Source of the DNA: Allorhodopirellula heiligendammensis
Lineage (GTDB): Bacteria > Planctomycetota > Planctomycetia > Pirellulales > Pirellulaceae
NCBI RefSeq assembly: GCF_007860105.1
Contig: NZ_SJPU01000002.1
Span: forward strand, 1,043,739-1,107,738
Direction: 5' to 3'
Length of the DNA: 64,000 nucleotides
The notes under the pieces were generated by a model. The model was not told the DNA's origin. It saw nothing but the letters and a program-made list of their open reading frames with translations, and made no database searches. Of the stretch, positions 1-64,000 are shown piece by piece (position 1 is the first letter of the stretch; every line of letters starts with the position of its first letter). The translations under genes were made by a program, and so were the position numbers.

Positions 1-1
1 A

Positions 2-2296
2 CGCGAGGAGTTATCTCAAGTGATTGGTCCGTGGGGGCGAATTAACGTGCTCGCTGGAGCTCGCCAAGTCATCGTGACTGAGACGGTGGGCAAGCTGCGT
101 GTCATCAATGAAGTGCTGCAGGCTGCCACGAAGGCTCAGTCGAGTGTCGTTGAAATCAACTTGCAACACCGCTCGGCTGACGAGGTGCTCGAAATCGCTC
201 GACCGCTGCTCGGTCTGGAAGCTGGCAGCAACGCCAATGAAGAAATCCGTGTGTCGGTTTCTCTGTACGGTGATCGGATTTTTGCCACCGGCAGTCAATC
301 GAAATTGGACTTGCTCAGCAGTGTGATCGAGAAGGCCGATCGAGCCATGCCCAATGCTGGCGAAGAGAGCGACGAAAAAGTGGCAGCCCCCGAACTGCGG
401 ACCCATCCGGTTGCGTCGGCCAATCTGCAGACCGTCTACGACGTGCTGCAGACGATGATTGCCGGTACTCCCGAAGCTCGCTTGGCGATGGACGCTAATC
501 GAGGCGCGATCATCGCATTTGGTCGGCCCGACATGCAGCAGAAGATTCGCACGACAATCACTGAGCTCGAAGGTAGCGGTCGCGATTTCACGATCATCGA
601 TCTGAAGCGGCTCGAACCCGCTCAGGCACTGTTGACGATCAATAAGTTCTTTGGGATTACGGAGAGCGGTGGTGGTAATGGACCGATCGTTGATGGTGAT
701 CCAGCGACGGGCCGGTTGTGGGTGCGGGGCACCGTCGACCAAGTGGAATCGGTCAAGCGATTGATTGCTGAACTCGAAAATGATCCTTTTGCAGGTGGCT
801 TAGGCGAGAACGTCCGGATCCTCCCGTTCACGGGTGCCACCGCCAGTGCGACGCTGAAGCAAATCGAGACCCTTTGGCCTCTGACTGGCCGGACCAACCA
901 AATTCGCGTGATCACGCCTTCATCGTCCACCGACGGCAATGATCGCTCGAATCCCATGGATCGATCCATTCAACCGCAACGATCACCTGTTGACGAGCCA
1001 CGAGACTTGCAGGACACCAACTACTCGGCGGCAACCCAATTTCAAACCCTGGTATGGCAAAACGAATCGCCCGCCACGTCCGAACCGGTCGGATCAGCCG
1101 AAAACGATTATGCCGGTGACGATATTGTCATTCAAATGACACCCGCCGGGCTCGTGATTGCCTCCCGCGATCAGCGTGCGCTTGACATGATCGAACAGCT
1201 CATGAATTCGATGGGTACGGAGTCCGCTGACAGTTCCGCCCTGCCAACCATTTTTTGGCTGCGGTATCTCAAAGCAGACATTGCCGCTGAGCTCGTTGCC
1301 GGTGTGCTCGGTGGGGCAGACGCCAGCGGTTCTGCCGGTTCACTCACCGAATCAGTGATGGGCGGACTCGGTGGTGGCATGCTCGGTGGTCTGTTGGGTA
1401 TGGGTGGAGGTGGTGGCGGCAGTGAATCCGAAACGCGGACGATTTTAACGAGTCGCGGTAGTGTTAACATCGTTCCCGACAATCGGCTGAACGCGCTGAT
1501 CGTGCAAGCACCGCCTGCGGATGTTGATTTTATTCGCACCGTCCTCAAAGCGATCGATCTCGAGGAAAGTCCCGAACTGATTCAAACGATCGCTCGGCCC
1601 TCGTTGATCCCAGTGGTCTACCAGGACGCGGCAGAGGTCGCGAAAATTGTCACGGCCGTGTTTGCAGAGAAAATTGGCGACGATAAACAAAGCAGCGGCG
1701 GTGGTGGCGATGGCGGCGGCCGGGGTGGACCGAACCCACAAGACTTCATTCGTGCCATGCGTGGCGGGGACGGTGGTGGTCGCAACGCACAACCGAAACC
1801 CAAGAGTGAAGCGACCAAGATTATTGTTGCCGTGGACACCCGTAGCAATTCATTGGTCGTGACCGCGATACCTCAAGACCTGCAAGCGATCCGAGATCTC
1901 GTTGAGACGCTCGATCAACAAGGACTGGAGTCCGAGGAAAAGGTCGAGGTGGTAGCCATGGGAGGATCGGTGCGACCCGAGATCATGTTGCAAGCACTGC
2001 AGTCCGTGACCGGCAAAACACCCACCACGACGACATCGTCGAAGTCCAGTTCGAGCAGTAGTACTTCATCGTCGAGCGGATCGAGTGAGGCACCCTCGTC
2101 GAGTTCGGCTGAAGAAATTCAGCGGCGGATCGAGTTCTTTCGCTCGCGCTTCGGTGGCGGTGGCGGTGGTGACACCGGCGGTCGTGGTGGCACTGATCGT
2201 GGCGGACGGGGAGGCACTACCGGCGGAGGTAGTACCCGAGGAGGTGGTTCAACCCGCGGCGGTGGCGGCGGCGGAGGAGGAGGGCGCGGACGATGA
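2..2296 (+). CDS. Secretin N-domain repeat protein, 5'-truncated, no visible secretin barrel
   Basis: The reading frame is open to the left edge, so the N-terminus lies outside; the first in-window start is a GTG at 20, but I see no reason to prefer it. The visible 760 or so residues contain repeated NolW/secretin_N-type modules (for example SNALIVQAPP-like strands around DNRLNALIVQAPP and DTRSNSLVVTAIP). These are separated by Gly-rich loops and followed by a Ser-rich then Gly/Arg-rich tail. A canonical GspD/PilQ C-terminal beta-barrel is not visible. It overlaps gspE by 4 bases and is therefore probably part of a type II secretion or type IV pilus-like apparatus in the envelope. The family assignment is fairly safe; acting as a real outer-membrane pore is not supported. 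Confidence 0.8.
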   Translation, partial: REELSQVIGPWGRINVLAGARQVIVTETVGKLRVINEVLQAATKAQSSVVEINLQHRSADEVLEIARPLLGLEAGSNANEEIRVSVSLYGDRIFATGSQSKLDLLSSVIEKADRAMPNAGEESDEKVAAPELRTHPVASANLQTVYDVLQTMIAGTPEARLAMDANRGAIIAFGRPDMQQKIRTTITELEGSGRDFTIIDLKRLEPAQALLTINKFFGITESGGGNGPIVDGDPATGRLWVRGTVDQVESVKRLIAELENDPFAGGLGENVRILPFTGATASATLKQIETLWPLTGRTNQIRVITPSSSTDGNDRSNPMDRSIQPQRSPVDEPRDLQDTNYSAATQFQTLVWQNESPATSEPVGSAENDYAGDDIVIQMTPAGLVIASRDQRALDMIEQLMNSMGTESADSSALPTIFWLRYLKADIAAELVAGVLGGADASGSAGSLTESVMGGLGGGMLGGLLGMGGGGGGSESETRTILTSRGSVNIVPDNRLNALIVQAPPADVDFIRTVLKAIDLEESPELIQTIARPSLIPVVYQDAAEVAKIVTAVFAEKIGDDKQSSGGGGDGGGRGGPNPQDFIRAMRGGDGGGRNAQPKPKSEATKIIVAVDTRSNSLVVTAIPQDLQAIRDLVETLDQQGLESEEKVEVVAMGGSVRPEIMLQALQSVTGKTPTTTTSSKSSSSSSTSSSSGSSEAPSSSSAEEIQRRIEFFRSRFGGGGGGDTGGRGGTDRGGRGGTTGGGSTRGGGSTRGGGGGGGGGRGR

Positions 2297-3984
2297 TTAT
2301 GCACGCAGCTGAAATATTACGACGACGCGGTTTGTTAACGCCGCAACAACTCGAACAGAGTCGCAATGGGGACCCGTCGTCGATTGTCGATACGGCGGTT
2401 TCGCTCGGATACGTCTCCGCTCGCGAGGCGCTCACGGCGATCGCAGATGAAGTCGGTCTCGATTTCGTCGACCTACGCACCTACGACGTTGACCTCTCGG
2501 CGCTGGAGGGGTTTCCGCAAAAACTGATCTATCGTCACGCTCTCTTTCCAATCGGTTGGGCTGACGGCGAATTACGGGTGGCGACTGCCGATCCCTTCGA
2601 CCTCTACCCGCTCGACGAAGCCTGTGCCGCGACGGGCAAGACGGTCACGCCAGTGGTGGCCGAACGCGCCGAAATCAATCGCCTCGTTAAGAAGCACCTC
2701 GGTGTCGGCAGCGAGACCATCGAGGGCCTCGTAGCGGCCGCTGGCGATGAAGAGATCGAACTACTCGAAAGTATTGAGACCGACGGCAGTGAACTGAGCG
2801 AGATGGCTCAGGAAGCGTCGGTGGTTCGCTTGGTGAATGAGATTTTGACCGAAGCGGTCGATTCCCGTGCTAGCGATATTCACATCGAGTCGCAGTCTGA
2901 CGGACTGGTCGTTCGTTATCGTATCGACGGTATCTTGCATCCACAGCCGGTGCCACCGGAGATCAATCGATTTCAAGCCGCGATTATCAGCCGCCTGAAA
3001 ATCATGGCGAGACTGAATATCGCTGAAAAGAGGCTGCCTCAGGACGGCCGCATCCGGTTACGCGTCCATGGCCGCGAGGTCGATATTCGCCTCAGTGTGA
3101 TCCCAATGATCCACGGCGAAGGGCTCGTGATGCGGGTGCTCGATAAGTCGTCGATGGTCTTCGACCTCAAGGGCCTCGGGATGTCTGAAGCGATCTACGA
3201 TCGATTCAGTCAATTGATTCGCACGCCCCACGGGATCGTTCTAGTAACCGGCCCCACCGGTAGCGGTAAAACCACGACGCTTTACAGCAGTCTATTGGAG
3301 ATCCGCAGCCCAGAAAACAAAATCATCACGACGGAAGATCCAGTCGAGTATCAACTCGATGGAATCAATCAAATCCAAGTTCATGCCAAAATCGGATTGA
3401 CGTTTGCCGCATCGCTGCGGAGCATCTTGCGGCACGACCCCGATGTTGTTCTGGTGGGGGAAATTCGTGACTTGGAAACCGCCGAGAACGCCACCCAGGC
3501 GTCCCTTACGGGGCACTTGGTTTTCAGCACGCTCCACACCAACGACGCCGCCGGTGCATTCACCCGGATGGCCGATATGGGAGTGGAACCGTTCCTGGTC
3601 GCGGGGACGGTCGAAGCCGTGATGGCCCAGCGGCTGTTGCGGCGGCTCTGCCCACACTGCAAAGAATCGTATCAACCCACCGAAGATGAACTCCCGAAGG
3701 ATTTCCCGTTTGCGGAGCTCGAAGGTCGACCTCTGTACCGCAGCGTGGGTTGCCGTGAATGCCGAAATGTGGGCTATTCAGGCCGTCTCGGTATCTATGA
3801 GTTATTGGTCTCCAGTGAAGCGATCCGCGAACTCGCCCAAGAACGGGCCAGCAGCTGGGATATTCGCCGGGCGGCTGTCGCCGAAGGCATGCGAACCCTA
3901 CGCATGGATGCCTGGGACAAAACACTCGTCGGTGTCACTAGTATCGATGAAGTCCTCCGTGTCACCAAGGGCGAAGCACTCTAA
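2293..3984 (+). CDS. gspE: Type II secretion / type IV pilus assembly ATPase GspE
   Basis: A cytoplasmic hexameric ATPase that powers pseudopilus or pilus assembly. The 563-residue protein has an N-terminal MshEN/GspE_N domain (about 1-150) and then the conserved ATPase core. The Walker A motif GPTGSGKTTT lies near residue 320 and the Walker B segment DPDVVLVGEIRD near 385. A C-terminal tetracysteine zinc site (CPHC and CREC) is present, as in GspE/PilB. Length and domain order are typical. The ATG at 2293 overlaps the stop of the preceding secretin-N gene (ATGA), which implies translational coupling. gspF follows after a 119-base gap that contains a terminator-like hairpin. GspE and PilB cannot be separated on sequence alone. 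Confidence 0.95.
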   Translation: MIMHAAEILRRRGLLTPQQLEQSRNGDPSSIVDTAVSLGYVSAREALTAIADEVGLDFVDLRTYDVDLSALEGFPQKLIYRHALFPIGWADGELRVATADPFDLYPLDEACAATGKTVTPVVAERAEINRLVKKHLGVGSETIEGLVAAAGDEEIELLESIETDGSELSEMAQEASVVRLVNEILTEAVDSRASDIHIESQSDGLVVRYRIDGILHPQPVPPEINRFQAAIISRLKIMARLNIAEKRLPQDGRIRLRVHGREVDIRLSVIPMIHGEGLVMRVLDKSSMVFDLKGLGMSEAIYDRFSQLIRTPHGIVLVTGPTGSGKTTTLYSSLLEIRSPENKIITTEDPVEYQLDGINQIQVHAKIGLTFAASLRSILRHDPDVVLVGEIRDLETAENATQASLTGHLVFSTLHTNDAAGAFTRMADMGVEPFLVAGTVEAVMAQRLLRRLCPHCKESYQPTEDELPKDFPFAELEGRPLYRSVGCRECRNVGYSGRLGIYELLVSSEAIRELAQERASSWDIRRAAVAEGMRTLRMDAWDKTLVGVTSIDEVLRVTKGEAL

Positions 3985-4011
3985 GAAAAGTTCAGAGGCG
4001 CGAAGGATCTG

Positions 4012-4040
4012 GGGTTCAGACGAAAAATCTGAACCCTTTT
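4012..4040 (+). terminator. Terminator-like hairpin between gspE and gspF
   Basis: A 9-bp perfect inverted repeat (4012-4020 GGGTTCAGA with 4028-4036 TCTGAACCC) has a 7-base loop and is followed by TTTT. It lies in the 119-base gap between gspE and gspF. It could be a weak intrinsic terminator or attenuator that lowers gspF expression relative to gspE. The short T tract makes strong termination uncertain. The flanking sequence is also rich in TGAACC motifs. Confidence 0.5.
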
Positions 4041-4103
4041 CCATTGCTGAACCATGAACCTGCCTCCTTCCCTGAACCCTCCTTCTTCTAAATTCTCGCC
4101 TTC

Positions 4104-5315
4104 ATGCCTTCCTTCCAGTACACCGCACGCGATCTCGCTGGCAAAAGTATCACCGGCACCATCGAAGCTGGCACGTCGCGTGAAGCCTCGATGCTGCTTT
4201 CGGGCAAAGACCTCTTTCCGACCAAAATTACCGAGCAGGCGGGGTCCGGACGTTCGATCTTTTCAGGAAAGAAGAAGAAGGTCAGCGGGCAGGTCATGGT
4301 TACCGTCTATAGCCAGCTCGCCTCGTTGCTGCGCAGTGGCGTACCGATGATCCGATCTCTGACGTTGCTCGGTAACCAATCGTCCGCACCGGTGCTCGGC
4401 GAAGTGATGGGTGAAATCAAAGGACGCGTCGAGGAAGGTGAAACACTGGGGGATGCCATGGCTCGCTATCCGGGCGTGTTCAGCGACATGGCGATCAATA
4501 TGGTTCGTGCCGGCACTGAGGGTGGATTTCTCGAAGATGCACTCGATCGCGTGGCCGTGTTCACCGAATTGCAAGAGGATCTCAAGGGCCGTACGGTCAG
4601 TGCAATGGCATATCCGGCCTTCCTGTTCGTCGTCGGAACGGTGGTCGTGAGCGGTTTGCTCGTCTTCTTTGTTCCCAAGTTCGACATGCTCTTCGACCGA
4701 CTTCGCAAGAAAGGTGAAATGCCCGCGGTCACCGAGTGGTTGCTTGTCTTCAGTCATGCTCTGCAAAGCTACGGTATCTTCATTATCTTGGGATTGGTGG
4801 TCGCATTTGTTGCATTTCGCATGCACCTACAGACTGACACAGGCAAAGATCGTCTGGATCGTTGGAAACTGAAAATTCCCGTCCTCGGCGATATTCTGAT
4901 GAACCTTTCGGTAGCACGGTTTTGCCGTGTATTGGGGACGCTCCTCGGAAACGGAGTCCCTATTTTGAAGTCACTCGATATCAGCCGCAGCGCGACGGGC
5001 AATCGCTTGCTCAGCCAATCGATCGGTGATGCGACTGAGAATATTCGTGCCGGTGAGAGCCTCGCGAAACCGTTCGGCGATTCTGGGTATTTCCCGATGG
5101 CTGTCGTTGAGATGATTCGCGTCGGTGAAGAGAGCAACACACTTGATACCGTCCTACCGGAAATCGCTGACTCGTTAGAGAAGCGGACCTTTCGCCGCTT
5201 GGATCTGTTCGTACGGCTCCTCGAACCCATCATGCTGCTGATCATGGCCATCATGGTCCTGGCCGTCGTGATGGCCCTACTGATTCCTGTGCTCAAGAGC
5301 AGCACGACGCTGTAG
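4104..5315 (+). CDS. gspF: Type II secretion inner-membrane platform protein GspF
   Basis: The polytopic inner-membrane platform that couples the GspE ATPase to pseudopilin assembly. The 403-residue length is normal for GspF/PilC. The N-terminus (FQYTARDLAGKSITGTIEAG) is the characteristic start of the family. Two GspF repeats follow (about 70-190 and 270-395), each ending in hydrophobic membrane segments, including a long one near residues 165-190 and a C-terminal one ending in a run of Leu, Val and Ala. It lies downstream of gspE on the same strand. No pseudopilin genes are present in the window, so the rest of the machine must be encoded elsewhere or upstream. Confidence 0.93.
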   Translation: MPSFQYTARDLAGKSITGTIEAGTSREASMLLSGKDLFPTKITEQAGSGRSIFSGKKKKVSGQVMVTVYSQLASLLRSGVPMIRSLTLLGNQSSAPVLGEVMGEIKGRVEEGETLGDAMARYPGVFSDMAINMVRAGTEGGFLEDALDRVAVFTELQEDLKGRTVSAMAYPAFLFVVGTVVVSGLLVFFVPKFDMLFDRLRKKGEMPAVTEWLLVFSHALQSYGIFIILGLVVAFVAFRMHLQTDTGKDRLDRWKLKIPVLGDILMNLSVARFCRVLGTLLGNGVPILKSLDISRSATGNRLLSQSIGDATENIRAGESLAKPFGDSGYFPMAVVEMIRVGEESNTLDTVLPEIADSLEKRTFRRLDLFVRLLEPIMLLIMAIMVLAVVMALLIPVLKSSTTL

Positions 5316-5358
5316 AGATCGCCATGGCAGACATCGAACTTGGTTCACGCCCGACGCA

Positions 5359-6267
5359 TTACAGTCGTGGCTGGGCCTGTTTGCTATCGAGGTTAAACTC
5401 GTAAACCTGTTTTTGTTTCGGATCTGCGACGAAAATGGATTGCTCTGTCACGGCAATGCCGACGGGGCCCACCAGAGGCTCGCCCTCATGCCACTTTTCC
5501 GTTTTGCCGTCGGCGGTGAACTTCCAGATTGCATGGCCATAACCATCGGTGACGTAGCCCGCGCCGTTGCCCGCCCACGCTAGCCCGTTGGGATATTGGA
5601 ACGGCCGGCCCGTGACGACCTTCTCAATATCGCCCGTCTCGACATCAATCGTGACCACAGCATCTGCATCGGGGGTGACCGCCCATAGCCGGCCCTGTTC
5701 GTCAAAGGCGAGACCGCGCGCGTTGACCCGTGCTACCAGTTCGGGATTCCCACCGCCGATGGGCAGCTTGAGGGTCGCTCGTTTTTCTGCGTCACCCACG
5801 TAGAGCGTGTTGCCGTCGGGGCTGAGTGCCAATGCCATGGGGATACCAATTCTGCCTTCGGTTAACCCTTGAGGTTCACCCCCCTCAGCGGCGATGTGGT
5901 AAACCTCGCGAGTCGCCGAATCTCCCACCAAGATGCCGCCTGCTGGATGCAGGACGATGCAGCGAGGACGATTGAGTGGTTTGCGAAGCAATTTGGATCC
6001 AGCGACGTAGAGCTGCGTGTTGGCGTCATCGCCCTCGGTGCTACGCCAGACCCCCGGCAAATCCAAGTCGACGGTATAGATGGCGTCGCCATCCACAGCC
6101 ACAGCAAGGGGATACGCGGGCGTCTGAGCGGCTGCAGCGTCAGCTTTGGTATCGGTTTCGGCGTCCTGACCGCGCGACGGTGTGGCGGTGCAGAACAGCA
6201 GCAATAGTGAGCTCGCGGCAATTGCAGTGACAGATAATGACGAGTAGGTGAGAGGGATTCGCTTCAT
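5359..6267 (-). CDS. Exported NHL/SMP-30-like beta-propeller protein
   Basis: I chose the start at 6267 because it gives a clear signal peptide (MKRIPLTYSS..., hydrophobic core AIAASSLLLLFCTA, cleavage near PSRGQD); an upstream in-frame ATG at 6381 adds an implausible charged leader. The mature region has repeated blades of the NHL or SMP-30/gluconolactonase/LRE type, such as SPDGNTLYVGDAE, FDEQGRLWAVTPD and GLAWAGNGAGYVTDGYGHA. Such proteins are usually periplasmic; a lactonase activity cannot be claimed because the metal ligands were not mapped. It is convergent with gspF and stands alone. Confidence 0.75.
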   Translation of the reverse strand: MKRIPLTYSSLSVTAIAASSLLLLFCTATPSRGQDAETDTKADAAAAQTPAYPLAVAVDGDAIYTVDLDLPGVWRSTEGDDANTQLYVAGSKLLRKPLNRPRCIVLHPAGGILVGDSATREVYHIAAEGGEPQGLTEGRIGIPMALALSPDGNTLYVGDAEKRATLKLPIGGGNPELVARVNARGLAFDEQGRLWAVTPDADAVVTIDVETGDIEKVVTGRPFQYPNGLAWAGNGAGYVTDGYGHAIWKFTADGKTEKWHEGEPLVGPVGIAVTEQSIFVADPKQKQVYEFNLDSKQAQPRL

Positions 6268-6578
6268 GATGATCGGCAAGTAAAAGGGACGAGGCGAGCA
6301 ATCCGAGAATTGCAAAATTAGGTGATGGCGTCGCGGAATTCGCCCGCCGTCGGGGAGGGTGAACCGGTCGGTGCTGGACAATGCAAGGATGCAACTGACG
6401 CAAACCCGATCAAGTTTAACACAGACGACCTAGACTGCTGATACGACTCAGCATTGTCCGTGGAGTCCTGTCAACCAGGATGGCAGTCCCGCCGAGCCCG
6501 ACGGGCGATGCTGCCCCGCATTCATCAACTACTACCCCGCGTCACACGCGGCGATCAAACCCCTGCATGCTCGATCAG

Positions 6579-8009
6579 CTAGTTTTCCAAATCGGCGTGC
6601 CAGGCTGTCGCTAATTCGTCGACGGTTTTTCCGGTGGCCGCTTTCCAGAATGCTGCGGAATAGGTGCCCGATCGCGCCGCCGCATTGAGTTTGGCCAGTA
6701 GATCGGGGTTTCCGTTGGTGATCACCCATGCCAGAAATGCAGCGGTGTCACGGTAACTGGCATCGTATTGCAGAGTCCTGGAACGTCGGCCCGCCACCCC
6801 ACCACCTGCGGATGCGGGTTCATACAGGTGCCACCGAACGTAATCGGCAATGCCCTCGACAACCCACCCCGGTGTCCGTGCCGCTCGGCGGTTGGTGCGG
6901 CGAGATTGCCCGTATTGCTGGACGACGTGTACGAGTTCATGAACCGTTGCCCCCTTGGCTTCGCCCCGCAAATTCCGACGGTACCAGTTGGCCGAACAGG
7001 TAACTTGAGTCCCGCTTGTCGCCGCCACTCCGTCCATCGACGAACTGATGCGAATTTGAAAGTCGTGTGGAGCCTCGTAATCGTCACTGGCGAGCATTTC
7101 AGCGATTTTGGGATACCACTGCTGCACGACCGGAGCGAGCTCTTGGTCAGCCCACCGTGTTAAGTCGGGACACTCCGAGGTGTCGAGCGTGAACTCGTAT
7201 CCGCCTTCTTCGATGGCGTAAGTTACTATGTCCGGCGTCGCGATCGGCTTCGCTGGCGTGACGTCCGCGTCAGCGTCGAGAATGTCAATCTCGCTGAAAA
7301 ACGTATTGGAAAATCGAGCGTCGGGCCGCGTCGGGTGGATGTCGAAGAGCAAGTAACGGTAATGACCGATGGCTTGGTCATTCACCGAGTGGTCATTCAC
7401 CGAGTGGTCATTCACCGAGTGGTCACTCGCCGAGATGACCACACCGACCTGACCACCATGTCCGATACCATCCCGACGAGTATCGACCGTTGCAATCTTG
7501 GTCCAGCCACAGGAAGCGGGATCGATTGTCCCCGACGGTTTGAGCTGCACACTCTCATCGTTTTCGAGAAGTTTTCCTCCCGAGCTCACCTCTTGCTGAT
7601 CGCATCCGTAGACGGTGTATACCTGGGGAGCACGCTCACGGGGATGCCATGAATAAGTCCGGATCTGCGCAATCTCAGTTGATCGATCCAGTTCGAGCCG
7701 CAGACGCCCTCCCGGCGTGGCCGGGGCGAAGAAGAAGTTCTCAGCCGGTTGATCGGCAGATCTCGGCAATTGATCATTGCTGAGTTTGCCCAGTCCGCCG
7801 CTCGCTGGATCGGCTGTTCCCGAGATAACCAACCACTTTCCCCGTGACGCCGCGTCGCCCTGCACCGGCGAGGGAACGGTCGGCAACCGAAATGTGGCGT
7901 TTGCGCGCGAGCCGGGCTGATACCCGATGGCAACGGTCGCCTCCGCTGAGAGGCGTGACGATAATGCAATGAGGAACGTGAGGGCAACGAAAAGAATACG
8001 CTGGAACAT
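6579..8009 (-). CDS. Exported basic secretory protein (BSP) family metallopeptidase-like protein
   Basis: A signal peptide (ILFVALTFLIALSSRLSAEA) precedes a discoidin/galactose-binding-like N-terminal half (about 25-230). The C-terminal half carries HELVHVVQQYGQ, an HExxH zinc motif, followed by GWVVEGIADYVRW. That pattern is typical of the plant basic secretory protein / peptidase-like family. Residues DHSVN are repeated in tandem near 200-220 from a 15-bp DNA repeat. It is probably a periplasmic or secreted zinc protein; proteolysis itself is inferred from the family. It sits alone between two leftward genes and its stop is followed by about 200 bases with no evident gene. Confidence 0.75.
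   Translation of the reverse strand: MFQRILFVALTFLIALSSRLSAEATVAIGYQPGSRANATFRLPTVPSPVQGDAASRGKWLVISGTADPASGGLGKLSNDQLPRSADQPAENFFFAPATPGGRLRLELDRSTEIAQIRTYSWHPRERAPQVYTVYGCDQQEVSSGGKLLENDESVQLKPSGTIDPASCGWTKIATVDTRRDGIGHGGQVGVVISASDHSVNDHSVNDHSVNDQAIGHYRYLLFDIHPTRPDARFSNTFFSEIDILDADADVTPAKPIATPDIVTYAIEEGGYEFTLDTSECPDLTRWADQELAPVVQQWYPKIAEMLASDDYEAPHDFQIRISSSMDGVAATSGTQVTCSANWYRRNLRGEAKGATVHELVHVVQQYGQSRRTNRRAARTPGWVVEGIADYVRWHLYEPASAGGGVAGRRSRTLQYDASYRDTAAFLAWVITNGNPDLLAKLNAAARSGTYSAAFWKAATGKTVDELATAWHADLEN
7376..7435 (+). repeat. 15-bp in-frame tandem repeat
   Basis: The unit GGTCATTCACCGAGT occurs three times perfectly (7376-7420) and once in degenerate form (7421-7435). It lies inside the BSP-family gene on the opposite strand and adds DHSVN repeats without breaking the frame. 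The array is likely to vary in copy number by slippage. Confidence 0.9.
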
Positions 8010-8046
8010 GGCAACCAGTCGGCAGGTGGAACGAGGACGCCCCCGC

Positions 8047-9051
8047 TTAAAACTTCAGCCCGGTACGCGGCTCATACGGCTCAACGCTCTCGAATTGCTT
8101 CAGTAGTTCGACGGCCTCATCGGACATAGCGTCGGGCAGTTGAATGAGGAGTTCGACGATCAGGTCGCCGGGCTCGCCTTTGGCCGATTGTACCCCATGC
8201 CCCTTCAGCCGCAAACGTTTGCCACTGCGACTGCGCGGTGGGATCGACAACGTAACAGTTCCCTTGGGCGTTGGGACGTCAACTTTCGCCCCCATCGCTG
8301 CTTCGCCGACGGTGATTGGCAGCTCGAGCTCAAGGTTTTTCCCTTTGCGTTCAAAATAGGGATGGGAATCAATTTTAATTAAGAGGATCAAGTCGCCGGG
8401 GGGGCCCCCCGGGCTCGCTTGGCCTTGCTCCCGTAAGCGAATCTTCGCACCGTCCTCGACGCCTGCTGGAATGGTGACAGAAAGTTTTTCGCTTTTGCCC
8501 GTGCCAGTGGGATAAAACTCGGCTTTCCCGCCCAGGATGGCTTTTTCGAAAGGAATCGCTAGTTCATATCGTACATTCGCACCGCGTTGGGGGGGGGCTG
8601 CTGCTCGCGACCGCCCCGGACCGGCACCCGGTCCGCCACGATGGCCGGCCCCACCGCCTCCGAGAATCTGTTCAAAGAAATCGTTGAACCCATTTTCAAA
8701 ACCGCCCCCGCCGCCACCTCCGCCTTGACGCCCGGCTGCGCCGAAAATCTGTTCTAGATCGAGGCCATCGAACGAGGGCCCTGCTCCGCCACCCGGGCCA
8801 CCTGAACCAGAGGGATACCCGCCACGAATTTTTTCAAAATCGGCGCCGTACCGATCATAGGCTGACCGCTTTTCCTCATCCCCCAAGACCTCGTAGGCTT
8901 CTTGGACCCGTTTAAACTTTTCTTGAGCGGCTTTGTCATCCGGGTTCATGTCCGGGTGGTATTTACGGGCCAGTTTGCGATAGGCTTTTTGCAGATCGGA
9001 CTTGTCCGCGTCGCGAGAGACTCCAAGCGTTTGATAAAGGTCTTCAGCCAC
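8047..9051 (-). CDS. DnaJ-type co-chaperone, class B (CbpA-like, no zinc finger)
   Basis: A cytoplasmic Hsp70 co-chaperone of 334 residues. It has an N-terminal J-domain with the HPD motif (KYHPDMNPDD, about residue 31-33). A long Gly/Phe-rich linker (about 75-150) with a poly-Gly run follows, and then the two-lobed DnaJ C-terminal substrate-binding region (about 160-325; LSVTIPAGVEDGAKIRL, VDVPTPKGTVTLSIP). The four CxxCxGxG zinc repeats of class A DnaJ are absent, so it resembles CbpA/DjlA-class B rather than housekeeping DnaJ. No dnaK or grpE is adjacent. It is divergent from the CehA/McbA-like gene, about 100 bases away. Confidence 0.92.
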   Translation of the reverse strand: MAEDLYQTLGVSRDADKSDLQKAYRKLARKYHPDMNPDDKAAQEKFKRVQEAYEVLGDEEKRSAYDRYGADFEKIRGGYPSGSGGPGGGAGPSFDGLDLEQIFGAAGRQGGGGGGGGFENGFNDFFEQILGGGGAGHRGGPGAGPGRSRAAAPPQRGANVRYELAIPFEKAILGGKAEFYPTGTGKSEKLSVTIPAGVEDGAKIRLREQGQASPGGPPGDLILLIKIDSHPYFERKGKNLELELPITVGEAAMGAKVDVPTPKGTVTLSIPPRSRSGKRLRLKGHGVQSAKGEPGDLIVELLIQLPDAMSDEAVELLKQFESVEPYEPRTGLKF

Positions 9052-9154
9052 AGTGTGTCATCAACAGGGTAGGAAACGTCGTACGGGCGAAAAAAGCGGG
9101 CGATGGAGCGACTTTGGTCGTCTCTGTCAAATTGGCACCGCCACCATCGCCTGC

Positions 9155-10840
9155 ATGACTGTAGCAAAATGCAAACCAACAACCCAGCGCCCCGGGATCG
9201 CATTTGTGCTTCTAGGGTTGCTCTCGGTATGGACGCAGGTCTGGGCAGCAGAGGGGAAATGGACAGTTTCCGCCGTCGATGAGGCTGAGGGGACGCCCAT
9301 CGTGGCGAGAATCGAGTTGACCCGCCCGACGATTGAGAGCAGCCTCGGTCGGCCAGCCAGCCGCATGAAACGCTTGCGGAAAATCAAACCGTTGCCGGGA
9401 CGAACCACGGTTGAGGCGGGATACGGATTTGTCATCGACGGGCCCGTTGAACTGAAATTGAGTGAGGGGGCATACCAGTTTCGTGTCTCCCGCGGCCCAG
9501 AATATCGTGTCATCTCAGGCAATTCGACGATCGAGAAAACAAGTGCTGACGAACACACCTTCGCCCTGCCTCGGATCCTCGACATGCAGCAGTATGGGTG
9601 GACGAGCGGTGACTGCTTCGTGCCGGCGTCACGAGAAAATTTACCCATTCGCATGACTGCCGAGGATCTACATGTTGCCGCTACGACGGCACAGGGTACG
9701 TCTAGCGATAAATATTCCGACGAGGAAATCGCGGGGCTGCGTGGCCAACGCCAGCGACATGAACTACCGCCGCTGAGCGATCCTTTGTGGATTCGCCAAC
9801 ATGCCCAACCGCAAGCGGGTTTGGTCTTCTATGCCGCTGACGATCACACGCCGCCGCGGTCAGATGCAGATCCTCGCATGCACACTAATGTGGACTTGGC
9901 CGCGTTGCACCGACTCGCCAGCCTGGCATCGCAGCGCCGCAGTTCATCCGACGAGGAACCGGAGGCGTGGAAAGTCGCGATTGAAGATCCGTTCGCATGG
10001 CCGCTACCGGTCTACCTCGCCAGCGGCCAAGTGGATGGTTTTTTTGTGCTCGGCGATTGGTTGCGCCTGGATCGTTCCCTGCTGCAGTCGAAAACCGGCA
10101 GGCCGTTTCCCACCAAAGTAACGCGCAACTCGAAATCGCTCGGCCGCGAAGCTGAGCAGATCACCTGGGAGCTCCTCGACGCTGGCTTCCGCCTGGCCCC
10201 GTTGGCCGGCAGCGGTGATGAAGGCGGGCTGCACCCAGTCGGTTACAACCGACTCTATGTAGCTGGCGAGACCGCTGATTCCGCGACAATGCAACCTCGC
10301 CCCGTTGATTCCGCAGCGCAGTGGTGGTCAGGAGCGTGGGCGGGACGTAGCTTCGCCACCAACGGGCCGCTACTGATCGCCAACCTCGACGGAAAGTTGC
10401 CGGGACATGTTTTTCAAGTCGATTCCGGCAACCCCGCTCTGCTGAAGGCTGAATTGACACTCACCGTTCAAGACCCCGTCGACTATTTGGAGGTGATCTA
10501 CAATGGCCAGATCCACTACTCCGCAAAACTCGACGAATATGCGAAGGCGGGCGGAAAGATTCCACCCCTGCGCATCACCCGATCCGGCTGGGCCCTGATC
10601 CGAGTCGTGACCCTATACGAGGATCACTTTCGCGCCGCCACGACCGCGCCCTGGTACTTCGAGGTTGATGGCAAGCCCCGCATTACACGCAGCAGCGTCG
10701 AGGTCTTCCAGCAGTGGCTCGCTGACTACGAAACACATCTGCGTTCCCAGCCCGCCGTTGATTTGCAAGCCTACGCACCTTTCATCCGCTCAGCTCGAGA
10801 TTTCTGGCAAGGGCGGCTCGAAAGTGCCAATGCCAACTAA
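9155..10840 (+). CDS. Exported CehA/McbA-like protein lacking the metal-binding motif
   Basis: The start at 9155 gives a signal peptide (FVLLGLLSVWTQVWAAEG); the frame also opens upstream at 9053. The overall plan resembles CehA/McbA-family metallohydrolases with a PHP-like domain. An N-terminal carboxypeptidase-regulatory-like beta domain is followed by a segment at the place where active members carry SGDLHVH. Here it reads TSGDCFVPAS. The C-terminal motifs are kept: GRSFATNGPLL, SGWALIRVV and TAPWYFEVDG. The His/Asp metal ligands therefore appear lost and the protein may be a non-catalytic relative. Family placement is from recalled motif similarity and should be tested by profile search. 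Confidence 0.6.
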   Translation: MTVAKCKPTTQRPGIAFVLLGLLSVWTQVWAAEGKWTVSAVDEAEGTPIVARIELTRPTIESSLGRPASRMKRLRKIKPLPGRTTVEAGYGFVIDGPVELKLSEGAYQFRVSRGPEYRVISGNSTIEKTSADEHTFALPRILDMQQYGWTSGDCFVPASRENLPIRMTAEDLHVAATTAQGTSSDKYSDEEIAGLRGQRQRHELPPLSDPLWIRQHAQPQAGLVFYAADDHTPPRSDADPRMHTNVDLAALHRLASLASQRRSSSDEEPEAWKVAIEDPFAWPLPVYLASGQVDGFFVLGDWLRLDRSLLQSKTGRPFPTKVTRNSKSLGREAEQITWELLDAGFRLAPLAGSGDEGGLHPVGYNRLYVAGETADSATMQPRPVDSAAQWWSGAWAGRSFATNGPLLIANLDGKLPGHVFQVDSGNPALLKAELTLTVQDPVDYLEVIYNGQIHYSAKLDEYAKAGGKIPPLRITRSGWALIRVVTLYEDHFRAATTAPWYFEVDGKPRITRSSVEVFQQWLADYETHLRSQPAVDLQAYAPFIRSARDFWQGRLESANAN

Positions 10841-10974
10841 AGCGGCTGCGCGCGTCGACTCGCCGCAGTGCAGACGACGGCAAAACGCGTTGCTGAATTT
10901 GGAACATGCTTTGCACCACCATTTTGACTTCAACTTTGTTGAACCGTTTCCCCTACTCGAACAAGGTCAATTCG

Positions 10975-11109
10975 ATGTCGAAACCACAAGCTGGCGATAA
11001 GCTCCAATGCAAACAATGCGGTATGGAAATCGAGGTAAAAACAGCCTGTAAATGCCAGGACCATGAACCGAAGCTGGAGTGCTGCGGGAAGCCTCTGGAA
11101 AAGGTCTAG
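10975..11109 (+). CDS. Small Cys-rich (zinc-ribbon/desulforedoxin-like) protein
   Basis: A 44-residue protein. The start at 10975 is preferred over 10906 because it begins directly at the conserved-looking part (MSKPQAGDKLQCKQCGMEIE). It has a CxxC pair, a CxC pair (ACKCQ) and a CCGKPL ending, i.e. a compact metal-knuckle arrangement as in desulforedoxin or rubredoxin-like zinc ribbons. Iron or zinc binding is inferred from the cysteines only. It follows the CehA/McbA-like gene by about 130 bases on the same strand; no partner gene suggests its role. Confidence 0.6.
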   Translation: MSKPQAGDKLQCKQCGMEIEVKTACKCQDHEPKLECCGKPLEKV

Positions 11110-11173
11110 CCCTCCCTGGGGACGGGGCATTGAAGGCTGCGCGATCATCTACGGTCAATTGGCTGCTGCATCG

Positions 11174-12622
11174 TCAGCCCGCGTCCCTGATTGCAAAGGT
11201 GCTGAGATCTTGACGCAGTTGCTGCAGCATCTGCTCGCGCCGCACCTCATCGGTCATCCGCAGGATGGCGGCGGGGTGCCAAGTGGCGAGCGTTCTCATG
11301 CACCATTCCGTTGGGATCACGTCACCGCGTCGGCGAGTGATCCGAAAGTCGCGTCCGAAGAGAGCTTGTGCTGCCGTTGCCCCCAGGCAGACGATTGCAG
11401 CAGGGCGGATCGCCGCAATTTCTGCTTCGAGCCAAGGCCGACAAGCAAAGATCTCTCGTGAGTCAGGCTTCTTGTGTAGTCGATGGGGCGCACCTGTTAA
11501 TGCACCTGTCGATTCAGTTTCCACAAACTTAAAATGCTTGACGACGTTGGTGATGTAAATCTCGGAGCGGTCAATGCCTGCGTGCCGGAAAGCTTCGTCG
11601 AGCAACTTACCTGCGGGCCCGACGAAGGGCTGACCGACAATGTCTTCACGGTCTCCCGGTTGCTCGCCAATAACCATCAAACGTGCGTCCGGTGAACCCT
11701 GACCGAACACCGTCTGAGTCGCTGGGCCGTGTAAAGGGCAGGCCTGGCAACATCGGGCAGCCGCTCGCAAAGCATCGAGATCGAGCTCAGCGGGCATGAA
11801 ACTCATTGCGGTCTCCGCGAGCCCTTCTGACTTTTCGATCATCTCGTCGACGCGCGCGGGAGCCCCACGCAGCAGGTCGTCGATGAGGATCGCTTCGGGC
11901 AACGTCGACCAATGACGCACTGGCATCTCGCGTTTCATGGCAGCGATTTTGACACGCGCCGGATTGAATATCGAGGCATAATAGGTCCGCCAAAGATCTT
12001 CCAGCGCATCCTCGTCGGGGGCCTCGCTCGCCGGGACGCCAGGGCCATAAGTGAGATCCTTTCCATCCCACATCACAGATTCATCCGGGGTGAGGATCGA
12101 CCAATTCATGGCCTTGAATCGACGGGCGAAGAAGGGTGCTGCGAGTCCCACGATGCGATGGTCGGGGCGATGCCATGCGATGTAGTTCTCGCTGCCTTGA
12201 TCGTCCGCAACTTTACGGAAACGCACAAACGCTTTCATCTTGTGCACATCACGCGTGACCGCCTTCCGCATCTGCCCGAGCGCATGCACGTCGTCGTCAG
12301 TGGTCAGGTGCAGCAGTTGGCGTTCTCCGTGCCTCAGTCGCCACAACGCTCGATACAGCAATTGCCAGCGTCCTGCGTCACGATGACATGCCACCTGTCG
12401 GGCGAGGTCGAGAAAGGACGGTGGTACCGAGAACTCCACCGTGGATGCCGCGGGTTTGTTTCCATCGCCAGCAGTACGCTGGCTCGGTACCAGCCCGAAC
12501 AGCGATGGTTGTTCCGATGCCGTGCCCCAGTGCACTTCGGCGGGATGGATTCCGTGGGATATCAAACGCCGGGCCTCCGCCCGCCACCGCTCGAACGAGT
12601 CAACTTCGACGAATTGCATCAT
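11174..12622 (-). CDS. udgX: UdgX-family uracil-DNA glycosylase fused to a DUF4130-like domain
   Basis: A two-domain 482-residue protein. Residues 1-270 match the DNA-metabolism domain often linked to radical SAM proteins (DUF4130/TIGR03915 type). Residues 285-475 form a family 4-like uracil-DNA glycosylase with a CxxC...C Fe-S site (RCCQACPLHGP, C394 in ACRPW), motif GEQPGDREDIVGQPFVGPAG and TWHPAA. The UdgX-specific loop is present as PHRLHKKP, with His383 at the position of the histidine that bonds covalently to uracil sites in mycobacterial UdgX. It overlaps the upstream radical SAM gene by 4 bases. It probably acts on uracil or damaged bases in DNA. The second Met (12619) is an equally possible start. 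Confidence 0.88.
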   Translation of the reverse strand: MMQFVEVDSFERWRAEARRLISHGIHPAEVHWGTASEQPSLFGLVPSQRTAGDGNKPAASTVEFSVPPSFLDLARQVACHRDAGRWQLLYRALWRLRHGERQLLHLTTDDDVHALGQMRKAVTRDVHKMKAFVRFRKVADDQGSENYIAWHRPDHRIVGLAAPFFARRFKAMNWSILTPDESVMWDGKDLTYGPGVPASEAPDEDALEDLWRTYYASIFNPARVKIAAMKREMPVRHWSTLPEAILIDDLLRGAPARVDEMIEKSEGLAETAMSFMPAELDLDALRAAARCCQACPLHGPATQTVFGQGSPDARLMVIGEQPGDREDIVGQPFVGPAGKLLDEAFRHAGIDRSEIYITNVVKHFKFVETESTGALTGAPHRLHKKPDSREIFACRPWLEAEIAAIRPAAIVCLGATAAQALFGRDFRITRRRGDVIPTEWCMRTLATWHPAAILRMTDEVRREQMLQQLRQDLSTFAIRDAG

Positions 12623-13872
12623 ACTTCGCCCGAAACTGCTGACGACGCGGCATCAAATAACAAAAGTTGCTGCGTCTTTGGACGGATTCTGTTGCCAAGA
12701 TCGAGCTTGTCGAGATCGGCGAGCCCCGGATTGTGGTCGCTCGTCAGCACAAATGATTTGGCGCGTTTCCAGGCAACTCGGAGCTTTTTCATATCGCTCA
12801 CGGCGACTCTCTGATGTCGCCGAATTTTCAAGATGCGATCGACGGTACGCACACCCACCCCGGGAATACGTAGCAGTTCTTCTCGGCTGGCGCGATTCAC
12901 GTCGACGGGAAAGAAATGCCGATTCGCAATTGCCCAAGCGAGTTTCGGATCCATCTCCAGGGACAGATTCTGATCCACCTCCGTTACGATTTCATTCGCG
13001 TCAAATCCGTAGAAACGAATTAGCCAATCCGCTTGATAGAGCCGGTGTTCTCGTACCAATGGAGGTGATTGACCCGGCAGCCTCGCATCCGCGTGCGGGA
13101 TCGGGCTGTACGCTGAGTAGTACACGCGCCGGAGACGCTGGGCAGCATACAGGGAGGACGCGGTTTGCAAAATCTCGGCGTCTGGCGTTCCCGTTGCCCC
13201 CACAATCATCTGGGTGCTCTGCCCGGCCGGAGCAAATCGAGGCGGCTTGAATCCCGCTTTCGTGTCCTGCTTGTATTCCTCGATTCTCTGGCGGATCCCG
13301 CTCATCGCTCCTTCGATCACGGGCTTCTTTTTCTCAGGAGCGAGTTGCACCAAGTCCTGCTCGGTCGGCAATTCAATATTGACGCTCAAGCGATCTGCCC
13401 AGCGACCGGCCTCGTCGATAAGTGCCTGAGTGGCATTTGGGATCGTCTTGAGATGAATGTAGCCGCCGTAGCCATGATCGGTGCGCAGCTTCTTAGCGAC
13501 AGCCGTCAACTGTTCCATCGTGTAATCGGAGTTCTGTATGATCCCAGAGCTCAGAAACAACCCTTCGATGTAGTTGCGGCGGTAGAACTCCAATGTCAGA
13601 TCAACGACCTCATCGACTGTGAAACGAGCACGAGGAGTATCGCTGGAGATGCGATTGACGCAGTACTGACAATCATAAATGCAATAGTTCGTCAGCAGCA
13701 CCTTGAGGAGCGACACACAGCGGCCGTCGGGGGTATAGCTGTGACAAATGCCCATGCCTTCCGTACTGCCCAGAGTCGCTCCCGGACGCGTGGTCTTCGA
13801 GCCACTACTGGCGCAAGACGCGTCATACTTCGCGGCATCGGCAAGTACGGCAAGTTTCTCGCGAACGTCCAT
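12619..13872 (-). CDS. Putative DNA modification/repair radical SAM protein (UDG-linked)
   Basis: The start at 13872 (MDVREKLAVLADAAKYDASC) is chosen because this is the conserved N-terminus of the family; the frame continues upstream to 14055 with unlikely Arg-rich sequence. The protein carries a CxxxCxxC cluster motif (CIYDCQYC) that binds the 4Fe-4S/SAM centre. It has a TIM-barrel core and a C-terminal helix-hairpin-helix (LLRIPGVGVRTVDRILKI) typical of DNA-binding repair proteins. It matches the TIGR03916-type family that is found beside UdgX. The 4-base overlap with udgX supports co-translation. The substrate lesion and the chemistry are not known for this family. Confidence 0.88.
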   Translation of the reverse strand: MDVREKLAVLADAAKYDASCASSGSKTTRPGATLGSTEGMGICHSYTPDGRCVSLLKVLLTNYCIYDCQYCVNRISSDTPRARFTVDEVVDLTLEFYRRNYIEGLFLSSGIIQNSDYTMEQLTAVAKKLRTDHGYGGYIHLKTIPNATQALIDEAGRWADRLSVNIELPTEQDLVQLAPEKKKPVIEGAMSGIRQRIEEYKQDTKAGFKPPRFAPAGQSTQMIVGATGTPDAEILQTASSLYAAQRLRRVYYSAYSPIPHADARLPGQSPPLVREHRLYQADWLIRFYGFDANEIVTEVDQNLSLEMDPKLAWAIANRHFFPVDVNRASREELLRIPGVGVRTVDRILKIRRHQRVAVSDMKKLRVAWKRAKSFVLTSDHNPGLADLDKLDLGNRIRPKTQQLLLFDAASSAVSGEV

Positions 13873-14219
13873 ATCGTCTCGGCTTCTCGGGTGGGGACGG
13901 CGGAGCGTCCGAATGCGTGGGGGCTCGGATAACCGTGAAGCAGGTATGGATATTAACACCCGGCGACGGCGCCGCGCCACACCGTTTGCCAAGCGGCAGC
14001 AAACCGTTTGGATACAAAACTGGGACGATGACCCATGGCAGCTCTCAGCTCTCAAGTCTCAAGCATCTCAAGCATTCGCTGTGCCGAAGGGTGGCCCGCA
14101 ATTTGCTCGTCACTATTTGGATAAATCCGTATCCAGATAGATCAGTTACCCAGCCAATTCCGTTGCTCAGTCGGATCCGTTACCGAGCCAGTTCATTTGC
14201 CCGATCGTAGGAGAGTCTT

Positions 14220-14438
14220 GTGTCGCAAAAATTCCGTATCCATCAGCACGTCAGTTGGAACTACGCTGGCAACGTGGCACGGGGCCAAATCAAGGAATCG
14301 TTTGTCGAGAAAGTTACGAAGACGATTCAGGGCACCGAGGTAACGCGAAACGGTAGCGAACAAGAACCCGCGTACCTGATTGAGCAAGAAGACGGCGACC
14401 AAGTTCTCAAAAGTGAGAGTGAGTTATCAAAGCCATGA
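14220..14438 (+). CDS. Small DUF2945 / HVA1-TUDOR domain protein
   Basis: A 72-residue protein beginning at GTG 14220 with a good upstream Shine-Dalgarno sequence (AGGAGAG, about 4 bases before). The sequence (VSWNYAGNVARGQI, YLIEQEDGDQVLKSESEL) matches the hypervirulence-associated Tudor-like domain family, a small beta-barrel. Its biochemical role is unknown. It overlaps the SDR gene downstream by 4 bases (ATGA), so the two are probably translated together. Confidence 0.8.
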   Translation: MSQKFRIHQHVSWNYAGNVARGQIKESFVEKVTKTIQGTEVTRNGSEQEPAYLIEQEDGDQVLKSESELSKP

Positions 14439-15454
14439 AAGTTTTATCTCAAGTGGCCATCGGCGCGTTGGCCGGCTACACAGCACTGCAATTAGGCCGC
14501 AGGTATATCTGGAGCCAGCGAAGTTTTGACTGGCGAAATAAGCGGGTGGTCATCACCGGAGGGTCCCGCGGACTGGGTTTAGTGATTGCCCGTCAGTTGG
14601 CTGCCAAGGGAGCGCGACTGGCGATCTGTGCTCGTTCCCGCAGTGACCTGGAAACCGCCACTGCTGAGTTGAGACATCGCGGGGCCGAGGTAATTGCCGC
14701 GCCGTGCGACGTGCGCGACGATCACGAGGTTCGATCTTTCATCGACGGGGTTACCGGGCGGTTCGGAGGTGTGGATGTCTTGCTGAATGTGGCTGGTATT
14801 ATTTCCGTCGGGCCACTCGATTCAATGACGATGGCCGACTTCGAAGACTCCATGCAAACCAACTGTTGGGGGGCCCTGCGGATGTCGCAGCGAGTTTTGC
14901 CGTCGATGCGAGACCAGGGGTGGGGCCGCATCGTTAATGTCGCGTCGCTCGGCGGCAAGCGTGCCGTACCCCATATGCTGCCCTACGCGGCGAGCAAGTT
15001 TGCTCTGGTGGGGTTGTCCAACGGGATGCGTGCCGAACTCAAGCAAGAAAACATTTTCGTCACGACAGCCTGTCCCGGACTGATGCGGACCGGCAGCCCC
15101 CGCAATGCAATCTTCAAGTCGCAACACCGCGAGGAATATGCGTGGTTCAGTATTGGCGACTCCCTACCCCTCATGTCGATGAATGCGGAAACCGCTGCCG
15201 CACAAATCTTGCATGCCTGCCAACAGGGACGCGGCGAAGTCTTCATTCACAGCCCGCTGAACATCACAATCGCTCTTCAAAATGCATTTCCTGAGATCAC
15301 TCAAGACATCCTAGCGATGGCTGCGAGCGTACTTCCCAAAATGGGCGGCATTGGTCGTGCAGCAGCCAAGGGGTATGAAAGCGAGTCAGCCTGGTCGCCG
15401 TCCATCCTGACCGAACTGACTCAACGAGCTGCCGCAGCCAACAATGAGCTGTAG
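14435..15454 (+). CDS. Short-chain dehydrogenase/reductase, probably membrane-attached
   Basis: A 339-residue SDR. The Rossmann motif TGGSRGLG follows an N-terminal hydrophobic segment (VAIGALAGYTALQLG) that may anchor it to the membrane. The NAG-like element is NVAGI, the catalytic Ser lies in VASLGGKRAV, and the YxxxK pair is in PYAASKFAL. It probably reduces or oxidises a carbonyl or alcohol with NAD(P)(H); the substrate cannot be read from sequence. The C-terminal 80 residues extend beyond a minimal SDR. It is coupled to the upstream Tudor-like gene by a 4-base overlap. Confidence 0.88.
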   Translation: MKVLSQVAIGALAGYTALQLGRRYIWSQRSFDWRNKRVVITGGSRGLGLVIARQLAAKGARLAICARSRSDLETATAELRHRGAEVIAAPCDVRDDHEVRSFIDGVTGRFGGVDVLLNVAGIISVGPLDSMTMADFEDSMQTNCWGALRMSQRVLPSMRDQGWGRIVNVASLGGKRAVPHMLPYAASKFALVGLSNGMRAELKQENIFVTTACPGLMRTGSPRNAIFKSQHREEYAWFSIGDSLPLMSMNAETAAAQILHACQQGRGEVFIHSPLNITIALQNAFPEITQDILAMAASVLPKMGGIGRAAAKGYESESAWSPSILTELTQRAAAANNEL

Positions 15455-15562
15455 TGCTTCGCCGAGATTGAAGTTTGGATTCGAACGACTGCCTGGAGGC
15501 TCACGCGTCGCTGCTCACTCCGCCAACGGGTGATCGCAGAACCATCCATGGCCAAACCTCGT

Positions 15563-17056
15563 TCATTCCTGGGGGATCTCGTTGAGGGTGTAATACGCGT
15601 TCGTATGGACGAGCTCTGCGTCATCCCGGGAGCGAATCGTATCGAGATCAAATTGGTGAACATGCCCTCGAACGAGTCCCTCGACACGCAGATTCACTCG
15701 CAGACCATCCTCAGAAACTTCGGCAGCTAGAATCGTGGGAGTCGTGTGATCGACTTCGGGGCTGCCATATGCTTGACGATACATATGGGTATAAGTCGTC
15801 AGGTCATAGGAACGAGGATCAGCAGCAATCTCACGGTCAACCGGCAGGGTGAACGTAATTCCAAATCCATCGGGACGGGCCTGGATTTCCTTGATCTCAA
15901 ACGGGACAACGCCGGTCCAATCCAATCGTTGAACTGCGAATGGCCGCGGTCCGCGCACGGGCCATCCTCGGTTGGTGCCACCCACAATCAAATCACCTTC
16001 CGGGGTGAATGCGCACGCCAGCAAACCAGTCGCCAAGCCCTCGCGAAACGGATAGCACGCCCCCTGCCACACTCCATTGATCTGCTCCGTCGTGGCCCGC
16101 ATGACAACACTCAAACTGAAATCGCCGATGAAAATCTGGTTCTCGAACGGACCGAACTTGCCGCCGCTGCGATCAACGACAAACCCGGAGATCGAACGTC
16201 CCATCTTGATGTAGGGAAACACGACCGCATACGGAACGAGTTCTTTGACCCGCTCTCGTTCGATTTCCAAGCGGGAGGGCGTGTTGGGAACGATCGGCGG
16301 CGCACCCATTTGTCCGTCGCTCAATTCGTTGGCCAGCGGATACCAATTGAAACTGATTGGATGCCCCATGAAGCCCCCGAGCTCCAGCACTTTCAGCGAA
16401 CACGAGCCATTCCAGGGACCTTGGCTCTCGGCATAGAACATCACTCCATGCTCATTGGGTCCGATGCCACAGGGGCTGCGGATGCCGCTGCAGACAGGGA
16501 TCGTTTTCCCCTCCGGCGTGACTTTGAGGCACCAGCCTCGAAATGGCACTTTGGAGTTGTACGACTCCGACAGGCAGAGTGCGACCCAGGTATCGCCTTG
16601 GTCGTCGGGCTTAGAACCGAATGCAAATTCGTGGTAGTTGCGAAACCCCCAGACGTCGCTCAGCGTCTCAAAGTTGTCGGCGCGACCGTCGCCATCGGTA
16701 TCCGTGATGCGTGTCACCTCCCCTTGCTGTGTGACTGTAAATGCACCGTCCCGGTACGACATCCCCATCAATTCATCGAGGCCAGATGCGAACAGCGACA
16801 CCTCTGGCTGCGGGCTATCTGCAAACGCACCGCGGACGATATACAAATCGCCCCGTCGCGTACCTATCGCGAGCTGGCCCTCGGGCATGACTTCAAAACA
16901 GCCTGCCTCAATCGCAGCATCTTCAGGCAGCGGGACTTCGACGATCCGGTAGTACTTGGACTCCTGTTCAGCCGTGCCCCAGTACTCGCCGAGCGTCTCG
17001 GCGTGCGTCCTCACCAGGGAGAGCATCAAGATCAATGGGAATATGAGATAACGCAA
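15563..17056 (-). CDS. Exported beta-propeller protein partnered with a multi-heme cytochrome
   Basis: It begins with a signal peptide (MRYLIFPLILMLSLVRTHA) and has a glucose/sorbosone-dehydrogenase-like propeller fold of the DUF7133 kind. The recognisable elements are VMPEGQLAIGTRRGDLYIV, ITDTDGDGRADNFETLSDVWGF, SGIRSPCGIGPNEHG and FIGDFSLSVVMR, with a C-terminal beta-domain. Such planctomycete proteins are often found with c-type cytochromes and may oxidise sugars or simply bind partners. The gene starts 2 bases after the stop of the six-heme cytochrome gene, so the two form an operon. Catalysis is not proven by any motif I can see. Confidence 0.75.
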   Translation of the reverse strand: MRYLIFPLILMLSLVRTHAETLGEYWGTAEQESKYYRIVEVPLPEDAAIEAGCFEVMPEGQLAIGTRRGDLYIVRGAFADSPQPEVSLFASGLDELMGMSYRDGAFTVTQQGEVTRITDTDGDGRADNFETLSDVWGFRNYHEFAFGSKPDDQGDTWVALCLSESYNSKVPFRGWCLKVTPEGKTIPVCSGIRSPCGIGPNEHGVMFYAESQGPWNGSCSLKVLELGGFMGHPISFNWYPLANELSDGQMGAPPIVPNTPSRLEIERERVKELVPYAVVFPYIKMGRSISGFVVDRSGGKFGPFENQIFIGDFSLSVVMRATTEQINGVWQGACYPFREGLATGLLACAFTPEGDLIVGGTNRGWPVRGPRPFAVQRLDWTGVVPFEIKEIQARPDGFGITFTLPVDREIAADPRSYDLTTYTHMYRQAYGSPEVDHTTPTILAAEVSEDGLRVNLRVEGLVRGHVHQFDLDTIRSRDDAELVHTNAYYTLNEIPQE

Positions 17057-17058
17057 AT

Positions 17059-19881
17059 TTAGTTTCCCCAGATGTATTGAATGGTCAGTACAGTCGGCGA
17101 CTTCGATATCGTCAACGAGACGCGGAGTTCCTCGATAGATGGTTGCCCTGGGACGCTTGCAACGAGATCGATTGGATGTCCATCGCTGAGTCGTATTAGG
17201 AGCCCGTCATCGACTTCAAAGGCACGTTCACCAGTTCTCGCAATGGACTTGCCGGTGGCTACACGGAAGGTGACCTGCCCCTCACTCTCGTCGGAAACAA
17301 AAGTGATCGTCCGGCGTAACATCGGCGCAGAACTCGTCGCGTCGAGCTCGTTCACGAAGTAATCGCTCACGTGGATCTCACCGAGAGAGTACCGAAAAGT
17401 GGGGCGGCGGAGATGGTCGAGCGAGTAGCCGCGGAACTGATGATGGGGCGGGCGTCCATCGTCAACTATCCACGGCGACTGCGGTTTCCCCAGTTCGGGG
17501 CCCTTCGCGAATTCCACTAAATCGTCACCGAGCGGCCGCACCACGCCGTGCCCCTGGCTCCGCCACACACCCGCTGGGTCTGCGAACACACCCTTCCAGA
17601 TGGTCGCCAACCGCATTTGTTCGGCGTCATAGGCGATGTTAAGACCGCCGGGATAACCGACCCCGATGCCTCGTTTTCCGATACCTGGGTAGGCGCGTCG
17701 GAGCATCACGGCTTCCTCTGTTGCCAGCAGCCGAATCGGCTCCTGAACCAAGCCGCGCGGGGTCGCCGCTTGCCGTCCATCGAGCAAATACAGCCACAAC
17801 GCTTCGACTTGATTGTTGGCATCACCTTCAAGGATATCGTCTCTCATCGCTTGTCCCTGGGGCCAAAACGTCGGCATCACCGTATTGGGACTTAGCCGCT
17901 GAGGATCGAGCATGTAGTGATAAAACCAATCCTTTTGCAATCGTGCAGCCATCTCAGTCAGATCGACTGCAGGCATATTTGCGGATTGCTTGAGTTGGAA
18001 TGTGTGGCAGGCGATACAGTTCAATCCATCCGTACCAGCCAACTGAGCCCCGACTTGGCGTGTGGCTTTCTCGTCGGTAAACGTCCCATGTGAAATGGCG
18101 GGTAGTTCGTCGACTGCCGCGAATTGGTCGACCAGATGCGCGACGTTTTCAGCGTGATACTGTGGCATCCGCGTCTGCATGTACGGCCGAATGGCTCGTC
18201 CACTGACGAGCACCTGGCGCAGCCATGTCGGTTTCAGTTTAGCCCCGACCTGAGTCAATGTCGGTGGTATACGACCCTGCGGTCCCAGGTTGGGATTGGT
18301 CGTTTGGAAATAGGTATCGCGATCCGATGCGATACCGCCGAGTTCATCACGACGATGACAATTCAAGCAGCGAAACGCGGTCAACGTGACTGCAATCTGA
18401 TCACGATCGCTCAATTTCTTCGAAGGCCGAGAAATCGCCGCTCGCATCTGGTCACGTTGCTCCGAGGTCGTGTCAAACTGCGGCCATGTTCCCCTCGCAT
18501 CCGACAAGCAGCCACGCTCGGGATTGACTTCTGACAACGACAATAGATCCGTTGGCGCGGGATCGTTTGGGGGTGTGAGACGCTGTTCGGTATGGCAGTT
18601 CACGCACCGGAGTTCGTGTAGGCGTTTCTGCCCCTGCGCTGCTAATTCAAGATCGACGGCGAACGTGTAGTTCCATTCATTCGTTGCATCCAAGCAGAGA
18701 TAACTCGCAAGGTCGATCGCCTCCCAGTGCGTTAAACGCATGTTCGGCATTCGCTCCGACGGTCGAGCTTGAAGCGGGTTTTCTAGAAAGCTCGCCAATG
18801 ACGCAACGCTGTACTTTTCGGGAATGCGTCCCAAGGGCACCGAGTCACCTGGTAAGGTCTCGCGACCTGACTCGTCGCGAGGTGAATGACAGGCAACGCA
18901 GCCGACCGAATGAAACAGTTTGTCACCTCGCTCGGCCGCATCGGTGTCAATGTCTTGCCGCGTGAAATCACGCTCTCCAAGCGACACGATGTAGTGAGTC
19001 AATTGCTTGGCCGCCAGCTGCCGATCTTCGTTGCTGAGCTCTGTCATCACATCGGGCATCAGCGTGCCTGTTTTGGTCACGTGAGGGGCGGCGATGAACT
19101 CGAGCAAGTGATGTGGGTCGACGTTCTCGGCAGTCCAACGCAAGTCAGGCGCATGCTTGGCGACGGTGGTATGGGACGGCAAGTCATCGCGATGGCAGGC
19201 GGCGCAATTAAATTCGTTGAGCAGCACGACCCCCTGCAGTTCCGGCGACAAGGTTTGGCCCGCCGTCGGAGTTGTGACCGGCGGGGTGCCGGAACTGGGT
19301 GACCCTGTCGAATCCATGGCGGTCAGTTGCATGACGTAGCGAGCCAGATCTAAGAACTCTCGACGGTTCTTCAATTGATCGACAATGTTATCAGGCATCG
19401 CTGACTGCTTGCTCGGGAATCTCTCTTCGATGTCGGCGAGTTTCAGTGTGATCGCTGGTGCACCGGGTGTTGCCGTTTGCAGGGTCAGACTTTCGTCCTT
19501 TGAGCTAACAATGCGCCCCGTGAGAACCTCGCCATCGACCGTCAAAATTCGCGTCGATTCGTATCCCTTCCGAATGGACAAGGAGGGCGTCAGGATCGCT
19601 CGAACCACGTCGACGTCGGAGATCTGCTCGCCCAAACGTGTCAAATTAGGGCCCGCGAGGTCCACACCGCCAGTTGCGTGGCACTGGGTGCAGGCCAGCT
19701 TGGGGCTGGTGTAGAGAATGGAACCTCGTACGGCGTCGCCGTGCTGGCGAGAGTCCTCAGCGAGTGTCAGGGGGGACTCAGTTTTTAGCTTTTCTGAGAG
19801 TCTCTCTGCCCGAGATGCCTCCATGGTCAACAAAACCAACAGCCATACAGAGACTTTTACAGACAGATTTGTGAAATTCAT
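17059..19881 (-). CDS. Six-heme c-type cytochrome with DUF6797-like C-terminus
   Basis: A 940-residue exported protein (signal VSVWLLVLLTMEASRA). Six CxxCH heme-c motifs begin at about residues 64, 226, 328, 426, 505 and 622. The first lies in a planctomycete-type heme domain that includes an LTVDGEVLTGRIVSS module. The cysteine-free C-terminus (about 690-940; VGYPGGLNIAYDAEQMRLATIWKG) forms a beta-rich domain. It likely moves electrons in the periplasm, perhaps accepting them from the propeller encoded next. Ordered spacing of the motifs suggests repeated cytochrome modules. No oxidase or quinone-interacting gene is nearby, so the acceptor is unknown. Confidence 0.85.
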   Translation of the reverse strand: MNFTNLSVKVSVWLLVLLTMEASRAERLSEKLKTESPLTLAEDSRQHGDAVRGSILYTSPKLACTQCHATGGVDLAGPNLTRLGEQISDVDVVRAILTPSLSIRKGYESTRILTVDGEVLTGRIVSSKDESLTLQTATPGAPAITLKLADIEERFPSKQSAMPDNIVDQLKNRREFLDLARYVMQLTAMDSTGSPSSGTPPVTTPTAGQTLSPELQGVVLLNEFNCAACHRDDLPSHTTVAKHAPDLRWTAENVDPHHLLEFIAAPHVTKTGTLMPDVMTELSNEDRQLAAKQLTHYIVSLGERDFTRQDIDTDAAERGDKLFHSVGCVACHSPRDESGRETLPGDSVPLGRIPEKYSVASLASFLENPLQARPSERMPNMRLTHWEAIDLASYLCLDATNEWNYTFAVDLELAAQGQKRLHELRCVNCHTEQRLTPPNDPAPTDLLSLSEVNPERGCLSDARGTWPQFDTTSEQRDQMRAAISRPSKKLSDRDQIAVTLTAFRCLNCHRRDELGGIASDRDTYFQTTNPNLGPQGRIPPTLTQVGAKLKPTWLRQVLVSGRAIRPYMQTRMPQYHAENVAHLVDQFAAVDELPAISHGTFTDEKATRQVGAQLAGTDGLNCIACHTFQLKQSANMPAVDLTEMAARLQKDWFYHYMLDPQRLSPNTVMPTFWPQGQAMRDDILEGDANNQVEALWLYLLDGRQAATPRGLVQEPIRLLATEEAVMLRRAYPGIGKRGIGVGYPGGLNIAYDAEQMRLATIWKGVFADPAGVWRSQGHGVVRPLGDDLVEFAKGPELGKPQSPWIVDDGRPPHHQFRGYSLDHLRRPTFRYSLGEIHVSDYFVNELDATSSAPMLRRTITFVSDESEGQVTFRVATGKSIARTGERAFEVDDGLLIRLSDGHPIDLVASVPGQPSIEELRVSLTISKSPTVLTIQYIWGN

Positions 19882-20016
19882 GGCTCAGGTTCTCGCAGCA
19901 GACGTGGCTGCGATATTTTAGCATAGCGTGGCCGAACCGTCGGACTGGCCGAACCCGATTTTTAAGGCACCATGGTAGGCTGCCATGTTGCTAGCCCCTG
20001 GCACAGCCTGGCGGAT

Positions 20017-20502
20017 CTATTTTGCCCGCTCGATCAGATTGCGTAGCGAGGGCGAGATACCGGTGGTTCCTCTGCCCCCAATCTGACTAGATGGGTAGAG
20101 CTTTTCAACCGCGTCGCCGCGTAGAAGCTTTTCCGCGACGCTCAGCACAACTGATTTCTCGAGTGGTTTGATTACGATTGTGGTGGCTTGAAACTCGTCT
20201 GCAAGATCGCTCATCTTTTCGTCGGAGAGACTGGTGATGACGATGATCGGCAGCTGGTTGCATTTCGGGTCACCGTCGCTCCGGAGCTGGCGGATGAGAT
20301 CCAACCCACTCATGCTGGGCATCTCGATATCCGTGATAAGCAAGTCGCAAGGAACGCGTTTAAGGTGCTGCCACGCCTCTCCCCCATTCGATCCGGTGAA
20401 CGTCTCCACACCAATTTCTCGCATCCATCGCTTAAGCATTTCCCGCGAGCTGCGGATGTCGTCGGCAATCACGCATCGCGGCGCTACCAAATTTTCGTCC
20501 AT
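20017..20502 (-). CDS. Single-domain response regulator
   Basis: A receiver-only protein of about 161 residues from the Met at 20502; an upstream Met at 20553 would add 17 residues. The acidic pair lies in CVIADD, the phosphoacceptor Asp is in LLITDIEMP, the Thr/Ser switch is in VITSLSD, and the Lys is in IKPLEKS. There is no output domain, so it probably works like CheY by docking to a partner or as a phosphorelay intermediate. No histidine kinase is adjacent; the nearest is the large hybrid kinase about 18 kb away. The gene is alone, next to a 0.4 kb divergent intergenic region. Confidence 0.85.
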   Translation of the reverse strand: MDENLVAPRCVIADDIRSSREMLKRWMREIGVETFTGSNGGEAWQHLKRVPCDLLITDIEMPSMSGLDLIRQLRSDGDPKCNQLPIIVITSLSDEKMSDLADEFQATTIVIKPLEKSVVLSVAEKLLRGDAVEKLYPSSQIGGRGTTGISPSLRNLIERAK

Positions 20503-20553
20503 GTTTCCAGATACCTGCGGGCGGGGCAATGCGGTGGGGCTGAGCAATTGCAT

Positions 20554-20929
20554 GACATCGAACTACGATGAAGGCACCGTGTTCAGTTCGCAATTAAAAT
20601 GGGGCATCAGCTCAACGGTGGCATCCCAGGGTCGAGAACATCAGTGATGACCTGCGCCCTTGCTGATCGCTGTGCCCCTCGCTGTGCCCCTGTTGATCAT
20701 TAATGGACAATCTGTAGCAACTCTCGTTCCGTTTGGCAACTTAGGTACCGTTGTCAATTGGCGAGCGAGGTCATGATGTTATCGTGCCACATCGCCATTT
20801 CTCGCGGTCAGATTCGTTACCCATTGCTGGCGCGTTTCGGCTAGATTAAAAGTCTGGCCGCAGGGAGAGATGCACGAGTTACACGCTAAACCTACTGCCG
20901 GAACGCTCTAATTAGGAGAACTGTGGTCG
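20554..20929. other. Intergenic region between divergent response regulator and EcsC genes
   Basis: About 0.4 kb with no convincing ORF on either strand. It must contain the promoters of both divergent genes, but I cannot point to reliable -35/-10 elements. A Shine-Dalgarno-like AGGAGA lies about 10 bases upstream of the EcsC ATG. Confidence 0.5.
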
Positions 20930-21760
20930 ATGACAGATCAATGGATTCAAGGCGAACTGCCCGACGACGTGCTGGTGGAGCTACAGGAAGCAAAAGAGAC
21001 ACTCGAACATCACGGACTTGCTGAGCGGTTGACCGAGCTGATGGGGGCACCGATTACGGCATCGATCAAGCTGTTGCCGTCCATCGCGGAGGACGCCCTG
21101 CACTCGGCTGTGGAGAAATCATTGCAGGCAGCGCTCAAGGTGGCCTTGCGGACCCTCGGTGAGGAGACGCCCAATGGGAAACCCAAGTTGTTCAGTCATA
21201 AATTGATGGCGGGGCTATCAGGGGCTGCCGGGGGAGCGTTTGGACTCTCTACCGTCGCACTCGAACTGCCAGTGTCTACCGTGCTGATTCTCCGTAGCGT
21301 CGCTGACATCGCGAGGTCGCAAGGCGAAGACCTAACCGATGTCAAGACTCAGCTCGCTTGCTTGGAGGTGTTCGCGATCGATGGCGGTGATGAGGGGGAT
21401 GGCGGGGACGATACCGAAATCGGCTATTTCGCAGTCCGTGCAGCCATGAGCAAACAGGTCGCAGACGCGTCGAAATACGTCTTGAAATACGGTGTCAGCG
21501 AGACCGCCGCACCGCCGCTCGTCAAGCTCCTGCAGATGATCAGCCATCGCTTTGGAGTGGTGGTCAGCGAAAAGCTGGCCGCTCAAGCAATTCCCGTGAT
21601 CGGTGCGGTGGGTGGTGCATTGATTAACAGCTATTTCATCGATCACTACCAAGAATTGGCGCGTGCTCACTTCACCGTCCGCCGGTTGGAGCGAGAGTAC
21701 GGCAAATTGTTGATTGAAGAGGCGTACAACAGGATCGATGCCGCCCGATCCACATCGTGA
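20930..21760 (+). CDS. EcsC family protein
   Basis: A 276-residue protein with the Ala/Gly-rich helical core of the EcsC family (SHKLMAGLSGAAGGAFGLSTVALELPVSTVLILRSVADIARSQGED). It ends with a second Gly-rich hydrophobic region (IPVIGAVGGALINSYFIDHYQELARAHF). EcsC homologues are widespread membrane-associated helical proteins of unclear biochemical function, first named from the Bacillus ecsABC locus. No ABC transporter genes are next to it here. An AGGAGA ribosome-binding site precedes the ATG. Family assignment is good; function is unknown. Confidence 0.85.
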   Translation: MTDQWIQGELPDDVLVELQEAKETLEHHGLAERLTELMGAPITASIKLLPSIAEDALHSAVEKSLQAALKVALRTLGEETPNGKPKLFSHKLMAGLSGAAGGAFGLSTVALELPVSTVLILRSVADIARSQGEDLTDVKTQLACLEVFAIDGGDEGDGGDDTEIGYFAVRAAMSKQVADASKYVLKYGVSETAAPPLVKLLQMISHRFGVVVSEKLAAQAIPVIGAVGGALINSYFIDHYQELARAHFTVRRLEREYGKLLIEEAYNRIDAARSTS

Positions 21761-21946
21761 AATCTGCCTGAACTGACATTCACTCGCACGGGTAGCACGT
21801 CCATTCGAAGACGCGGTGAAACCGGGCACTGAGAGCCTAACAAAAATTGTTTTTTGGCCATTTTGGCCGTCGCAGGCAGGAGCGATTTCGCTAAATTGCT
21901 GCCGCAAAAATAGTTGTTGTGTTTCTTCCGCTTTTGCTCCGCGTCT

Positions 21947-23461
21947 ATGCTCGAATCGACACATTTGCCAGCCGGAATGTACGGCGTTTTTCTCGGTGCG
22001 TTGCTGGTCTATTGTGCTGGCTTGTACTTGATCGGTTGGCTTGCCCAACGCCGCATTCAAAATGTCGAGGACTTCGTCCTGGCGGGCCGCCGCTTACCGA
22101 CATCCCTGGCAGCGATCACGATCATTGCCACCTGGTTCGGTGCTGAGTCTTTGATGACAACGGCCGACGAAGTTGGCAATGAGGGACTTCGTAAAGCCAT
22201 GCTTGATCCCGTCGGAATCGCCTTGTGCTTGCTATTGGCTGGGCTGTTCATCGCAGGACCGATGTGGCGAATGGGCATCCTCACCGTTTCGGATTTCTTT
22301 CGCGTTCGGTACGGAACCGCCGCCGAAAAGTTGGCGTCGTTGATCATCGTGCCCAGTTACTTCGGTTGGGTGGCGGCCCAGTTCGTCGCCCTGGCCCAAA
22401 TCCTCGAAGTTTTCTTTGGGCTGCCAAAGGAGGTGGGGATCATTCTCGTTGCTTCGGTCGGCACCGGTTACACGCTGATGGGAGGGATGTGGACAATCAC
22501 CTGGACCGATGCCATCCAGATGGGATTGATCCTGATCGGACTCTTGGTGCTGGGGCACGCCATTTTGATCTATCTTGGGGATGGCAGTGTCGCTGCTGGG
22601 ATCACCACCATGCGCACTGACATCGCCGACAGCCGCTGGCGAATTGCGGATCCTGAAACATTCTGGCGGGATACGATGGTGGCTGTTAGCGCACTCGCGA
22701 TCGGTGCGTTGGGCAATCTACCCATGCAAGATTTGATGCAGCGAATCTTTTCTGCGCGGAGCGACGCGGTGGCGGTCAAGGCATGCTTGGTAGCCAGCGG
22801 CGGGTACCTGTTGATGGGGATCCTGCCTGTCGGTACCGGCATGGCAGCCCATTTGTTGCTACCGCGTGAACACGGTGAACTCGATGGCGTCGTCGTGATG
22901 GTTGCGGCTAAGTTACTCAATCCCGCGTTACTACTGGTTTTCTTCCTAGCGATTGTTTCGGCGGTATTGTCGACAATCGTCAGTGCCGTGATGGCGCCCT
23001 CGGCGGTGATGGCTCACAACTTGGTCGAGCCCGCTTGGCGGCTACGCCGGACTGCACCGCTCTCACAATCCCAACTCTTGTTGCTGCAACGTGGTGCAAT
23101 CGTGGCAGTGACGATCGTATCGGCGGTGCTGGCGTTGAGTGGGCAAGGCGCGTATGAACTCGTGCAAGCTTCCTACTCGATGGCGTTGGTCAGTCTGTTT
23201 GTTCCCTTCGTCTTTGGGATTCACAACAAACGCCTGCCACCGCAGGCGGCGTGGTTCGCCATGGGATGGGGCATCGCGGTATGGATGCTTCACTTTGTCT
23301 GCGGTTGGGAGATGTTTTTCGAGCCCTGGCTGGGGCCGCTCGGGTGGGCCATCCCTCACGAATTGGCTGGCATCGCCGTCAGTCTCGCTGGGCTACTCTT
23401 CGGAATCGTGGTCGCCAAATCAACACCACCTCCGATCCAAGACCCCGACGTATCGATGTAA
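21947..23461 (+). CDS. Sodium:solute symporter (SSS) family transporter
   Basis: A polytopic membrane protein of about 500 residues with around 12-13 hydrophobic segments. The SSS-family N-terminus is clear: RRIQNVEDFVLAGRRLP, then TWFGAESLMTTADEVG and MGGMWTITWTDAIQMGLI. It should import a small solute with Na+; the substrate cannot be assigned. The start may be 21947 or the next Met at 21977, which would begin directly at the first membrane segment. It follows the EcsC gene after about 190 bases and no metabolic gene is adjacent to suggest a substrate. Confidence 0.88.
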   Translation: MLESTHLPAGMYGVFLGALLVYCAGLYLIGWLAQRRIQNVEDFVLAGRRLPTSLAAITIIATWFGAESLMTTADEVGNEGLRKAMLDPVGIALCLLLAGLFIAGPMWRMGILTVSDFFRVRYGTAAEKLASLIIVPSYFGWVAAQFVALAQILEVFFGLPKEVGIILVASVGTGYTLMGGMWTITWTDAIQMGLILIGLLVLGHAILIYLGDGSVAAGITTMRTDIADSRWRIADPETFWRDTMVAVSALAIGALGNLPMQDLMQRIFSARSDAVAVKACLVASGGYLLMGILPVGTGMAAHLLLPREHGELDGVVVMVAAKLLNPALLLVFFLAIVSAVLSTIVSAVMAPSAVMAHNLVEPAWRLRRTAPLSQSQLLLLQRGAIVAVTIVSAVLALSGQGAYELVQASYSMALVSLFVPFVFGIHNKRLPPQAAWFAMGWGIAVWMLHFVCGWEMFFEPWLGPLGWAIPHELAGIAVSLAGLLFGIVVAKSTPPPIQDPDVSM

Positions 23462-23583
23462 GCGGGCTTGCCCATCCACGCCCGGTTAAGCAAAGTGGCT
23501 CGGCCGTCATCTCTCGGCAGACGAATGCCTTAAGGCACCCAGTACGCGGATCGCTACTGCGTCAACCAAATCGGTCCCACCAC

Positions 23584-23625
23584 AGCTTGATACGAAGCCC
23601 GGCGAGCTTGATACGAAGCCCGGCG
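23584..23625. repeat. 21-bp tandem duplication in intergenic DNA
   Basis: The unit AGCTTGATACGAAGCCCGGCG occurs twice, exactly and in tandem, in the 268-base gap between a symporter gene and tag, which converge here. No gene is visible in this gap. It may be a member of a dispersed intergenic family. Confidence 0.85.
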
Positions 23626-23729
23626 GAAACCTAGTCCGCTGCATCCGGGGGGTAATCCACCAGAGGACAAACAGGAGGACCTGCCGCCGGTGTCGAAGCG
23701 GAGGCAACTATCCACATGGCGGCGCTTGC

Positions 23730-24368
23730 CTAATGGGGCCGCGTGAATCGCTTGCGCTGCTGTTCGATGCGGGCGTGATCGTCACATTCCGCCAAGTGAT
23801 CGTTGACCATTCCCACCGACTGCATGAAGGCGTAGCAAGTCGTGGGACCGATAAACTTCCAGCCCCGGCGTTTGAGTTCCTTGGCCATCGCGTGTGACTC
23901 ATCCGTTACCGGGCGGACATCGTTGCGGGTAAGCACCTTGGGGCTGCTCTCAGGTTCATAGCTCCAAAAGAACGCTGCCAATGAACCGTCGGTGGCTTGC
24001 ATTTCGAGGGCCCGCGCCGCATTGTGGATCGTCGCTTCGATCTTACCGCGATGACGAATGATCGTATCATCAGCGACCAATCGCTGCACATCCTCCGCGG
24101 TCATGGCGGCAACGGACTCAATGTGAAAGTCGTGGAAGGCAGTGCGAAAAGCCTCACGGCGACGCAGGATCGTCAACCACGACAGGCCGCACTGGAATCC
24201 TTCCAAGCAGATCTTTTCAAAAAGATGTCGATCGTCGGCGGTCGGGTGTCCCCATTCATCGTCGTGGTAGTCGCGATACATCGCGTCGGCCCCACACCAC
24301 CAGCACCGTTGGCGGCCCCTGGGATCAATCGAGATGTCAGCGAGATGCTTTCCTGCAGCCTCACTCAT
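23730..24368 (-). CDS. tag: DNA-3-methyladenine glycosylase I
   Basis: A base-excision repair enzyme that removes 3-methyladenine from alkylated DNA. The start at 24368 gives a 212-residue protein; the frame opens upstream inside the neighbouring gene. Typical Tag motifs are present: RCWWCGADAMYRDYHDDEWG (zinc Cys and His, substrate pocket), GFQCGLSWLTILRRREAFR, and the C-terminal TTCYAFMQSVGMVNDHLAECDDH that completes the zinc site. It overlaps the upstream symporter gene by 8 bases and so lies at the end of a lyase-symporter-tag unit. The overlap may only be compact packing. Confidence 0.93.
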   Translation of the reverse strand: MSEAAGKHLADISIDPRGRQRCWWCGADAMYRDYHDDEWGHPTADDRHLFEKICLEGFQCGLSWLTILRRREAFRTAFHDFHIESVAAMTAEDVQRLVADDTIIRHRGKIEATIHNAARALEMQATDGSLAAFFWSYEPESSPKVLTRNDVRPVTDESHAMAKELKRRGWKFIGPTTCYAFMQSVGMVNDHLAECDDHARIEQQRKRFTRPH

Positions 24369-25983
24369 CAGGCGACTTGGTGGGTTCGGGGGTTCCCAAC
24401 AGCGAGACAATACAGCCAATCCCCACCATCACGATCGGGCCAAAGACAATCGCCAGCAGCGGTTCGAATGGACTCGCCCATCCCGAGAGCGACTCGGGCC
24501 AGTACGCCGAGCGGGATGCCGCCATCCATGCGACCAACATCACTCCGACTGCGGAAGCTCCAATGGCACCCGGACTACGAATCGCAGGTACCAATACCCC
24601 CAGTAAAAACAGGCCGATGATCGCTGCCCCTAATACGCCGGACAACAACCACCACACATCCAGGGCGCTTTCGGTGAGGCGAATCAAAGCCAACGCCATC
24701 ATGGTGCCCATCACTCCCCATGCGATCGTCGAAAGTCGCAGCACACTGACGTCTTCCGCGTCGGTGGAGTTGGGCCGTATCAGTCGCTTGAAAAAGTCGC
24801 TCATGACGAGCGTTGCCGATGAGTTGAGCGAGGTCGAAACCGTGCTCATCGCAGCAGCGAAAATTGCCGCGATTAATAGTCCTCGCGCCCCTTGGGGCAA
24901 ATGGGATGCGATGAAGTGCGGGAAGACGCGATCACCCAAGTCCCGCTCGGAGAGAGCCGCGGCTGTTTCGGACAGCTGCAAATCATAATCCGGTGCATCG
25001 AGAGGAATTCCCGCCTGCATCAGCTTCTGCTCAGCAACAATGACGCGGACTTCCTGGAGATCAGTCGGATGACTTTCGTAGTACGCGTACAACGACGACC
25101 CGATGAATAGGAATAGAGCGCTCACGGGAACGTACAGCAGCGCGCCGAACCACACGCTTTTCGCAGCTTCGTGGTCGCTTCGCGCTGCGATGTAGCGTTG
25201 GATATAACTCTGGTCGATACCGAAATTTCGCAGGTTATCAAAGATCCCATAGGCGAAGATCACCCAGATCGTCTTTTCTGAAATGTCCCAAAAGGTAGCG
25301 TTTTCAGGGGATAGCGAGAATTTGTTGGCGGCGTCGGCAACTTCGATGACTTCGGATGGTCCGCCCGGCATATCCCACAGGAGAATTCCGAGAGCCAGCA
25401 AAGCCCCTGCTAATAACACCACGGCCTGAATCGCGTCAGCCCAGATGACTGCGACCAGGCCGCCGACGAACGAGTAAACCGTCACGGCCACGCCGGTACA
25501 CAGAATGACGGTGCGAATGTCCCAACCAAATAGCACCGCCATCGGGAGAGCCATCAGGTACATGACGACGCCAATCCGCGCGATCTGATAGAGCAGGTAG
25601 AAACAACTCGCGTAGATTCGAGCCCACAATCCAAAGCGGCGTTCCAACAGCGAATACGCCGAGACCTCCCCAGAATGCCGATACAGGGGCACGAAAAAGC
25701 GTACCGCGATCGCCGCCGCCAACGGCAACGCCAGCGAATACACGAACACATTCCAGTTATCGACAAAGGCTTTGCCAGGCAGTGCCAAATAGCTGATGCT
25801 GCTTAAATAGGTGGCGAAGATCGACAAGCCACACAGCCATCCCGAGAGCGTTCGCCCGCCAGCACTAAACTCTTCCGCAGAGTTGTTACGCCGCCAAAAA
25901 TACAGTCCCAATCCAAGGATACCAACGAAGTATCCCAGCAGGACTGCCCAGTCGACGCCAGTGAAAAAAGTTGCGGCGATCAC
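24361..25983 (-). CDS. Sodium:solute symporter (SSS) family, lyase-linked
   Basis: A 540-residue polytopic transporter with the SSS signature near the N-terminus ([42 protein letters not shown]-like segment) and about 13 membrane segments. It starts 4 bases inside the end of the DapA/NanA-family lyase gene, so the lyase and the symporter are probably one catabolic unit. By analogy with sialic-acid or sugar-acid modules it may import the substrate of the lyase; this is inference. It is not closely paralogous to the symporter at 22-23.5 kb. Confidence 0.88.
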
Positions 25984-26903
25984 AAGCTCTCCACGCTGCG
26001 AAGGATTTCGGCCACACGGTCTCGCTCGGGCTGAGCAAAAGCGTGAAACGGATCGGCCGGTAGGTCACCGCAAATGCCGATTAACGACGCGGCCGCCTTG
26101 GTCGCTTTGATATGCCGAGAGGCGTATTTGCCAATCTCATAGATGTCTTGGAAACGATCGATCTTGCGCTGCGACAACTGCTGCTTGGCGGCATCGCCAT
26201 CACGCAACGCCTCGTAACAATCGTTGAACAAACCGGGCATGACGTTGGCACCACCACACACGCCACCATCGCCCCCGAGCGAGTGAGCTTCGGCGAGTTT
26301 GGCTTCCGGCCCGAGCAAAATGGACCAATCCGGACGCTCCTGCTTCAACTCGCACAGACGTGCGAAGTATTCCATGTCACCGCTGCTATCCTTCACCCCC
26401 ACGATACCTTCGAGCGATGAAAGTCGACGCAGAGTTTCGATCTCAAACCAGACCTTGGTTAACTGCGGCATGTTGTAAAGCATCAGCGGCAGCGGAATTA
26501 ACGGTTGGATGTTCTCCACATAAGACGTCAACTCGGTCTGCCCAGCGGGAAAGTAGTATGGCGTTGTCAGAACTGCCCCATCGGCACCGCACTCTGCGGC
26601 ATACTCCGCCAAGTTCACGGTTTCGACAAAAGCGGTATCGGTGACGCCCACCAGCACGGGAACTCGGCCGTCTACCAAACGAATCGTTTCCGCAATGAGT
26701 TCGCGGCGCAGTCGGTAGCTCAAGCTCGGTGCCTCGCCAGTCGTCCCCAAAATGAACACGCCCACAGCCCCACCGCCAATCACGTGGTCGAGCAATCGGG
26801 CGAGCCCTTCACGATCGAGCACGTCACGGGCGCTCAGCGGAGTGATCAAAGGCGGCACAATTCCGCGAAGCGAGAGTGCGGACGAGTGCGAAGACACGGA
26901 CAT
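25980..26903 (-). CDS. DapA/NanA-family (dihydrodipicolinate synthase-like) aldolase
   Basis: A class I TIM-barrel lyase of about 307 residues from the Met at 26903 ([23 protein letters not shown]); an upstream Met at 26954 looks spurious. The Schiff-base lysine lies in GVKDSSGD and the catalytic tyrosine in LYNMPQ. The pyruvate carboxylate-binding motif is [10 protein letters not shown], where DapA proper has GTTGE. Linkage to a sodium symporter and not to lysine genes favours a catabolic role such as N-acetylneuraminate or keto-sugar-acid cleavage over lysine synthesis. The exact substrate is not determinable here. Confidence 0.88.
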
Positions 26904-27076
26904 AGGTACTTTCACAAAGAAATAGATCGAGGAGACTAAGAGTCTATAGATCATACGCGGTGCGTGAATGATTGGAAAGTGGACCGCACCGCGAGAGTCA
27001 AACGCTGCGAACCCGGGGTGATCGAGACCCGCTCCCGCCGCATTGCTTCCCCACCCCGTCCCACAGTGGCTTCACT

Positions 27077-27853
27077 TTAGAATTCGATGATCTGGTTATC
27101 GTCAACAATTTCGCAGGGCACCGAGAACCGCGGGTCAGGCTGCTCCAGGGAGATTGGGTCAATTGGGCTGATGTGGGTTAAAAATACCCGTAACGGCTGG
27201 ACACACCTACTGACTTCCGCGACACGCTCGGGGTAGCTGTGGCCCGTTTTTACTGCCCAATCCCGCTGGTGATCGTGGAAGTTGCATTCATGCAGGAGAA
27301 CATCGGCGCCGTGCATCCACCGCAGAATCTCTGGATCGGTGGCCCCCGTGGTATCGGTCGCGTAGACGAGCGAGCGTTCGCTCGCGGAGCCTGGCGTGGG
27401 GCTGGGCCAATCGATGCGGTAGGCGACGGATCCACCCGGGTGAGTTTGCGGTCGCCACGTCACCCGAGCTCCTGCAATATCCAACGACAGATGCTCGCCG
27501 AGGGCTTGATTCGCATCGATGGCATGCCAGGTCACCGGCAACTGGGCTGGGAAAATGCACTCATTGACCAATAGGTTTTGCACCGCAGCGAGTTTTTCGG
27601 CTTCCCCCCACACCCGGACTCGTTCGACGGGGCGTTGGTATACGATGCCGAGCAGAAAGGTCAGTCCCACAATGTGATCTAGATGGGCGTGTGAGAGCAG
27701 AATATCGATCGTATCGGTCTGGATCAGCGATGGCAGGCGAAACATGCCTGTCCCCGCATCGAGCACCAGCCCTGATTCGGGGAGGAAGTAACACGACGTG
27801 TGCCGCGTCTCGTTGGGGTGATAACCGGCCGTACCGAGACAATGAAGCTGCAT
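27077..27853 (-). CDS. MBL-fold metallo-hydrolase (RNase Z-like)
   Basis: A 258-residue protein with the metallo-beta-lactamase fold. The zinc motif HxHxDH is seen as SHAHLDHIVGL, with an upstream Asp in LVLDAGTGMFRL. Later metal ligands are likely in YATDTTG and in the His of HECNFHD. The start MQLHCLGTAGYHPNETRHTSC resembles RNase Z-type and related phosphodiesterases. The RNase Z exosite is not evident, so tRNA processing is not claimed. It is divergent from the ABC importer, and the ABC reading frame runs far back into it. Confidence 0.85.
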   Translation of the reverse strand: MQLHCLGTAGYHPNETRHTSCYFLPESGLVLDAGTGMFRLPSLIQTDTIDILLSHAHLDHIVGLTFLLGIVYQRPVERVRVWGEAEKLAAVQNLLVNECIFPAQLPVTWHAIDANQALGEHLSLDIAGARVTWRPQTHPGGSVAYRIDWPSPTPGSASERSLVYATDTTGATDPEILRWMHGADVLLHECNFHDHQRDWAVKTGHSYPERVAEVSRCVQPLRVFLTHISPIDPISLEQPDPRFSVPCEIVDDNQIIEF

Positions 27854-27966
27854 GCGTAGCGAGGTCGAGGGAGGTTGTTGAATTCCGTAGAAGTCGTCAA
27901 TTTACACTGATTCGTTGTGTTCATGTTTTTCCACGCCCTGATCAATCGGTATCTCCCGTCATCGCC

Positions 27967-28788
27967 GTGAGTCCAGTCCCAACGCCGACCACGATCGCTC
28001 CCACGCCGCACCAGTCTGCCGTATCGATTCGCTCCGGCACCGTCGAGTTCGCGGGCGGTCATCGGGCTGTTGCATCGGTCGATGTGGACGTCCGGCGAGC
28101 GGAGCGACTGGCGATCGTGGGCCAAAGCGGTTGTGGCAAAACGACACTGCTGAGAGTGATCGCGGGGCTGCAAGGACTCACCAGTGGCGATTGCCATCGC
28201 AGCACCGATTCGACCTCCTTCGTATTTCAGCAACCTGCGTTATTACCGTGGCGGCGCGTCCTCGACAACGTCACGCTCCCACTGGAGCTCCACGCTCGCA
28301 GGCGGCTTGCTCATCGAGATAGCGGGGCGTCGCCGTCACCGCGTCAACTGGCCCTCGCCGCCCTCGCCGAGGTGGAGCTGAGTAACGCCATCGATCGGTT
28401 CCCTCATCAGCTCTCCGGGGGCATGAAAATGCGCGTCTCCATCGCTCGGGCGCTTGTGACACGTCCTGATCTGCTGCTACTCGATGAACCATTCGCTGCG
28501 CTGGATGACCTACTGCGGACGCAACTGGGCAGCTTGGTCACCCAGCTCTGGCGCGTCCACCAGTTCACCATGGTACTGGTGACACACAACATCGCCGAGG
28601 CAATCGCCCTGAGTGATCGCATTTGTATCATGCACGCAGGCCGGATCGAGGCGGTCTTTGACAATCCGATCGCGAGCGTGACAAGCGATGTGGCATCGGA
28701 CAGCGAGTCCGACGTGCGACGGACCGCAGCCTTCGGCGAATTTTACGGCGTGATCACTGACCGTTTGCGAGCGGCGGCGGGACCATGA
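27967..28788 (+). CDS. ABC transporter ATP-binding protein (nitrate/taurine/HMP type)
   Basis: Cytoplasmic ATPase subunit of an importer, about 273 residues from the GTG at 27967. The start is uncertain: the frame extends upstream through the MBL gene, and no clear Shine-Dalgarno is seen. Walker A is GQSGCGKTT, the Q-loop is in SFVFQQPALLPW, the signature is LSGGMKMRVSIARAL and Walker B is LLLLDEPFAALDD. The switch His is in LVTHNIAEA. It overlaps the permease gene by 4 bases. The short Q-loop region and the permease type place it in the SsuB/TauB/ThiZ group. Confidence 0.9.
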   Translation: MSPVPTPTTIAPTPHQSAVSIRSGTVEFAGGHRAVASVDVDVRRAERLAIVGQSGCGKTTLLRVIAGLQGLTSGDCHRSTDSTSFVFQQPALLPWRRVLDNVTLPLELHARRRLAHRDSGASPSPRQLALAALAEVELSNAIDRFPHQLSGGMKMRVSIARALVTRPDLLLLDEPFAALDDLLRTQLGSLVTQLWRVHQFTMVLVTHNIAEAIALSDRICIMHAGRIEAVFDNPIASVTSDVASDSESDVRRTAAFGEFYGVITDRLRAAAGP

Positions 28789-29567
28789 AACAGTCCACCC
28801 ACGAAGCGATCGTGAGTGCCCTGAGTGTCGTCGGGGTCGCGGTGTTCGCCGTGCTCATTTGGCATCTCAGTGTACGGATTTTCGAACTGCCTAAGATTCT
28901 GCTGCCGACGCCCGGGCAAGTCGTCAGCGCGGGCTGGTTGCGACGAAACGAACTGATCTCAGCGAGCGTCGTGACATTCATGACCGCAGCGGTGAGCCTG
29001 CTGGTGGCAATTCTACTGGGGAGTGGAATGTCAATCTTGTTCAGCCAATCACGATTGCTCCGTCGTGCACTGTTTCCTTACGTGGTGTTTCTGCAAACCG
29101 TTCCGATTGTCGCCATCGCACCGCTGTTGATCATTTGGAGCGGCTACGAGTTTCGCACAGCCGTGATGGCGACAGTGATCATCTGTCTGTTTCCGATCGT
29201 CAATAACGTGACCATGGGCTTGCAAGCGACGCGCGTCGAACATCAGGATCTCTTTCACTTGTATGGTGCCTCCCGCTTGCAAACGCTGGTCCGGTTACAG
29301 ATCCCCAATTCCATTCCCTATCTGCTGCTGGGGGCTCGAATTAGCAGCGGATTGGCGGTAATTGGAGCAATCGTCGCAGAGTTTTTTGTCAGCAATGGGG
29401 CTAACTACGTGGGGCTGGGGGCGTTGATGACCCGCTGGCAAGGTCTGTTGCAAACCGACGCATTGATCGCCGCCTTGGGAATGTCCACACTCTTAGGGCT
29501 GTTGCTGTTTTCCGCAGTGGACTGGCTCGGACGAATCTTCTTGAGTCGCTACACTCGGGTCGACTGA
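28785..29567 (+). CDS. ABC transporter permease (SsuC/TauC/ThiX type)
   Basis: An inner-membrane permease of 260 residues with about six hydrophobic segments. The binding-protein-dependent EAA-like motif appears as YGASRLQTLVRLQIPNSIPYLLLGAR. It starts within the end of the ATPase gene (ATGA overlap). The substrate-binding protein gene follows after about 130 bases that contain one copy of a palindromic repeat. Together the three genes form a complete importer; a homodimeric permease is expected since only one is present. Confidence 0.9.
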   Translation: MKQSTHEAIVSALSVVGVAVFAVLIWHLSVRIFELPKILLPTPGQVVSAGWLRRNELISASVVTFMTAAVSLLVAILLGSGMSILFSQSRLLRRALFPYVVFLQTVPIVAIAPLLIIWSGYEFRTAVMATVIICLFPIVNNVTMGLQATRVEHQDLFHLYGASRLQTLVRLQIPNSIPYLLLGARISSGLAVIGAIVAEFFVSNGANYVGLGALMTRWQGLLQTDALIAALGMSTLLGLLLFSAVDWLGRIFLSRYTRVD

Positions 29568-29597
29568 ATTTCGCGGTGAAGCTGTGCACATGCTGAT

Positions 29598-29637
29598 CCG
29601 ACGCGCCAGCGAGGGACGACCCGGGCGGTCGCGTCGG
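29598..29637. repeat. Degenerate copy of a palindromic intergenic repeat
   Basis: CCGACGCG (29598-29605) and CGCGTCGG (29630-29637) form the ends of an inverted repeat. The left part continues as CGCCAGCGAGGGACGA, the same core seen at 48220-48269 and 51222-51261. It lies between the ABC permease and substrate-binding protein genes. Confidence 0.55.
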
Positions 29638-29694
29638 ATGAGTAACGCAGCAGGCCGTCACCAGCACAGCAGCGAATACCTACCGTTCTCCCCA

Positions 29695-30711
29695 ATGACT
29701 ACTGACGTGCTCAATTTTCATTTTTCAATAGTAACACGCCTCGCACTGGCAATCCCCGCTCTCCTGATGGCTGGCCAGGGATGTTCCTCTCGTAGCGACA
29801 CGCAATTGGAACGTGCCGACGGTTTGCAGTTGACTCCTGTCAGTGTGCAGCTGAACTGGTACCCGGAGGTTGAGCATGGAGGTGTCTACGAAGCCCTCGT
29901 CAATGGTGCCTACCAGGACCGGAATCTGGCCGTTGAGATCAAACCTGGTGGGCGTGAGACGCCCGTTGCCCCGGAGTTGTTGCTCGGTCGCAGTCAGTTC
30001 GCGATCACGAACGCGGACGATGTCGTCCTGTTCCGGGCGCAGGGTGCAGACATCGTGGCCGTATTCGCTGCGGCGCAAAACAATCCCCGTTGCCTGCTCG
30101 TCCGTGCTGACAGTGGTGTCGAGGGATTCGATGATCTGGCCGGCATCACGCTGCAGTGCCAACCTGGCCGCGCGTTCCTGCCCTTTCTACGCAAACGCGG
30201 ATTCCTCGACGAGGTTCGTGAGGTACCCTACTTCAATTCCATCGCGGGTATGGTTGACGACCCGAAGATGGCCGTTCAAGCGTACGTAGTTGCCGAGCCC
30301 ATCCTCGCCCGCCAGCAAGGTGTGGACGTGCGCACGCTCATGGTCAGCGACCTGGGATGGAACCCCTATTCCAGCGTGTTGGTGACGACGGGCACCCTGA
30401 TTCGAGAGTCGCCAGAACTGGTGCGGGACTTCGTCGCCGCCACGAAGACCGGCTGGGCCGATTATCTAGCTTCGCCGCAGCTTGCCAACGAAGCGATCTT
30501 GAAAGCCAACACGCACGGCATGACCGCTGACGTGCTGCAGTTCGGTGCCGAACAGATGCGGCCGCTGGCGTACCCCACCGAGTCAACCGAACTCGGAGAA
30601 ATGACGCTACCTCGCTGGCAAGAGCTCGTAGACCAGATGAAGGAGATCGAGGTGATTGGTCCAGATGCCGTGCGGGCGGAGGACTGCTTTACAGACGAAT
30701 TCCTGCCGTAG
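29695..30711 (+). CDS. ABC transporter substrate-binding protein (NMT1/THI5-like)
   Basis: The start at 29695 gives a hydrophobic signal (IVTRLALAIPALLMAGQGCSS) with a possible lipoprotein cysteine, although the residues before it are not a classic lipobox. The mature domain has the THI5/NMT1 pattern: QLNWYPEVEHGGVYEALVNG, PVAPELLLGRSQFAITNADD and LVRADSGVEGFDDLAG. It should capture substrate outside the cytoplasmic membrane for the ATPase and permease encoded just upstream. Family members bind thiamine pyrimidine precursors, nitrate, taurine or similar; the Trp/His-rich start resembles ThiY, but no thiamine gene is nearby. Confidence 0.82.
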   Translation: MTTDVLNFHFSIVTRLALAIPALLMAGQGCSSRSDTQLERADGLQLTPVSVQLNWYPEVEHGGVYEALVNGAYQDRNLAVEIKPGGRETPVAPELLLGRSQFAITNADDVVLFRAQGADIVAVFAAAQNNPRCLLVRADSGVEGFDDLAGITLQCQPGRAFLPFLRKRGFLDEVREVPYFNSIAGMVDDPKMAVQAYVVAEPILARQQGVDVRTLMVSDLGWNPYSSVLVTTGTLIRESPELVRDFVAATKTGWADYLASPQLANEAILKANTHGMTADVLQFGAEQMRPLAYPTESTELGEMTLPRWQELVDQMKEIEVIGPDAVRAEDCFTDEFLP

Positions 30712-30717
30712 AACAGC

Positions 30718-33198
30718 CTACGAAAATTCAAACCCAACCTTCCCACCCTCCAGCTTCAGCTTGGCCTCAAACGTTTTACCCGCCTTGGACTTGAACCCCT
30801 TGAGCGTCGTGGTTTGGCCGTTACGTATCAGCTTCTTTGCCGTCGCTGCGCTGATGCGTTTGCCAGCGATCGTTTTCCATATAGTCAAACTACAGCCCTC
30901 TCGCCAGCGGCTGCAGCTGTAGGCTTTGGCAGTCTCGGTGACGGGGCTGCCGCACAACGGGCAAGCACCCAGGTCACCGTCGGCTTTAGCATCAGAGGTT
31001 GTGCGGGCGGCCTTCGACCTGCGAGTTTTTCCGCTGGTTGCGGGTTCTCCGTCATGACTCGACTTGCGACGAGCCGGCTTGGACTTAGACGCCCGTTCTC
31101 GCTCCTGTTCGTCACCTTGCGGGACGGGTATTTCGACGAGGACGCCCGACGCCGACATCCCCAGCAAAAATGGCTGTCGGCCCGCTGGCTGGATCGGCTG
31201 TTCGGTGACTCCAAGTTGCAGAAGCTCCCGAATCTGGTGCATCGATAGTTCTTCACCGCCGTAATTCGGTTGCAGTACAAACGGGCAACCCGCCTTCCAG
31301 CCCGAGCATCCAAAGGCCCGCTTGCCCGCGATGACGGGCTGGCCACAGCGTGGGCAAGGGCCATACGTACTGTGATCGAGCCTATCGATATCGCCCGATC
31401 GCACGATGTCGCGGGTGTACTCTGCGATCTCCTGCATGAACACATGGGGTGACAGCCGGCCGGCTTCGATCTGTTTCAATTTCGCTTCCCATTCGCCCGT
31501 CAACTCGGGAGAGGTTAAGTTGCGATCCTTCACGATCGCGACGAGGTACCTGCCGAGATCTGTGGCAACTATGTTTTTCTTGGTCCGGTCGATGTACTGT
31601 CGTTGCAGCAGCGTTTCAATCGTCGCCGCTCGCGTCGCGGGCGTGCCCAGTCCTTTCTCCTTCAGAGCTTCACGCAATTCAGCCTCGTCAACTAGCTTGC
31701 CCGCCGTGTCCATCGCCCCGAGCAAGGTGTTTTCAGTGAAGTGCTTCGGCGGGGCCGTCTCGCCCGCTTTGACGAACGGTTGGTGCGGACCGCTCTCACC
31801 CGTTTGGAAAGCGGGCAGTGTCTGTGTCTCGTCGGCATCCGCACTTTTCGGTTTGCGTGGGTATAGCACTGTCCATCCCGGTACGACGACACGCACGCCT
31901 CGCGCCCGAAACGGAAGATCACCAGCGGCCGCATCGACGACGGTCACCTCTTTCTGACAGGCGGGATAAAATGCGGCGATGAAGCGAACCACCACGGCGT
32001 CGTATACCTTCTCGGCGCGATCATTCAGACCGCTCGGTAGTGAGCCTGTGGGAATGATCGCATGGTGATCGGTGACTTTTGCACTGTTAACGATTCTGTT
32101 TGAAAACGGCAACGCACCGAGATCGAGTTCAGCAATTTCGTGCGGTTTGAGACTACTGAGCTGCTGGAAAATGGACGGGACCTCTTTTCGCATGTCCGCT
32201 GTCAGGTAACGCGAATCAGTCCGTGGGTAGGTAATCAATTTGGATTCGTAGAGCGACTGAGCCGCCGCAAGCGTATCGGCTGCGGAGATCCCAAAGCGAC
32301 GATTCATGTCTCGCTGCAACTCGGTTAAGTCGTACAACTGCGGCGGCAGCGATTTCTCACCCCGCCCCTGGACCTGCTTAATCAGCAGTGGGTGGGCTGC
32401 GGCTCGGGAACGCAGTTGCTCCGCATCCGCTTGTTTCGTAAACCGATCTCCGGTGTAGCGAAAGTTAACTTTTCGGTAGGCCGTCAGCAGTTCCCAAAAC
32501 GGCTCTGGGCGGAACGTGCGGATCTCATCGTCACGCCGCACGATCATGGCCAGCACCGGGGTCTGGACGCGTCCCAGACTCCACAGCAATCCCCTGACGC
32601 CGCGTTTGGCTTTCACGCCGGATAAGTCGCCCTCAGCGTTTCCACCGCGGGATCGGTAGCGCACCGTGTAGTTACGGGTCGCATTGAGTCCGACGACCCA
32701 GTCCGCTTGGCTGCGACACTTGGCCGCCGCATACAAGTTGTCATAATCGGTCAGTGGCCGGATCGAGCGAAACGCCGCGCCGATCGCACTGGGCGTGAGC
32801 GAACTGAGCCACAGTCGCTGAGTCGGTTTCCGCTCGCAACGCGTCAGCGACAGGATGTAGCGAAAAATCAGCTCGCCCTCGCGGCCTGCGTCGGTCGCAC
32901 AGATCAGCGAGTCGGCTGCTCGGAAGAGCCGTTTGATAATCGCGAACTGTTTCTTGGCACCATCATCGCCACGCAACCGCAGCTCAAATTCTTCTGGAAT
33001 GAACGGCAGTGAATCCAGCGTCCAGCGTTTCAGAGCCGGATCATAGTCCCCCGGTTCGACGAGCTCGACCAAGTGCCCGAAAGCCCACGTGACCTGATAC
33101 CCACCGCCCTCGAGATATCCATCCCGCCGGCTGTTCGCCTTCAAAAACGAAGCGAGATCGCGTCCCACGGAGGGCTTTTCGGCGAGAATCACCTTCAC
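30718..33198 (-). CDS. topB: DNA topoisomerase III
   Basis: A type IA topoisomerase that cuts and rejoins single DNA strands. I chose the GTG at 33198 as start because it yields the family N-terminus (VKVILAEKPSVGRDLASFL); the ATG at 33222 adds eight residues. The Toprim Glu is in AEKPS and the acidic pair in CATDAGREGEL. The catalytic tyrosine is in KLITYPRTDSRYL. The C-terminus has two Cys-rich topoisomerase zinc-finger-like repeats (YGPCPRCGQP..., GACPLCGSP...) and a final Topo_C_Rpt-type domain. The length of about 826 residues is normal for TopB with such extensions. It is convergent with the ABC genes. Confidence 0.95.
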   Translation of the reverse strand: MKVILAEKPSVGRDLASFLKANSRRDGYLEGGGYQVTWAFGHLVELVEPGDYDPALKRWTLDSLPFIPEEFELRLRGDDGAKKQFAIIKRLFRAADSLICATDAGREGELIFRYILSLTRCERKPTQRLWLSSLTPSAIGAAFRSIRPLTDYDNLYAAAKCRSQADWVVGLNATRNYTVRYRSRGGNAEGDLSGVKAKRGVRGLLWSLGRVQTPVLAMIVRRDDEIRTFRPEPFWELLTAYRKVNFRYTGDRFTKQADAEQLRSRAAAHPLLIKQVQGRGEKSLPPQLYDLTELQRDMNRRFGISAADTLAAAQSLYESKLITYPRTDSRYLTADMRKEVPSIFQQLSSLKPHEIAELDLGALPFSNRIVNSAKVTDHHAIIPTGSLPSGLNDRAEKVYDAVVVRFIAAFYPACQKEVTVVDAAAGDLPFRARGVRVVVPGWTVLYPRKPKSADADETQTLPAFQTGESGPHQPFVKAGETAPPKHFTENTLLGAMDTAGKLVDEAELREALKEKGLGTPATRAATIETLLQRQYIDRTKKNIVATDLGRYLVAIVKDRNLTSPELTGEWEAKLKQIEAGRLSPHVFMQEIAEYTRDIVRSGDIDRLDHSTYGPCPRCGQPVIAGKRAFGCSGWKAGCPFVLQPNYGGEELSMHQIRELLQLGVTEQPIQPAGRQPFLLGMSASGVLVEIPVPQGDEQERERASKSKPARRKSSHDGEPATSGKTRRSKAARTTSDAKADGDLGACPLCGSPVTETAKAYSCSRWREGCSLTIWKTIAGKRISAATAKKLIRNGQTTTLKGFKSKAGKTFEAKLKLEGGKVGFEFS

Positions 33199-33371
33199 AA
33201 CCAATCCCCAGCTTCCGGCCAACGGCCGTACGCGTCACGCACGAAATAGAAAATATCCAGCGAAGCCCTCATTTCCGAACCGGTGGTCTTGTCGAGCATC
33301 CCAAAAAAGTTCATGATACCGTTTTGGCAACGAGCACGTCGGCGATATCGACCATCACGCCAACAACATAC

Positions 33372-33445
33372 GCACCCGTGGCGCAACTGGATAGCGCATC
33401 GGTCTTCGGAACCGAGGGTTGGGGGTTCGAATCCCTCCGGGTGTA
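33372..33445 (+). tRNA. tRNA-Arg (anticodon UCG)
   Basis: A full cloverleaf folds from 33372 to 33445 (74 nt). The acceptor stem is GCACCCG/CGGGTGT, the D stem GCGC/GCGC, the anticodon stem TCGGT/ACCGA with loop CTTCGGA, and the T arm GGGGG-TTCGAAT-CCCTC. The anticodon TCG at 33406-33408 reads CGA and related Arg codons. The discriminator is A73; CCA is not encoded. A hairpin at 33471-33500 probably ends transcription. It is divergent from topB. Confidence 0.95.
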
Positions 33446-33470
33446 CTCGACTTACGTTGATTCTTCTTTT

Positions 33471-33500
33471 GAAGTGTACCCAGAGTTTTGGGTACACTTC
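33471..33500 (+). terminator. Hairpin downstream of tRNA-Arg
   Basis: A 12-bp perfect inverted repeat, GAAGTGTACCCA (33471-33482) with TGGGTACACTTC (33489-33500), has a 6-base loop. It sits 25 bases after the tRNA gene and is preceded and followed by T-rich sequence. Its position suits a tRNA terminator, although the downstream T tract is short (ATTTCT). Confidence 0.6.
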
Positions 33501-34440
33501 ATTTCTGCCTGAGCAGTTTCGCGACTCTTAGTTGCCAATCTGGACTCGGTCGCCAGCCGGCCCAAAGGCTAACGCCTGAATCTCGCTTGCTGATAGCTTG
33601 AGGTGCGGAGCCGTCGCGTGACGTGCCCTGTTAGCGGAATAAAAGACGGAGCAGTCGCGAGATCCGAGTGAGCTGGGGTTTGTCGGTGTGACAAGCGGCG
33701 CCTCAGCTGCCCGAGAAAAATGCTTCAACACCAAAATGGATGTACGCCACGCGTCGAAACCAACAGACGTCGGGCGTCGACGAGCGTCCGGCCTGAACCA
33801 AGCTTGCCGCACGTCCGCAACGAATACGTCCAGATTGATGAGCGGCGTCCCCAATCGCTGGGGTCATGAAGAAGTCGGCATTCGTACAGGCATCACCGGG
33901 TCGCAGTGAATCGCCATCCGCGGTAAGAATGTTGAACTGCCGTGACTCCGGCGTCGGCCGCGAATGGCACGTAGTTATTTCCTAAGTCCTGCCAGGATCT
34001 GGCGTTTCGCTTCGTGGCGGTGAACGTGCAAGTAGTCATGATGTTTTCGATGAGGTTGTTTTATCTTCCTCGGCTCAAAGCGGTCCGCCATGTGTTTGGT
34101 GGGTGGAGCGAATGTGACGGGCAGCCGCAAGCTGCCCAGATCACGGGTTTGAGTCGCCAGTTTTTTAACGAATGGCTCCCACCCGTCAAACCTTGGACTT
34201 ACATGGATTCTTTTATAAATTTCCGTCGCTGGTGATGAAGTAACCACACACAGAGTTGAATTTGCCCAGATTGAGTGCGAAAATGCTCAAGGGACGTTTG
34301 CCCTTGAGTTGGGGGTAAAGGAGATGTGGCAGGCCTCCCTGAACGGTTCCCAGCACAGATCGGAGCCGTCCGTTTCTAACCCGAGGCCTTCCACCCCTGT
34401 AACCTAGGCCTTGTAAAGATTTTTTCCTCGGGAGACAGTA
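33501..34440. other. About 0.94 kb without a convincing gene
   Basis: No ORF on either strand has a recognisable product or a good start. Structured elements are present: GGGCAGC-CGCAA-GCTGCCC (34119-34137) nested inside a longer imperfect inverted repeat (about 34101-34190), and CTCAAGGG-ACGTTTG-CCCTTGAG (34286-34308). The stretch may hold a non-coding RNA, a dispersed repeat or decayed DNA. It also must contain the promoter of the exported-protein gene at 34441. Confidence 0.5.
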
Positions 34441-34944
34441 GTGAATCGTTTATTCCTCCTTGTGACCATGTGCCTCACTTTGTGCGTGATCTCTGAGACG
34501 GAGGCGAGTGACATGCCTTCGGTCAGTGTGAAGCAGTTTGACTATCGCGCGATATCGAAAGGGAACAGTTGGACGGGGCGCCAGCTTTCTGATGCCATTC
34601 CGCTCAAGTCAGTTTCGCGAGTGGTTCTGACCGAACTTCCGTCCAAAAGTTTATCCAGTCAGCTCGGCCGAGAACTACCCGAGCGGGACATTCGAAACAT
34701 CGCATCGAAATTCACCGAGATATTGTTTTCCGCAACCGGTCCGATTGAGAAGTGGAGCCAGTTAGCGGAGGAAGGCAAGTCAGCCGAGTTGATCGTTGTC
34801 ACTTCTGATGGCGAGATCTATTTCGTAGATGTGCTGCAGAATATGGTGTCGTCAGCGCCAACCGCGTTTATTCTTCGAGGCGATGGCTTTTCCGTACGAG
34901 TCCCCATTGTTCGGGATCCCAACGAGAAAAATGCTGAGCCATGA
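34441..34944 (+). CDS. Small exported protein of unknown function
   Basis: A 167-residue protein starting at GTG 34441, with a GGGAG Shine-Dalgarno about 7 bases upstream. A signal peptide is clear (LFLLVTMCLTLCVISETEAS). The rest is a mixed sequence with a predicted small alpha/beta character (ELIVVTSDGEIYFVDVLQ, AFILRGDGFSVRVPIV) and no motif I recognise. It is alone, upstream of a convergent leftward operon. I cannot assign a function. Confidence 0.65.
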   Translation: MNRLFLLVTMCLTLCVISETEASDMPSVSVKQFDYRAISKGNSWTGRQLSDAIPLKSVSRVVLTELPSKSLSSQLGRELPERDIRNIASKFTEILFSATGPIEKWSQLAEEGKSAELIVVTSDGEIYFVDVLQNMVSSAPTAFILRGDGFSVRVPIVRDPNEKNAEP

Positions 34945-35053
34945 AATGCTGTGGTCGTCTTTGAAGGGTGAATATCGAAAGTCGGGTTTGCCATGGCGAG
35001 GTCGGAGTTGTGTTCCGCCTCGAATGCGTTGAAGGAGGTGGGCCGCGCGCCGC

Positions 35054-36370
35054 TCAATCGCGCCGTCGCACCAACGCCGCTGCGGCGGCGATGGAAAGGA
35101 CGGGAATTGCGGGGGATCGCATTCGTGGGTTACTCCAGTAGACCGCATGGACGCCGCTGAGCGTGATCACGATCGCGACAGCCGGCCACCACGCGATCCA
35201 AGGTCGCCAATGACGAGGATGAAGTTGACGAGCGTGTCGCCAGACGGCAACCAGGATCAGGGCATACACGAGACTGTGTAGCAATCCGACGATCACAATC
35301 AGACTCGTCGACCGCCCTGCGGTCGCGTGAGGGAAGGGTTGCCATAGTCGCGTCATACGCACCCAACACGAATACCAGAACATCTCGGGACGGCGCGCGA
35401 TCGTGGACCTGGCCGCCGCATAGGCAACTTGATCATCTGCCCACTCATCGCCGCTCCGGGGCAGCGATTGGTACTCCGCAAAGAACTCATCTGGCTCCCA
35501 CGCATGGCGACGCCAGGGCGGCTCGGTGGGCTTGTTTTCTAAATAATCATAGAATGAATCATTGTTGGCTAGTAGGAGCGTGTACCCGCCGTGGGTGGTT
35601 CCCCAGACGGGATGGCCGACGGCGGAAAGATTGCGAATCGTCCACGCTCCCACGCCCGTTACCATGATTGCGAGCGTGATCACGAACATTGCCGCGCGGG
35701 CCCTGCTGGTAACCCGGCCAGTGACGGGCAGGTACGCTGCGAGCATTGCTGCCCAGACGAGGAAGGTCGGTCGACAAAGGATACACAGGGTCAGCAGAGA
35801 GCCCAGAACGACGGCGTCGAGAACATCTGACCGGGTGAGGCCGCCCTTCGCTGTTTTCGGCTCGCAATCTTCTGTGCGACCAATCCGCACCACCCACCAC
35901 CACCACGTCACCACCACGAGCGTCGTCGCGATGGTCTCGGTCATCACCAGTGACGATTGCCATAGCAGGATAGGATCGATCAATACCAACACGGACGCGC
36001 AGATGGCGGCCCACTTCGACAATAGGCGGCGGGCGATATCCCACGTAAAACCGATCGTCAGACCCCCTAAGACTAGCTGCAGGATGGCCACCGAAGGATT
36101 CGAGAGTGTGCCTGCACCGTCGACCAACCAGGAAAGTAGCCAGGGATATAGCGGAGGGCGAAATGCGGTCGGCCGAGCTTCCTCGGTTCCGACGGGCAAA
36201 CCAAACACTCCCGTTCTCGCCAGCGTTTCGGCAATCACTCGGTAGGCATCGGGGTCATCTTGAAGTGACTCGTAATGGGTCAGCATGAAGCCGCCACGAA
36301 CGATGAGAACGACCGCAGCCAAGCAAGCCAAAAAAATGAGGCGAGTGCGGGCTCGCCCGTTCAATCCCAC
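35054..36370 (-). CDS. Glycosyltransferase family 39/ArnT-like membrane protein
   Basis: A polytopic membrane protein of 438 residues. The first loop carries [21 protein letters not shown], an acidic DD motif typical of GT-C fold enzymes (ArnT, PMT, family 39). It is followed by [12 protein letters not shown] and about ten hydrophobic segments. Such enzymes move a sugar from a polyprenyl phosphate donor to lipid or protein on the periplasmic side. The start overlaps the end of the dehydrogenase gene by 10 bases. The specific acceptor is unknown; no lipid-A genes are adjacent. Confidence 0.75.
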
Positions 36371-37260
36371 TCCATCCCTGACATCTCCGCGACAGCGCTG
36401 ACGAGTGCTTGCGTCCCTGCGCGACCGCCGCCCTTCGCGATCACGGATTGGTAGAGTTGTTCAGCCAGGGCTAATCCTGGCAAGCAAAGATTCATCTGTT
36501 TCGCTTCGGCCAGTGCGATGCCCATGTCTTTCACGAAGTGTTCGACGTAGAAACCGGGTTCAAAATCGCCCGCGATCATGCGAGGACCCAGGTTGCTCAA
36601 CGACCAACTGCCCGCTGCGCCCGAGCCGACCGATTGCAACACGGTCGGTAGGTCCAATCCCGCGCGGACGGCGTAGACGAGCGCTTCACAGACACCGATC
36701 ATGCCGCTGGCAATCAGGGTTTGGTTAACCATCTTGGTGTGCTGTCCGGCGCCGGGCCCGCCTTGATGTACGATTGTCTTGCCCATGATTTCAAGACAGG
36801 GCATGACCCGATGTACCGTCTCTTCGTTGCCGCCGATCATGATCGACAGAGTGCCGGCCGCGGCCCCGGAATCGCCACCCGAGACAGGCGCGTCGAGTGC
36901 ATCGGCCCCCTGCTCGCTGGCAAGGCGTTGGATTTCGACCGCCAGCGTTGGTTCGCTGGTGGTCATATCAACGAGGATTCCATCGCGGGCGATTCCCGCC
37001 AGAGCCCCGCGCTGTGGATCGAGGAACACTTCGCGGACGTCGGCAGGATACCCCACAATCGCAAAGACAATTTGTGATTGCGTGGCGACCTCACGGGGCG
37101 ACTCGGCCCATATCGCGCCCCGCTCGATCAGCGACTTCGCTTTCTCTCGGGTGCGCGTGGTTAGCGTCAGCGGGAAGCCTGCATCGAGCAAGTGACCGGC
37201 CATGGAACTGCCCATGACACCGGTGCCAATCCACCCGATGGACGGTTTATCAGTGGTCAT
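36361..37260 (-). CDS. NAD(P)-dependent 3-hydroxyisobutyrate/tartronate-semialdehyde reductase family protein
   Basis: A 299-residue beta-hydroxyacid dehydrogenase. The Rossmann motif is [21 protein letters not shown], the substrate motif [22 protein letters not shown], and the catalytic lysine lies in [11 protein letters not shown]. The C-terminal all-helical domain is typical. It may act on 3-hydroxyisobutyrate, tartronate semialdehyde or a related acid; no pathway gene is adjacent. It lies 5 bases after the FGE-like gene and overlaps the glycosyltransferase gene, giving a three-gene leftward unit. Confidence 0.88.
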
Positions 37261-37265
37261 GGATT

Positions 37266-38498
37266 CTATTTCTGCTTAGCCGCCTCACCGAGTCCCTCAT
37301 CGACGAAGCCATATCCGCCGCGGCCTTCTTTCACGCGGCTTTCAACGTCCATGAGCGTCTCGGCGACGGACGTGTCCCAGAACTTAGAGATTGTTGCCGG
37401 CGGCAGCGGTTCGAGAGAGCGGAACAGCCGAAAGCCAATTCCGCGGGCGGGGTCACTGGTGAACCACCAAGGGCTGCGTGGGAAATTCGGATCATCTGCT
37501 TTCCATTCTTCATCGTCCGATGCCAATCTCGCAGCACTCCGCAGTTCCGGTGGCTCCATTTCCCAGCTTCCTCCACGGACTACACAGGGATAGGGGTTCT
37601 TAGGCCACCGGGTTGCCGCCGTTGCATCGCTTGGCTCTTCGTCTTGCATCCATCCATAACCGTCTTCGGTATACTCGTTGACCGTCCACTCTGCAGCGTT
37701 GCCATGCATGTCGTACAGACCGAAGGGATTGGGCTTTTTCGTGCCCACGTCACCGGGGCCTTCGAGCGAGTTGTCGAAGTGCCATGCGTAGTCGTCGATG
37801 ACGTCTGGGTCGTCACCCCAGCTATAGGCAGTCGTCGTGCCACCCCGGGCAGCGTATTCCCATTCCGCTTCGGTGGGCAGACGGTATTGAGTGTTCGTCA
37901 TCCGGGATAACCATTTGGTGAACTGTTGAGCCGCATACTGGGTCATGGTCACGGCTGGCTGAGACGGTTCGGAACCATATTCGAACGTATAGGAGGGCTC
38001 ATAGAGTTCGGTTGGCGCGGTCACCGAATCGACTAGATTGGTCTCGTTGACGGGGCGAATGCCTTCGAATTCAAAGTCTTTGAAGACGCCGTACATCCGC
38101 ATGTACTCTTTGTACATTTCCCAGCGAGTCTCCGTCTTGGCGACCCACATTGGCTTCGTTGATATCGCGATCGCCGGTCCTTCGTCCTCGACGAAGTCGG
38201 GAGCATCTTCTGCCGTTCCGAAGGTGAAATCACCGCCCGGGACGGGAATCATTTCGAAGGTAATGTCCGTTCCAGGGATGCGCTCGGTGTACGGCACCAT
38301 GAACGTGCCATTCTCAAGTGCGACGTAGGGGCCGGTGGCCGGCTTGTCGCTCGCGATTCCAGGCGTGTTCGCGGCCGGCTGGGCCACGGCCGTCGCCACG
38401 TTGGGTTGGTCAGCCGACGCGGGCAGGGAAACGACGGCACCCGAAAGGACAGCGAAGCTGAGGTATGCGGAGACGAGTTTTTGTCGGTGCAGAGGCAT
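37266..38498 (-). CDS. Exported SUMF1/FGE-fold protein, catalytic cysteines not evident
   Basis: A protein of about 410 residues with a signal peptide ([22 protein letters not shown]) from the Met at 38498; the ATG at 38549 adds an unlikely extension. The formylglycine-generating-enzyme fold is clear: [59 protein letters not shown] and GIGFRLFRS. In catalytic FGE the RGGS segment is followed by a reactive cysteine pair; here it reads [19 protein letters not shown], without them. It is therefore more likely a ligand-binding or structural FGE-fold protein than a sulfatase activator. It heads the three-gene unit. Confidence 0.82.
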
Positions 38499-38728
38499 GG
38501 CGATGAAGGTAGGGGCTAGCGAAGTGAGTAGGGACTTGGCGAGGGTCAATCGTCGTGGTTCACATCGGATTGAGATCGTTCGGAGCCACCATTCTAGACC
38601 CCCTGGCTCAAGATACTAGGGTTGCTGGAGGCCTGCCGAACAATACGCCGGTGGCGGATTGTTTTCTGTCTTTTCCCAATCCGTAGGATAGAATAAGGGT
38701 AGATAAGAATCCCCCTGAGCCGGTATTT

Positions 38729-41700
38729 ATGAACAAGTCCAAGCCAAGCGTGTCGCATAGTCTGCATCAAAAAGCCGCCAGTGCGCGACAAAGTCTGCAC
38801 GAAAGACGCGAATTGTGCGTCGTTCGCAAGGATCGCGAAGGGCATATTCTCTATGCCAATGAGATGTTCTGCGAATCGGTTGGGTTGAGTTCTGAGGAGG
38901 TTGTCGGAAAAACCGATTTTGAGTTGTACTCCTCCGAGGTCGCCGAAGCGGACTGGGTTTTAGAACAACACGTGATGACCTGCGGCCAGCCCGATCATGT
39001 GATTGAGGCATTCGCCAGCGACATTCGGGATCTCGACGCGCAAGATGACGAACTGCTCAAAGGGGACGTCAACGGCACCTGCTTTCTCGAAGTCATCCGC
39101 TTACCCACCTTCGGCCCCGATGGCGATGTCGTCGGTGTTGAAGTGATTTGCTGGGACGTGACGGAGCAGAAACGCGCCGATGCGGAATTGAAGAAAGCTC
39201 GATTCCTCATGGATGCGTGGTTTAACAACATTCCCGATGCGGTGTACTTCAAAGATCGCCGCAGCCGGTTCGTCCGCATCAGTCAAGCTCACGCGAGAAT
39301 GTTCGGATTGTCCAATCCACGGGATGCACTCGGCAAAACAGATGCAGATTTCTTCGGGGATGAGCACGCTAGCGATGCACTCGAGGACGAGCGGAGGATC
39401 ATCCGTACCGGTGAATCGATCGTCGGGAAAATTGAGCGGGAGACCCGAGATGGAGAACCCGACACTTGGTGCAGCACCACTAAAATGCCGCTGCGAAATG
39501 ATCGTGGTGAAATCATCGGCACCTTTGGGATCTCGCGAGATGTGACGTTGCAGGTGCGGGCAGAAACCGAATTGGCGCGTGAGCGTGACCTGCTCAAAAC
39601 CATTATGAATAACATTCCTGACATCATCTACGTGAAGGATCGGTACAGTCGATTCCTGACCTCCAATGAATCGATGTTGAGACTGCTCGGTGTGGATGAA
39701 ATGTCACAGGTGGTTGGCAAAAATGACTACGACTTTTCACCGCCCGAGATGGCCTGCAATTATGTCGCTGATGACCAAAACGTCATGCGCTCAGGGCAAC
39801 CCTTGATCGACCAAGAAGAAACCATCCAGCGTGCTGACGGTAAAACGATTTGGTTGCTGACGACCAAGGTCCCTCTGCATGGCAACGATGGGAAAGTGAT
39901 GGGCATGGTCGGGATCAGCCGCAACATCACGGCTCGCAAGCAGGCGGCCGAAGAACTGCTGGCGGCCAAAGAACTCGCTGATGCTGCCAACCGTGCTAAG
40001 AGCGAGTTCTTGGCAAACATGAGCCATGAAATCCGCACGCCCATGAACGGAATTCTGGGGATGACCGAATTGTTGGCGGGCACGGAGATGACAAGCGAGC
40101 AACGGGAATTTTTGGGTCTCGTTCAACAATCTGCCGACTCGCTGCTGCGACTGCTCAATGATATTCTCGACTTTTCGAAGATCGAAGCCGGTCGTCTCGA
40201 ACTCGACAACGCGCCGTTCAACCTGCGTGACTGCATTGGCAAAGCCATTAAACTGCTGACCCTCAAAGCGAATGAGAAGGGACTGGAGTTAGCAGGTCGG
40301 ATTGATCCTGCAATCCCCAACGAATTGATGGGGGATGCTGGACGTCTTCGGCAGATTGTCGTTAATTTCGTCGGCAACGCAATTAAATTCACCAGCAGCG
40401 GCGAAGTTGTCGTCGATGTGAATCCGGAGACGCTCGAAGGCGATGAGGCGGTACTTCATATCACGGTGCGCGACACCGGCATCGGCATTGCCAAGGAAAA
40501 ACAGCAGAAGATTTTTGAAGCGTTTGCCCAAGCCGATGCATCCACGACAAGACGATTCGGTGGCACCGGGCTGGGACTAACGATCTCCGCTCGCTTGATC
40601 CAGATGATGCAGGGGAGAGTGTGGGTGGAGAGCGAGCTCGGTGTGGGCACCACTTTTCATTTCTACGTCCACTTGGGGATTGCACCGGACCAAACCCCAC
40701 GTCGTCCGGCGGCGTTCTCCAAAATTGCCGGCACGCGAGTCTTGGTCGTTGACGACAATGCGACCAATCGACGAATCTTACAAGAGCTCTTGCAACTCTG
40801 GAATTTAAAACCCGTCATGGCCGAAGACGGTGAGGCGGCGCTTCACACGATCTCGCAAGCCATGCGAGATGAGGACCCGTTCGGACTGATCCTTCTGGAT
40901 TATCACATGCCCTACCTCGATGGGATTGGGTTTGCCCAACAGCTTGCTGCCCGGCAGGACGAGCTTGAGCACGGCCCCATCGTGATGCTCTCCTCATCTT
41001 TCGCGGGATTGAGTTCACCGCAGATGCGAGAACTCGGTATCAATCGCTATCTAACCAAACCCGTGATCGCGTCCGAGCTGCGAGACGTTGTCTTGGATGT
41101 GATGGGGGTCGAGCATGAGAAAAAAATTCAGCTGCCCTTGCGAAGCACACTTCCAAAAATCAAACCACGGAAAGTATTGCTGGTCGAAGATGGTCTGGTC
41201 AATCAACGCGTGGCACTTGGATTTCTTCACAAGTGGGGGCACCAAGTCACGCTCGTTCTCAACGGACGCGAAGCGGTCGAGATCCTTGAGCACGAAGAGT
41301 TTGATGTGGTGCTGATGGATATCCAAATGCCCGAGATGAACGGCTACGAAGCCACGGAGATTATCCGCCAGCGAGAACAGGGAACGCAACGACATCAATT
41401 CATTGTGGCCATGACGGCGGAAGCAATGAAGGGCGATCGCGAAACATGCATCGCTGCGGGCATGGATGACTACGTGTCCAAACCATTCGATGCCGCCGAT
41501 CTGCAGCGGGCCATCGACCGATCGCCGGCATGCCAGCTCGAGGGGATTGAAACGCTCGAGACAGAGGAGAAAACGAGCCCGAGTGAGGCTGACGAATTCA
41601 ACTCCTTCGCAGAGCAGCACGAACTCCAACACGAGAAAGTCATGGACGGGCAGGAACCCACTCAGGACGCGACGCACCCAGGTCCCGCTCCGCTGGCAGG

Positions 41701-42166
41701 GCCGGGTGAGCCGGAGACCGAGCGCGAGTCAATACCTGAGCGCGAGTCGAAACCCGAAAGCGAGCCCGAGCTCGATCGTGAGCCCGAGCTCGAACGCGAG
41801 CCCGATCGTGACGCGGCAGTTTCCGCATGGGAAGTCATCATGGGGAAGGCGTGCGGTGACGAGGATATGGCGACCCAACTCGCCATGGCGTTCGCGGAAG
41901 AGGCTGAGCAGTTGTTGCCGGCGATGCGAGATCAACTCCAGGCCGAAGATGCGGTACTGCTGCAGCGTAGTGCTCACACTCTCAAGGGAGCAGCTGGCTG
42001 TTTAGGGGCAGAGCGAGTTGCCGAGGCGGGACAACGACTTGAGCAGGAGGCGAAAAGCGGTGACCTCAGCAATGCCGCGTCCATGCTCGATGACCTTGAT
42101 AGCTGCACGCGGCGTTATCTGGATGAAATCAATCACTCTCCAGCGATGCGTCCCCCTTCTTCTTAG
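38729..42166 (+). CDS. Hybrid sensor histidine kinase: 3 PAS, HisKA, HATPase, 2 REC, Hpt
   Basis: A 1145-residue soluble phosphorelay protein without evident membrane segments. Three PAS domains lie at about 25-155, 165-285 and 290-415. The dimerisation helix carries the phosphoacceptor His near 433 ([12 protein letters not shown]), and the ATPase has the N, G1 and G2 boxes ([20 protein letters not shown]). Two receiver domains follow, with Asp near 724 (LLDYHMP) and 864 (LMDIQMP). An acidic Glu/Pro/Arg repeat linker (about 990-1030) leads to a C-terminal Hpt domain with His near 1083 (AHTLKGAAG). PAS input suggests a cytoplasmic small-molecule or redox signal. The ATG at 38729 is the only plausible start; the last 38 bases overlap the convergent gene. 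Confidence 0.93.
41700..41815. repeat. Acidic Glu/Pro/Arg repeat tract in the kinase linker
   Basis: A run of imperfect 6-12 bp repeats of GAGCCCGAGCTC and GAGCGCGAGTC type encodes alternating Glu-Pro, Glu-Arg and Asp-Arg units between the last receiver domain and Hpt. It stays in frame and should give a flexible, highly charged tether. Confidence 0.75.
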
Positions 42167-43043
42167 ACATCACAATCTCGTTACCGTTGTTTCGGTGGAT
42201 GACTTTGTCCATGAAGGCATTGATCAACAGCAAACCTCGACCGCCACACTCGCCGAGGTTGCTGAAATCGGTGGGGTCAGGCAGGGAGCTCACGTCGAAT
42301 CCAGGACCTTGATCGCGGATATTGAAGGTCACTTCCTCACGATTGGCGTCCATCGCAATGGTGACGTTGCGGTCGCGATATGGTGCCTGTCGCTGCCGCT
42401 CTCGAACCAATTCGCGGAACTGCTCGTCGGTGCCTTCGTAACGCTGGGCGGTACTGATCTCCAGATTACCGTGAATGATCGCATTGATCAGGGCTTCGTC
42501 CAGGGCCGTTGAAATCTGCATCTGCATCGTGTCGTCGAGCAATCCCAGTTCGGACAGAGGTTGCTCGAGTCGCGCGATCACGTTAGGGACCTGGATATCA
42601 TCGTTGCCTAGCGATAGTTCGAGTCGGATCGACGTCAGCAGCGTGGACTGCTGAGTCCGGTGCTCCGCGACGTCGACCATCGACATCATCCGTTCGATCG
42701 TAGGGACCAAATCCTCGTTGAGTGTTCGTTTAGGTACGTAGCTCGAGGCACCTAAACGCAGCGCCTTGGCAGCAATTTCCTCGCTGCCTTTCCCCGTCGT
42801 CAGGATGATTGGCAAGCCTGAGAATTCTTGCCTCAACGCCGCGACAAGTTGCAAACCATCCATCTCTGGCATCTGCAAATCCGTGACGACCAAGTCTGGA
42901 CGACGCTGGCGGACTGCCTCAAGTGCCAGCTGACCGTTGGCTGCTGTCATCACCTCATAGCCGTGCTGCTGCAACAGGAGTTGCATGCCAGTCACCTGGG
43001 TCATGCTATCGTCGACAGCGAGGACAAGTGTGGGTTCGGTCAT
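42129..43043 (-). CDS. Receiver domain fused to an anti-sigma-type HATPase
   Basis: A 304-residue protein. Residues 1-120 form a receiver domain (VLAVDDSMTQ, Asp in VVTDLQMPEMDG, Lys in YVPKRTLN). Residues 150-295 form an HATPase_c_2 domain of the RsbW/SpoIIAB kind (ALDEALINAIIHGNL N-box, DQGPGFDVSSLPDP, GGRGLLLINAFMD). There is no HisKA domain, so it is not a classical kinase. It probably transmits phosphorelay input to an anti-anti-sigma or similar partner. It converges on the hybrid kinase gene with a 38-base overlap, which suggests a functional pair, but no STAS protein is encoded nearby. Confidence 0.9.
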   Translation of the reverse strand: MTEPTLVLAVDDSMTQVTGMQLLLQQHGYEVMTAANGQLALEAVRQRRPDLVVTDLQMPEMDGLQLVAALRQEFSGLPIILTTGKGSEEIAAKALRLGASSYVPKRTLNEDLVPTIERMMSMVDVAEHRTQQSTLLTSIRLELSLGNDDIQVPNVIARLEQPLSELGLLDDTMQMQISTALDEALINAIIHGNLEISTAQRYEGTDEQFRELVRERQRQAPYRDRNVTIAMDANREEVTFNIRDQGPGFDVSSLPDPTDFSNLGECGGRGLLLINAFMDKVIHRNNGNEIVMSKKKGDASLESD

Positions 43044-43182
43044 ATTCGATTCTAGGCAGTTGACTTGGTCAGAAAACCGACATCGTCTAGCGGAGGCTCC
43101 ACACGAGCAGAGTCCTGTTCAAAAATCGCTGGTACGACGGATATTTCCTACGATTGTATCAGGTTCGCTGGAGTCAAGTTGG

Positions 43183-43842
43183 CTACTTGGATTTCTGGTA
43201 AATCGCAGTTAACAGCGACTCGGTATCTTTGAACTTCTTGCCACTGGCGACCGCGTCATCAATCAACTGTCGTGCGTCCGCTTCGCTGTGGCCGAGCATC
43301 ACGAGTGCCTCGTAAGTTTCCTCGATCACAGGTGACGTTTCCGCGGCCCCGCCACTGAACTCATCGCCGGCCACCATCAGCGCGAAACGGGGCATTTTTC
43401 GACGTAACTTAGCAATGATTCGTTCGCTCGTCGCGGGACCAATTCCTGGGAGCGCCGACAGCGCTTTGCTGTCCTGTTCCTCAATCAGAACGGCAAGTTC
43501 CCGCACCGGGCGTACCATCGCTCGTAACGCCTTTTTTGCACCCACCCCGTCAACGCTGCAGAACAAATCAAAAAACTGTCGCTCCGGCAGGGTCAGAAAT
43601 CCGATCAACCGAGGCGTCAGTCGGCCGCCCGCTGTGTTGCCCTCAATATAGTCGAGGGTGTGCAACCGAACCTCTTCATTGATCTTCGGCTGCAATTGCC
43701 GACGCGTAAAATCGCCGACAAAAACCTCGTAGTCAAACGGGCCCGCTTGGATCGTGACACTTGTTTCGTCGACGTGGCTGAGTTTCCCAGCGATAGCGCT
43801 AATCAATTCGATTTCCTTGGTGAGCTTGAGTACCTGAGGCAC
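43183..43842 (-). CDS. ruvA: Holliday junction branch migration protein RuvA
   Basis: The DNA-binding subunit of the RuvAB branch migration complex; it tetramerises on four-way junctions and loads RuvB. An OB-fold domain (about 13-80; [21 protein letters not shown]) is followed by two helix-hairpin-helix motifs ([39 protein letters not shown]) and a C-terminal domain III (about 165-215) for RuvB contact. The ORF start at 43842 adds 12 residues; a TTG at 43806 just before ISAIAGKL would fit the usual RuvA N-terminus better. ruvB and ruvC are not in the window. Confidence 0.93.
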
Positions 43843-43999
43843 GGCACGGCTTGCCCAAGAATCTAGTGGATTAAAATCTATCTCGCCAGCCAGTGGGTCT
43901 CGCCACGAGGCAGCCTGTCCCTAATTGAATTAACGCAGCTTTGAAACGCCTGCACGCGGGCATTTTAGTCTACTCGTCCTCACCCTGAAGAACACGCTA

Positions 44000-44981
44000 A
44001 TGTCACCTGATCTGAAATGCCGGATTGCCGAACTCGATTCCCGCTTGATCAAATTGGTCAAGCCAATTCGTGTCCTCCAATTCCTGAATTGGCCGGATTC
44101 GATTGAAGAGACCTTTCTCGAAGGTTGGCGGATGGGACATCCGACGTTGCCCGTTGTGGACTTCCGTGTACCAGAGTGGGGCAATGAAATTGCAGCGTTG
44201 GACGATTTCGTGGCGAAATGTGACGATGACGATCCCATCATGCAGTTTTTACAGCGGACGGCATGGAGCTATGCCGAGGCAGGACGCATGCTCATGGCAG
44301 CGGGAACGCCAGAATTTGCGGAGCGGTCGATTCATTTGTACGGGCGGCCCGACGACGCGTATGCCACGCAGTCATTCACAGGTGTTGACGCGGCGACGTT
44401 TCTGCTGGAGAAGACCGATCATCTTCTCCGAGGTGCCAGTATCGAGCCCACTGACGCGAATTTGACTGCCGAACAGTTTGCTGGACGACTGCAACAGGCC
44501 ATCGATGCCTATTTCGTCGACGATGCGATCGATGTCGTCGTCGACAACGAGCTGTCGTCGAAGGCGATTGCCGGAACTACAAGAATTCGCATACGGGGTT
44601 CCGCAGTATTTTCAGACCTTGATTTCGACCAACTCTATCATCATGAGGCACTCGTTCACGTGGCGACGGCAATCAATGGTCGCCGACAAACCAACCTCCG
44701 GAGCTTGGGACTGGGAGCCCCTCGGACGACGCGGACTCAGGAGGGGATCGCGGTTTTCGCAGAACTAGCCACGCGGGCGTCTGACATTAAGCGACACGAT
44801 CACACTAGGCCCCTACTTCGATTCGGGGTTTCTTCAGCGCCCCCGCTATGTTCCGCCCTGGGCACGTGACGTTGGCAGGCTTGCCGCGTCGCTGGCATAC
44901 TCGTCCTTCATGATGAACGTCGACTTGAAGCTGGTCACCCTGCCAGGGTTCGTGGCGGCGGCAGCGCGGTCAGAGATGTAG
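44000..44981 (+). pseudogene. Broken DUF1704 (QEGLA/MATCAP-like) metalloprotease gene
   Basis: The first 265 or so residues are a good DUF1704 protein with the metal motif HEALVH (HExxxH, residues about 215-220) and QEGIAVFAELAT (from about 247). The ORF then turns into unrelated sequence and stops at 44869. In the +1 frame from about 44800 to the TAG at 44979-44981 the DNA encodes FLQRPRYVPPWARDVG and LAYSSFMMNVDL, which matches the conserved C-terminus of the family. The middle (about 120 residues in full-length relatives) is missing. The simplest reading is an internal deletion with frameshift. An assembly error is the main alternative. Confidence 0.75.
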
Positions 44982-45099
44982 CCCCACATTCCTCGTTCAG
45001 CCGGCGCGGCCGTGGACGACGCACCCACCGATGGAGCACAGCGACATTCACGCTCCAGCCAGCGCCGCTGCGGCGGCAGTTTCCGCTATCCTATTGAAC

Positions 45100-46062
45100 A
45101 TGTCTGATACCAGCGATCTCACGACCGATTCCCCCGCGGCGGGACCACCAGGCGTTTCTGCCGGCCGGGCTGAGCCGTTGTTGTCTCCAGCACTTTTGCA
45201 CCGACTCGAACGGCTCGAGCTCGTGTCGCGAAAAATTTTCCGCGGAAGGATGAAGGGAGAGCGGATCAGTCGGCGAAAGGGGCAGAGCGTCGAGTTTGCC
45301 GATTTTCGCAACTACGTGCCTGGCGACGACCTGCGACTGATTGATTGGAATCTGTATGCGAGATTGGACCAGTTGTTCCTCAAGCTGTTCCAGGAAGAGG
45401 AGGACTTACATTTTTATGCACTCGTTGACACCAGCGCATCGATGAATTTCGGTACCCCGAATAAGCTACGCGTGGCTAAGCAGCTCGCCGCCGCGCTCGG
45501 GTACATTGGTCTGTGCCGCGGTGATCGCGTTTGCGTCCAGGCTTTGGGTGGGGCGGGCAGGTCCGCCCCCGTTGTCCGGTCTCGCAGTGGTTTGTGGAAA
45601 ATGCTGCAGTATCTCGATGGTCTCGTGCCTGCACCGGCTCATGATCCGTCGGCCAATACATCACTCCATGATGGCGTCAAGGATTTTGTGCTCCGGGGGG
45701 TGTCGACAGGGGTGGTGGTGCTGATTACAGATTTGATGGACAAGGCGGGTTACGAATCTGCCCTGCGGATGCTCATCGGTCGACAGATGGATGTATTTGT
45801 GCTGCAGGTGTTATCGCAAGAGGAGCTCGATCCTCCGGTACGGGGTGATCGACGCTTGATCGACGCCGAAGACGGTGAAGCCGCTGAGATCACCGTCAAT
45901 CAATACGTGATCGATAAATATCACGAAACACTTCAGGCATTCCTGCACGACGCTCGGCAGTATTGTGCGCAGCGGTCGATCATGCATGTCTTGGTACCGA
46001 CCGACACGCCCGTTGAAACGGTGATGACACGATATCTCCGTTCCCGGGGAGTTGTCCGATGA
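45100..46062 (+). CDS. DUF58 domain protein
   Basis: A protein of about 320 residues from the Met at 45100, where the coding pattern becomes convincing; the frame opens at 45031. The DUF58 signature is RRKGQSVEFADFRNYVPGDD with RLIDWNLYARLDQLF. A vWA-like segment follows, LVDTSASMNF, which resembles a MIDAS start. DUF58 proteins usually sit with MoxR ATPases and vWA (Bat-type) membrane proteins. A MoxR gene is not in the window, but the vWA partner overlaps the stop by 4 bases. Chaperone-like or envelope-stress functions are suggested for this gene set; none is proven here. Confidence 0.9.
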   Translation: MSDTSDLTTDSPAAGPPGVSAGRAEPLLSPALLHRLERLELVSRKIFRGRMKGERISRRKGQSVEFADFRNYVPGDDLRLIDWNLYARLDQLFLKLFQEEEDLHFYALVDTSASMNFGTPNKLRVAKQLAAALGYIGLCRGDRVCVQALGGAGRSAPVVRSRSGLWKMLQYLDGLVPAPAHDPSANTSLHDGVKDFVLRGVSTGVVVLITDLMDKAGYESALRMLIGRQMDVFVLQVLSQEELDPPVRGDRRLIDAEDGEAAEITVNQYVIDKYHETLQAFLHDARQYCAQRSIMHVLVPTDTPVETVMTRYLRSRGVVR

Positions 46063-48161
46063 TCGCGGTACCCCGTGCTCTCGCCGCTCTGAGTTGGATT
46101 CCTGCCCTGACGGGTGTGTGGCCATGGGCGCTGCTGGCGGCCGTCCCGATCGGCATCATCTTGATGTACTTTCTGAAACTGCGGCGGGAACCTATCGAGG
46201 TCCCGAGTACCTATTTGTGGTCTCGGACCATTGAAGATCTGCACGTCAATAGTTTATTGCAGCGACTTCGCAACAGCATCCTGTTGTTGCTTCAATTGTT
46301 GGCCGTGTTGTTGGCGGCAGCGGCGTTGTTTCGTCCAGGCGTCCGCGGTCAAACCAGTTCACTCGGCCGGATTGTGTTCTTGCTTGATACGTCGGCGAGC
46401 ATGCAGGCGCCTGCGGCAGATGCCGACAATGGGCATTCCGAAACTCGATTTGAGCAAGCCCGCAGACGCATCGGTGAACGGGTCGAGTCGATGCAGGATC
46501 ACGAATCGGCGATGTTGATCACGTTCAGCGACCGAGCCGAAGTCATGCAGGGGTTCACGTCTGATCGCGGCCGCCTTCGTGATGCCCTTGCTCGATGCCA
46601 GGTGACCAATCGACCGACTGATATTCTCGCCGCACTTCGCGCTGCCGATGGGCTCGCCAATGCGCGGCGGGTTTCCAACACGGATGGCTCGGATGGCTCG
46701 GATGGCTCGGATGGCTCGGATGGCGAGTCGGGGGCCGACGCGATCCCTGCGGAGTTGCAGCTTTACAGCGATGGCAATTTTGCTGCGACGCTCGACATTG
46801 ATCTCGGTAACTTGCAGCCGGTGTATCACGCGATCGGGTCGGAGCAGACTAAAAATCTTGCTATCACCTCGTTTTCCGCTACACGAAACTTGCAAGACCC
46901 GACACAGGTCGAAGCCTTTGCCACGGTCGTCAACACCGGTGGTGAGGCCGTGGCGACTGAGGCGTCCTTGTTTCTCGAAGGTCGGCTCGTCGATGCTACT
47001 GAGATATCACTCGCACCCGGGGAACAGAGCGGCATGTCCTTCACCGTCGAAGCGGCAGACGCGATCCGGTTGCGTTTCAGTATCAATGTCGACGATGACC
47101 TCTCTCTGGACAACACTGCCTACGCCGCCCTCACTCCGGCGGGTCTCGTTTCGGTCCTGGTTGTTACCGCAGGAAATCGTCCTTTGGAGCTGGGGCTGAC
47201 GACCGACAAAGCGAAACGAATTGCCAGTTGCGAATTCGTTACTCCTGATTATCTGACGAGCGATGCATATGCAAAACGTGCTACCACCGGTCGCGACGAT
47301 TTGATGATCTTCGATCGCTGCAAACCGCCGAAGTTGCCAGCCACCCATACGTTCACAATCGGCGAACTGCCCAGTGAGGATTGGAAATGGACAACTCCGA
47401 CGGGCGGTCTGACACTAATCGATATCGATCGCGGCCACCCCATATTGCGTTACTTGGAAATGTATTCGCTACTAGTATTTTCGGGGCGTGGGATCGAGGG
47501 CCCTGAAGGCACGTCGACGTTGGTCGAATCTGATCTTGGCACGGTCATGGCAGTCGCACCACGTGGGGGCTACCGCGACCTCGTCCTAGGCTTTGCGATG
47601 GTCGACGAAGATGCCGACGGTGTCCCGCAAGCGAACACGAACTGGTATGCCGAGCGATCCTGGCCCGTCTTTCTACTGAACGTGTTACGGTATCTTGCCG
47701 GGGCGGCCGACTCGTCATCGGCACCCACTTACCAGCCAGGCGATACCGTTCCTGTGCGTCTGGAAGGCGTCGTTAACGAGGTGGAGTTGGTGCGCACCGA
47801 CGATGCCGATCGCGATACCTCGCTAGAGGTCCTGGCTGTTGGTGAAGGAGGCAGCCTCGAAATCGTCGATACGGATCTACCAGGGAACTACCAGCTTACC
47901 AGCGTCGAGAGCCGCCTTCCGCTGCCAAGCGACACTCGCACGGACCCTCGGACAAACGTCGTTGATCGCTTTGCGGTCAACCTGTTTGATACTCAAGAAA
48001 GCAGCGTTTCCACCAAACCGGACGTTGAAATCGGATACCAGAGGGTAACCGCGACCAGCGCGGGCATCGAGTCACGCCGCGAGTATTGGCGTCTGCTTCT
48101 GATGCTCGCGCTCGCCGTATTGCTCGGCGAATGGTGGCTGTACAGTCGGCGGGTGAGCTAG
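46059..48161 (+). CDS. BatA-like membrane protein with vWA domain
   Basis: A 700-residue protein with an N-terminal BatA/aerotolerance-type region (two hydrophobic segments: WALLAAVPIGIILMYF and LLLQLLAVLLAAAALF). A vWA domain follows with MIDAS DTSASMQ. A beta-rich region (CARDB-like, about 265-360) and a glutamine amidotransferase-like or Ig-like middle come next, and a final membrane segment (LLLMLALAVLLGEWWLY). It starts inside the end of the DUF58 gene. A 9-bp tandem repeat adds DGS units near residue 210. Membrane-anchored vWA/DUF58 partners are typical of Bat operons; the exact role is unknown. Confidence 0.85.
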   Translation: MIAVPRALAALSWIPALTGVWPWALLAAVPIGIILMYFLKLRREPIEVPSTYLWSRTIEDLHVNSLLQRLRNSILLLLQLLAVLLAAAALFRPGVRGQTSSLGRIVFLLDTSASMQAPAADADNGHSETRFEQARRRIGERVESMQDHESAMLITFSDRAEVMQGFTSDRGRLRDALARCQVTNRPTDILAALRAADGLANARRVSNTDGSDGSDGSDGSDGESGADAIPAELQLYSDGNFAATLDIDLGNLQPVYHAIGSEQTKNLAITSFSATRNLQDPTQVEAFATVVNTGGEAVATEASLFLEGRLVDATEISLAPGEQSGMSFTVEAADAIRLRFSINVDDDLSLDNTAYAALTPAGLVSVLVVTAGNRPLELGLTTDKAKRIASCEFVTPDYLTSDAYAKRATTGRDDLMIFDRCKPPKLPATHTFTIGELPSEDWKWTTPTGGLTLIDIDRGHPILRYLEMYSLLVFSGRGIEGPEGTSTLVESDLGTVMAVAPRGGYRDLVLGFAMVDEDADGVPQANTNWYAERSWPVFLLNVLRYLAGAADSSSAPTYQPGDTVPVRLEGVVNEVELVRTDDADRDTSLEVLAVGEGGSLEIVDTDLPGNYQLTSVESRLPLPSDTRTDPRTNVVDRFAVNLFDTQESSVSTKPDVEIGYQRVTATSAGIESRREYWRLLLMLALAVLLGEWWLYSRRVS
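46682..46726 (+). repeat. 9-bp in-frame tandem repeat (DGS units)
   Basis: GGATGGCTC occurs four times perfectly (46682-46717) and once incompletely, within the vWA gene, and encodes a DGSDGSDGSDG stretch. The length is a multiple of three, so copy-number change would keep the frame. A short charged flexible loop near a MIDAS domain is the likely product. Confidence 0.92.
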
Positions 48162-48313
48162 CAGCATATTGAGTGAGTTGGTTTCGCTGTCCGAACGAAA
48201 ACAAATACACAAATACCAGCCCGAAGCGCCAGCGAGGGACGAGATGGACGGTCTCGCTGGCGCTTCGGGTTAGTGAATCAACAGCCAGCTAACCATGCAC
48301 CGACAAATTGAGT
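48162..48313. repeat. Palindromic intergenic repeat, best copy
   Basis: A 17-bp perfect inverted repeat, CCCGAAGCGCCAGCGAG (48220-48236) with CTCGCTGGCGCTTCGGG (48253-48269), has a 16-base loop. Flanking sequence (GTGAGTTGGTTTCGCTGTCCGAA and GTGAATCAACAGCCAGCTAACC) is also shared with the copy near 51.2 kb. It lies after the vWA gene and may act as a bidirectional terminator or be a REP-like mobile repeat. Confidence 0.85.
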
Positions 48314-48388
48314 TTAAACGCGTCGGGCAACGAACAGGATCAAGAGAATTAACAAAATCGTTCCTAGAATTCCACCGCCAATATACAT
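48314..48388 (-). CDS. 24-residue hydrophobic membrane peptide
   Basis: A short ORF, MYIGGGILGTILLILLILFVARRV, on the minus strand. A Shine-Dalgarno sequence (GGAGA, about 7 bases upstream of the ATG) supports translation. The product is one hydrophobic helix with a positively charged end, as in the small membrane proteins often found in bacteria. It stands alone between a palindromic repeat and the TIM-barrel gene. Expression and function are unknown; similarity to any family was not tested. Confidence 0.6.
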   Translation of the reverse strand: MYIGGGILGTILLILLILFVARRV

Positions 48389-48648
48389 TTCAATCTCTCC
48401 GCAAGGGTTAATAGAATCCGCGTTGAAGTAACACGCGGACTGAACGAAGAGCTGTAGTAGCAACCGCCGTGCCAATGCGTTCGCAAAACGATATTTAGAG
48501 GAAACAGCCGGTTCGAGTGCCTGATGAGGTTCGCCCGCGAAGACCTCGCTTGGCGATCTCTTTCGAATCGAACGAGGACCGCTGCTGAAGTGTTACGAGG
48601 TCTAGTGTGGTGCAACGAGTGGTTGCAAGGCCGGCCTCGGTAGCGTTC

Positions 48649-49563
48649 CTAAACGCCCAAAGCTGTTCGCAATTGCTCGTGGAACTTAGGTATGTTTTCA
48701 TAGGGGGACTCATCCTCATATTCGAGGATGACGTACCCTTGATAGCCAGAGTCTTTGAGAATGTCTCCAATCCGTGGCAAGTCGGCCGGATAGATTTTTC
48801 CAGCGGGCGTTTTCATGCTGGCTTTGACTTGCACATTGACTGCGTAGGGGGCACAAGCGGCGAGATCAGCATAGGGGGTCTCGCTGTGAAAGTTACCGGT
48901 ATCAAGATTGATGCCGATCCATGGGCTGTCCACTCGCCGCATGATTTCTAGCATGTTTGCGGCTGTGAGATTCCCATGGTTCTCCACGCCGATGAAGACA
49001 CCTTGGGTCGCTGCGTGGGCAGCGCATTGGCTGAGTGCCGCAATCGCCTCGTCAAGCCGATTCGTGTCTTCGTTGAGATCCTTAGCGGTGCCAGCAAAGA
49101 ACCGCACGTGGGGTGCTCCGAGGACGGCGGCGCGGTCGATCCACTGCTTCGCCGCAGCGACTTCGTCATCGAGTCGTTGGCCTCGTCCGACGGTGAAATT
49201 ATTTCCAATTGCTGTTCCTGAGATCGCTACGCCCCGCAGGAACGCCGCGTGTCGCAACGACAACAAATAGGCTTGGTCACAGGCTGGGGGAAAGAAGTAG
49301 CTGGTCAGTTCCGCGGCATCAAAGTTTTGGGCGACACAGTAATCAAGAAAATCCAACATGTCGATTTCTTGACTGCCCTGCGGAACTTCCTGTCTCCTGC
49401 CACGGGAAAAACCGAAGTACTCTCGTAGGGAATAGGCAGCCAATCCAATACTCAGTCGAGGCGGACCGGTTCGTTGAAACGGCCCACGGCCGAAAGCAGA
49501 CGAAGCAGTGGCCGACGCAGCAGCAAGCCCAACAAGAAAATCACGACGCTGCATAAGAAACAC
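48649..49563 (-). CDS. Tat-exported sugar phosphate isomerase/epimerase-like TIM barrel
   Basis: A 304-residue protein with a twin-arginine signal near the N-terminus (MQRRDFLVGLAAASATASSAFG), beginning at either the Met at 49563 or that at 49554. The rest is an AP-endonuclease-2/xylose-isomerase-like barrel. It has probable metal ligands in VENHGNLTAANML, GINLDTGNFHSE, and the Glu in YVILEYEDE. Planctomycetes carry many exported members that probably act on sugars or inositols outside the cytoplasm. The substrate is unknown. It is the last gene on the strand after rtcB, with about 100 bases between. Confidence 0.82.
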   Translation of the reverse strand: MFLMQRRDFLVGLAAASATASSAFGRGPFQRTGPPRLSIGLAAYSLREYFGFSRGRRQEVPQGSQEIDMLDFLDYCVAQNFDAAELTSYFFPPACDQAYLLSLRHAAFLRGVAISGTAIGNNFTVGRGQRLDDEVAAAKQWIDRAAVLGAPHVRFFAGTAKDLNEDTNRLDEAIAALSQCAAHAATQGVFIGVENHGNLTAANMLEIMRRVDSPWIGINLDTGNFHSETPYADLAACAPYAVNVQVKASMKTPAGKIYPADLPRIGDILKDSGYQGYVILEYEDESPYENIPKFHEQLRTALGV

Positions 49564-49659
49564 CTTGTGCGAGAACTGATCGGTTCACTTTGAAACAGCC
49601 TGTTGACGCTGATAGGCTGACTGAGCAGCATAACCGACGGCGGCTGTGGTGTCATCTTT

Positions 49660-51156
49660 TCAGTCGTCTGCTTTGCTGGAGTCTTTGATGACAAAGCGTG
49701 CTTTCAAACGCGCTACTTCGCTGGCCAAGTTTGCTGTCTTGACGGATCGCAATACCTCTTCGAAATCCTTGTATGCTGCAGGTGCTTCATCCATTGGATA
49801 TTGTCGGCAGTTACTCAGAATGTCGTGTTGATCCAGCTCGCTGTCGATGGTCGATTGATTGAGCGTGCGTTTGGCTTGTCTCCTTCCGAGCACACGTCCA
49901 GCACCATGATTGACGCTAAACCGAGACTTCGACGCACCAGCATCCGCGACCATCACCGCCGAGCCGTCTCGCGGATTACCGGGCAACAGAATGGGGTGTC
50001 CTGAATTAGCAAAGGGTGTCCCACGCAGTGCATGGTGCCCAGCTGGGTAAGCTCGGGTTGCGCCCTTACGGTGGACCCATGCCGGTTGGCTGTCAACAAT
50101 TTCCTTTTTGGCAATGTTGTGACTGATGAAGTAGACGAGCCGACCGGTCGTGCCGGGGATCACTTCCTGAAACGCTTCGAGAACAAGCGCATTGATCATC
50201 AAATGATTCACCGTCGCGAAGTTTGCACCCAATGCCATATCGTCGAGATAGTCATTCGCTTCGGACGTTCCCAAGGGCGCATAGACCAGTTCGCGATCCC
50301 GTCCGGGAAGTGGAATCCCCCAGCGATCGAACTTGGCCTGGAGGGTCTTGAATTGGCCCGATGCCAAATTATGTCCGAAGCCACGAGATCCACAGTGAGA
50401 TAGAAACGCAACATGGTTATCGCGCAGCCCGAATACGTCGGCGACTTCGCGAGCGAGATTGCTATCGTCGACGGAAACGACCTCGCATTCGCCAAAGTGA
50501 TTACCACCACCATACGAACCGAGCTGTGACATCTTGTCGGAAAAGTTGCTCATGTGTCGTTGTTCGAGCAATACGTCCAAGCGTGCCTCCAACGCCGATT
50601 GCGATTCGTCGTGGCCGACATGAAATGCATCCTCGCAATACTCTGCCCATTCCGATGGAATGCCGAGCTGTTCACACACGCTTTGGCTAGCGCCCTCAAC
50701 AACCAACTGCTTGCCCAGCGTACGGTTGACTGATCGCGACTTGGTGACGTTACGTTGGCCCTTCCCGGCGCCGGTAGGCGTGCGTTGGCAGATCGCAGAA
50801 ATCAACGCCCGCCGAGTTTTGCGATCATCGACTGCCTCGGCGGGCAAGTCCAGTTGCAACAAACTCATCGAGCATTTGATGTCGACACCCACAGGTCCGG
50901 GATAGATGTGAGTCGGTGAGATCATCACACAGCCTACCGGAGCACCGTATCCCAAGTGCGCGTCGGGGTTCAAAATGACATCTGTCACCCCCGGTGCCTG
51001 CATCGAATTGATCGCTTGTTGCAAGCAGACTTCATCAAATGTCTCGCGGATTGCCTGCGTTCCAATCACCGTGATCGGTTTGGTCGTCGCGGTCGGCAAC
51101 ATCGCTGTCGCTTCACCGGTGGGAATGAGGCGGACGGGAGCGGATTGAGCAGACAT
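49660..51156 (-). CDS. rtcB: RtcB-family RNA ligase
   Basis: A protein of about 498 residues from the Met at 51156; the upstream Met at 51213 lies inside a palindromic repeat and is rejected. RtcB joins 2',3'-cyclic phosphate RNA ends to 5'-OH ends using GTP and Mn2+. Metal-binding motifs are visible: GVDIKCSM, HFGECEV, HCGSRGFGH and SHNIAKKE. The guanylylated histidine is expected in VNHGAGRVLGRRQAK. No archease or rtcA gene is adjacent, so control of this locus is not evident. The ligase may repair cleaved tRNA or mRNA. Confidence 0.93.
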   Translation of the reverse strand: MSAQSAPVRLIPTGEATAMLPTATTKPITVIGTQAIRETFDEVCLQQAINSMQAPGVTDVILNPDAHLGYGAPVGCVMISPTHIYPGPVGVDIKCSMSLLQLDLPAEAVDDRKTRRALISAICQRTPTGAGKGQRNVTKSRSVNRTLGKQLVVEGASQSVCEQLGIPSEWAEYCEDAFHVGHDESQSALEARLDVLLEQRHMSNFSDKMSQLGSYGGGNHFGECEVVSVDDSNLAREVADVFGLRDNHVAFLSHCGSRGFGHNLASGQFKTLQAKFDRWGIPLPGRDRELVYAPLGTSEANDYLDDMALGANFATVNHLMINALVLEAFQEVIPGTTGRLVYFISHNIAKKEIVDSQPAWVHRKGATRAYPAGHHALRGTPFANSGHPILLPGNPRDGSAVMVADAGASKSRFSVNHGAGRVLGRRQAKRTLNQSTIDSELDQHDILSNCRQYPMDEAPAAYKDFEEVLRSVKTANLASEVARLKARFVIKDSSKADD

Positions 51157-51177
51157 GAGAGCGAGGGGGTAGCAGCT

Positions 51178-51300
51178 TGGTGAGTTAGTTGCGTTCGCTG
51201 TCCGAATGCGCAAATACGAATCCGAAACGCAGGCGAGGGACGAGATCGACTATCTCGCTGGTGCGCCTGGTTCGTAAATCAACAGGCAGTTAGGGCAACA
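51178..51300. repeat. Palindromic intergenic repeat, second copy
   Basis: Related to the element at 48162-48290. TTCGCTGTCCGAA, CGCAGGCGAGGGACGAGAT and AAATCAACAGGCAGTTAGG are shared, but the arms (CCGAAACGCAGGCGAG, CTCGCTGGTGCGCCTGG) no longer pair perfectly. It lies between rtcB and the PQQ-repeat gene. Confidence 0.8.
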
Positions 51301-51347
51301 GGAAGTTCATGGTTCAGGATGAGAGAGGTCCGTGACGGTTCAGAGGT

Positions 51348-52847
51348 TCAGGGGAGAGCGGGTAGTTCGAGGCACAACAACGTGTCGTTGCCTCGGACTA
51401 GAAAACAGTTGCCTGCTATGATTGGGGCCGACCAGCAGGGGTAGGTGATTGCTGGCCGTTCGTCGGTGGCGATGTCGAGTGGCCATACGCCAAGCTGATC
51501 AAAACGCTCCGGTGTGCAACGAGCAAGATGCAATTCACCATCCTCTTGGAGAATTATCAGCACATCTCCAATTCGCGAAGCCGTGCTGCGGCGACGCGCC
51601 AGCGAGGTCCACTGTACCTCTCCTGTCGAGAATTCAAGACAACGAAAATCGCTGTCGGGAGCGTTGCGACCACTGCAGGCGTATAAGTAACCATCCTGCA
51701 GCACCGGCGTCGATAAGTGCGACCTCAGACTCTGGGCGCGACGGTTGCCTGCTTCATCTGCCCAGACGACTTCGAACTTGGCGTCGCCATGGCTGATTGT
51801 GATTTCGAAGAGGCTCGCACCCATTTCGTAGCATTCGCTGATCAGGACTCGATTGCCATCGACTACCGGCACCATCGCGTTGACGCTTTCAACAAGATTG
51901 GAGCGATAGTGAACGCTGCCAATCGATTTGCCGTTTTGTGGATCGATCACGTGCAAGCCCTCGCGGGCGAAGAATAAGACATAGTCATGATCGTTCAAGT
52001 GAACCGTCCGCGGGCTGCTGTAGCTGGCTAGGTCGTCGCCACACTTCCAGAGTTCCTTGCCAGTGTGACGATCAAACGCTACCACGAGTGAGCCATCGGG
52101 GGAAACCCGCTCCAGTCGACCTGGGGCGATTCGTTGGTCAATCTCAGGACTGCCCCCAATCATCACGAGCACCGCGTCACCAAGTACAAGCGGTGCGGAG
52201 CCAGCACCAAAAAAATTCTGCACGACGTGATATTGCTCGTTCGTTTCGACTCGCCACTGGATCTTACCGTCGTCAATGCTCCTGGCGGTTAAACCACCCG
52301 CTACGCCGAGGGTGAAGATTTGATCGTCGTCAATCGTCGGGGCGCATCGTGGGCCAGTTTCGTAGCCGTACATATCGCGATAGGACAAGGGGTCTGACAC
52401 TGACCACAGCACCTTGCCCGATCGCATCTCAATTTTTCGCAAGCGTTCTTGGCTCTCGAATGCGTCGAAGTGAAAGTAGGCACCTTGATCAATCACCCCG
52501 AGGCCATAGCCATCTCCGAGGGAGAGACTCCAGCGGCAAGCAGTCGGCTGTTGCCACTGCCAGTTGGCAGCGCTACCGACGCCGTCCTCGAGTTTAGCGG
52601 CACCACTGAAATCGATATTGAGGAATCGAGGCCAAGATGCGGTCGCTGGGCCTCCGGGTTGCTCGGCAATCACGGTACGTAGGCTGGTGCATGCACTGCA
52701 GATCAACAACGTGCAGGTCATCATGGACAAAGCGGGCCAAAAAAGAGGGGAAGAATCCTGAGCAAATTTGGTCCCCTTCGTATTGCTCAGTGTTGTGGCT
52801 CGATTTTCTGGCGATATCTGAATGGAATTACTCATAGACGGCTTCAT
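51348..52847 (-). CDS. Exported PQQ-like beta-propeller protein
   Basis: I chose the start at 52847 (MKPSMSNSIQ) because the longer frame to 53090 runs through the tRNA-Leu gene and is an artefact. A signal or membrane anchor follows (ALSMMTCTLLICSACTS, possibly a lipoprotein). Repeated PQQ-enzyme-type blades follow, such as GKVLWSVSDPL, DGKIQWRVETN and HTGKELWKCGDD. It is probably periplasmic or attached to the outer membrane as a scaffold (BamB-like fold) or carries unknown enzymatic activity. No heme or quinone-binding motif was identified. Confidence 0.8.
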   Translation of the reverse strand: MKPSMSNSIQISPENRATTLSNTKGTKFAQDSSPLFWPALSMMTCTLLICSACTSLRTVIAEQPGGPATASWPRFLNIDFSGAAKLEDGVGSAANWQWQQPTACRWSLSLGDGYGLGVIDQGAYFHFDAFESQERLRKIEMRSGKVLWSVSDPLSYRDMYGYETGPRCAPTIDDDQIFTLGVAGGLTARSIDDGKIQWRVETNEQYHVVQNFFGAGSAPLVLGDAVLVMIGGSPEIDQRIAPGRLERVSPDGSLVVAFDRHTGKELWKCGDDLASYSSPRTVHLNDHDYVLFFAREGLHVIDPQNGKSIGSVHYRSNLVESVNAMVPVVDGNRVLISECYEMGASLFEITISHGDAKFEVVWADEAGNRRAQSLRSHLSTPVLQDGYLYACSGRNAPDSDFRCLEFSTGEVQWTSLARRRSTASRIGDVLIILQEDGELHLARCTPERFDQLGVWPLDIATDERPAITYPCWSAPIIAGNCFLVRGNDTLLCLELPALP

Positions 52848-52965
52848 GTAGCTGACTGACGTGGAGTGCTGAGCGACAATTGTACAACATCTGGTTCTGG
52901 CGACATCTTTCGGTATTGATCGACAAGCAGTGAGGTTACCGTTTGCTGTCGTGCCTGCTACGAAA

Positions 52966-52999
52966 AAAGGACCCCGGACGAAATCGTCCGGGGTCCTTT
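52966..52999 (-). terminator. Strong terminator after tRNA-Leu
   Basis: A 16-bp inverted repeat, AAAGGACCCCGGACGA (52966-52981) with TCGTCCGGGGTCCTTT (52984-52999), has a minimal loop and a T-rich flank (TTTTTTCG on the minus strand). It lies 13 bases beyond the 3' end of tRNA-Leu and should end the ribosomal-protein/tRNA transcript. Confidence 0.9.
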
Positions 53000-53012
53000 C
53001 GTTGCTAAACAG

Positions 53013-53096
53013 TAGGGCTGACAGGAATCGAACCTGCACTCCAGTAAAGGAACTGGATCCTAAATCCAGCGCGTCTGCCAGTTCCGCCACAGCCCC
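53013..53096 (-). tRNA. tRNA-Leu (anticodon UAG)
   Basis: An 84-nt class II tRNA on the minus strand. The acceptor stem is GGGGCTG/CAGCCCT, the D arm contains GGCGGAACTGGCAGACGC, and the anticodon stem CTGGA/TCCAG encloses TTTAGGA (anticodon TAG). A long variable arm (TTCCTTTACTGGAGTG) and a T arm CAGG-TTCGATT-CCTG complete it. CCA is not encoded. It follows rplI by 31 bases on the same strand and is likely cut from the ribosomal-protein transcript. Confidence 0.95.
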
Positions 53097-53127
53097 GTGG
53101 CCAGCTAGTTATCAGGTATTTCGTACT

Positions 53128-53673
53128 TTACTCAGCACCGGGTTCGCCACTTTCAGAGGCGACGGTCGGCACGACCCACACCTTGAGGCTGGCTTGGACT
53201 TCACTGTGCAGGTGCACCTTGACGGTGTACAAGCCAAGCTCTTTCAGCGGGCCATCGAGGCGGATTTGGTCTTGAGCCAAATGAACGCCAGCTGCCTTGA
53301 GCGAGTCGACAATTTCGTGAGGTCCAACGCTGCCGTAGAGGTGACCTTCGTCGTTGGCGTTGGCTTCGATGGTGATCGATTGCTTGGCCAATTCGTCGGC
53401 TTGATCTTGGTAGCTTTGGAGCTTTTGGATTTCGATTTCGCGAAGTTTTTCGCGGTGCTTCTCGACCATCCGCTTGTGGTGGTCGGTGGCGATGGTGGCA
53501 AGGCCTTGTGGCAACAGGAAATTCATCGCAAAGCCAGGTTTGACTTCGACCAAGTCACCTTGCTTGCCGAGGTGTTCGACGTTGTGGATCAACAGCAATT
53601 GGATCCCGCCATTGTTTCCTTTGGGCAAACGTTTGAAGTGGCTGTTGGACCGGCGAGTAGCAGCTTTGGACAT
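53128..53673 (-). CDS. rplI: 50S ribosomal protein L9
   Basis: A 181-residue bL9 protein that binds 23S rRNA at the L1 stalk base. The N-terminal RNA-binding domain (about 25-75) carries LLLIHNVEHLGKQGDLVEVKPGFAMNFLLPQGLA. The central helix is followed by the C-terminal domain (HLYGSVGPHEIVDSL, KELGLYTVKVHLHSEV). The N-terminus has a 23-residue extension (SKAATRRSNSHFKRLPKG) compared with the usual start. It is downstream of ssb by about 100 bases; rpsR, usually between them, is absent here. tRNA-Leu follows. Confidence 0.95.
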   Translation of the reverse strand: MSKAATRRSNSHFKRLPKGNNGGIQLLLIHNVEHLGKQGDLVEVKPGFAMNFLLPQGLATIATDHHKRMVEKHREKLREIEIQKLQSYQDQADELAKQSITIEANANDEGHLYGSVGPHEIVDSLKAAGVHLAQDQIRLDGPLKELGLYTVKVHLHSEVQASLKVWVVPTVASESGEPGAE

Positions 53674-53772
53674 GGCGAATGGCTAAAAAACGGGGTGACT
53701 GCGAATGGGTTGGTTAAATGAGATTAAGTATTGAAAGCGAAGAGTGGTCAGGCCGTAGTGGGGCGGGTACTC

Positions 53773-54273
53773 TTAGAATGGAATTTCGGGTTCGTCGTAG
53801 CCAGGTCCGTTACCGGTTGGCTGGGCGTCGCGTGGTTGTTGGGCCGGTGACGCTGGCGGCGCACCGGAGTCATTGTTTGCATTGACGTAGCGTTGTGGGG
53901 CGGGGCTCGACTCATGGACCGCACCACCGTGGCCACCGCTCTCGCCACGACCGCCGATCATCTGCATCCGCTCACCAATCACCTTGACTTTCGAGCGTTT
54001 TTGGCCGTCTTTTTCCCACGTGTCGTGCTTCAACCGACCTTCGATGAAAATAGGACTGCCTTTGGACAGATACTCGCTAGCGACTTCCGCTGTACGTCCG
54101 TAGAGGGTGATGTCGAAGAAGTTGACATCTTCAACCCACTGCCCCTCGCTGTTCTTGCGTTTATCGTTGACTGCCAAGCCAAATTCGGAGACCGCCATGC
54201 CGCTGGGCAAATAGCGCAGCTCGATGTCGCGGGTTAAATTCCCCATCAACATTACGCGGTTATAACTTGCCAT
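53773..54273 (-). CDS. ssb: Single-stranded DNA-binding protein
   Basis: A 166-residue SSB that coats single-stranded DNA in replication and repair. The OB-fold covers about 1-110 ([41 protein letters not shown]). A disordered Gly/Pro/Gln-rich linker leads to the acidic tip DEPEIPF, which recruits partner proteins. The order rpsF-ssb is normal, and rplI lies downstream. It is separated from rpsF by about 80 bases. The ATG lies in good context (GAGGAGACC upstream on this strand). Confidence 0.96.
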
Positions 54274-54353
54274 GGCGGTGGTCTCCTCAGGTCATCTCAC
54301 ATCAAAACTGGAACAACTCGCTGTTGTTGAGAGCATCCAGCAGCGAGTTAGGT

Positions 54354-54791
54354 TCAGGCGTCGGCGACGGCAGGCTCGTCGGAGCTTTCGTCAGCGGCAT
54401 CGCTACCGTCGTCACCATCTAGGTCAGCGGCATCGTCGCCATGGGGGCCTGTGAAGTGCTCGCCCCGTGCATTGGCAAGGATAGGCTCGACCAGTCGTGG
54501 ATCCAAGCGAATGGTCAATTCGCGGATGACGGACTCATTGAGTGTGAGCGAACGGGCCAGCTTCGGCAGGTTCGGTCCATCCATGCTGAAGTAGATGAGG
54601 TAGTAAGTACCTTTTTGGTGCTTGTCGATTGGATAGGCGAGCTTTTGCTCCATCCACATCCGGCTGACGAGCACTTCGCCACCGGCTTCGGCGACGAGCT
54701 CCTCCAACTGCTTGCTCACGCCACCCGGATCACGGGCGTAGTGATTGCTGTCGAGGATAAACAATGTTTCGTAGGTTTTGACGTTAGCCAC
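54354..54791 (-). CDS. rpsF: 30S ribosomal protein S6
   Basis: A 145-residue bS6 protein of the small-subunit platform. The core is normal (YETLFILDSNHYARDPGG, RMWMEQKLAYPIDKHQKGTYYL, LARSLTLNESVIRELTIRLDP). After about residue 105 there is an acidic tail (GDDAADLDGDDGSDAADESSDE), longer than most S6 tails and unlike E. coli Glu additions. Its partner S18 (rpsR) is not encoded here. pth lies upstream by about 65 bases on the same strand. Confidence 0.95.
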   Translation of the reverse strand: MANVKTYETLFILDSNHYARDPGGVSKQLEELVAEAGGEVLVSRMWMEQKLAYPIDKHQKGTYYLIYFSMDGPNLPKLARSLTLNESVIRELTIRLDPRLVEPILANARGEHFTGPHGDDAADLDGDDGSDAADESSDEPAVADA

Positions 54792-54857
54792 GGGTCAGAT
54801 CGCGGGGAAATCGGAAGGTGGGTGGAAGTAAAGAACGCAAATGGAAGGTGAAAAACG

Positions 54858-55427
54858 TTATGCTGCGTGGGAGTTAAACCGGCTCATTGCTTCGCCGATG
54901 CCCTCAGTTATCCAGCATGATATCGCGTCGCATGATCGCATGACCGCGAGATCGATATTCGGTTTTTCCTCTTCGCTAAAGTTACCAAGAACATAATCAG
55001 TGACTTGCCATTTGGCCGGTGGGCGGTCGATTCCGATGCGCAGCCTGGGGAATTGTTCTGTCCCCAAATGAGCGATCGTATCGGCGAGACCTTTTTGGCC
55101 TCCTGCTGAACCGCCGCGACGGACGCGAATTCGCCCGCTGGCCAGATTCAAATCGTCACAAATTAAGATTACATCCTCAGGATTAAGTTTATAAAAATCG
55201 AACGCCTTACGGACACTCTGTCCACTCGCGTTCATGTAAGTATGCGGGCACAGCACCAACGTCTTTTCGGAGCCGATGCGGATTTCGCAGATTTCGCCAT
55301 CGAATTTTTTACTGGTAGTCGACCCACCATGCTCGCGGCACAACTGGGCGGCGACCATGAATCCGATGTTATGGCGTGTTTGTTCGTACTTGCGACCGGG
55401 ATTCCCCAGTCCCACAACCAATTTCAC
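54858..55427 (-). CDS. pth: Peptidyl-tRNA hydrolase
   Basis: A 189-residue enzyme that frees tRNA from prematurely released peptidyl-tRNA. The N-terminal GLGNPGRKYEQTRHNIGFM contains the catalytic His (RHNIG). The remaining motifs are PHTYMNASGQSV, ICDDLNLASGRIRVRRGGSAGGQKGL, and FPRLRIGIDRP. The length is normal. It begins 4 bases inside the ctc gene's end (ATGA overlap), the usual ctc-pth arrangement. Confidence 0.96.
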   Translation of the reverse strand: MKLVVGLGNPGRKYEQTRHNIGFMVAAQLCREHGGSTTSKKFDGEICEIRIGSEKTLVLCPHTYMNASGQSVRKAFDFYKLNPEDVILICDDLNLASGRIRVRRGGSAGGQKGLADTIAHLGTEQFPRLRIGIDRPPAKWQVTDYVLGNFSEEEKPNIDLAVMRSCDAISCWITEGIGEAMSRFNSHAA

Positions 55428-56050
55428 GCCTCGTCTTCTTCTTCGCCACCACCCTTGCTGATGACTTCGGGTTCGCTGCCGATGGCATCTTCTTCTTCGA
55501 CAGCTGCTTCGGAGCGTGGTGCTTCGACGTGGGCGATCACCGTTTCGGGATCGGTTACCAATTCGACACCCTCGGGCAGTTGCAGATCAGCGGCAGTGGC
55601 TTGGTCGCCGAGGTGCAGGTCGTTGACATCCAGGACGAGGCTCTCTGGAATCGATCCGGCCGAGCATCGCACGTCAACTTCACGAAGATTTTCCAGGAAA
55701 ATGCCGCCTTCGCGGGTCCCTGCTGCTTCGCCGTGCGTCTCGATGGCGACAGTCACTTCGACTTTTTCTTGCAGATTGACACGGATCAGGTCGAGATGCA
55801 GCACTTCGATACCCAACGGATCCCACTGCATGTCGCTGACCAAGGCAGTCTCGTTGACATCGCCGGTCAAGGTCACGGTCTTGGAGTGGTGTCGCAGCAA
55901 TCCCTTGACTTGCACGGCCGAAATAGCCAGGTGCTCGTTAGCTTCCCCGTGGCCATAAAGGACGGCGGGGACGTTTCCTTCGCGTCGCAGGCGAGTCGTC
56001 GCTGCGGTACCGGTAGAGTCTCTTTTGGTGGCTTGAATGACGTCCGTCAT
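55424..56050 (-). CDS. ctc: 50S ribosomal protein L25/general stress protein Ctc
   Basis: A 208-residue protein of the Ctc type: an N-terminal L25 domain that binds 5S rRNA (about 1-90; RLRREGNVPAVLYGHGEANEHLA) and a C-terminal TL5 beta-domain (about 100-180). The last 30 residues are strongly acidic (EAAVEEEDAIGSEPE..., ending GGGEEEDEA). It heads the leftward operon with pth, rpsF, ssb, rplI and tRNA-Leu. The ATG is clear. prs, which often sits upstream, is not present. Confidence 0.95.
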   Translation of the reverse strand: MTDVIQATKRDSTGTAATTRLRREGNVPAVLYGHGEANEHLAISAVQVKGLLRHHSKTVTLTGDVNETALVSDMQWDPLGIEVLHLDLIRVNLQEKVEVTVAIETHGEAAGTREGGIFLENLREVDVRCSAGSIPESLVLDVNDLHLGDQATAADLQLPEGVELVTDPETVIAHVEAPRSEAAVEEEDAIGSEPEVISKGGGEEEDEA

Positions 56051-56315
56051 GGCGGGAACCGGTCTGACAAAAATGGTAGGTGAGTTGTGGATTTTTTAGA
56101 AGCACGGCAGTATGGCGATTTTGTGCTCAGCCGCAAGCCCAAACTCGGTTACCCCGACCTCGTGGTGGAGAGGGACTCCATTAAGACGTGCTTGTTGCGA
56201 TGGGTGTAGCGGTTTTTCTGCTTGCGAAAATTCCCTTGTTCCGCGCGGGAATGCCGCCCTCGTGAAGGCAGCGAGCCACGCAGAAACCCGGAGTCCGTTG
56301 GTCGCCGCAGGGCAT

Positions 56316-56660
56316 TCAGTATCGAGGCACCGTGTCATCGACCTGGAGCGACCACTGATCAATTCCGCCAGCGAGGTTTTGCACGCGTGAAAAGCCGGCC
56401 TGCCGCAGGGCTTGGACGACTTGCATGCTTCGCCCCCCATGGTGGCACTGCACAACAACATGGTCGTCGCGGTGAGGTAGTAACTCTCCGAAGCGGGCTT
56501 GCAATTCGCTCATCGGCAGCAATCGCGAGCCGTCAATTCGAGCTGTTTCATATTCCGCCGGTTCACGCACATCGAGCAGGATGAATTCTTCGTTCGCTTG
56601 CCTCATTTCATGGAGCTGGTTCACAGAAATTTCGATCGCCAGTTGTTCAGAATCACTCAT
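56316..56660 (-). CDS. Rhodanese-domain protein
   Basis: A single rhodanese domain of about 114 residues from the Met at 56660; the Met at 56678 is six codons upstream. The active-site loop is VVVQCHHGGRSM with the catalytic cysteine; earlier motifs are FILLDVREPAEYETARIDGSRLLPM. It likely carries sulfur as a persulfide in the cytoplasm (GlpE-like). The nitrilase gene lies just upstream on the same strand. About 220 bases between this gene and ctc contain no gene. Confidence 0.88.
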   Translation of the reverse strand: MSDSEQLAIEISVNQLHEMRQANEEFILLDVREPAEYETARIDGSRLLPMSELQARFGELLPHRDDHVVVQCHHGGRSMQVVQALRQAGFSRVQNLAGGIDQWSLQVDDTVPRY

Positions 56661-56696
56661 GCTTTCGCTTTCTATCATACAAAGTGGGATGTATCG

Positions 56697-57545
56697 TTAC
56701 CGGCTGCCGGGCTTATCGAGAGACGTCGTGATCATATCGTAGAATTCAGGGCGACGATCGGCAAAGCGATCGATGACGTGTTTCCCCGGGGTGCGTTCAA
56801 TTCGCTTGTTTCTCGCCGCCTGCAGGTCAACGTCTGCCAGCAGAATGGTGGGCTCATCGCCGGCGGCCCGGGCGAGTTCCACTCCATCGGGGCCACAGAT
56901 CGAGCTGAGTCCGCAAAAATCAAAGCCTCGTTCTGAGCCGATGCGATTGGCGGCGACGAAGAACAGGTGATTTTCCATACTCCGGGCAGGCGGAACGATC
57001 TCGGCCGTGCGGGAAGCGGCAACCGGCCAGTTCGTCCCCAGGGCAATGATGTCGGCGCCTTGGAGTCCCAGCACTCGCATGGGCTCGGGAAAGGAACTGT
57101 CGTAGCAGATCGCCATCCCGACACGCGCGCCGCTCTGGTCGAGAGTGTAGGCTTGATAGGGAATCTTACCCCGGTCGACAAAGCGATCCACACCGAGATG
57201 CGGCAGGTGTACCTTGTGGTAACGTCCCACGATGCCGCTGCCGTCAATCAAAAGGGCGGCGTTGTAGAGCTGTTCGCCCTCGGCCAGTAGCGTGCCGACG
57301 GTCAGCGCAACGCCAGTCCGTTTGGCAGTTGCGACGATTTTTTCGATTTCAGGACCATTGTCCCGTACGGCTACAGCACTGGCGTCGGATCGACTCTCGA
57401 ACGCGTATCCGGTTAACATGCATTCAGGAAAAACGGCCAATTCCACGTGTTGGTTCGCCAGTTGATCAAGCGTGTCGGTCACGGTCTTCAAATTCGCCTC
57501 TACGGAGGCAAATTGGACGTCGGTCTGGACGCAGGCGAGCAACAT
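56697..57545 (-). CDS. Carbon-nitrogen hydrolase (nitrilase superfamily)
   Basis: A protein of about 282 residues from the Met at 57545 ([19 protein letters not shown]), which matches the usual family start. The catalytic triad is visible: Glu in [11 protein letters not shown], Lys in [11 protein letters not shown], and Cys in [15 protein letters not shown]. It hydrolyses an amide or nitrile bond; a specific substrate cannot be assigned. It is divergent from sthA, whose long upstream open frame overlaps it. The rhodanese gene follows about 40 bases downstream. Confidence 0.88.
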
Positions 57546-57767
57546 CGTAAAACCTGGGGGTTGGCGGAATTTGAGAATCATCCTCTCTCACCGGTGATTC
57601 AACCAGAATCGGCTGGCGATGGACACGTCCCGTACTTCATAATTTCAAGACTTCCGAAAACAGAAAGATCGAAATTGAGCTCGACCAGCACACCGATCGA
57701 CAACGTTGAGACCGCCGCGAGTGACGACGCTCGTGAGTCTGCAGTCTCTGCCCCGATAACGCAACCG

Positions 57768-59168
57768 ATGCCGCATGCGGAACGTGCGAAATACGATTAC
57801 GACTTGTTCGTGATCGGCACGGGCCCAGGCGGCGAAGGGGCAGCCATGCAAGTTGCCAAAGGTGGTTGGCGAGTGGGCGTCGCCGAGCGATACCGCCAAA
57901 TCGGTGGTGGTTGTACGCATTGGGGCACCATCCCTAGCAAAGCCCTTCGCTACGCAGTCACCAGTACGATGAAAGCGTTATCCAATCCGGTGATGCGGGA
58001 ACTCGGTTTCACCGTCTCGCCGACGATGGAGCAACTCCGCCGGGGAACCCAAGCGATCATCGGGCGTCAGGTCACCATGCGACAGTCGTTCTACGATCGC
58101 AATAATGTGCCGATCCATCGAGGGCAGGCTCGATTTCTCGATGAGCACACGGTTTCTATCGATAACGGAGAACCGATCACAGCGGCGCATTTTGTAATCT
58201 CAACAGGGTCACGACCCTATCGTCCCTCCGATGTCGACTTTACTCACCGGCGGATCTTCGACAGTGATACCATCCTCGATATGGAGGATAAACCGACTAC
58301 GATCACCGTGTACGGCGCCGGCGTTGTCGGCACCGAATACGCATCGATGTTCCGCAACCTCGGCATCAAAGTCAATCTCGTCAACACTCGCGAAAAGCTG
58401 CTCGAGTTTCTCGACGATGAGATTATCGACGCGCTATCGTATCATTTGCGCGATCAAGGCGTCATCATTCGGCACAACGAAACCATGGATCGCATTGAGG
58501 GCCGTGACGACGGCGTTGTCTTACACCTCAAGAGCGGCAAGGTATTGAAGTCCGACGTCTTCCTCTGGGCCAACGGGCGGCAAGGCAACACAGACGATCT
58601 TGGTTTGCAGCATTTACCAATTGAAGCGGATCGGCGTGGGCAGATACAAGTCGACGAGCAGTTTCAAACCTGCCTGCCGCATATTTACGCCGTCGGCGAT
58701 GTTATCGGCATTCCCTCCTTGGCGAGTGCCGCCTACACGCAGGGCCGTGCCGCAGGCATGCACATGCTCGGTCACACAAGTGGAAATCTGCGTTTGAACG
58801 ACATTCCCGCTGGAATCTACACCAGCCCCGAGATCAGTTCCGTCGGCAGTACCGAACGGGAACTCACCGAGCAATGCGTGCCATACGAAGTTGGGCACTC
58901 ACAGTTTCGCTCTCTCGCCCGCGCACAGATCACCGGTGAAACAGTTGGTATGCTCAAGCTGCTCTTTCACCGTGAGACGAAACGCCTGTTGGGAGTGCAC
59001 TGTTTCGGGGCCAACGCGTCTGAGATTGTCCATATTGGTCAAGCGATTATGAATCAACCCGATGAACATAACACGGTTGAATACTTCATTGAGACGACCT
59101 TCAATTATCCCACCATGGCCGAGGCCTACCGCGTCGCGGCGCTCAACGGCATCAACCGTCTGTTCTGA
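57768..59168 (+). CDS. sthA: Soluble pyridine nucleotide transhydrogenase
   Basis: A flavoprotein that exchanges hydride between NADPH and NAD+. I chose the Met at 57768 ([19 protein letters not shown]); the frame opens further upstream through the nitrilase gene, and TTG 57675 is another option. The FAD motif is [13 protein letters not shown]. The segment [17 protein letters not shown] is diagnostic of SthA; the second redox cysteine of dithiol reductases is replaced by Thr. The NAD(P) motif is [15 protein letters not shown]-terminal dimerisation domain ends near residue 466. The DUF202 gene follows 6 bases later. Confidence 0.94.
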
Positions 59169-59174
59169 GTCCCT

Positions 59175-59450
59175 ATGTCACCGTCTGCACCGGAACCGAC
59201 CATCCCTGACCGTCGCAATGAACTGGCATTGATCCGCACCGATCTGGCCAATGAGCGGACGTTGCTTGCATACGCGAGAACGTCGCTGATGATTGCTGGG
59301 ACGGGCGCTACGGTGATTAAGTTTTTTGGTGACAGCCGCGACAAAATTGCCCTCGGCATCACGCTGCTGATCATAGGCGTGGCTCTGTTTGTTGTCGGCG
59401 TCACACGTTTCGTCAAACAGCAGGGCCGAATCAGGGGTGATGATGGCTAA
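59175..59450 (+). CDS. DUF202 family membrane protein
   Basis: A 91-residue protein with the conserved NERTLLAYARTSLMIAGTGATVIKFF motif split around the first helix, then a second membrane segment (IALGITLLIIGVALFVVGVTRFV). This is the DUF202/YidH-like signature, also found in the yeast Vtc transmembrane region. Its function is unknown. The gene begins 6 bases after sthA and is probably co-transcribed with it. Confidence 0.9.
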   Translation: MSPSAPEPTIPDRRNELALIRTDLANERTLLAYARTSLMIAGTGATVIKFFGDSRDKIALGITLLIIGVALFVVGVTRFVKQQGRIRGDDG

Positions 59451-59488
59451 CGCACCGAGCCATTGGGCATCGATGGACGCAGTCGTGC

Positions 59489-60490
59489 TCACGCGTTAGA
59501 GACCACCTGGAGGGCCTCATGAATGACCGCGCGAGATTTCTCATAGCCCTCCTTGGCAACCTGCTCAGCGGGGCGTTTCCAGTAGCCGGGGTTGAACAGT
59601 TCCAGCGAAAATGTGCCAGTGAAACCATTTGTCAGTAGCATTGCGATGGTGGGCACCAAGGGACAAACGCCGTCACCGGGAAAGACGCGGTCCTTGTCGC
59701 TGATGGTGGCACGGGGTGGATCACTGGGGTAGTCGTTGATGTGAAACAGTGGCATCCGAGACGCTTCGATCATGCCTAGCGACGCCATGTCGCTGCCGCC
59801 TTTGTAGATGTGATAGAAATCCGGCAGCACCGCGGCGCGCCGGTGCGCTGTCGCCGTGGCGACGTAGGCGAGTTCCTCCAGACGACTGAGGGTTGGCGAG
59901 AATCCCCACAGTTCGAGCAGTGGCGTCACGCCCAGTTCATCGCCGACCTCCAGTAACGCTCGATACCGCTCGCCGACGACCTGCAATTCGATCGGGCCGG
60001 AGGCGGCAAGCGCCTGCGCCGTGTGCGCACCAATCGGCGGAGCGGCCATGCGGACGCCGCCCAGACTGCGGACCATTTCCATGTCACGCCGGGCCTCGTC
60101 GAGTCCTGCTGCACGCTCACTGTCATCATTGGCAATCCATTTAGCAAACCCGATAGCGCCAGCGAGTTCGAGCCCCGCATCGTCGAGTTGCCGCCGCAAT
60201 TCCCCGAGCGTTCCGCCGCCGTCGACGTAGCTACGTATGTCGCCGATCCAGGGCTCAATCGCGTCGTAACCGGCAGCCGATGTGACGCGAATCTGTTCAG
60301 GCAGGGAGAGCTTGTGGCCGCGAATCGTGCTCGTATTGAGCGAGAGTGGAGGCGTTTGTGGGTGTTGTTTCTCGAGCTTCTCGACAGGGTTTCCGGCCTG
60401 GTCGATTGCCGACGAAGAGCGGACCGTGGCGCTGAGTACACCCGCCCCAGCGGCGGCGGAGAGAAAGTGACGGCGGGGGATAGCTGACAT
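59489..60490 (-). CDS. Tat-exported TIM-barrel sugar isomerase/epimerase-like protein
   Basis: A 333-residue protein with a twin-arginine signal (MSAIPRRHFLSAAAGAGVLSATVRSS). A xylose-isomerase-like barrel follows, with candidate metal ligands in TPLLELWGFSPTL, VLPDFYHIYKGG, LFHINDYPSDPP and FSLELFNPGYWK. It belongs to the same broad superfamily as the protein at 48.6-49.6 kb but the motifs differ. A periplasmic sugar- or polyol-converting role is inferred. It converges on the DUF202 gene; no transporter is adjacent. Confidence 0.82.
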   Translation of the reverse strand: MSAIPRRHFLSAAAGAGVLSATVRSSSAIDQAGNPVEKLEKQHPQTPPLSLNTSTIRGHKLSLPEQIRVTSAAGYDAIEPWIGDIRSYVDGGGTLGELRRQLDDAGLELAGAIGFAKWIANDDSERAAGLDEARRDMEMVRSLGGVRMAAPPIGAHTAQALAASGPIELQVVGERYRALLEVGDELGVTPLLELWGFSPTLSRLEELAYVATATAHRRAAVLPDFYHIYKGGSDMASLGMIEASRMPLFHINDYPSDPPRATISDKDRVFPGDGVCPLVPTIAMLLTNGFTGTFSLELFNPGYWKRPAEQVAKEGYEKSRAVIHEALQVVSNA

Positions 60491-60605
60491 GGCGGGTCCA
60501 GAATGCAGGGAGTGTCTCGAATGGATCGACGCATTCTACTCCAACGCGGAAACGCTATCAGCTCAGATCGCTGAACGACAACCAGCATGTTCTCGCCACG
60601 GGAAC

Positions 60606-61211
60606 TCAGCTGGCTTGGATGCGATACGACCACTCCACGGTGCGCACCTGATCCATGCGAGTCGGCTGCAGGATCAGGCGATTGGGACTCTCGCCGCCGG
60701 CGCGCTTGAGCAAGGTCGCGCCTCGGGTCTCAATGCACCAATCCGATGGATAGTCGGCAGGCAGCCGATAGGTACTACCCAGCCACGCCAAGGGCGGCTC
60801 AGCTTGGTCTGAAGGGGTTTCGGCGATATCGATGGCGCTAAGTGGCTTGGCAAGTCGGGCAGCCCAATCAAACTGAATGAAGGGTTGCCCGCCGTCGGTA
60901 TCGCTGAGTTGCACGCTGACACTGAAGTGAGTGGTGCCACTACAGCCAACGCCTAAGATGGTCGGCCGGCCATCAATGATTTCAGTGGAAAGTTGCGAGA
61001 GGGCAGCTGACGCTGGCCAGTCGTCTTGCGCGGAGCCTTCGTAACCGATCAGCTGACGGCCGCCGGCGGCGTAAATCGTGTGGGCATAACGATCGGTCTG
61101 CCATGTGAAAACGACACGGAGTCCATCGTCGCTGCCGAGGCGATGATCGGTGGGCGTTGTCATGCGGGCAGCGATCGCTGGATCGATAGCGGTGTCGTTG
61201 TCGGCGGTCAT
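60606..61211 (-). CDS. Hypothetical protein coupled to hisH
   Basis: A protein of about 201 residues from the Met at 61211, which overlaps the hisH stop by 4 bases (ATGA); a longer frame to 61364 lies within hisH and is rejected. The sequence has a beta-rich character (GLRVVFTWQTDRYAHTIYAAGG, TTHFSVSVQLSDTDGGQPFIQFDWAARL, GSTYRLPADYPSDWCI) and no motif I recognise. It may be a lipocalin-like or similar beta-sandwich protein. Linkage to hisH suggests co-expression but not necessarily a histidine role. Confidence 0.7.
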   Translation of the reverse strand: MTADNDTAIDPAIAARMTTPTDHRLGSDDGLRVVFTWQTDRYAHTIYAAGGRQLIGYEGSAQDDWPASAALSQLSTEIIDGRPTILGVGCSGTTHFSVSVQLSDTDGGQPFIQFDWAARLAKPLSAIDIAETPSDQAEPPLAWLGSTYRLPADYPSDWCIETRGATLLKRAGGESPNRLILQPTRMDQVRTVEWSYRIQAS

Positions 61212-61843
61212 GAGCTGGTCGCGGTTGATGGAGAGGTCAGGTTGCCGTGGGCGAAACGTTCGATCAATTGCAATCCGGCCTGTTGGCTCTTCTCCGGATG
61301 AAACTGAGTCGCGAGCAGATTGCCTCGGCGAATCGCCGCGCAGAATGGACCGCCGTAGTCGCATGTCAGGGCTACGACGCTGGCGTCGGTCGGCCGCACA
61401 AAATAAGAGTGCACGAAATAAAAGTGTGTTTGTGCGGAGATGTCTAGATCCACTCCGGCAGGGCCGATATCGACGGTATTCCAGCCCATGTGGGGTACCT
61501 TGAAATGCGGCGGCAGTGAGAATTTAGCGACGTCACCCGCAATCACGCCAAGACCCTCGTGGGTACCGTGCTCGTAGCCTTGTTCGAAGAGCATCTGCAG
61601 CCCCAGGCAAATGCCGAGGAAGGGTCGGTCCGCTGCCAGAAAATCTTTAATCGGTGACTCCAGATCGCGGCTGCGGATTTCCGCGATCGCGTCACCGAAT
61701 GCTCCCACGCCGGGCAGAATCAAACGCTCGGCGGACGCGATCTCCATGGGGTCGCTGGTGATCGTCGCTGGCACGCCGGCCCGCTCGACCGCCTTCTGGA
61801 CGCTCCGCAGGTTCCCCATCTGATAGTCGACAATGGTAATCAT
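61208..61843 (-). CDS. hisH: Imidazole glycerol phosphate synthase subunit HisH
   Basis: The glutaminase subunit that feeds ammonia to HisF in histidine biosynthesis. The class I GATase nucleophile is in FLGICLGLQMLFE, the His/Glu pair in LATQFHPEKSQ. The N-terminus (MITIVDYQMGNLRSVQKAVERAGVP) is typical. The length of 211 residues is normal. The usual neighbours hisA and hisF are not in the window. The downstream gene overlaps by 4 bases. Confidence 0.95.
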   Translation of the reverse strand: MITIVDYQMGNLRSVQKAVERAGVPATITSDPMEIASAERLILPGVGAFGDAIAEIRSRDLESPIKDFLAADRPFLGICLGLQMLFEQGYEHGTHEGLGVIAGDVAKFSLPPHFKVPHMGWNTVDIGPAGVDLDISAQTHFYFVHSYFVRPTDASVVALTCDYGGPFCAAIRRGNLLATQFHPEKSQQAGLQLIERFAHGNLTSPSTATSS

Positions 61844-62181
61844 GTGATTGGCTGTAGAGTGTGGTGTGGATTCCCGGCGGTCTGAAGTGGCTTAGGTTGC
61901 TCGAAAGATGGAGCTCATTGAAGGAGCGCATTTCGCATCCTTGCTCCACTTCCAACGCGCGTCCATAAAATACCTAACCATCCACGCGGGAGTCGTATTG
62001 AGTCTAAGCCAGTGGGATCAATTAAAAAAGGTCGTGCGATGTCTTTCCCTGGCTGCCGAATCGCGGCACAATCATGCTGCGCAGCGTTGCCCAACGGGTA
62101 ACGCCCGAACTGCTACAATGCGAGAAGTTCTGATACGAAAGTATTCACCGTCCCATCCACTATTCCTTCGTTTTGTGAAAC

Positions 62182-62763
62182 TTGCCGATGCCTGCCGACG
62201 CTAGCCTAAAACCCTTGATCGATCTCATGCAGAAAGAGGCACTTCAGCGCGGTGAGTTCACGCTTGCCAGTGGAAAAACGGCAAGTTATTACCTCGATTG
62301 TCGTCGCGTGACGCTCCATCCCCAGGGTGCTGGGTTGATTGGCAACGCGATGTTGAACTTCATTGGAAAACAGGGCACGGTCAGTGGCGATATGCCCGAT
62401 GCGGTCGGCGGGATGGCCATTGGTGCTGACCCGATCACCGCTTCGATTGTCACCATCGCCGGCGGCCAAGAAATCGATTTGTACGGGTTTATGGTTCGCA
62501 AGGAGGCCAAGGACCATGGGATGGGCCGCCAAGTCGAGGGGCCCGTTGAGCCTGGCCAGAACGTAGTCATCGTCGAAGACGTGATCACCAGCGGCGGTAG
62601 TGCGATCCAAGCTGCCGAGGCAGCTCAGGCGTTTGGGCTCAACGTGATGTATGTTCTCGCCATTATCGATCGTCTGGCCGGGGGGGAGGCCGCGTTTGCC
62701 GCCAAGGGGCTGCAACTGCATTCCCTCCTGACGATTCGAGACTTCGGCATCGAGCCTGAATGA
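62182..62763 (+). CDS. pyrE: Orotate phosphoribosyltransferase
   Basis: A 193-residue enzyme that joins orotate to PRPP to form OMP in pyrimidine synthesis. The PRPP-binding motif is VVIVEDVITSGGS; other family motifs are FTLASGKTASYYLDCRRVTLHP and MVRKEAKDHGMGRQVEGPV. The start at 62182 or the next Met at 62188 are both possible; no strong Shine-Dalgarno is evident. It is divergent from hisH and convergent with the membrane protein at the right edge; no other pyrimidine gene is nearby. Confidence 0.95.
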   Translation: MPMPADASLKPLIDLMQKEALQRGEFTLASGKTASYYLDCRRVTLHPQGAGLIGNAMLNFIGKQGTVSGDMPDAVGGMAIGADPITASIVTIAGGQEIDLYGFMVRKEAKDHGMGRQVEGPVEPGQNVVIVEDVITSGGSAIQAAEAAQAFGLNVMYVLAIIDRLAGGEAAFAAKGLQLHSLLTIRDFGIEPE

Positions 62764-62855
62764 GCCGTCGAGCCGGTATCAGGCGTTGGGCCGGAATCAG
62801 GCGTTGGGCGAATGGACGGCGGGCTGCCGCCCACTCAATCTCAGCTCGCCACAGA

Positions 62856-63965
62856 TCACTGCATATCGGGGTCGCTGGGGATGAGTTCCACATTCTCCGC
62901 AGGAGTCGCGAGCATCGCGGCGGCCTGATCGACGACGGGTCGAGCCCAGCTGTGATTGCCGTATAGCTCAATGACACTACGCAACAATTTGGTGCGTTTT
63001 TCAGGGCTCATCTGCCCGCTGGCCTGGATCCGTTTTTGCAGCATCTCAACTCGCCGATCCGTTTCCAGAAGGGGGGCGTCTTGATCGTCCAGTCGTAGCA
63101 ATTCTTCGCGGACGAGCTTGGCCAAGTGGTCGATAGCGAGCAATGGATCAACCTGTTCGAGTTCATCATCCGCGGCGCTCGGCGTTGCTTGGTCGTCCGT
63201 GAACAATACCTGCCAGGCGAGGAGCTTTTTTTTCGCCTCGACAGGCGAGGTCGTCCGCAGTTCCATTGCCTCGATGAACGTCTGGGCCGCTGGATTGAGC
63301 TTCTCCACGCCTCCGAGTCTTCGCGAACGCGTTGCGAAGCGTTTCAGAGTTCGTTCGAGGTCAGCTTGCTGTTTCCACCGCTCGACCTGGTGGACGTGTT
63401 CGCTGTCAGGATAGTGTACGAGAAATCGATCCATCAGCGATTCATTCAAGGTCAGCTCGTCCTCTCGCGCAGCGGTCTGTAGCGTGGCGTACATTGAATC
63501 CGCCGAAGGAACGCGAGTAGCACGCAGGAACAGATAGACGCCGCCCGCCAGAATTGCAAGCATTGCTGTGAAGGACGCGATCTGTAACCAATGGTGCGTG
63601 GGCGCGGGAGTGACGTCGCCATGGAAATAGCCATCATTGGAATGGTCCTGCTCCACGGTCTGAAAACTGGTCGGTGACTGCGTGGGTGACGCGGTCTCGC
63701 TGTCATCCGTTCGGCTGCCGGTGTTATTGGGAATGTCGGTACCTGCGGTGGCACGATCGTCGCCACGGCTTAAAAAGACGCCGCTCGAATTTGAAACGGA
63801 AGATCCGTCACGGGCGTCGTCCAAGTTCTTTTGTGCCGTACCGCTGCCGGCGATATTGAGCTCATCGCCGTGCAGCCCACCAGTCAGATCGGGTGACCCG
63901 CTATCAACACTAGCGTTTGTGCCATTGTGCCTGTCGGACTCGTTTCGAGTCGTTTGATCCTGCAC
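62856..63965 (-). CDS. Single-pass membrane protein with a long acidic N-terminal tail, possibly truncated
   Basis: A 369-residue frame beginning at GTG 63965, but the frame stays open to the window edge, so the true start may lie outside. The N-terminal 120 residues are Ser/Thr/Asp/Gly-rich and probably disordered in the cytoplasm. A membrane helix (ASFTAMLAILAGGVYLFLRA) near 140 is followed by a helical, charged domain (RFLVHYPDSEHVHQVERWKQQ, DEELEQVDPLLAIDHLAKL-like) with coiled-coil or TPR-like character. No specific family is recognised. It may be a planctomycete-specific membrane protein. The C-terminus ends 90 bases after pyrE in the opposite orientation. Confidence 0.6.
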   Translation of the reverse strand: MQDQTTRNESDRHNGTNASVDSGSPDLTGGLHGDELNIAGSGTAQKNLDDARDGSSVSNSSGVFLSRGDDRATAGTDIPNNTGSRTDDSETASPTQSPTSFQTVEQDHSNDGYFHGDVTPAPTHHWLQIASFTAMLAILAGGVYLFLRATRVPSADSMYATLQTAAREDELTLNESLMDRFLVHYPDSEHVHQVERWKQQADLERTLKRFATRSRRLGGVEKLNPAAQTFIEAMELRTTSPVEAKKKLLAWQVLFTDDQATPSAADDELEQVDPLLAIDHLAKLVREELLRLDDQDAPLLETDRRVEMLQKRIQASGQMSPEKRTKLLRSVIELYGNHSWARPVVDQAAAMLATPAENVELIPSDPDMQ

Positions 63966-64000
63966 GGATACCGTCTGTCCCCTCTGCAGCCCTGCCCGCG

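Follow-up and report, generated by a model that had tools for sequence, protein, structure and literature searches.

The window, that is, the whole stretch of 64,000 nt analysed here, derives from Allorhodopirellula heiligendammensis (assembly GCF_007860105.1, contig NZ_SJPU01000002.1, positions 1,043,739-1,107,738 of the forward strand; GTDB lineage Bacteria; Planctomycetota; Planctomycetia; Pirellulales; Pirellulaceae). Its minus strand carries a lyase of the DHDPS/NAL superfamily (P0001, 307 aa; 25980..26903), a SiaT-like sodium symporter of the SSS family (P0002, 540 aa; 24361..25983) and tag, encoding DNA-3-methyladenine glycosylase I (23730..24368). The lyase is read here from the ATG at 26903; a second in-frame ATG lies at 26954. 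Its TGA stop codon (25982-25980) and the GTG start codon of the symporter (25983-25981) overlap by four bases, read in the sequence as GTGA (25980..25983, minus strand), and the 3' end of the symporter at 24361 overlaps a possible tag ATG (24368-24366) by eight bases. The first-pass annotation had described a lyase of DapA/NanA type overlapping a sodium symporter by four bases, with tag next in line, and this layout is borne out, including the protein classes: the lyase matches PF00701 (E 7.8e-56; 189.4 bits, gathering score 22.1), the symporter PF00474 (E 1.4e-48; 166.2 bits, gathering score 22.8) and the tag product PF03352 (E 1.8e-71). A promoter and terminator scan returned scores under the shuffled means.

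The catalytic residues of the lyase, Lys171 and Tyr143, are invariant in an alignment of ten sequences that includes NanA, YagE and the organism's own DapA, and its structure model has a pLDDT of 92.7. The best-scoring NCBIfam model is TIGR00674 (dapA), and the best solved relative, 4xky (E 2.1e-85, nearly full length), was deposited as a dihydrodipicolinate synthase; both would fit a second 4-hydroxy-tetrahydrodipicolinate synthase (DapA, EC 4.3.3.7) in lysine biosynthesis, the role that the first-pass annotation had set against its own reading. Such a role is very improbable: the TIGR00674 score of 156.6 bits stays under the equivalog cut-off of 206.15, the arginine after YNxP that we take to be the active-site residue Arg138 of DapA is a leucine (YNMPQLTK versus YNIPGRTS in the organism's own DapA), a canonical dapA scoring 343.1 bits resides elsewhere in the genome, and a linked transporter would be unexpected for this step. 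DapA was rejected as the identity of the lyase because of the low score, the absent arginine and the separate dapA. The same arginine is absent from 4xky, presumably a protein of Bacteroides thetaiotaomicron, and the two proteins have YNMP..TKV, GPE and GGAN in common; the depositors' name for 4xky differs from the Kdo (3-deoxy-D-manno-octulosonate) aldolase function proposed below, and we know of no Kdo activity of this protein.

The symporter also exceeds the cut-off of TIGR00813 (219.5 versus 184 bits), and its best solved relative is the sodium/sialic acid symporter SiaT (5nv9, E 1.8e-67), in which Arg135 is described as forming a salt bridge with the carboxylate of Neu5Ac (PMC5931594). 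An arginine occupies this position in all 38 symporters of the family, a set that includes two copies from one genome and a few proteins not adjoining a lyase; the window's other SSS protein has a tryptophan there. Ser60 and Asp182 of SiaT are likewise kept in the symporter, whereas the Thr58 position is Y or F in 34 of the 38, S in three and Q in one, and Gln82 is not kept, its column, in a gapped part of the alignment, holding S, N, A, G, V or H. The protein is predicted to be the importer of the sugar acid.

The gene order was surveyed in 116 fetched loci. Nine of them (L074, L084, L086, L117, L118, L119, L136, L145 and L149) lack a lyase match, presumably because the ORF caller lost the gene, and the remaining 107, minus five duplicates and nine low-score loci, give 93 counted loci; L071, in which isomerase and ribulokinase adjoin the lyase, is among the low-score loci left out, and L134 was dropped for a distant lyase match (90 bits). 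An SSS or MFS gene lies within 6 kb of the lyase in 43 of the 93, compared with none of 17 control loci holding other DHDPS paralogues. Mechanically called ORFs place an SSS gene directly downstream on the same strand in 23/93, and the four-base overlap recurs in 12 of these 23. Across 17 paired genomes, one or more module genes, sulfatases not counted, are found at 14/17 lyase loci versus 0/17 control loci (Fisher p about 1e-6). The lyase and the transporter are linked, and their arrangement exceeds what chance would give. The gene order, whose lack of conservation the first-pass annotation had named as its other counter-argument, is found again in many, not all, loci, and this recurrent linkage, together with the SiaT-like carboxylate arginine of the symporter and the catalytic Lys and Tyr of the lyase, supports the small module for uptake and cleavage of an acidic sugar that had been suggested from the window.

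A first candidate for the cargo is sialic acid (Neu5Ac, KDN or a related nonulosonate), for which the nearness of the symporter to SiaT and several neighbours speak. In 35/93 loci a BNR_2 or FG-GAP protein is encoded within 6 kb, and one BNR_2 protein bears a distant similarity to GH33 sialidases. An alignment of 23 BNR_2 domains, however, has just one arginine column shared by 20 or more of them; these proteins were therefore rejected as typical sialidase partners, and no sialidase role is claimed for them. In one locus (L153) NagA, NagB and a NagK-like kinase are encoded upstream of the lyase, and GntR-FCD regulators, the family that includes NanR, occur near several lyases. The lyase itself fits poorly. 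It shares with E. coli NanA the superfamily, the Schiff-base lysine and the tyrosine, and the predicted reaction type, but the two are 25% identical, the nanA models score far under their cut-offs (TIGR00683, 102.6 versus 382 bits; NF003164, 114.6 versus 281 bits), and the GYDE and GSTYN of NanA, in what we take to be its substrate motifs GxDE and GSTYN, are replaced by GPEA and CGGAN. Another protein of the same genome (L004) has GCDE and GSTYN, yet it is also under the nanA cut-offs. NanE, which stands for the E. coli-type route, has no match in the window genome and exceeds its cut-off in 0/60 genomes, with two weaker matches. The lyase was accordingly rejected as a typical NanA, and sialic acid is an unlikely substrate.

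In relatives, the lyase is adjoined by an isomerase family and by pentulose kinases of two FGGY types, one AraB-like and the other of the TIGR01315 type (L054, L104 and L153). The window locus has neither isomerase nor ribulokinase, and one or the other is present in the same-strand run of the lyase in 13/93 loci, of which six are close loci within the genus. Mapped onto the lyase tree, the isomerase/ribulokinase label falls on 16 of 100 rows and requires nine changes, eight of which are forced by well-supported branches; one forced change stems from L152, whose kinase was rejected as a ribulokinase yet stayed within the label. The fold of the isomerase, modelled on the L127 protein, has D-arabinose isomerase 3a9r as its best Foldseek match (E 3.5e-21), and each of the 41 matches below E 0.001 is either an L-fucose/D-arabinose isomerase or an L-arabinose isomerase. 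The columns of E. coli FucI Glu337, Asp361 and His528, presumably metal ligands, are invariant in eight isomerase sequences; the family is divergent from FucI (24% identity over 408 columns). FucI-type isomerases also use L-fucose, and the E. coli fucI/fucK pathway likewise combines a FucI-fold isomerase with an FGGY kinase; unlike FucK, however, the module kinases match pentulose kinase models, and the fuculokinase model scores only 36 to 44 bits on those of L043, L054 and L155 (cut-off 471).

In the window genome the FucI-fold isomerase (C1:1591751-1593334) and a ribulokinase (C1:1589811-1591400) form an adjacent pair apart from the lyase locus (contig C1, 1589811-1593334), without a strong araD match. 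A strong AraD-like match (E < 1e-80) is found in 0/14 genomes with this genus's ribulokinase type versus 9/9 with the other type (p 1.2e-6 with no correction for kinship; G044, with a match of E 7e-42, is counted as lacking one).

The isomerase and pentulose kinase neighbours, and the separate pair without a strong araD match, suggest pyruvate and D-arabinose as the products, and hence Kdo as the substrate. A pectin-type locus of Rufibacter tibetensis, in which a true L-fucose isomerase, a lyase (45% identical) and an SSS gene follow one another, also speaks for this scheme. The symporter would import a 2-keto-3-deoxy sugar acid driven by Na+, Lys171 of the lyase would form a Schiff base with its keto carbon, and the C3-C4 bond would be broken to yield pyruvate and an aldose; with Kdo as the most likely substrate the aldose would be D-arabinose, which the FucI-fold isomerase could convert to D-ribulose for phosphorylation by the ribulokinase. 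The lyase is a predicted aldolase that releases pyruvate from a 2-keto-3-deoxy sugar acid, most likely Kdo. We infer transport direction, reaction and substrate alike, with Kdo the leading candidate on account of the neighbours in relatives.

Several observations tell against the Kdo scheme. The lyase and the isomerase do not co-occur genome-wide (isomerase in 17/31 lyase-bearing versus 16/29 other genomes, p 1.0; the isomerase count leaves out three weak matches, in G037, G050 and G056, and the symporter count comprises near full-length matches and leaves out G030, whose symporter adjoins the lyase), and isomerase or ribulokinase is near the lyase in a minority of loci only. Four same-genus genomes (G001, G003, G008 and G012) keep the lyase without the symporter, the isomerase or this ribulokinase type, and, besides the activity of FucI-type isomerases on L-fucose, the hhalign match of the isomerase to FucI is weak (45% probability, E 2.2e-4). 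In the Rufibacter stretch no pentulose kinase was found. Nor does the scheme have a step for a GFO/IDH/MocA oxidoreductase family that is present in 10/116 loci and immediately precedes the lyase, on its upstream side, in six close loci of the same genus.

The same type of module might instead serve another 2-keto-3-deoxy acid. Examples are a hexonate such as KDG, a pentonate such as KDA, 2-keto-3-deoxyfuconate and the Dha found in pectin; such an acid would be cleaved or dehydrated by the lyase, and the isomerase and kinase would serve other sugars from the same glycans. RG-II pectin also contains L-fucose and Dha. The oxidoreductase, the missing co-occurrence of lyase and isomerase and the sulfatases within 6 kb of 18/93 lyase loci all favour such an acid, as does E. 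coli YagE, annotated as 2-dehydro-3-deoxygluconate aldolase, which ranks second to 4xky among the solved relatives of the lyase (E 6.9e-39). YagE is, however, just 30% identical, the archaeal KDG aldolase model scores 98 bits against a cut-off of 390, no sugar-acid dehydratase was found among the scanned or modelled representatives of the larger neighbour clusters, and the kinases, as described above, resemble pentulose kinases rather than fuculokinases. Another such acid is possible, though somewhat less probable than Kdo. For a Na+-driven module that takes up Kdo and cleaves it to pyruvate and D-arabinose we arrive at a probability of about 0.45, lowered to this value because of the oxidoreductase neighbour and because the D-ribulokinase RbtK is reported in PMC3245297 solely from Alphaproteobacteria.

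The splitting of Kdo into pyruvate and D-arabinose is the reaction of EC 4.1.2.23, 3-deoxy-D-manno-octulosonate aldolase (PMC4412817), an activity described in 1966 (PMC1940265, PMC4412817) and listed in 2007 among the orphan enzymes (PMC1940265). The reaction predicted for the lyase is the same, and this EC number offers no reference sequence for comparison; the 'L-KDO aldolase' of PMC4016182 is a mutated E. coli NAL. A literature search that covered few subscription journals found no Kdo aldolase or gene for it. What is new here is that the isomerase and kinase neighbours suggest a candidate gene for this orphan activity. It is plausible, at a little under even odds, that the lyase family supplies the missing EC 4.1.2.23 gene and that it forms, with the symporter, the divergent D-arabinose isomerase and an FGGY D-ribulokinase of either of two non-orthologous kinds, a Kdo-scavenging pathway shared across Planctomycetota, Verrucomicrobiota, Lentisphaerota and some Bacteroidota, with bacterial envelopes, algae or pectin as the source of the Kdo. 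Kdo occurs in Gram-negative lipopolysaccharide, RG-II pectin and some algae and should therefore be a common food. Since the lyase family has a solved relative (4xky) and since a transporter, an isomerase and a kinase are predicted to go with it, the orphan-enzyme question becomes testable, and a positive answer would correct the annotation of such proteins as dihydrodipicolinate synthases.

The tag gene at the end of the run is identified by TIGR00624 (236.4 bits, cut-off 232.5). Among 36 Planctomycete loci fetched for comparison, it adjoins the lyase-symporter pair in just two (L039 and L040; neighbour cluster 21) and was ruled out as a functional partner on that count; its position probably reflects packing, as had been surmised for the repair gene from the window.

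The three genes singled out by the first-pass annotation lie on the minus strand just as it described them: a lyase of the DHDPS/NAL superfamily, which unites DapA of lysine synthesis and the N-acetylneuraminate lyase NanA (25980-26903, the first of three overlapping genes); a sodium symporter of the SSS family (24361-25983), overlapping the lyase by 4 bases; and the DNA-3-methyladenine glycosylase I gene tag (23730-24368), overlapping the symporter by 8 bases. The host genome comprises 7.18 Mb in 35 contigs. We surveyed the window genome and 59 relatives; of these 60 genomes, 31 carry a lyase of this family (at least 43% identity), and every one of the 13 genus members is among them. We fetched 116 loci, 36 around such lyases and 80 from named genomes; 107 contain a lyase match, which the other nine probably lost in ORF calling, and 93 remained for counting after five duplicates and nine low-score loci were taken out. 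A transporter lies within 6 kb of the lyase in 43 of the 93 (SSS 33, MFS 10). In 23 loci the lyase is followed immediately by an SSS gene, and 12 of these 23 show the very same 4-base overlap; in seven an SSS gene immediately precedes the lyase. As a control, 17 loci around other DHDPS-family paralogues, from 17 of the same genomes and searched with the same models, contain no SSS, MFS, isomerase, ribulokinase, BNR_2, FG-GAP, DUF3748 or GntR neighbour, and one has a sulfatase neighbour; in the same 17 genomes, one or more such genes (sulfatase not counted) accompany the lyase at 14 loci and none does at the other three. The suggested uptake-cleavage module is thus upheld by its recurrence, and we regard lyase and symporter as a real, recurrent module for sugar-acid uptake and cleavage, with the catalysis predicted. 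tag stands beside the pair in two of 36 loci, those of the window genome and its nearest relative.

Both proteins of the pair belong to their superfamilies, and the lyase falls outside both DapA and NanA. Against the dapA model it reaches 157 bits, where the cut-off is 206 and the canonical DapA of this genome obtains 343; against two models for N-acetylneuraminate lyase it reaches 103 and 115 bits, with cut-offs of 382 and 281. The catalytic residues Lys171 and Tyr143 are present, but leucine replaces the DapA-motif arginine, and GPEA and CGGAN stand in place of NanA's GYDE and GSTYN. A paralogue with NAL-like motifs (L004) is likewise under the nanA cut-offs. NanE is above its cut-off in none of the 60 genomes, with two weaker matches, and a 2009 survey reports NanA, as counted there, in three planctomycete genera (PMC2693436). 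The solved relative 4xky, deposited as a dihydrodipicolinate synthase, carries the motifs of the lyase family without the DapA arginine (YNMPTHTKV), and judged by these residues its name may be wrong.

The best solved relative of the symporter is the sodium/sialic acid symporter SiaT (5nv9, E 1.8e-67; runner-up 4e-38), in which Arg135 is described as binding the carboxylate of Neu5Ac through a salt bridge (PMC5931594). The equivalent position is arginine in all 38 family symporters, and this invariance supports an acidic substrate. SiaT Thr58 and Gln82 are not retained. A second SSS symporter in the window (21914-23461, plus strand; under the TIGR00813 cut-off) has tryptophan there. It shows no sign of belonging to the lyase module, and an EcsC-family protein is encoded upstream of it (20930-21760, plus strand).

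A FucI-like isomerase, a ribulokinase or both occur in the same-strand run of the lyase in 13 of 93 loci, six of them close same-genus loci. One planctomycete (L054) has the order symporter-lyase-isomerase-kinase; a MAG labelled Deltaproteobacteria (L104) has kinase-isomerase-lyase, and a Lentisphaerae MAG (L153) has lyase-isomerase-other gene-kinase. Mapped on the lyase tree, this label (16 of 100 rows) requires nine changes, eight of them forced by well-supported branches; it takes in L152, whose kinase was rejected as a ribulokinase, and one change fewer is expected without that locus. The linkage was not inherited as a single block. The Lentisphaerae run (L153:5561-15693) encodes NagA, a MurQ-like protein, a NagK-like kinase and NagB, then lyase, isomerase, a nuclease-like gene and a pentulose kinase, an arrangement that would suit joint use of envelope sugars.

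The isomerase has no PDB sequence match and is under the Pfam cut-offs. A fold predicted from the L127 member, 63% identical to the window genome's protein (pLDDT 76.7), has the D-arabinose isomerase 3a9r as its best match. At E <0.001 there are 41 matches, every one an L-fucose/D-arabinose or L-arabinose isomerase; TM-scores are about 0.5 and rmsd >20, owing to the placement of domains or to errors in the model. When profiles were compared, E. coli FucI gave E 2.2e-4 (probability 45%), and eight members share without exception the residues aligned with FucI Glu337, Asp361 and His528. With L152 and L134 set aside, the kinase is AraB-like in nine loci (L042, L043, L044, L046, L048, L049, L052, L071, L075) and of the TIGR01315 type, which we take to include human and yeast D-ribulokinase, in three (L054, L104, L153). 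A 2011 study derives the D-ribulokinase RbtK from an AraB branch and describes it as seen only in Alphaproteobacteria (PMC3245297).

Strong araD-like matches (E <1e-80, in all 60 genomes below the curated cut-off) follow the kinase type: all nine genomes that carry a distinct AraB type (37-40% identical) have one, and none of the 14 with this genus's kinase type does (at least 57%; p 1.2e-6, kinship uncorrected), although one of the 14, G044, has a weaker match (E 7e-42). In the absence of L-ribulose-5-phosphate epimerase, the ribulokinase of this genus most plausibly uses D-ribulose; its gene and that of the isomerase are adjacent on contig C1 of the window genome. In the proposed scheme, the lyase would split a sugar acid into pyruvate and an aldose, the aldose would be D-arabinose, isomerised to D-ribulose by the FucI-like enzyme, and the ribulokinase would phosphorylate D-ribulose. 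Because pyruvate plus an aldose isomerised to D-ribulose points to D-arabinose, and hence to 3-deoxy-D-manno-octulosonate (Kdo), Kdo is the leading substrate candidate, at somewhat less than even odds. Kdo aldolase is stated to yield D-arabinose and pyruvate (PMC4412817, citing Ghalambor and Heath 1966), its EC 4.1.2.23 is listed among orphan activities (PMC1940265), and an 'L-KDO aldolase' has been described as engineered from E. coli NAL (PMC4016182). The literature searched yielded no Kdo aldolase gene; subscription journals may carry more recent reports.

Several observations speak against the Kdo scheme. Most lyase loci have no isomerase or kinase neighbour, and genome-wide the isomerase is equally common with and without the lyase (17 of 31 versus 16 of 29). 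Four of the 13 genus genomes (loci L047, L045, L050, L053) keep the lyase without symporter orthologue, isomerase or this ribulokinase. Across the genus nine genomes have both symporter and ribulokinase and four have neither; as the four reduced genomes form one subclade on the lyase tree, this agreement may be a single event. Associations outside the genus are weak (symporter-ribulokinase p 0.04, lyase-symporter p 0.07, lyase-ribulokinase p 0.06). In six same-genus loci (e.g. L043:6620-7999) the gene immediately preceding the lyase, in the same orientation, encodes a GFO/IDH/MocA oxidoreductase, which has no place in the Kdo scheme. The BNR_2 proteins near the lyase are not clearly sialidases; one subfamily (L041:8238-9335 and 22 other proteins), which lacks a conserved arginine triad, recurs there with WFGG, YKVG, GPIKNKP and LPNPNSG stretches.

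In Rufibacter tibetensis, a plasmid of this Bacteroidota species (NZ_CP012644.1) encodes consecutively a true L-fucose isomerase, a 45% identical lyase and an SSS transporter. The surrounding locus holds GH28, GH88, GH106, GH127, SusC/D-type and fucosidase genes, and a search of it for ribulokinase, BNR_2 and FG-GAP proteins was negative. We read it as a pectin locus, perhaps for RG-II. RG-II contains Kdo, and also Dha and L-fucose, so the Rufibacter case is stronger support for a keto-deoxy acid in general than for Kdo in particular. Elsewhere in the window, an ABC ATPase (from ORF reading), a permease and an NMT1/THI5-like binding protein are encoded in series at 27691-30711 (plus strand), possibly for thiamine precursor uptake.
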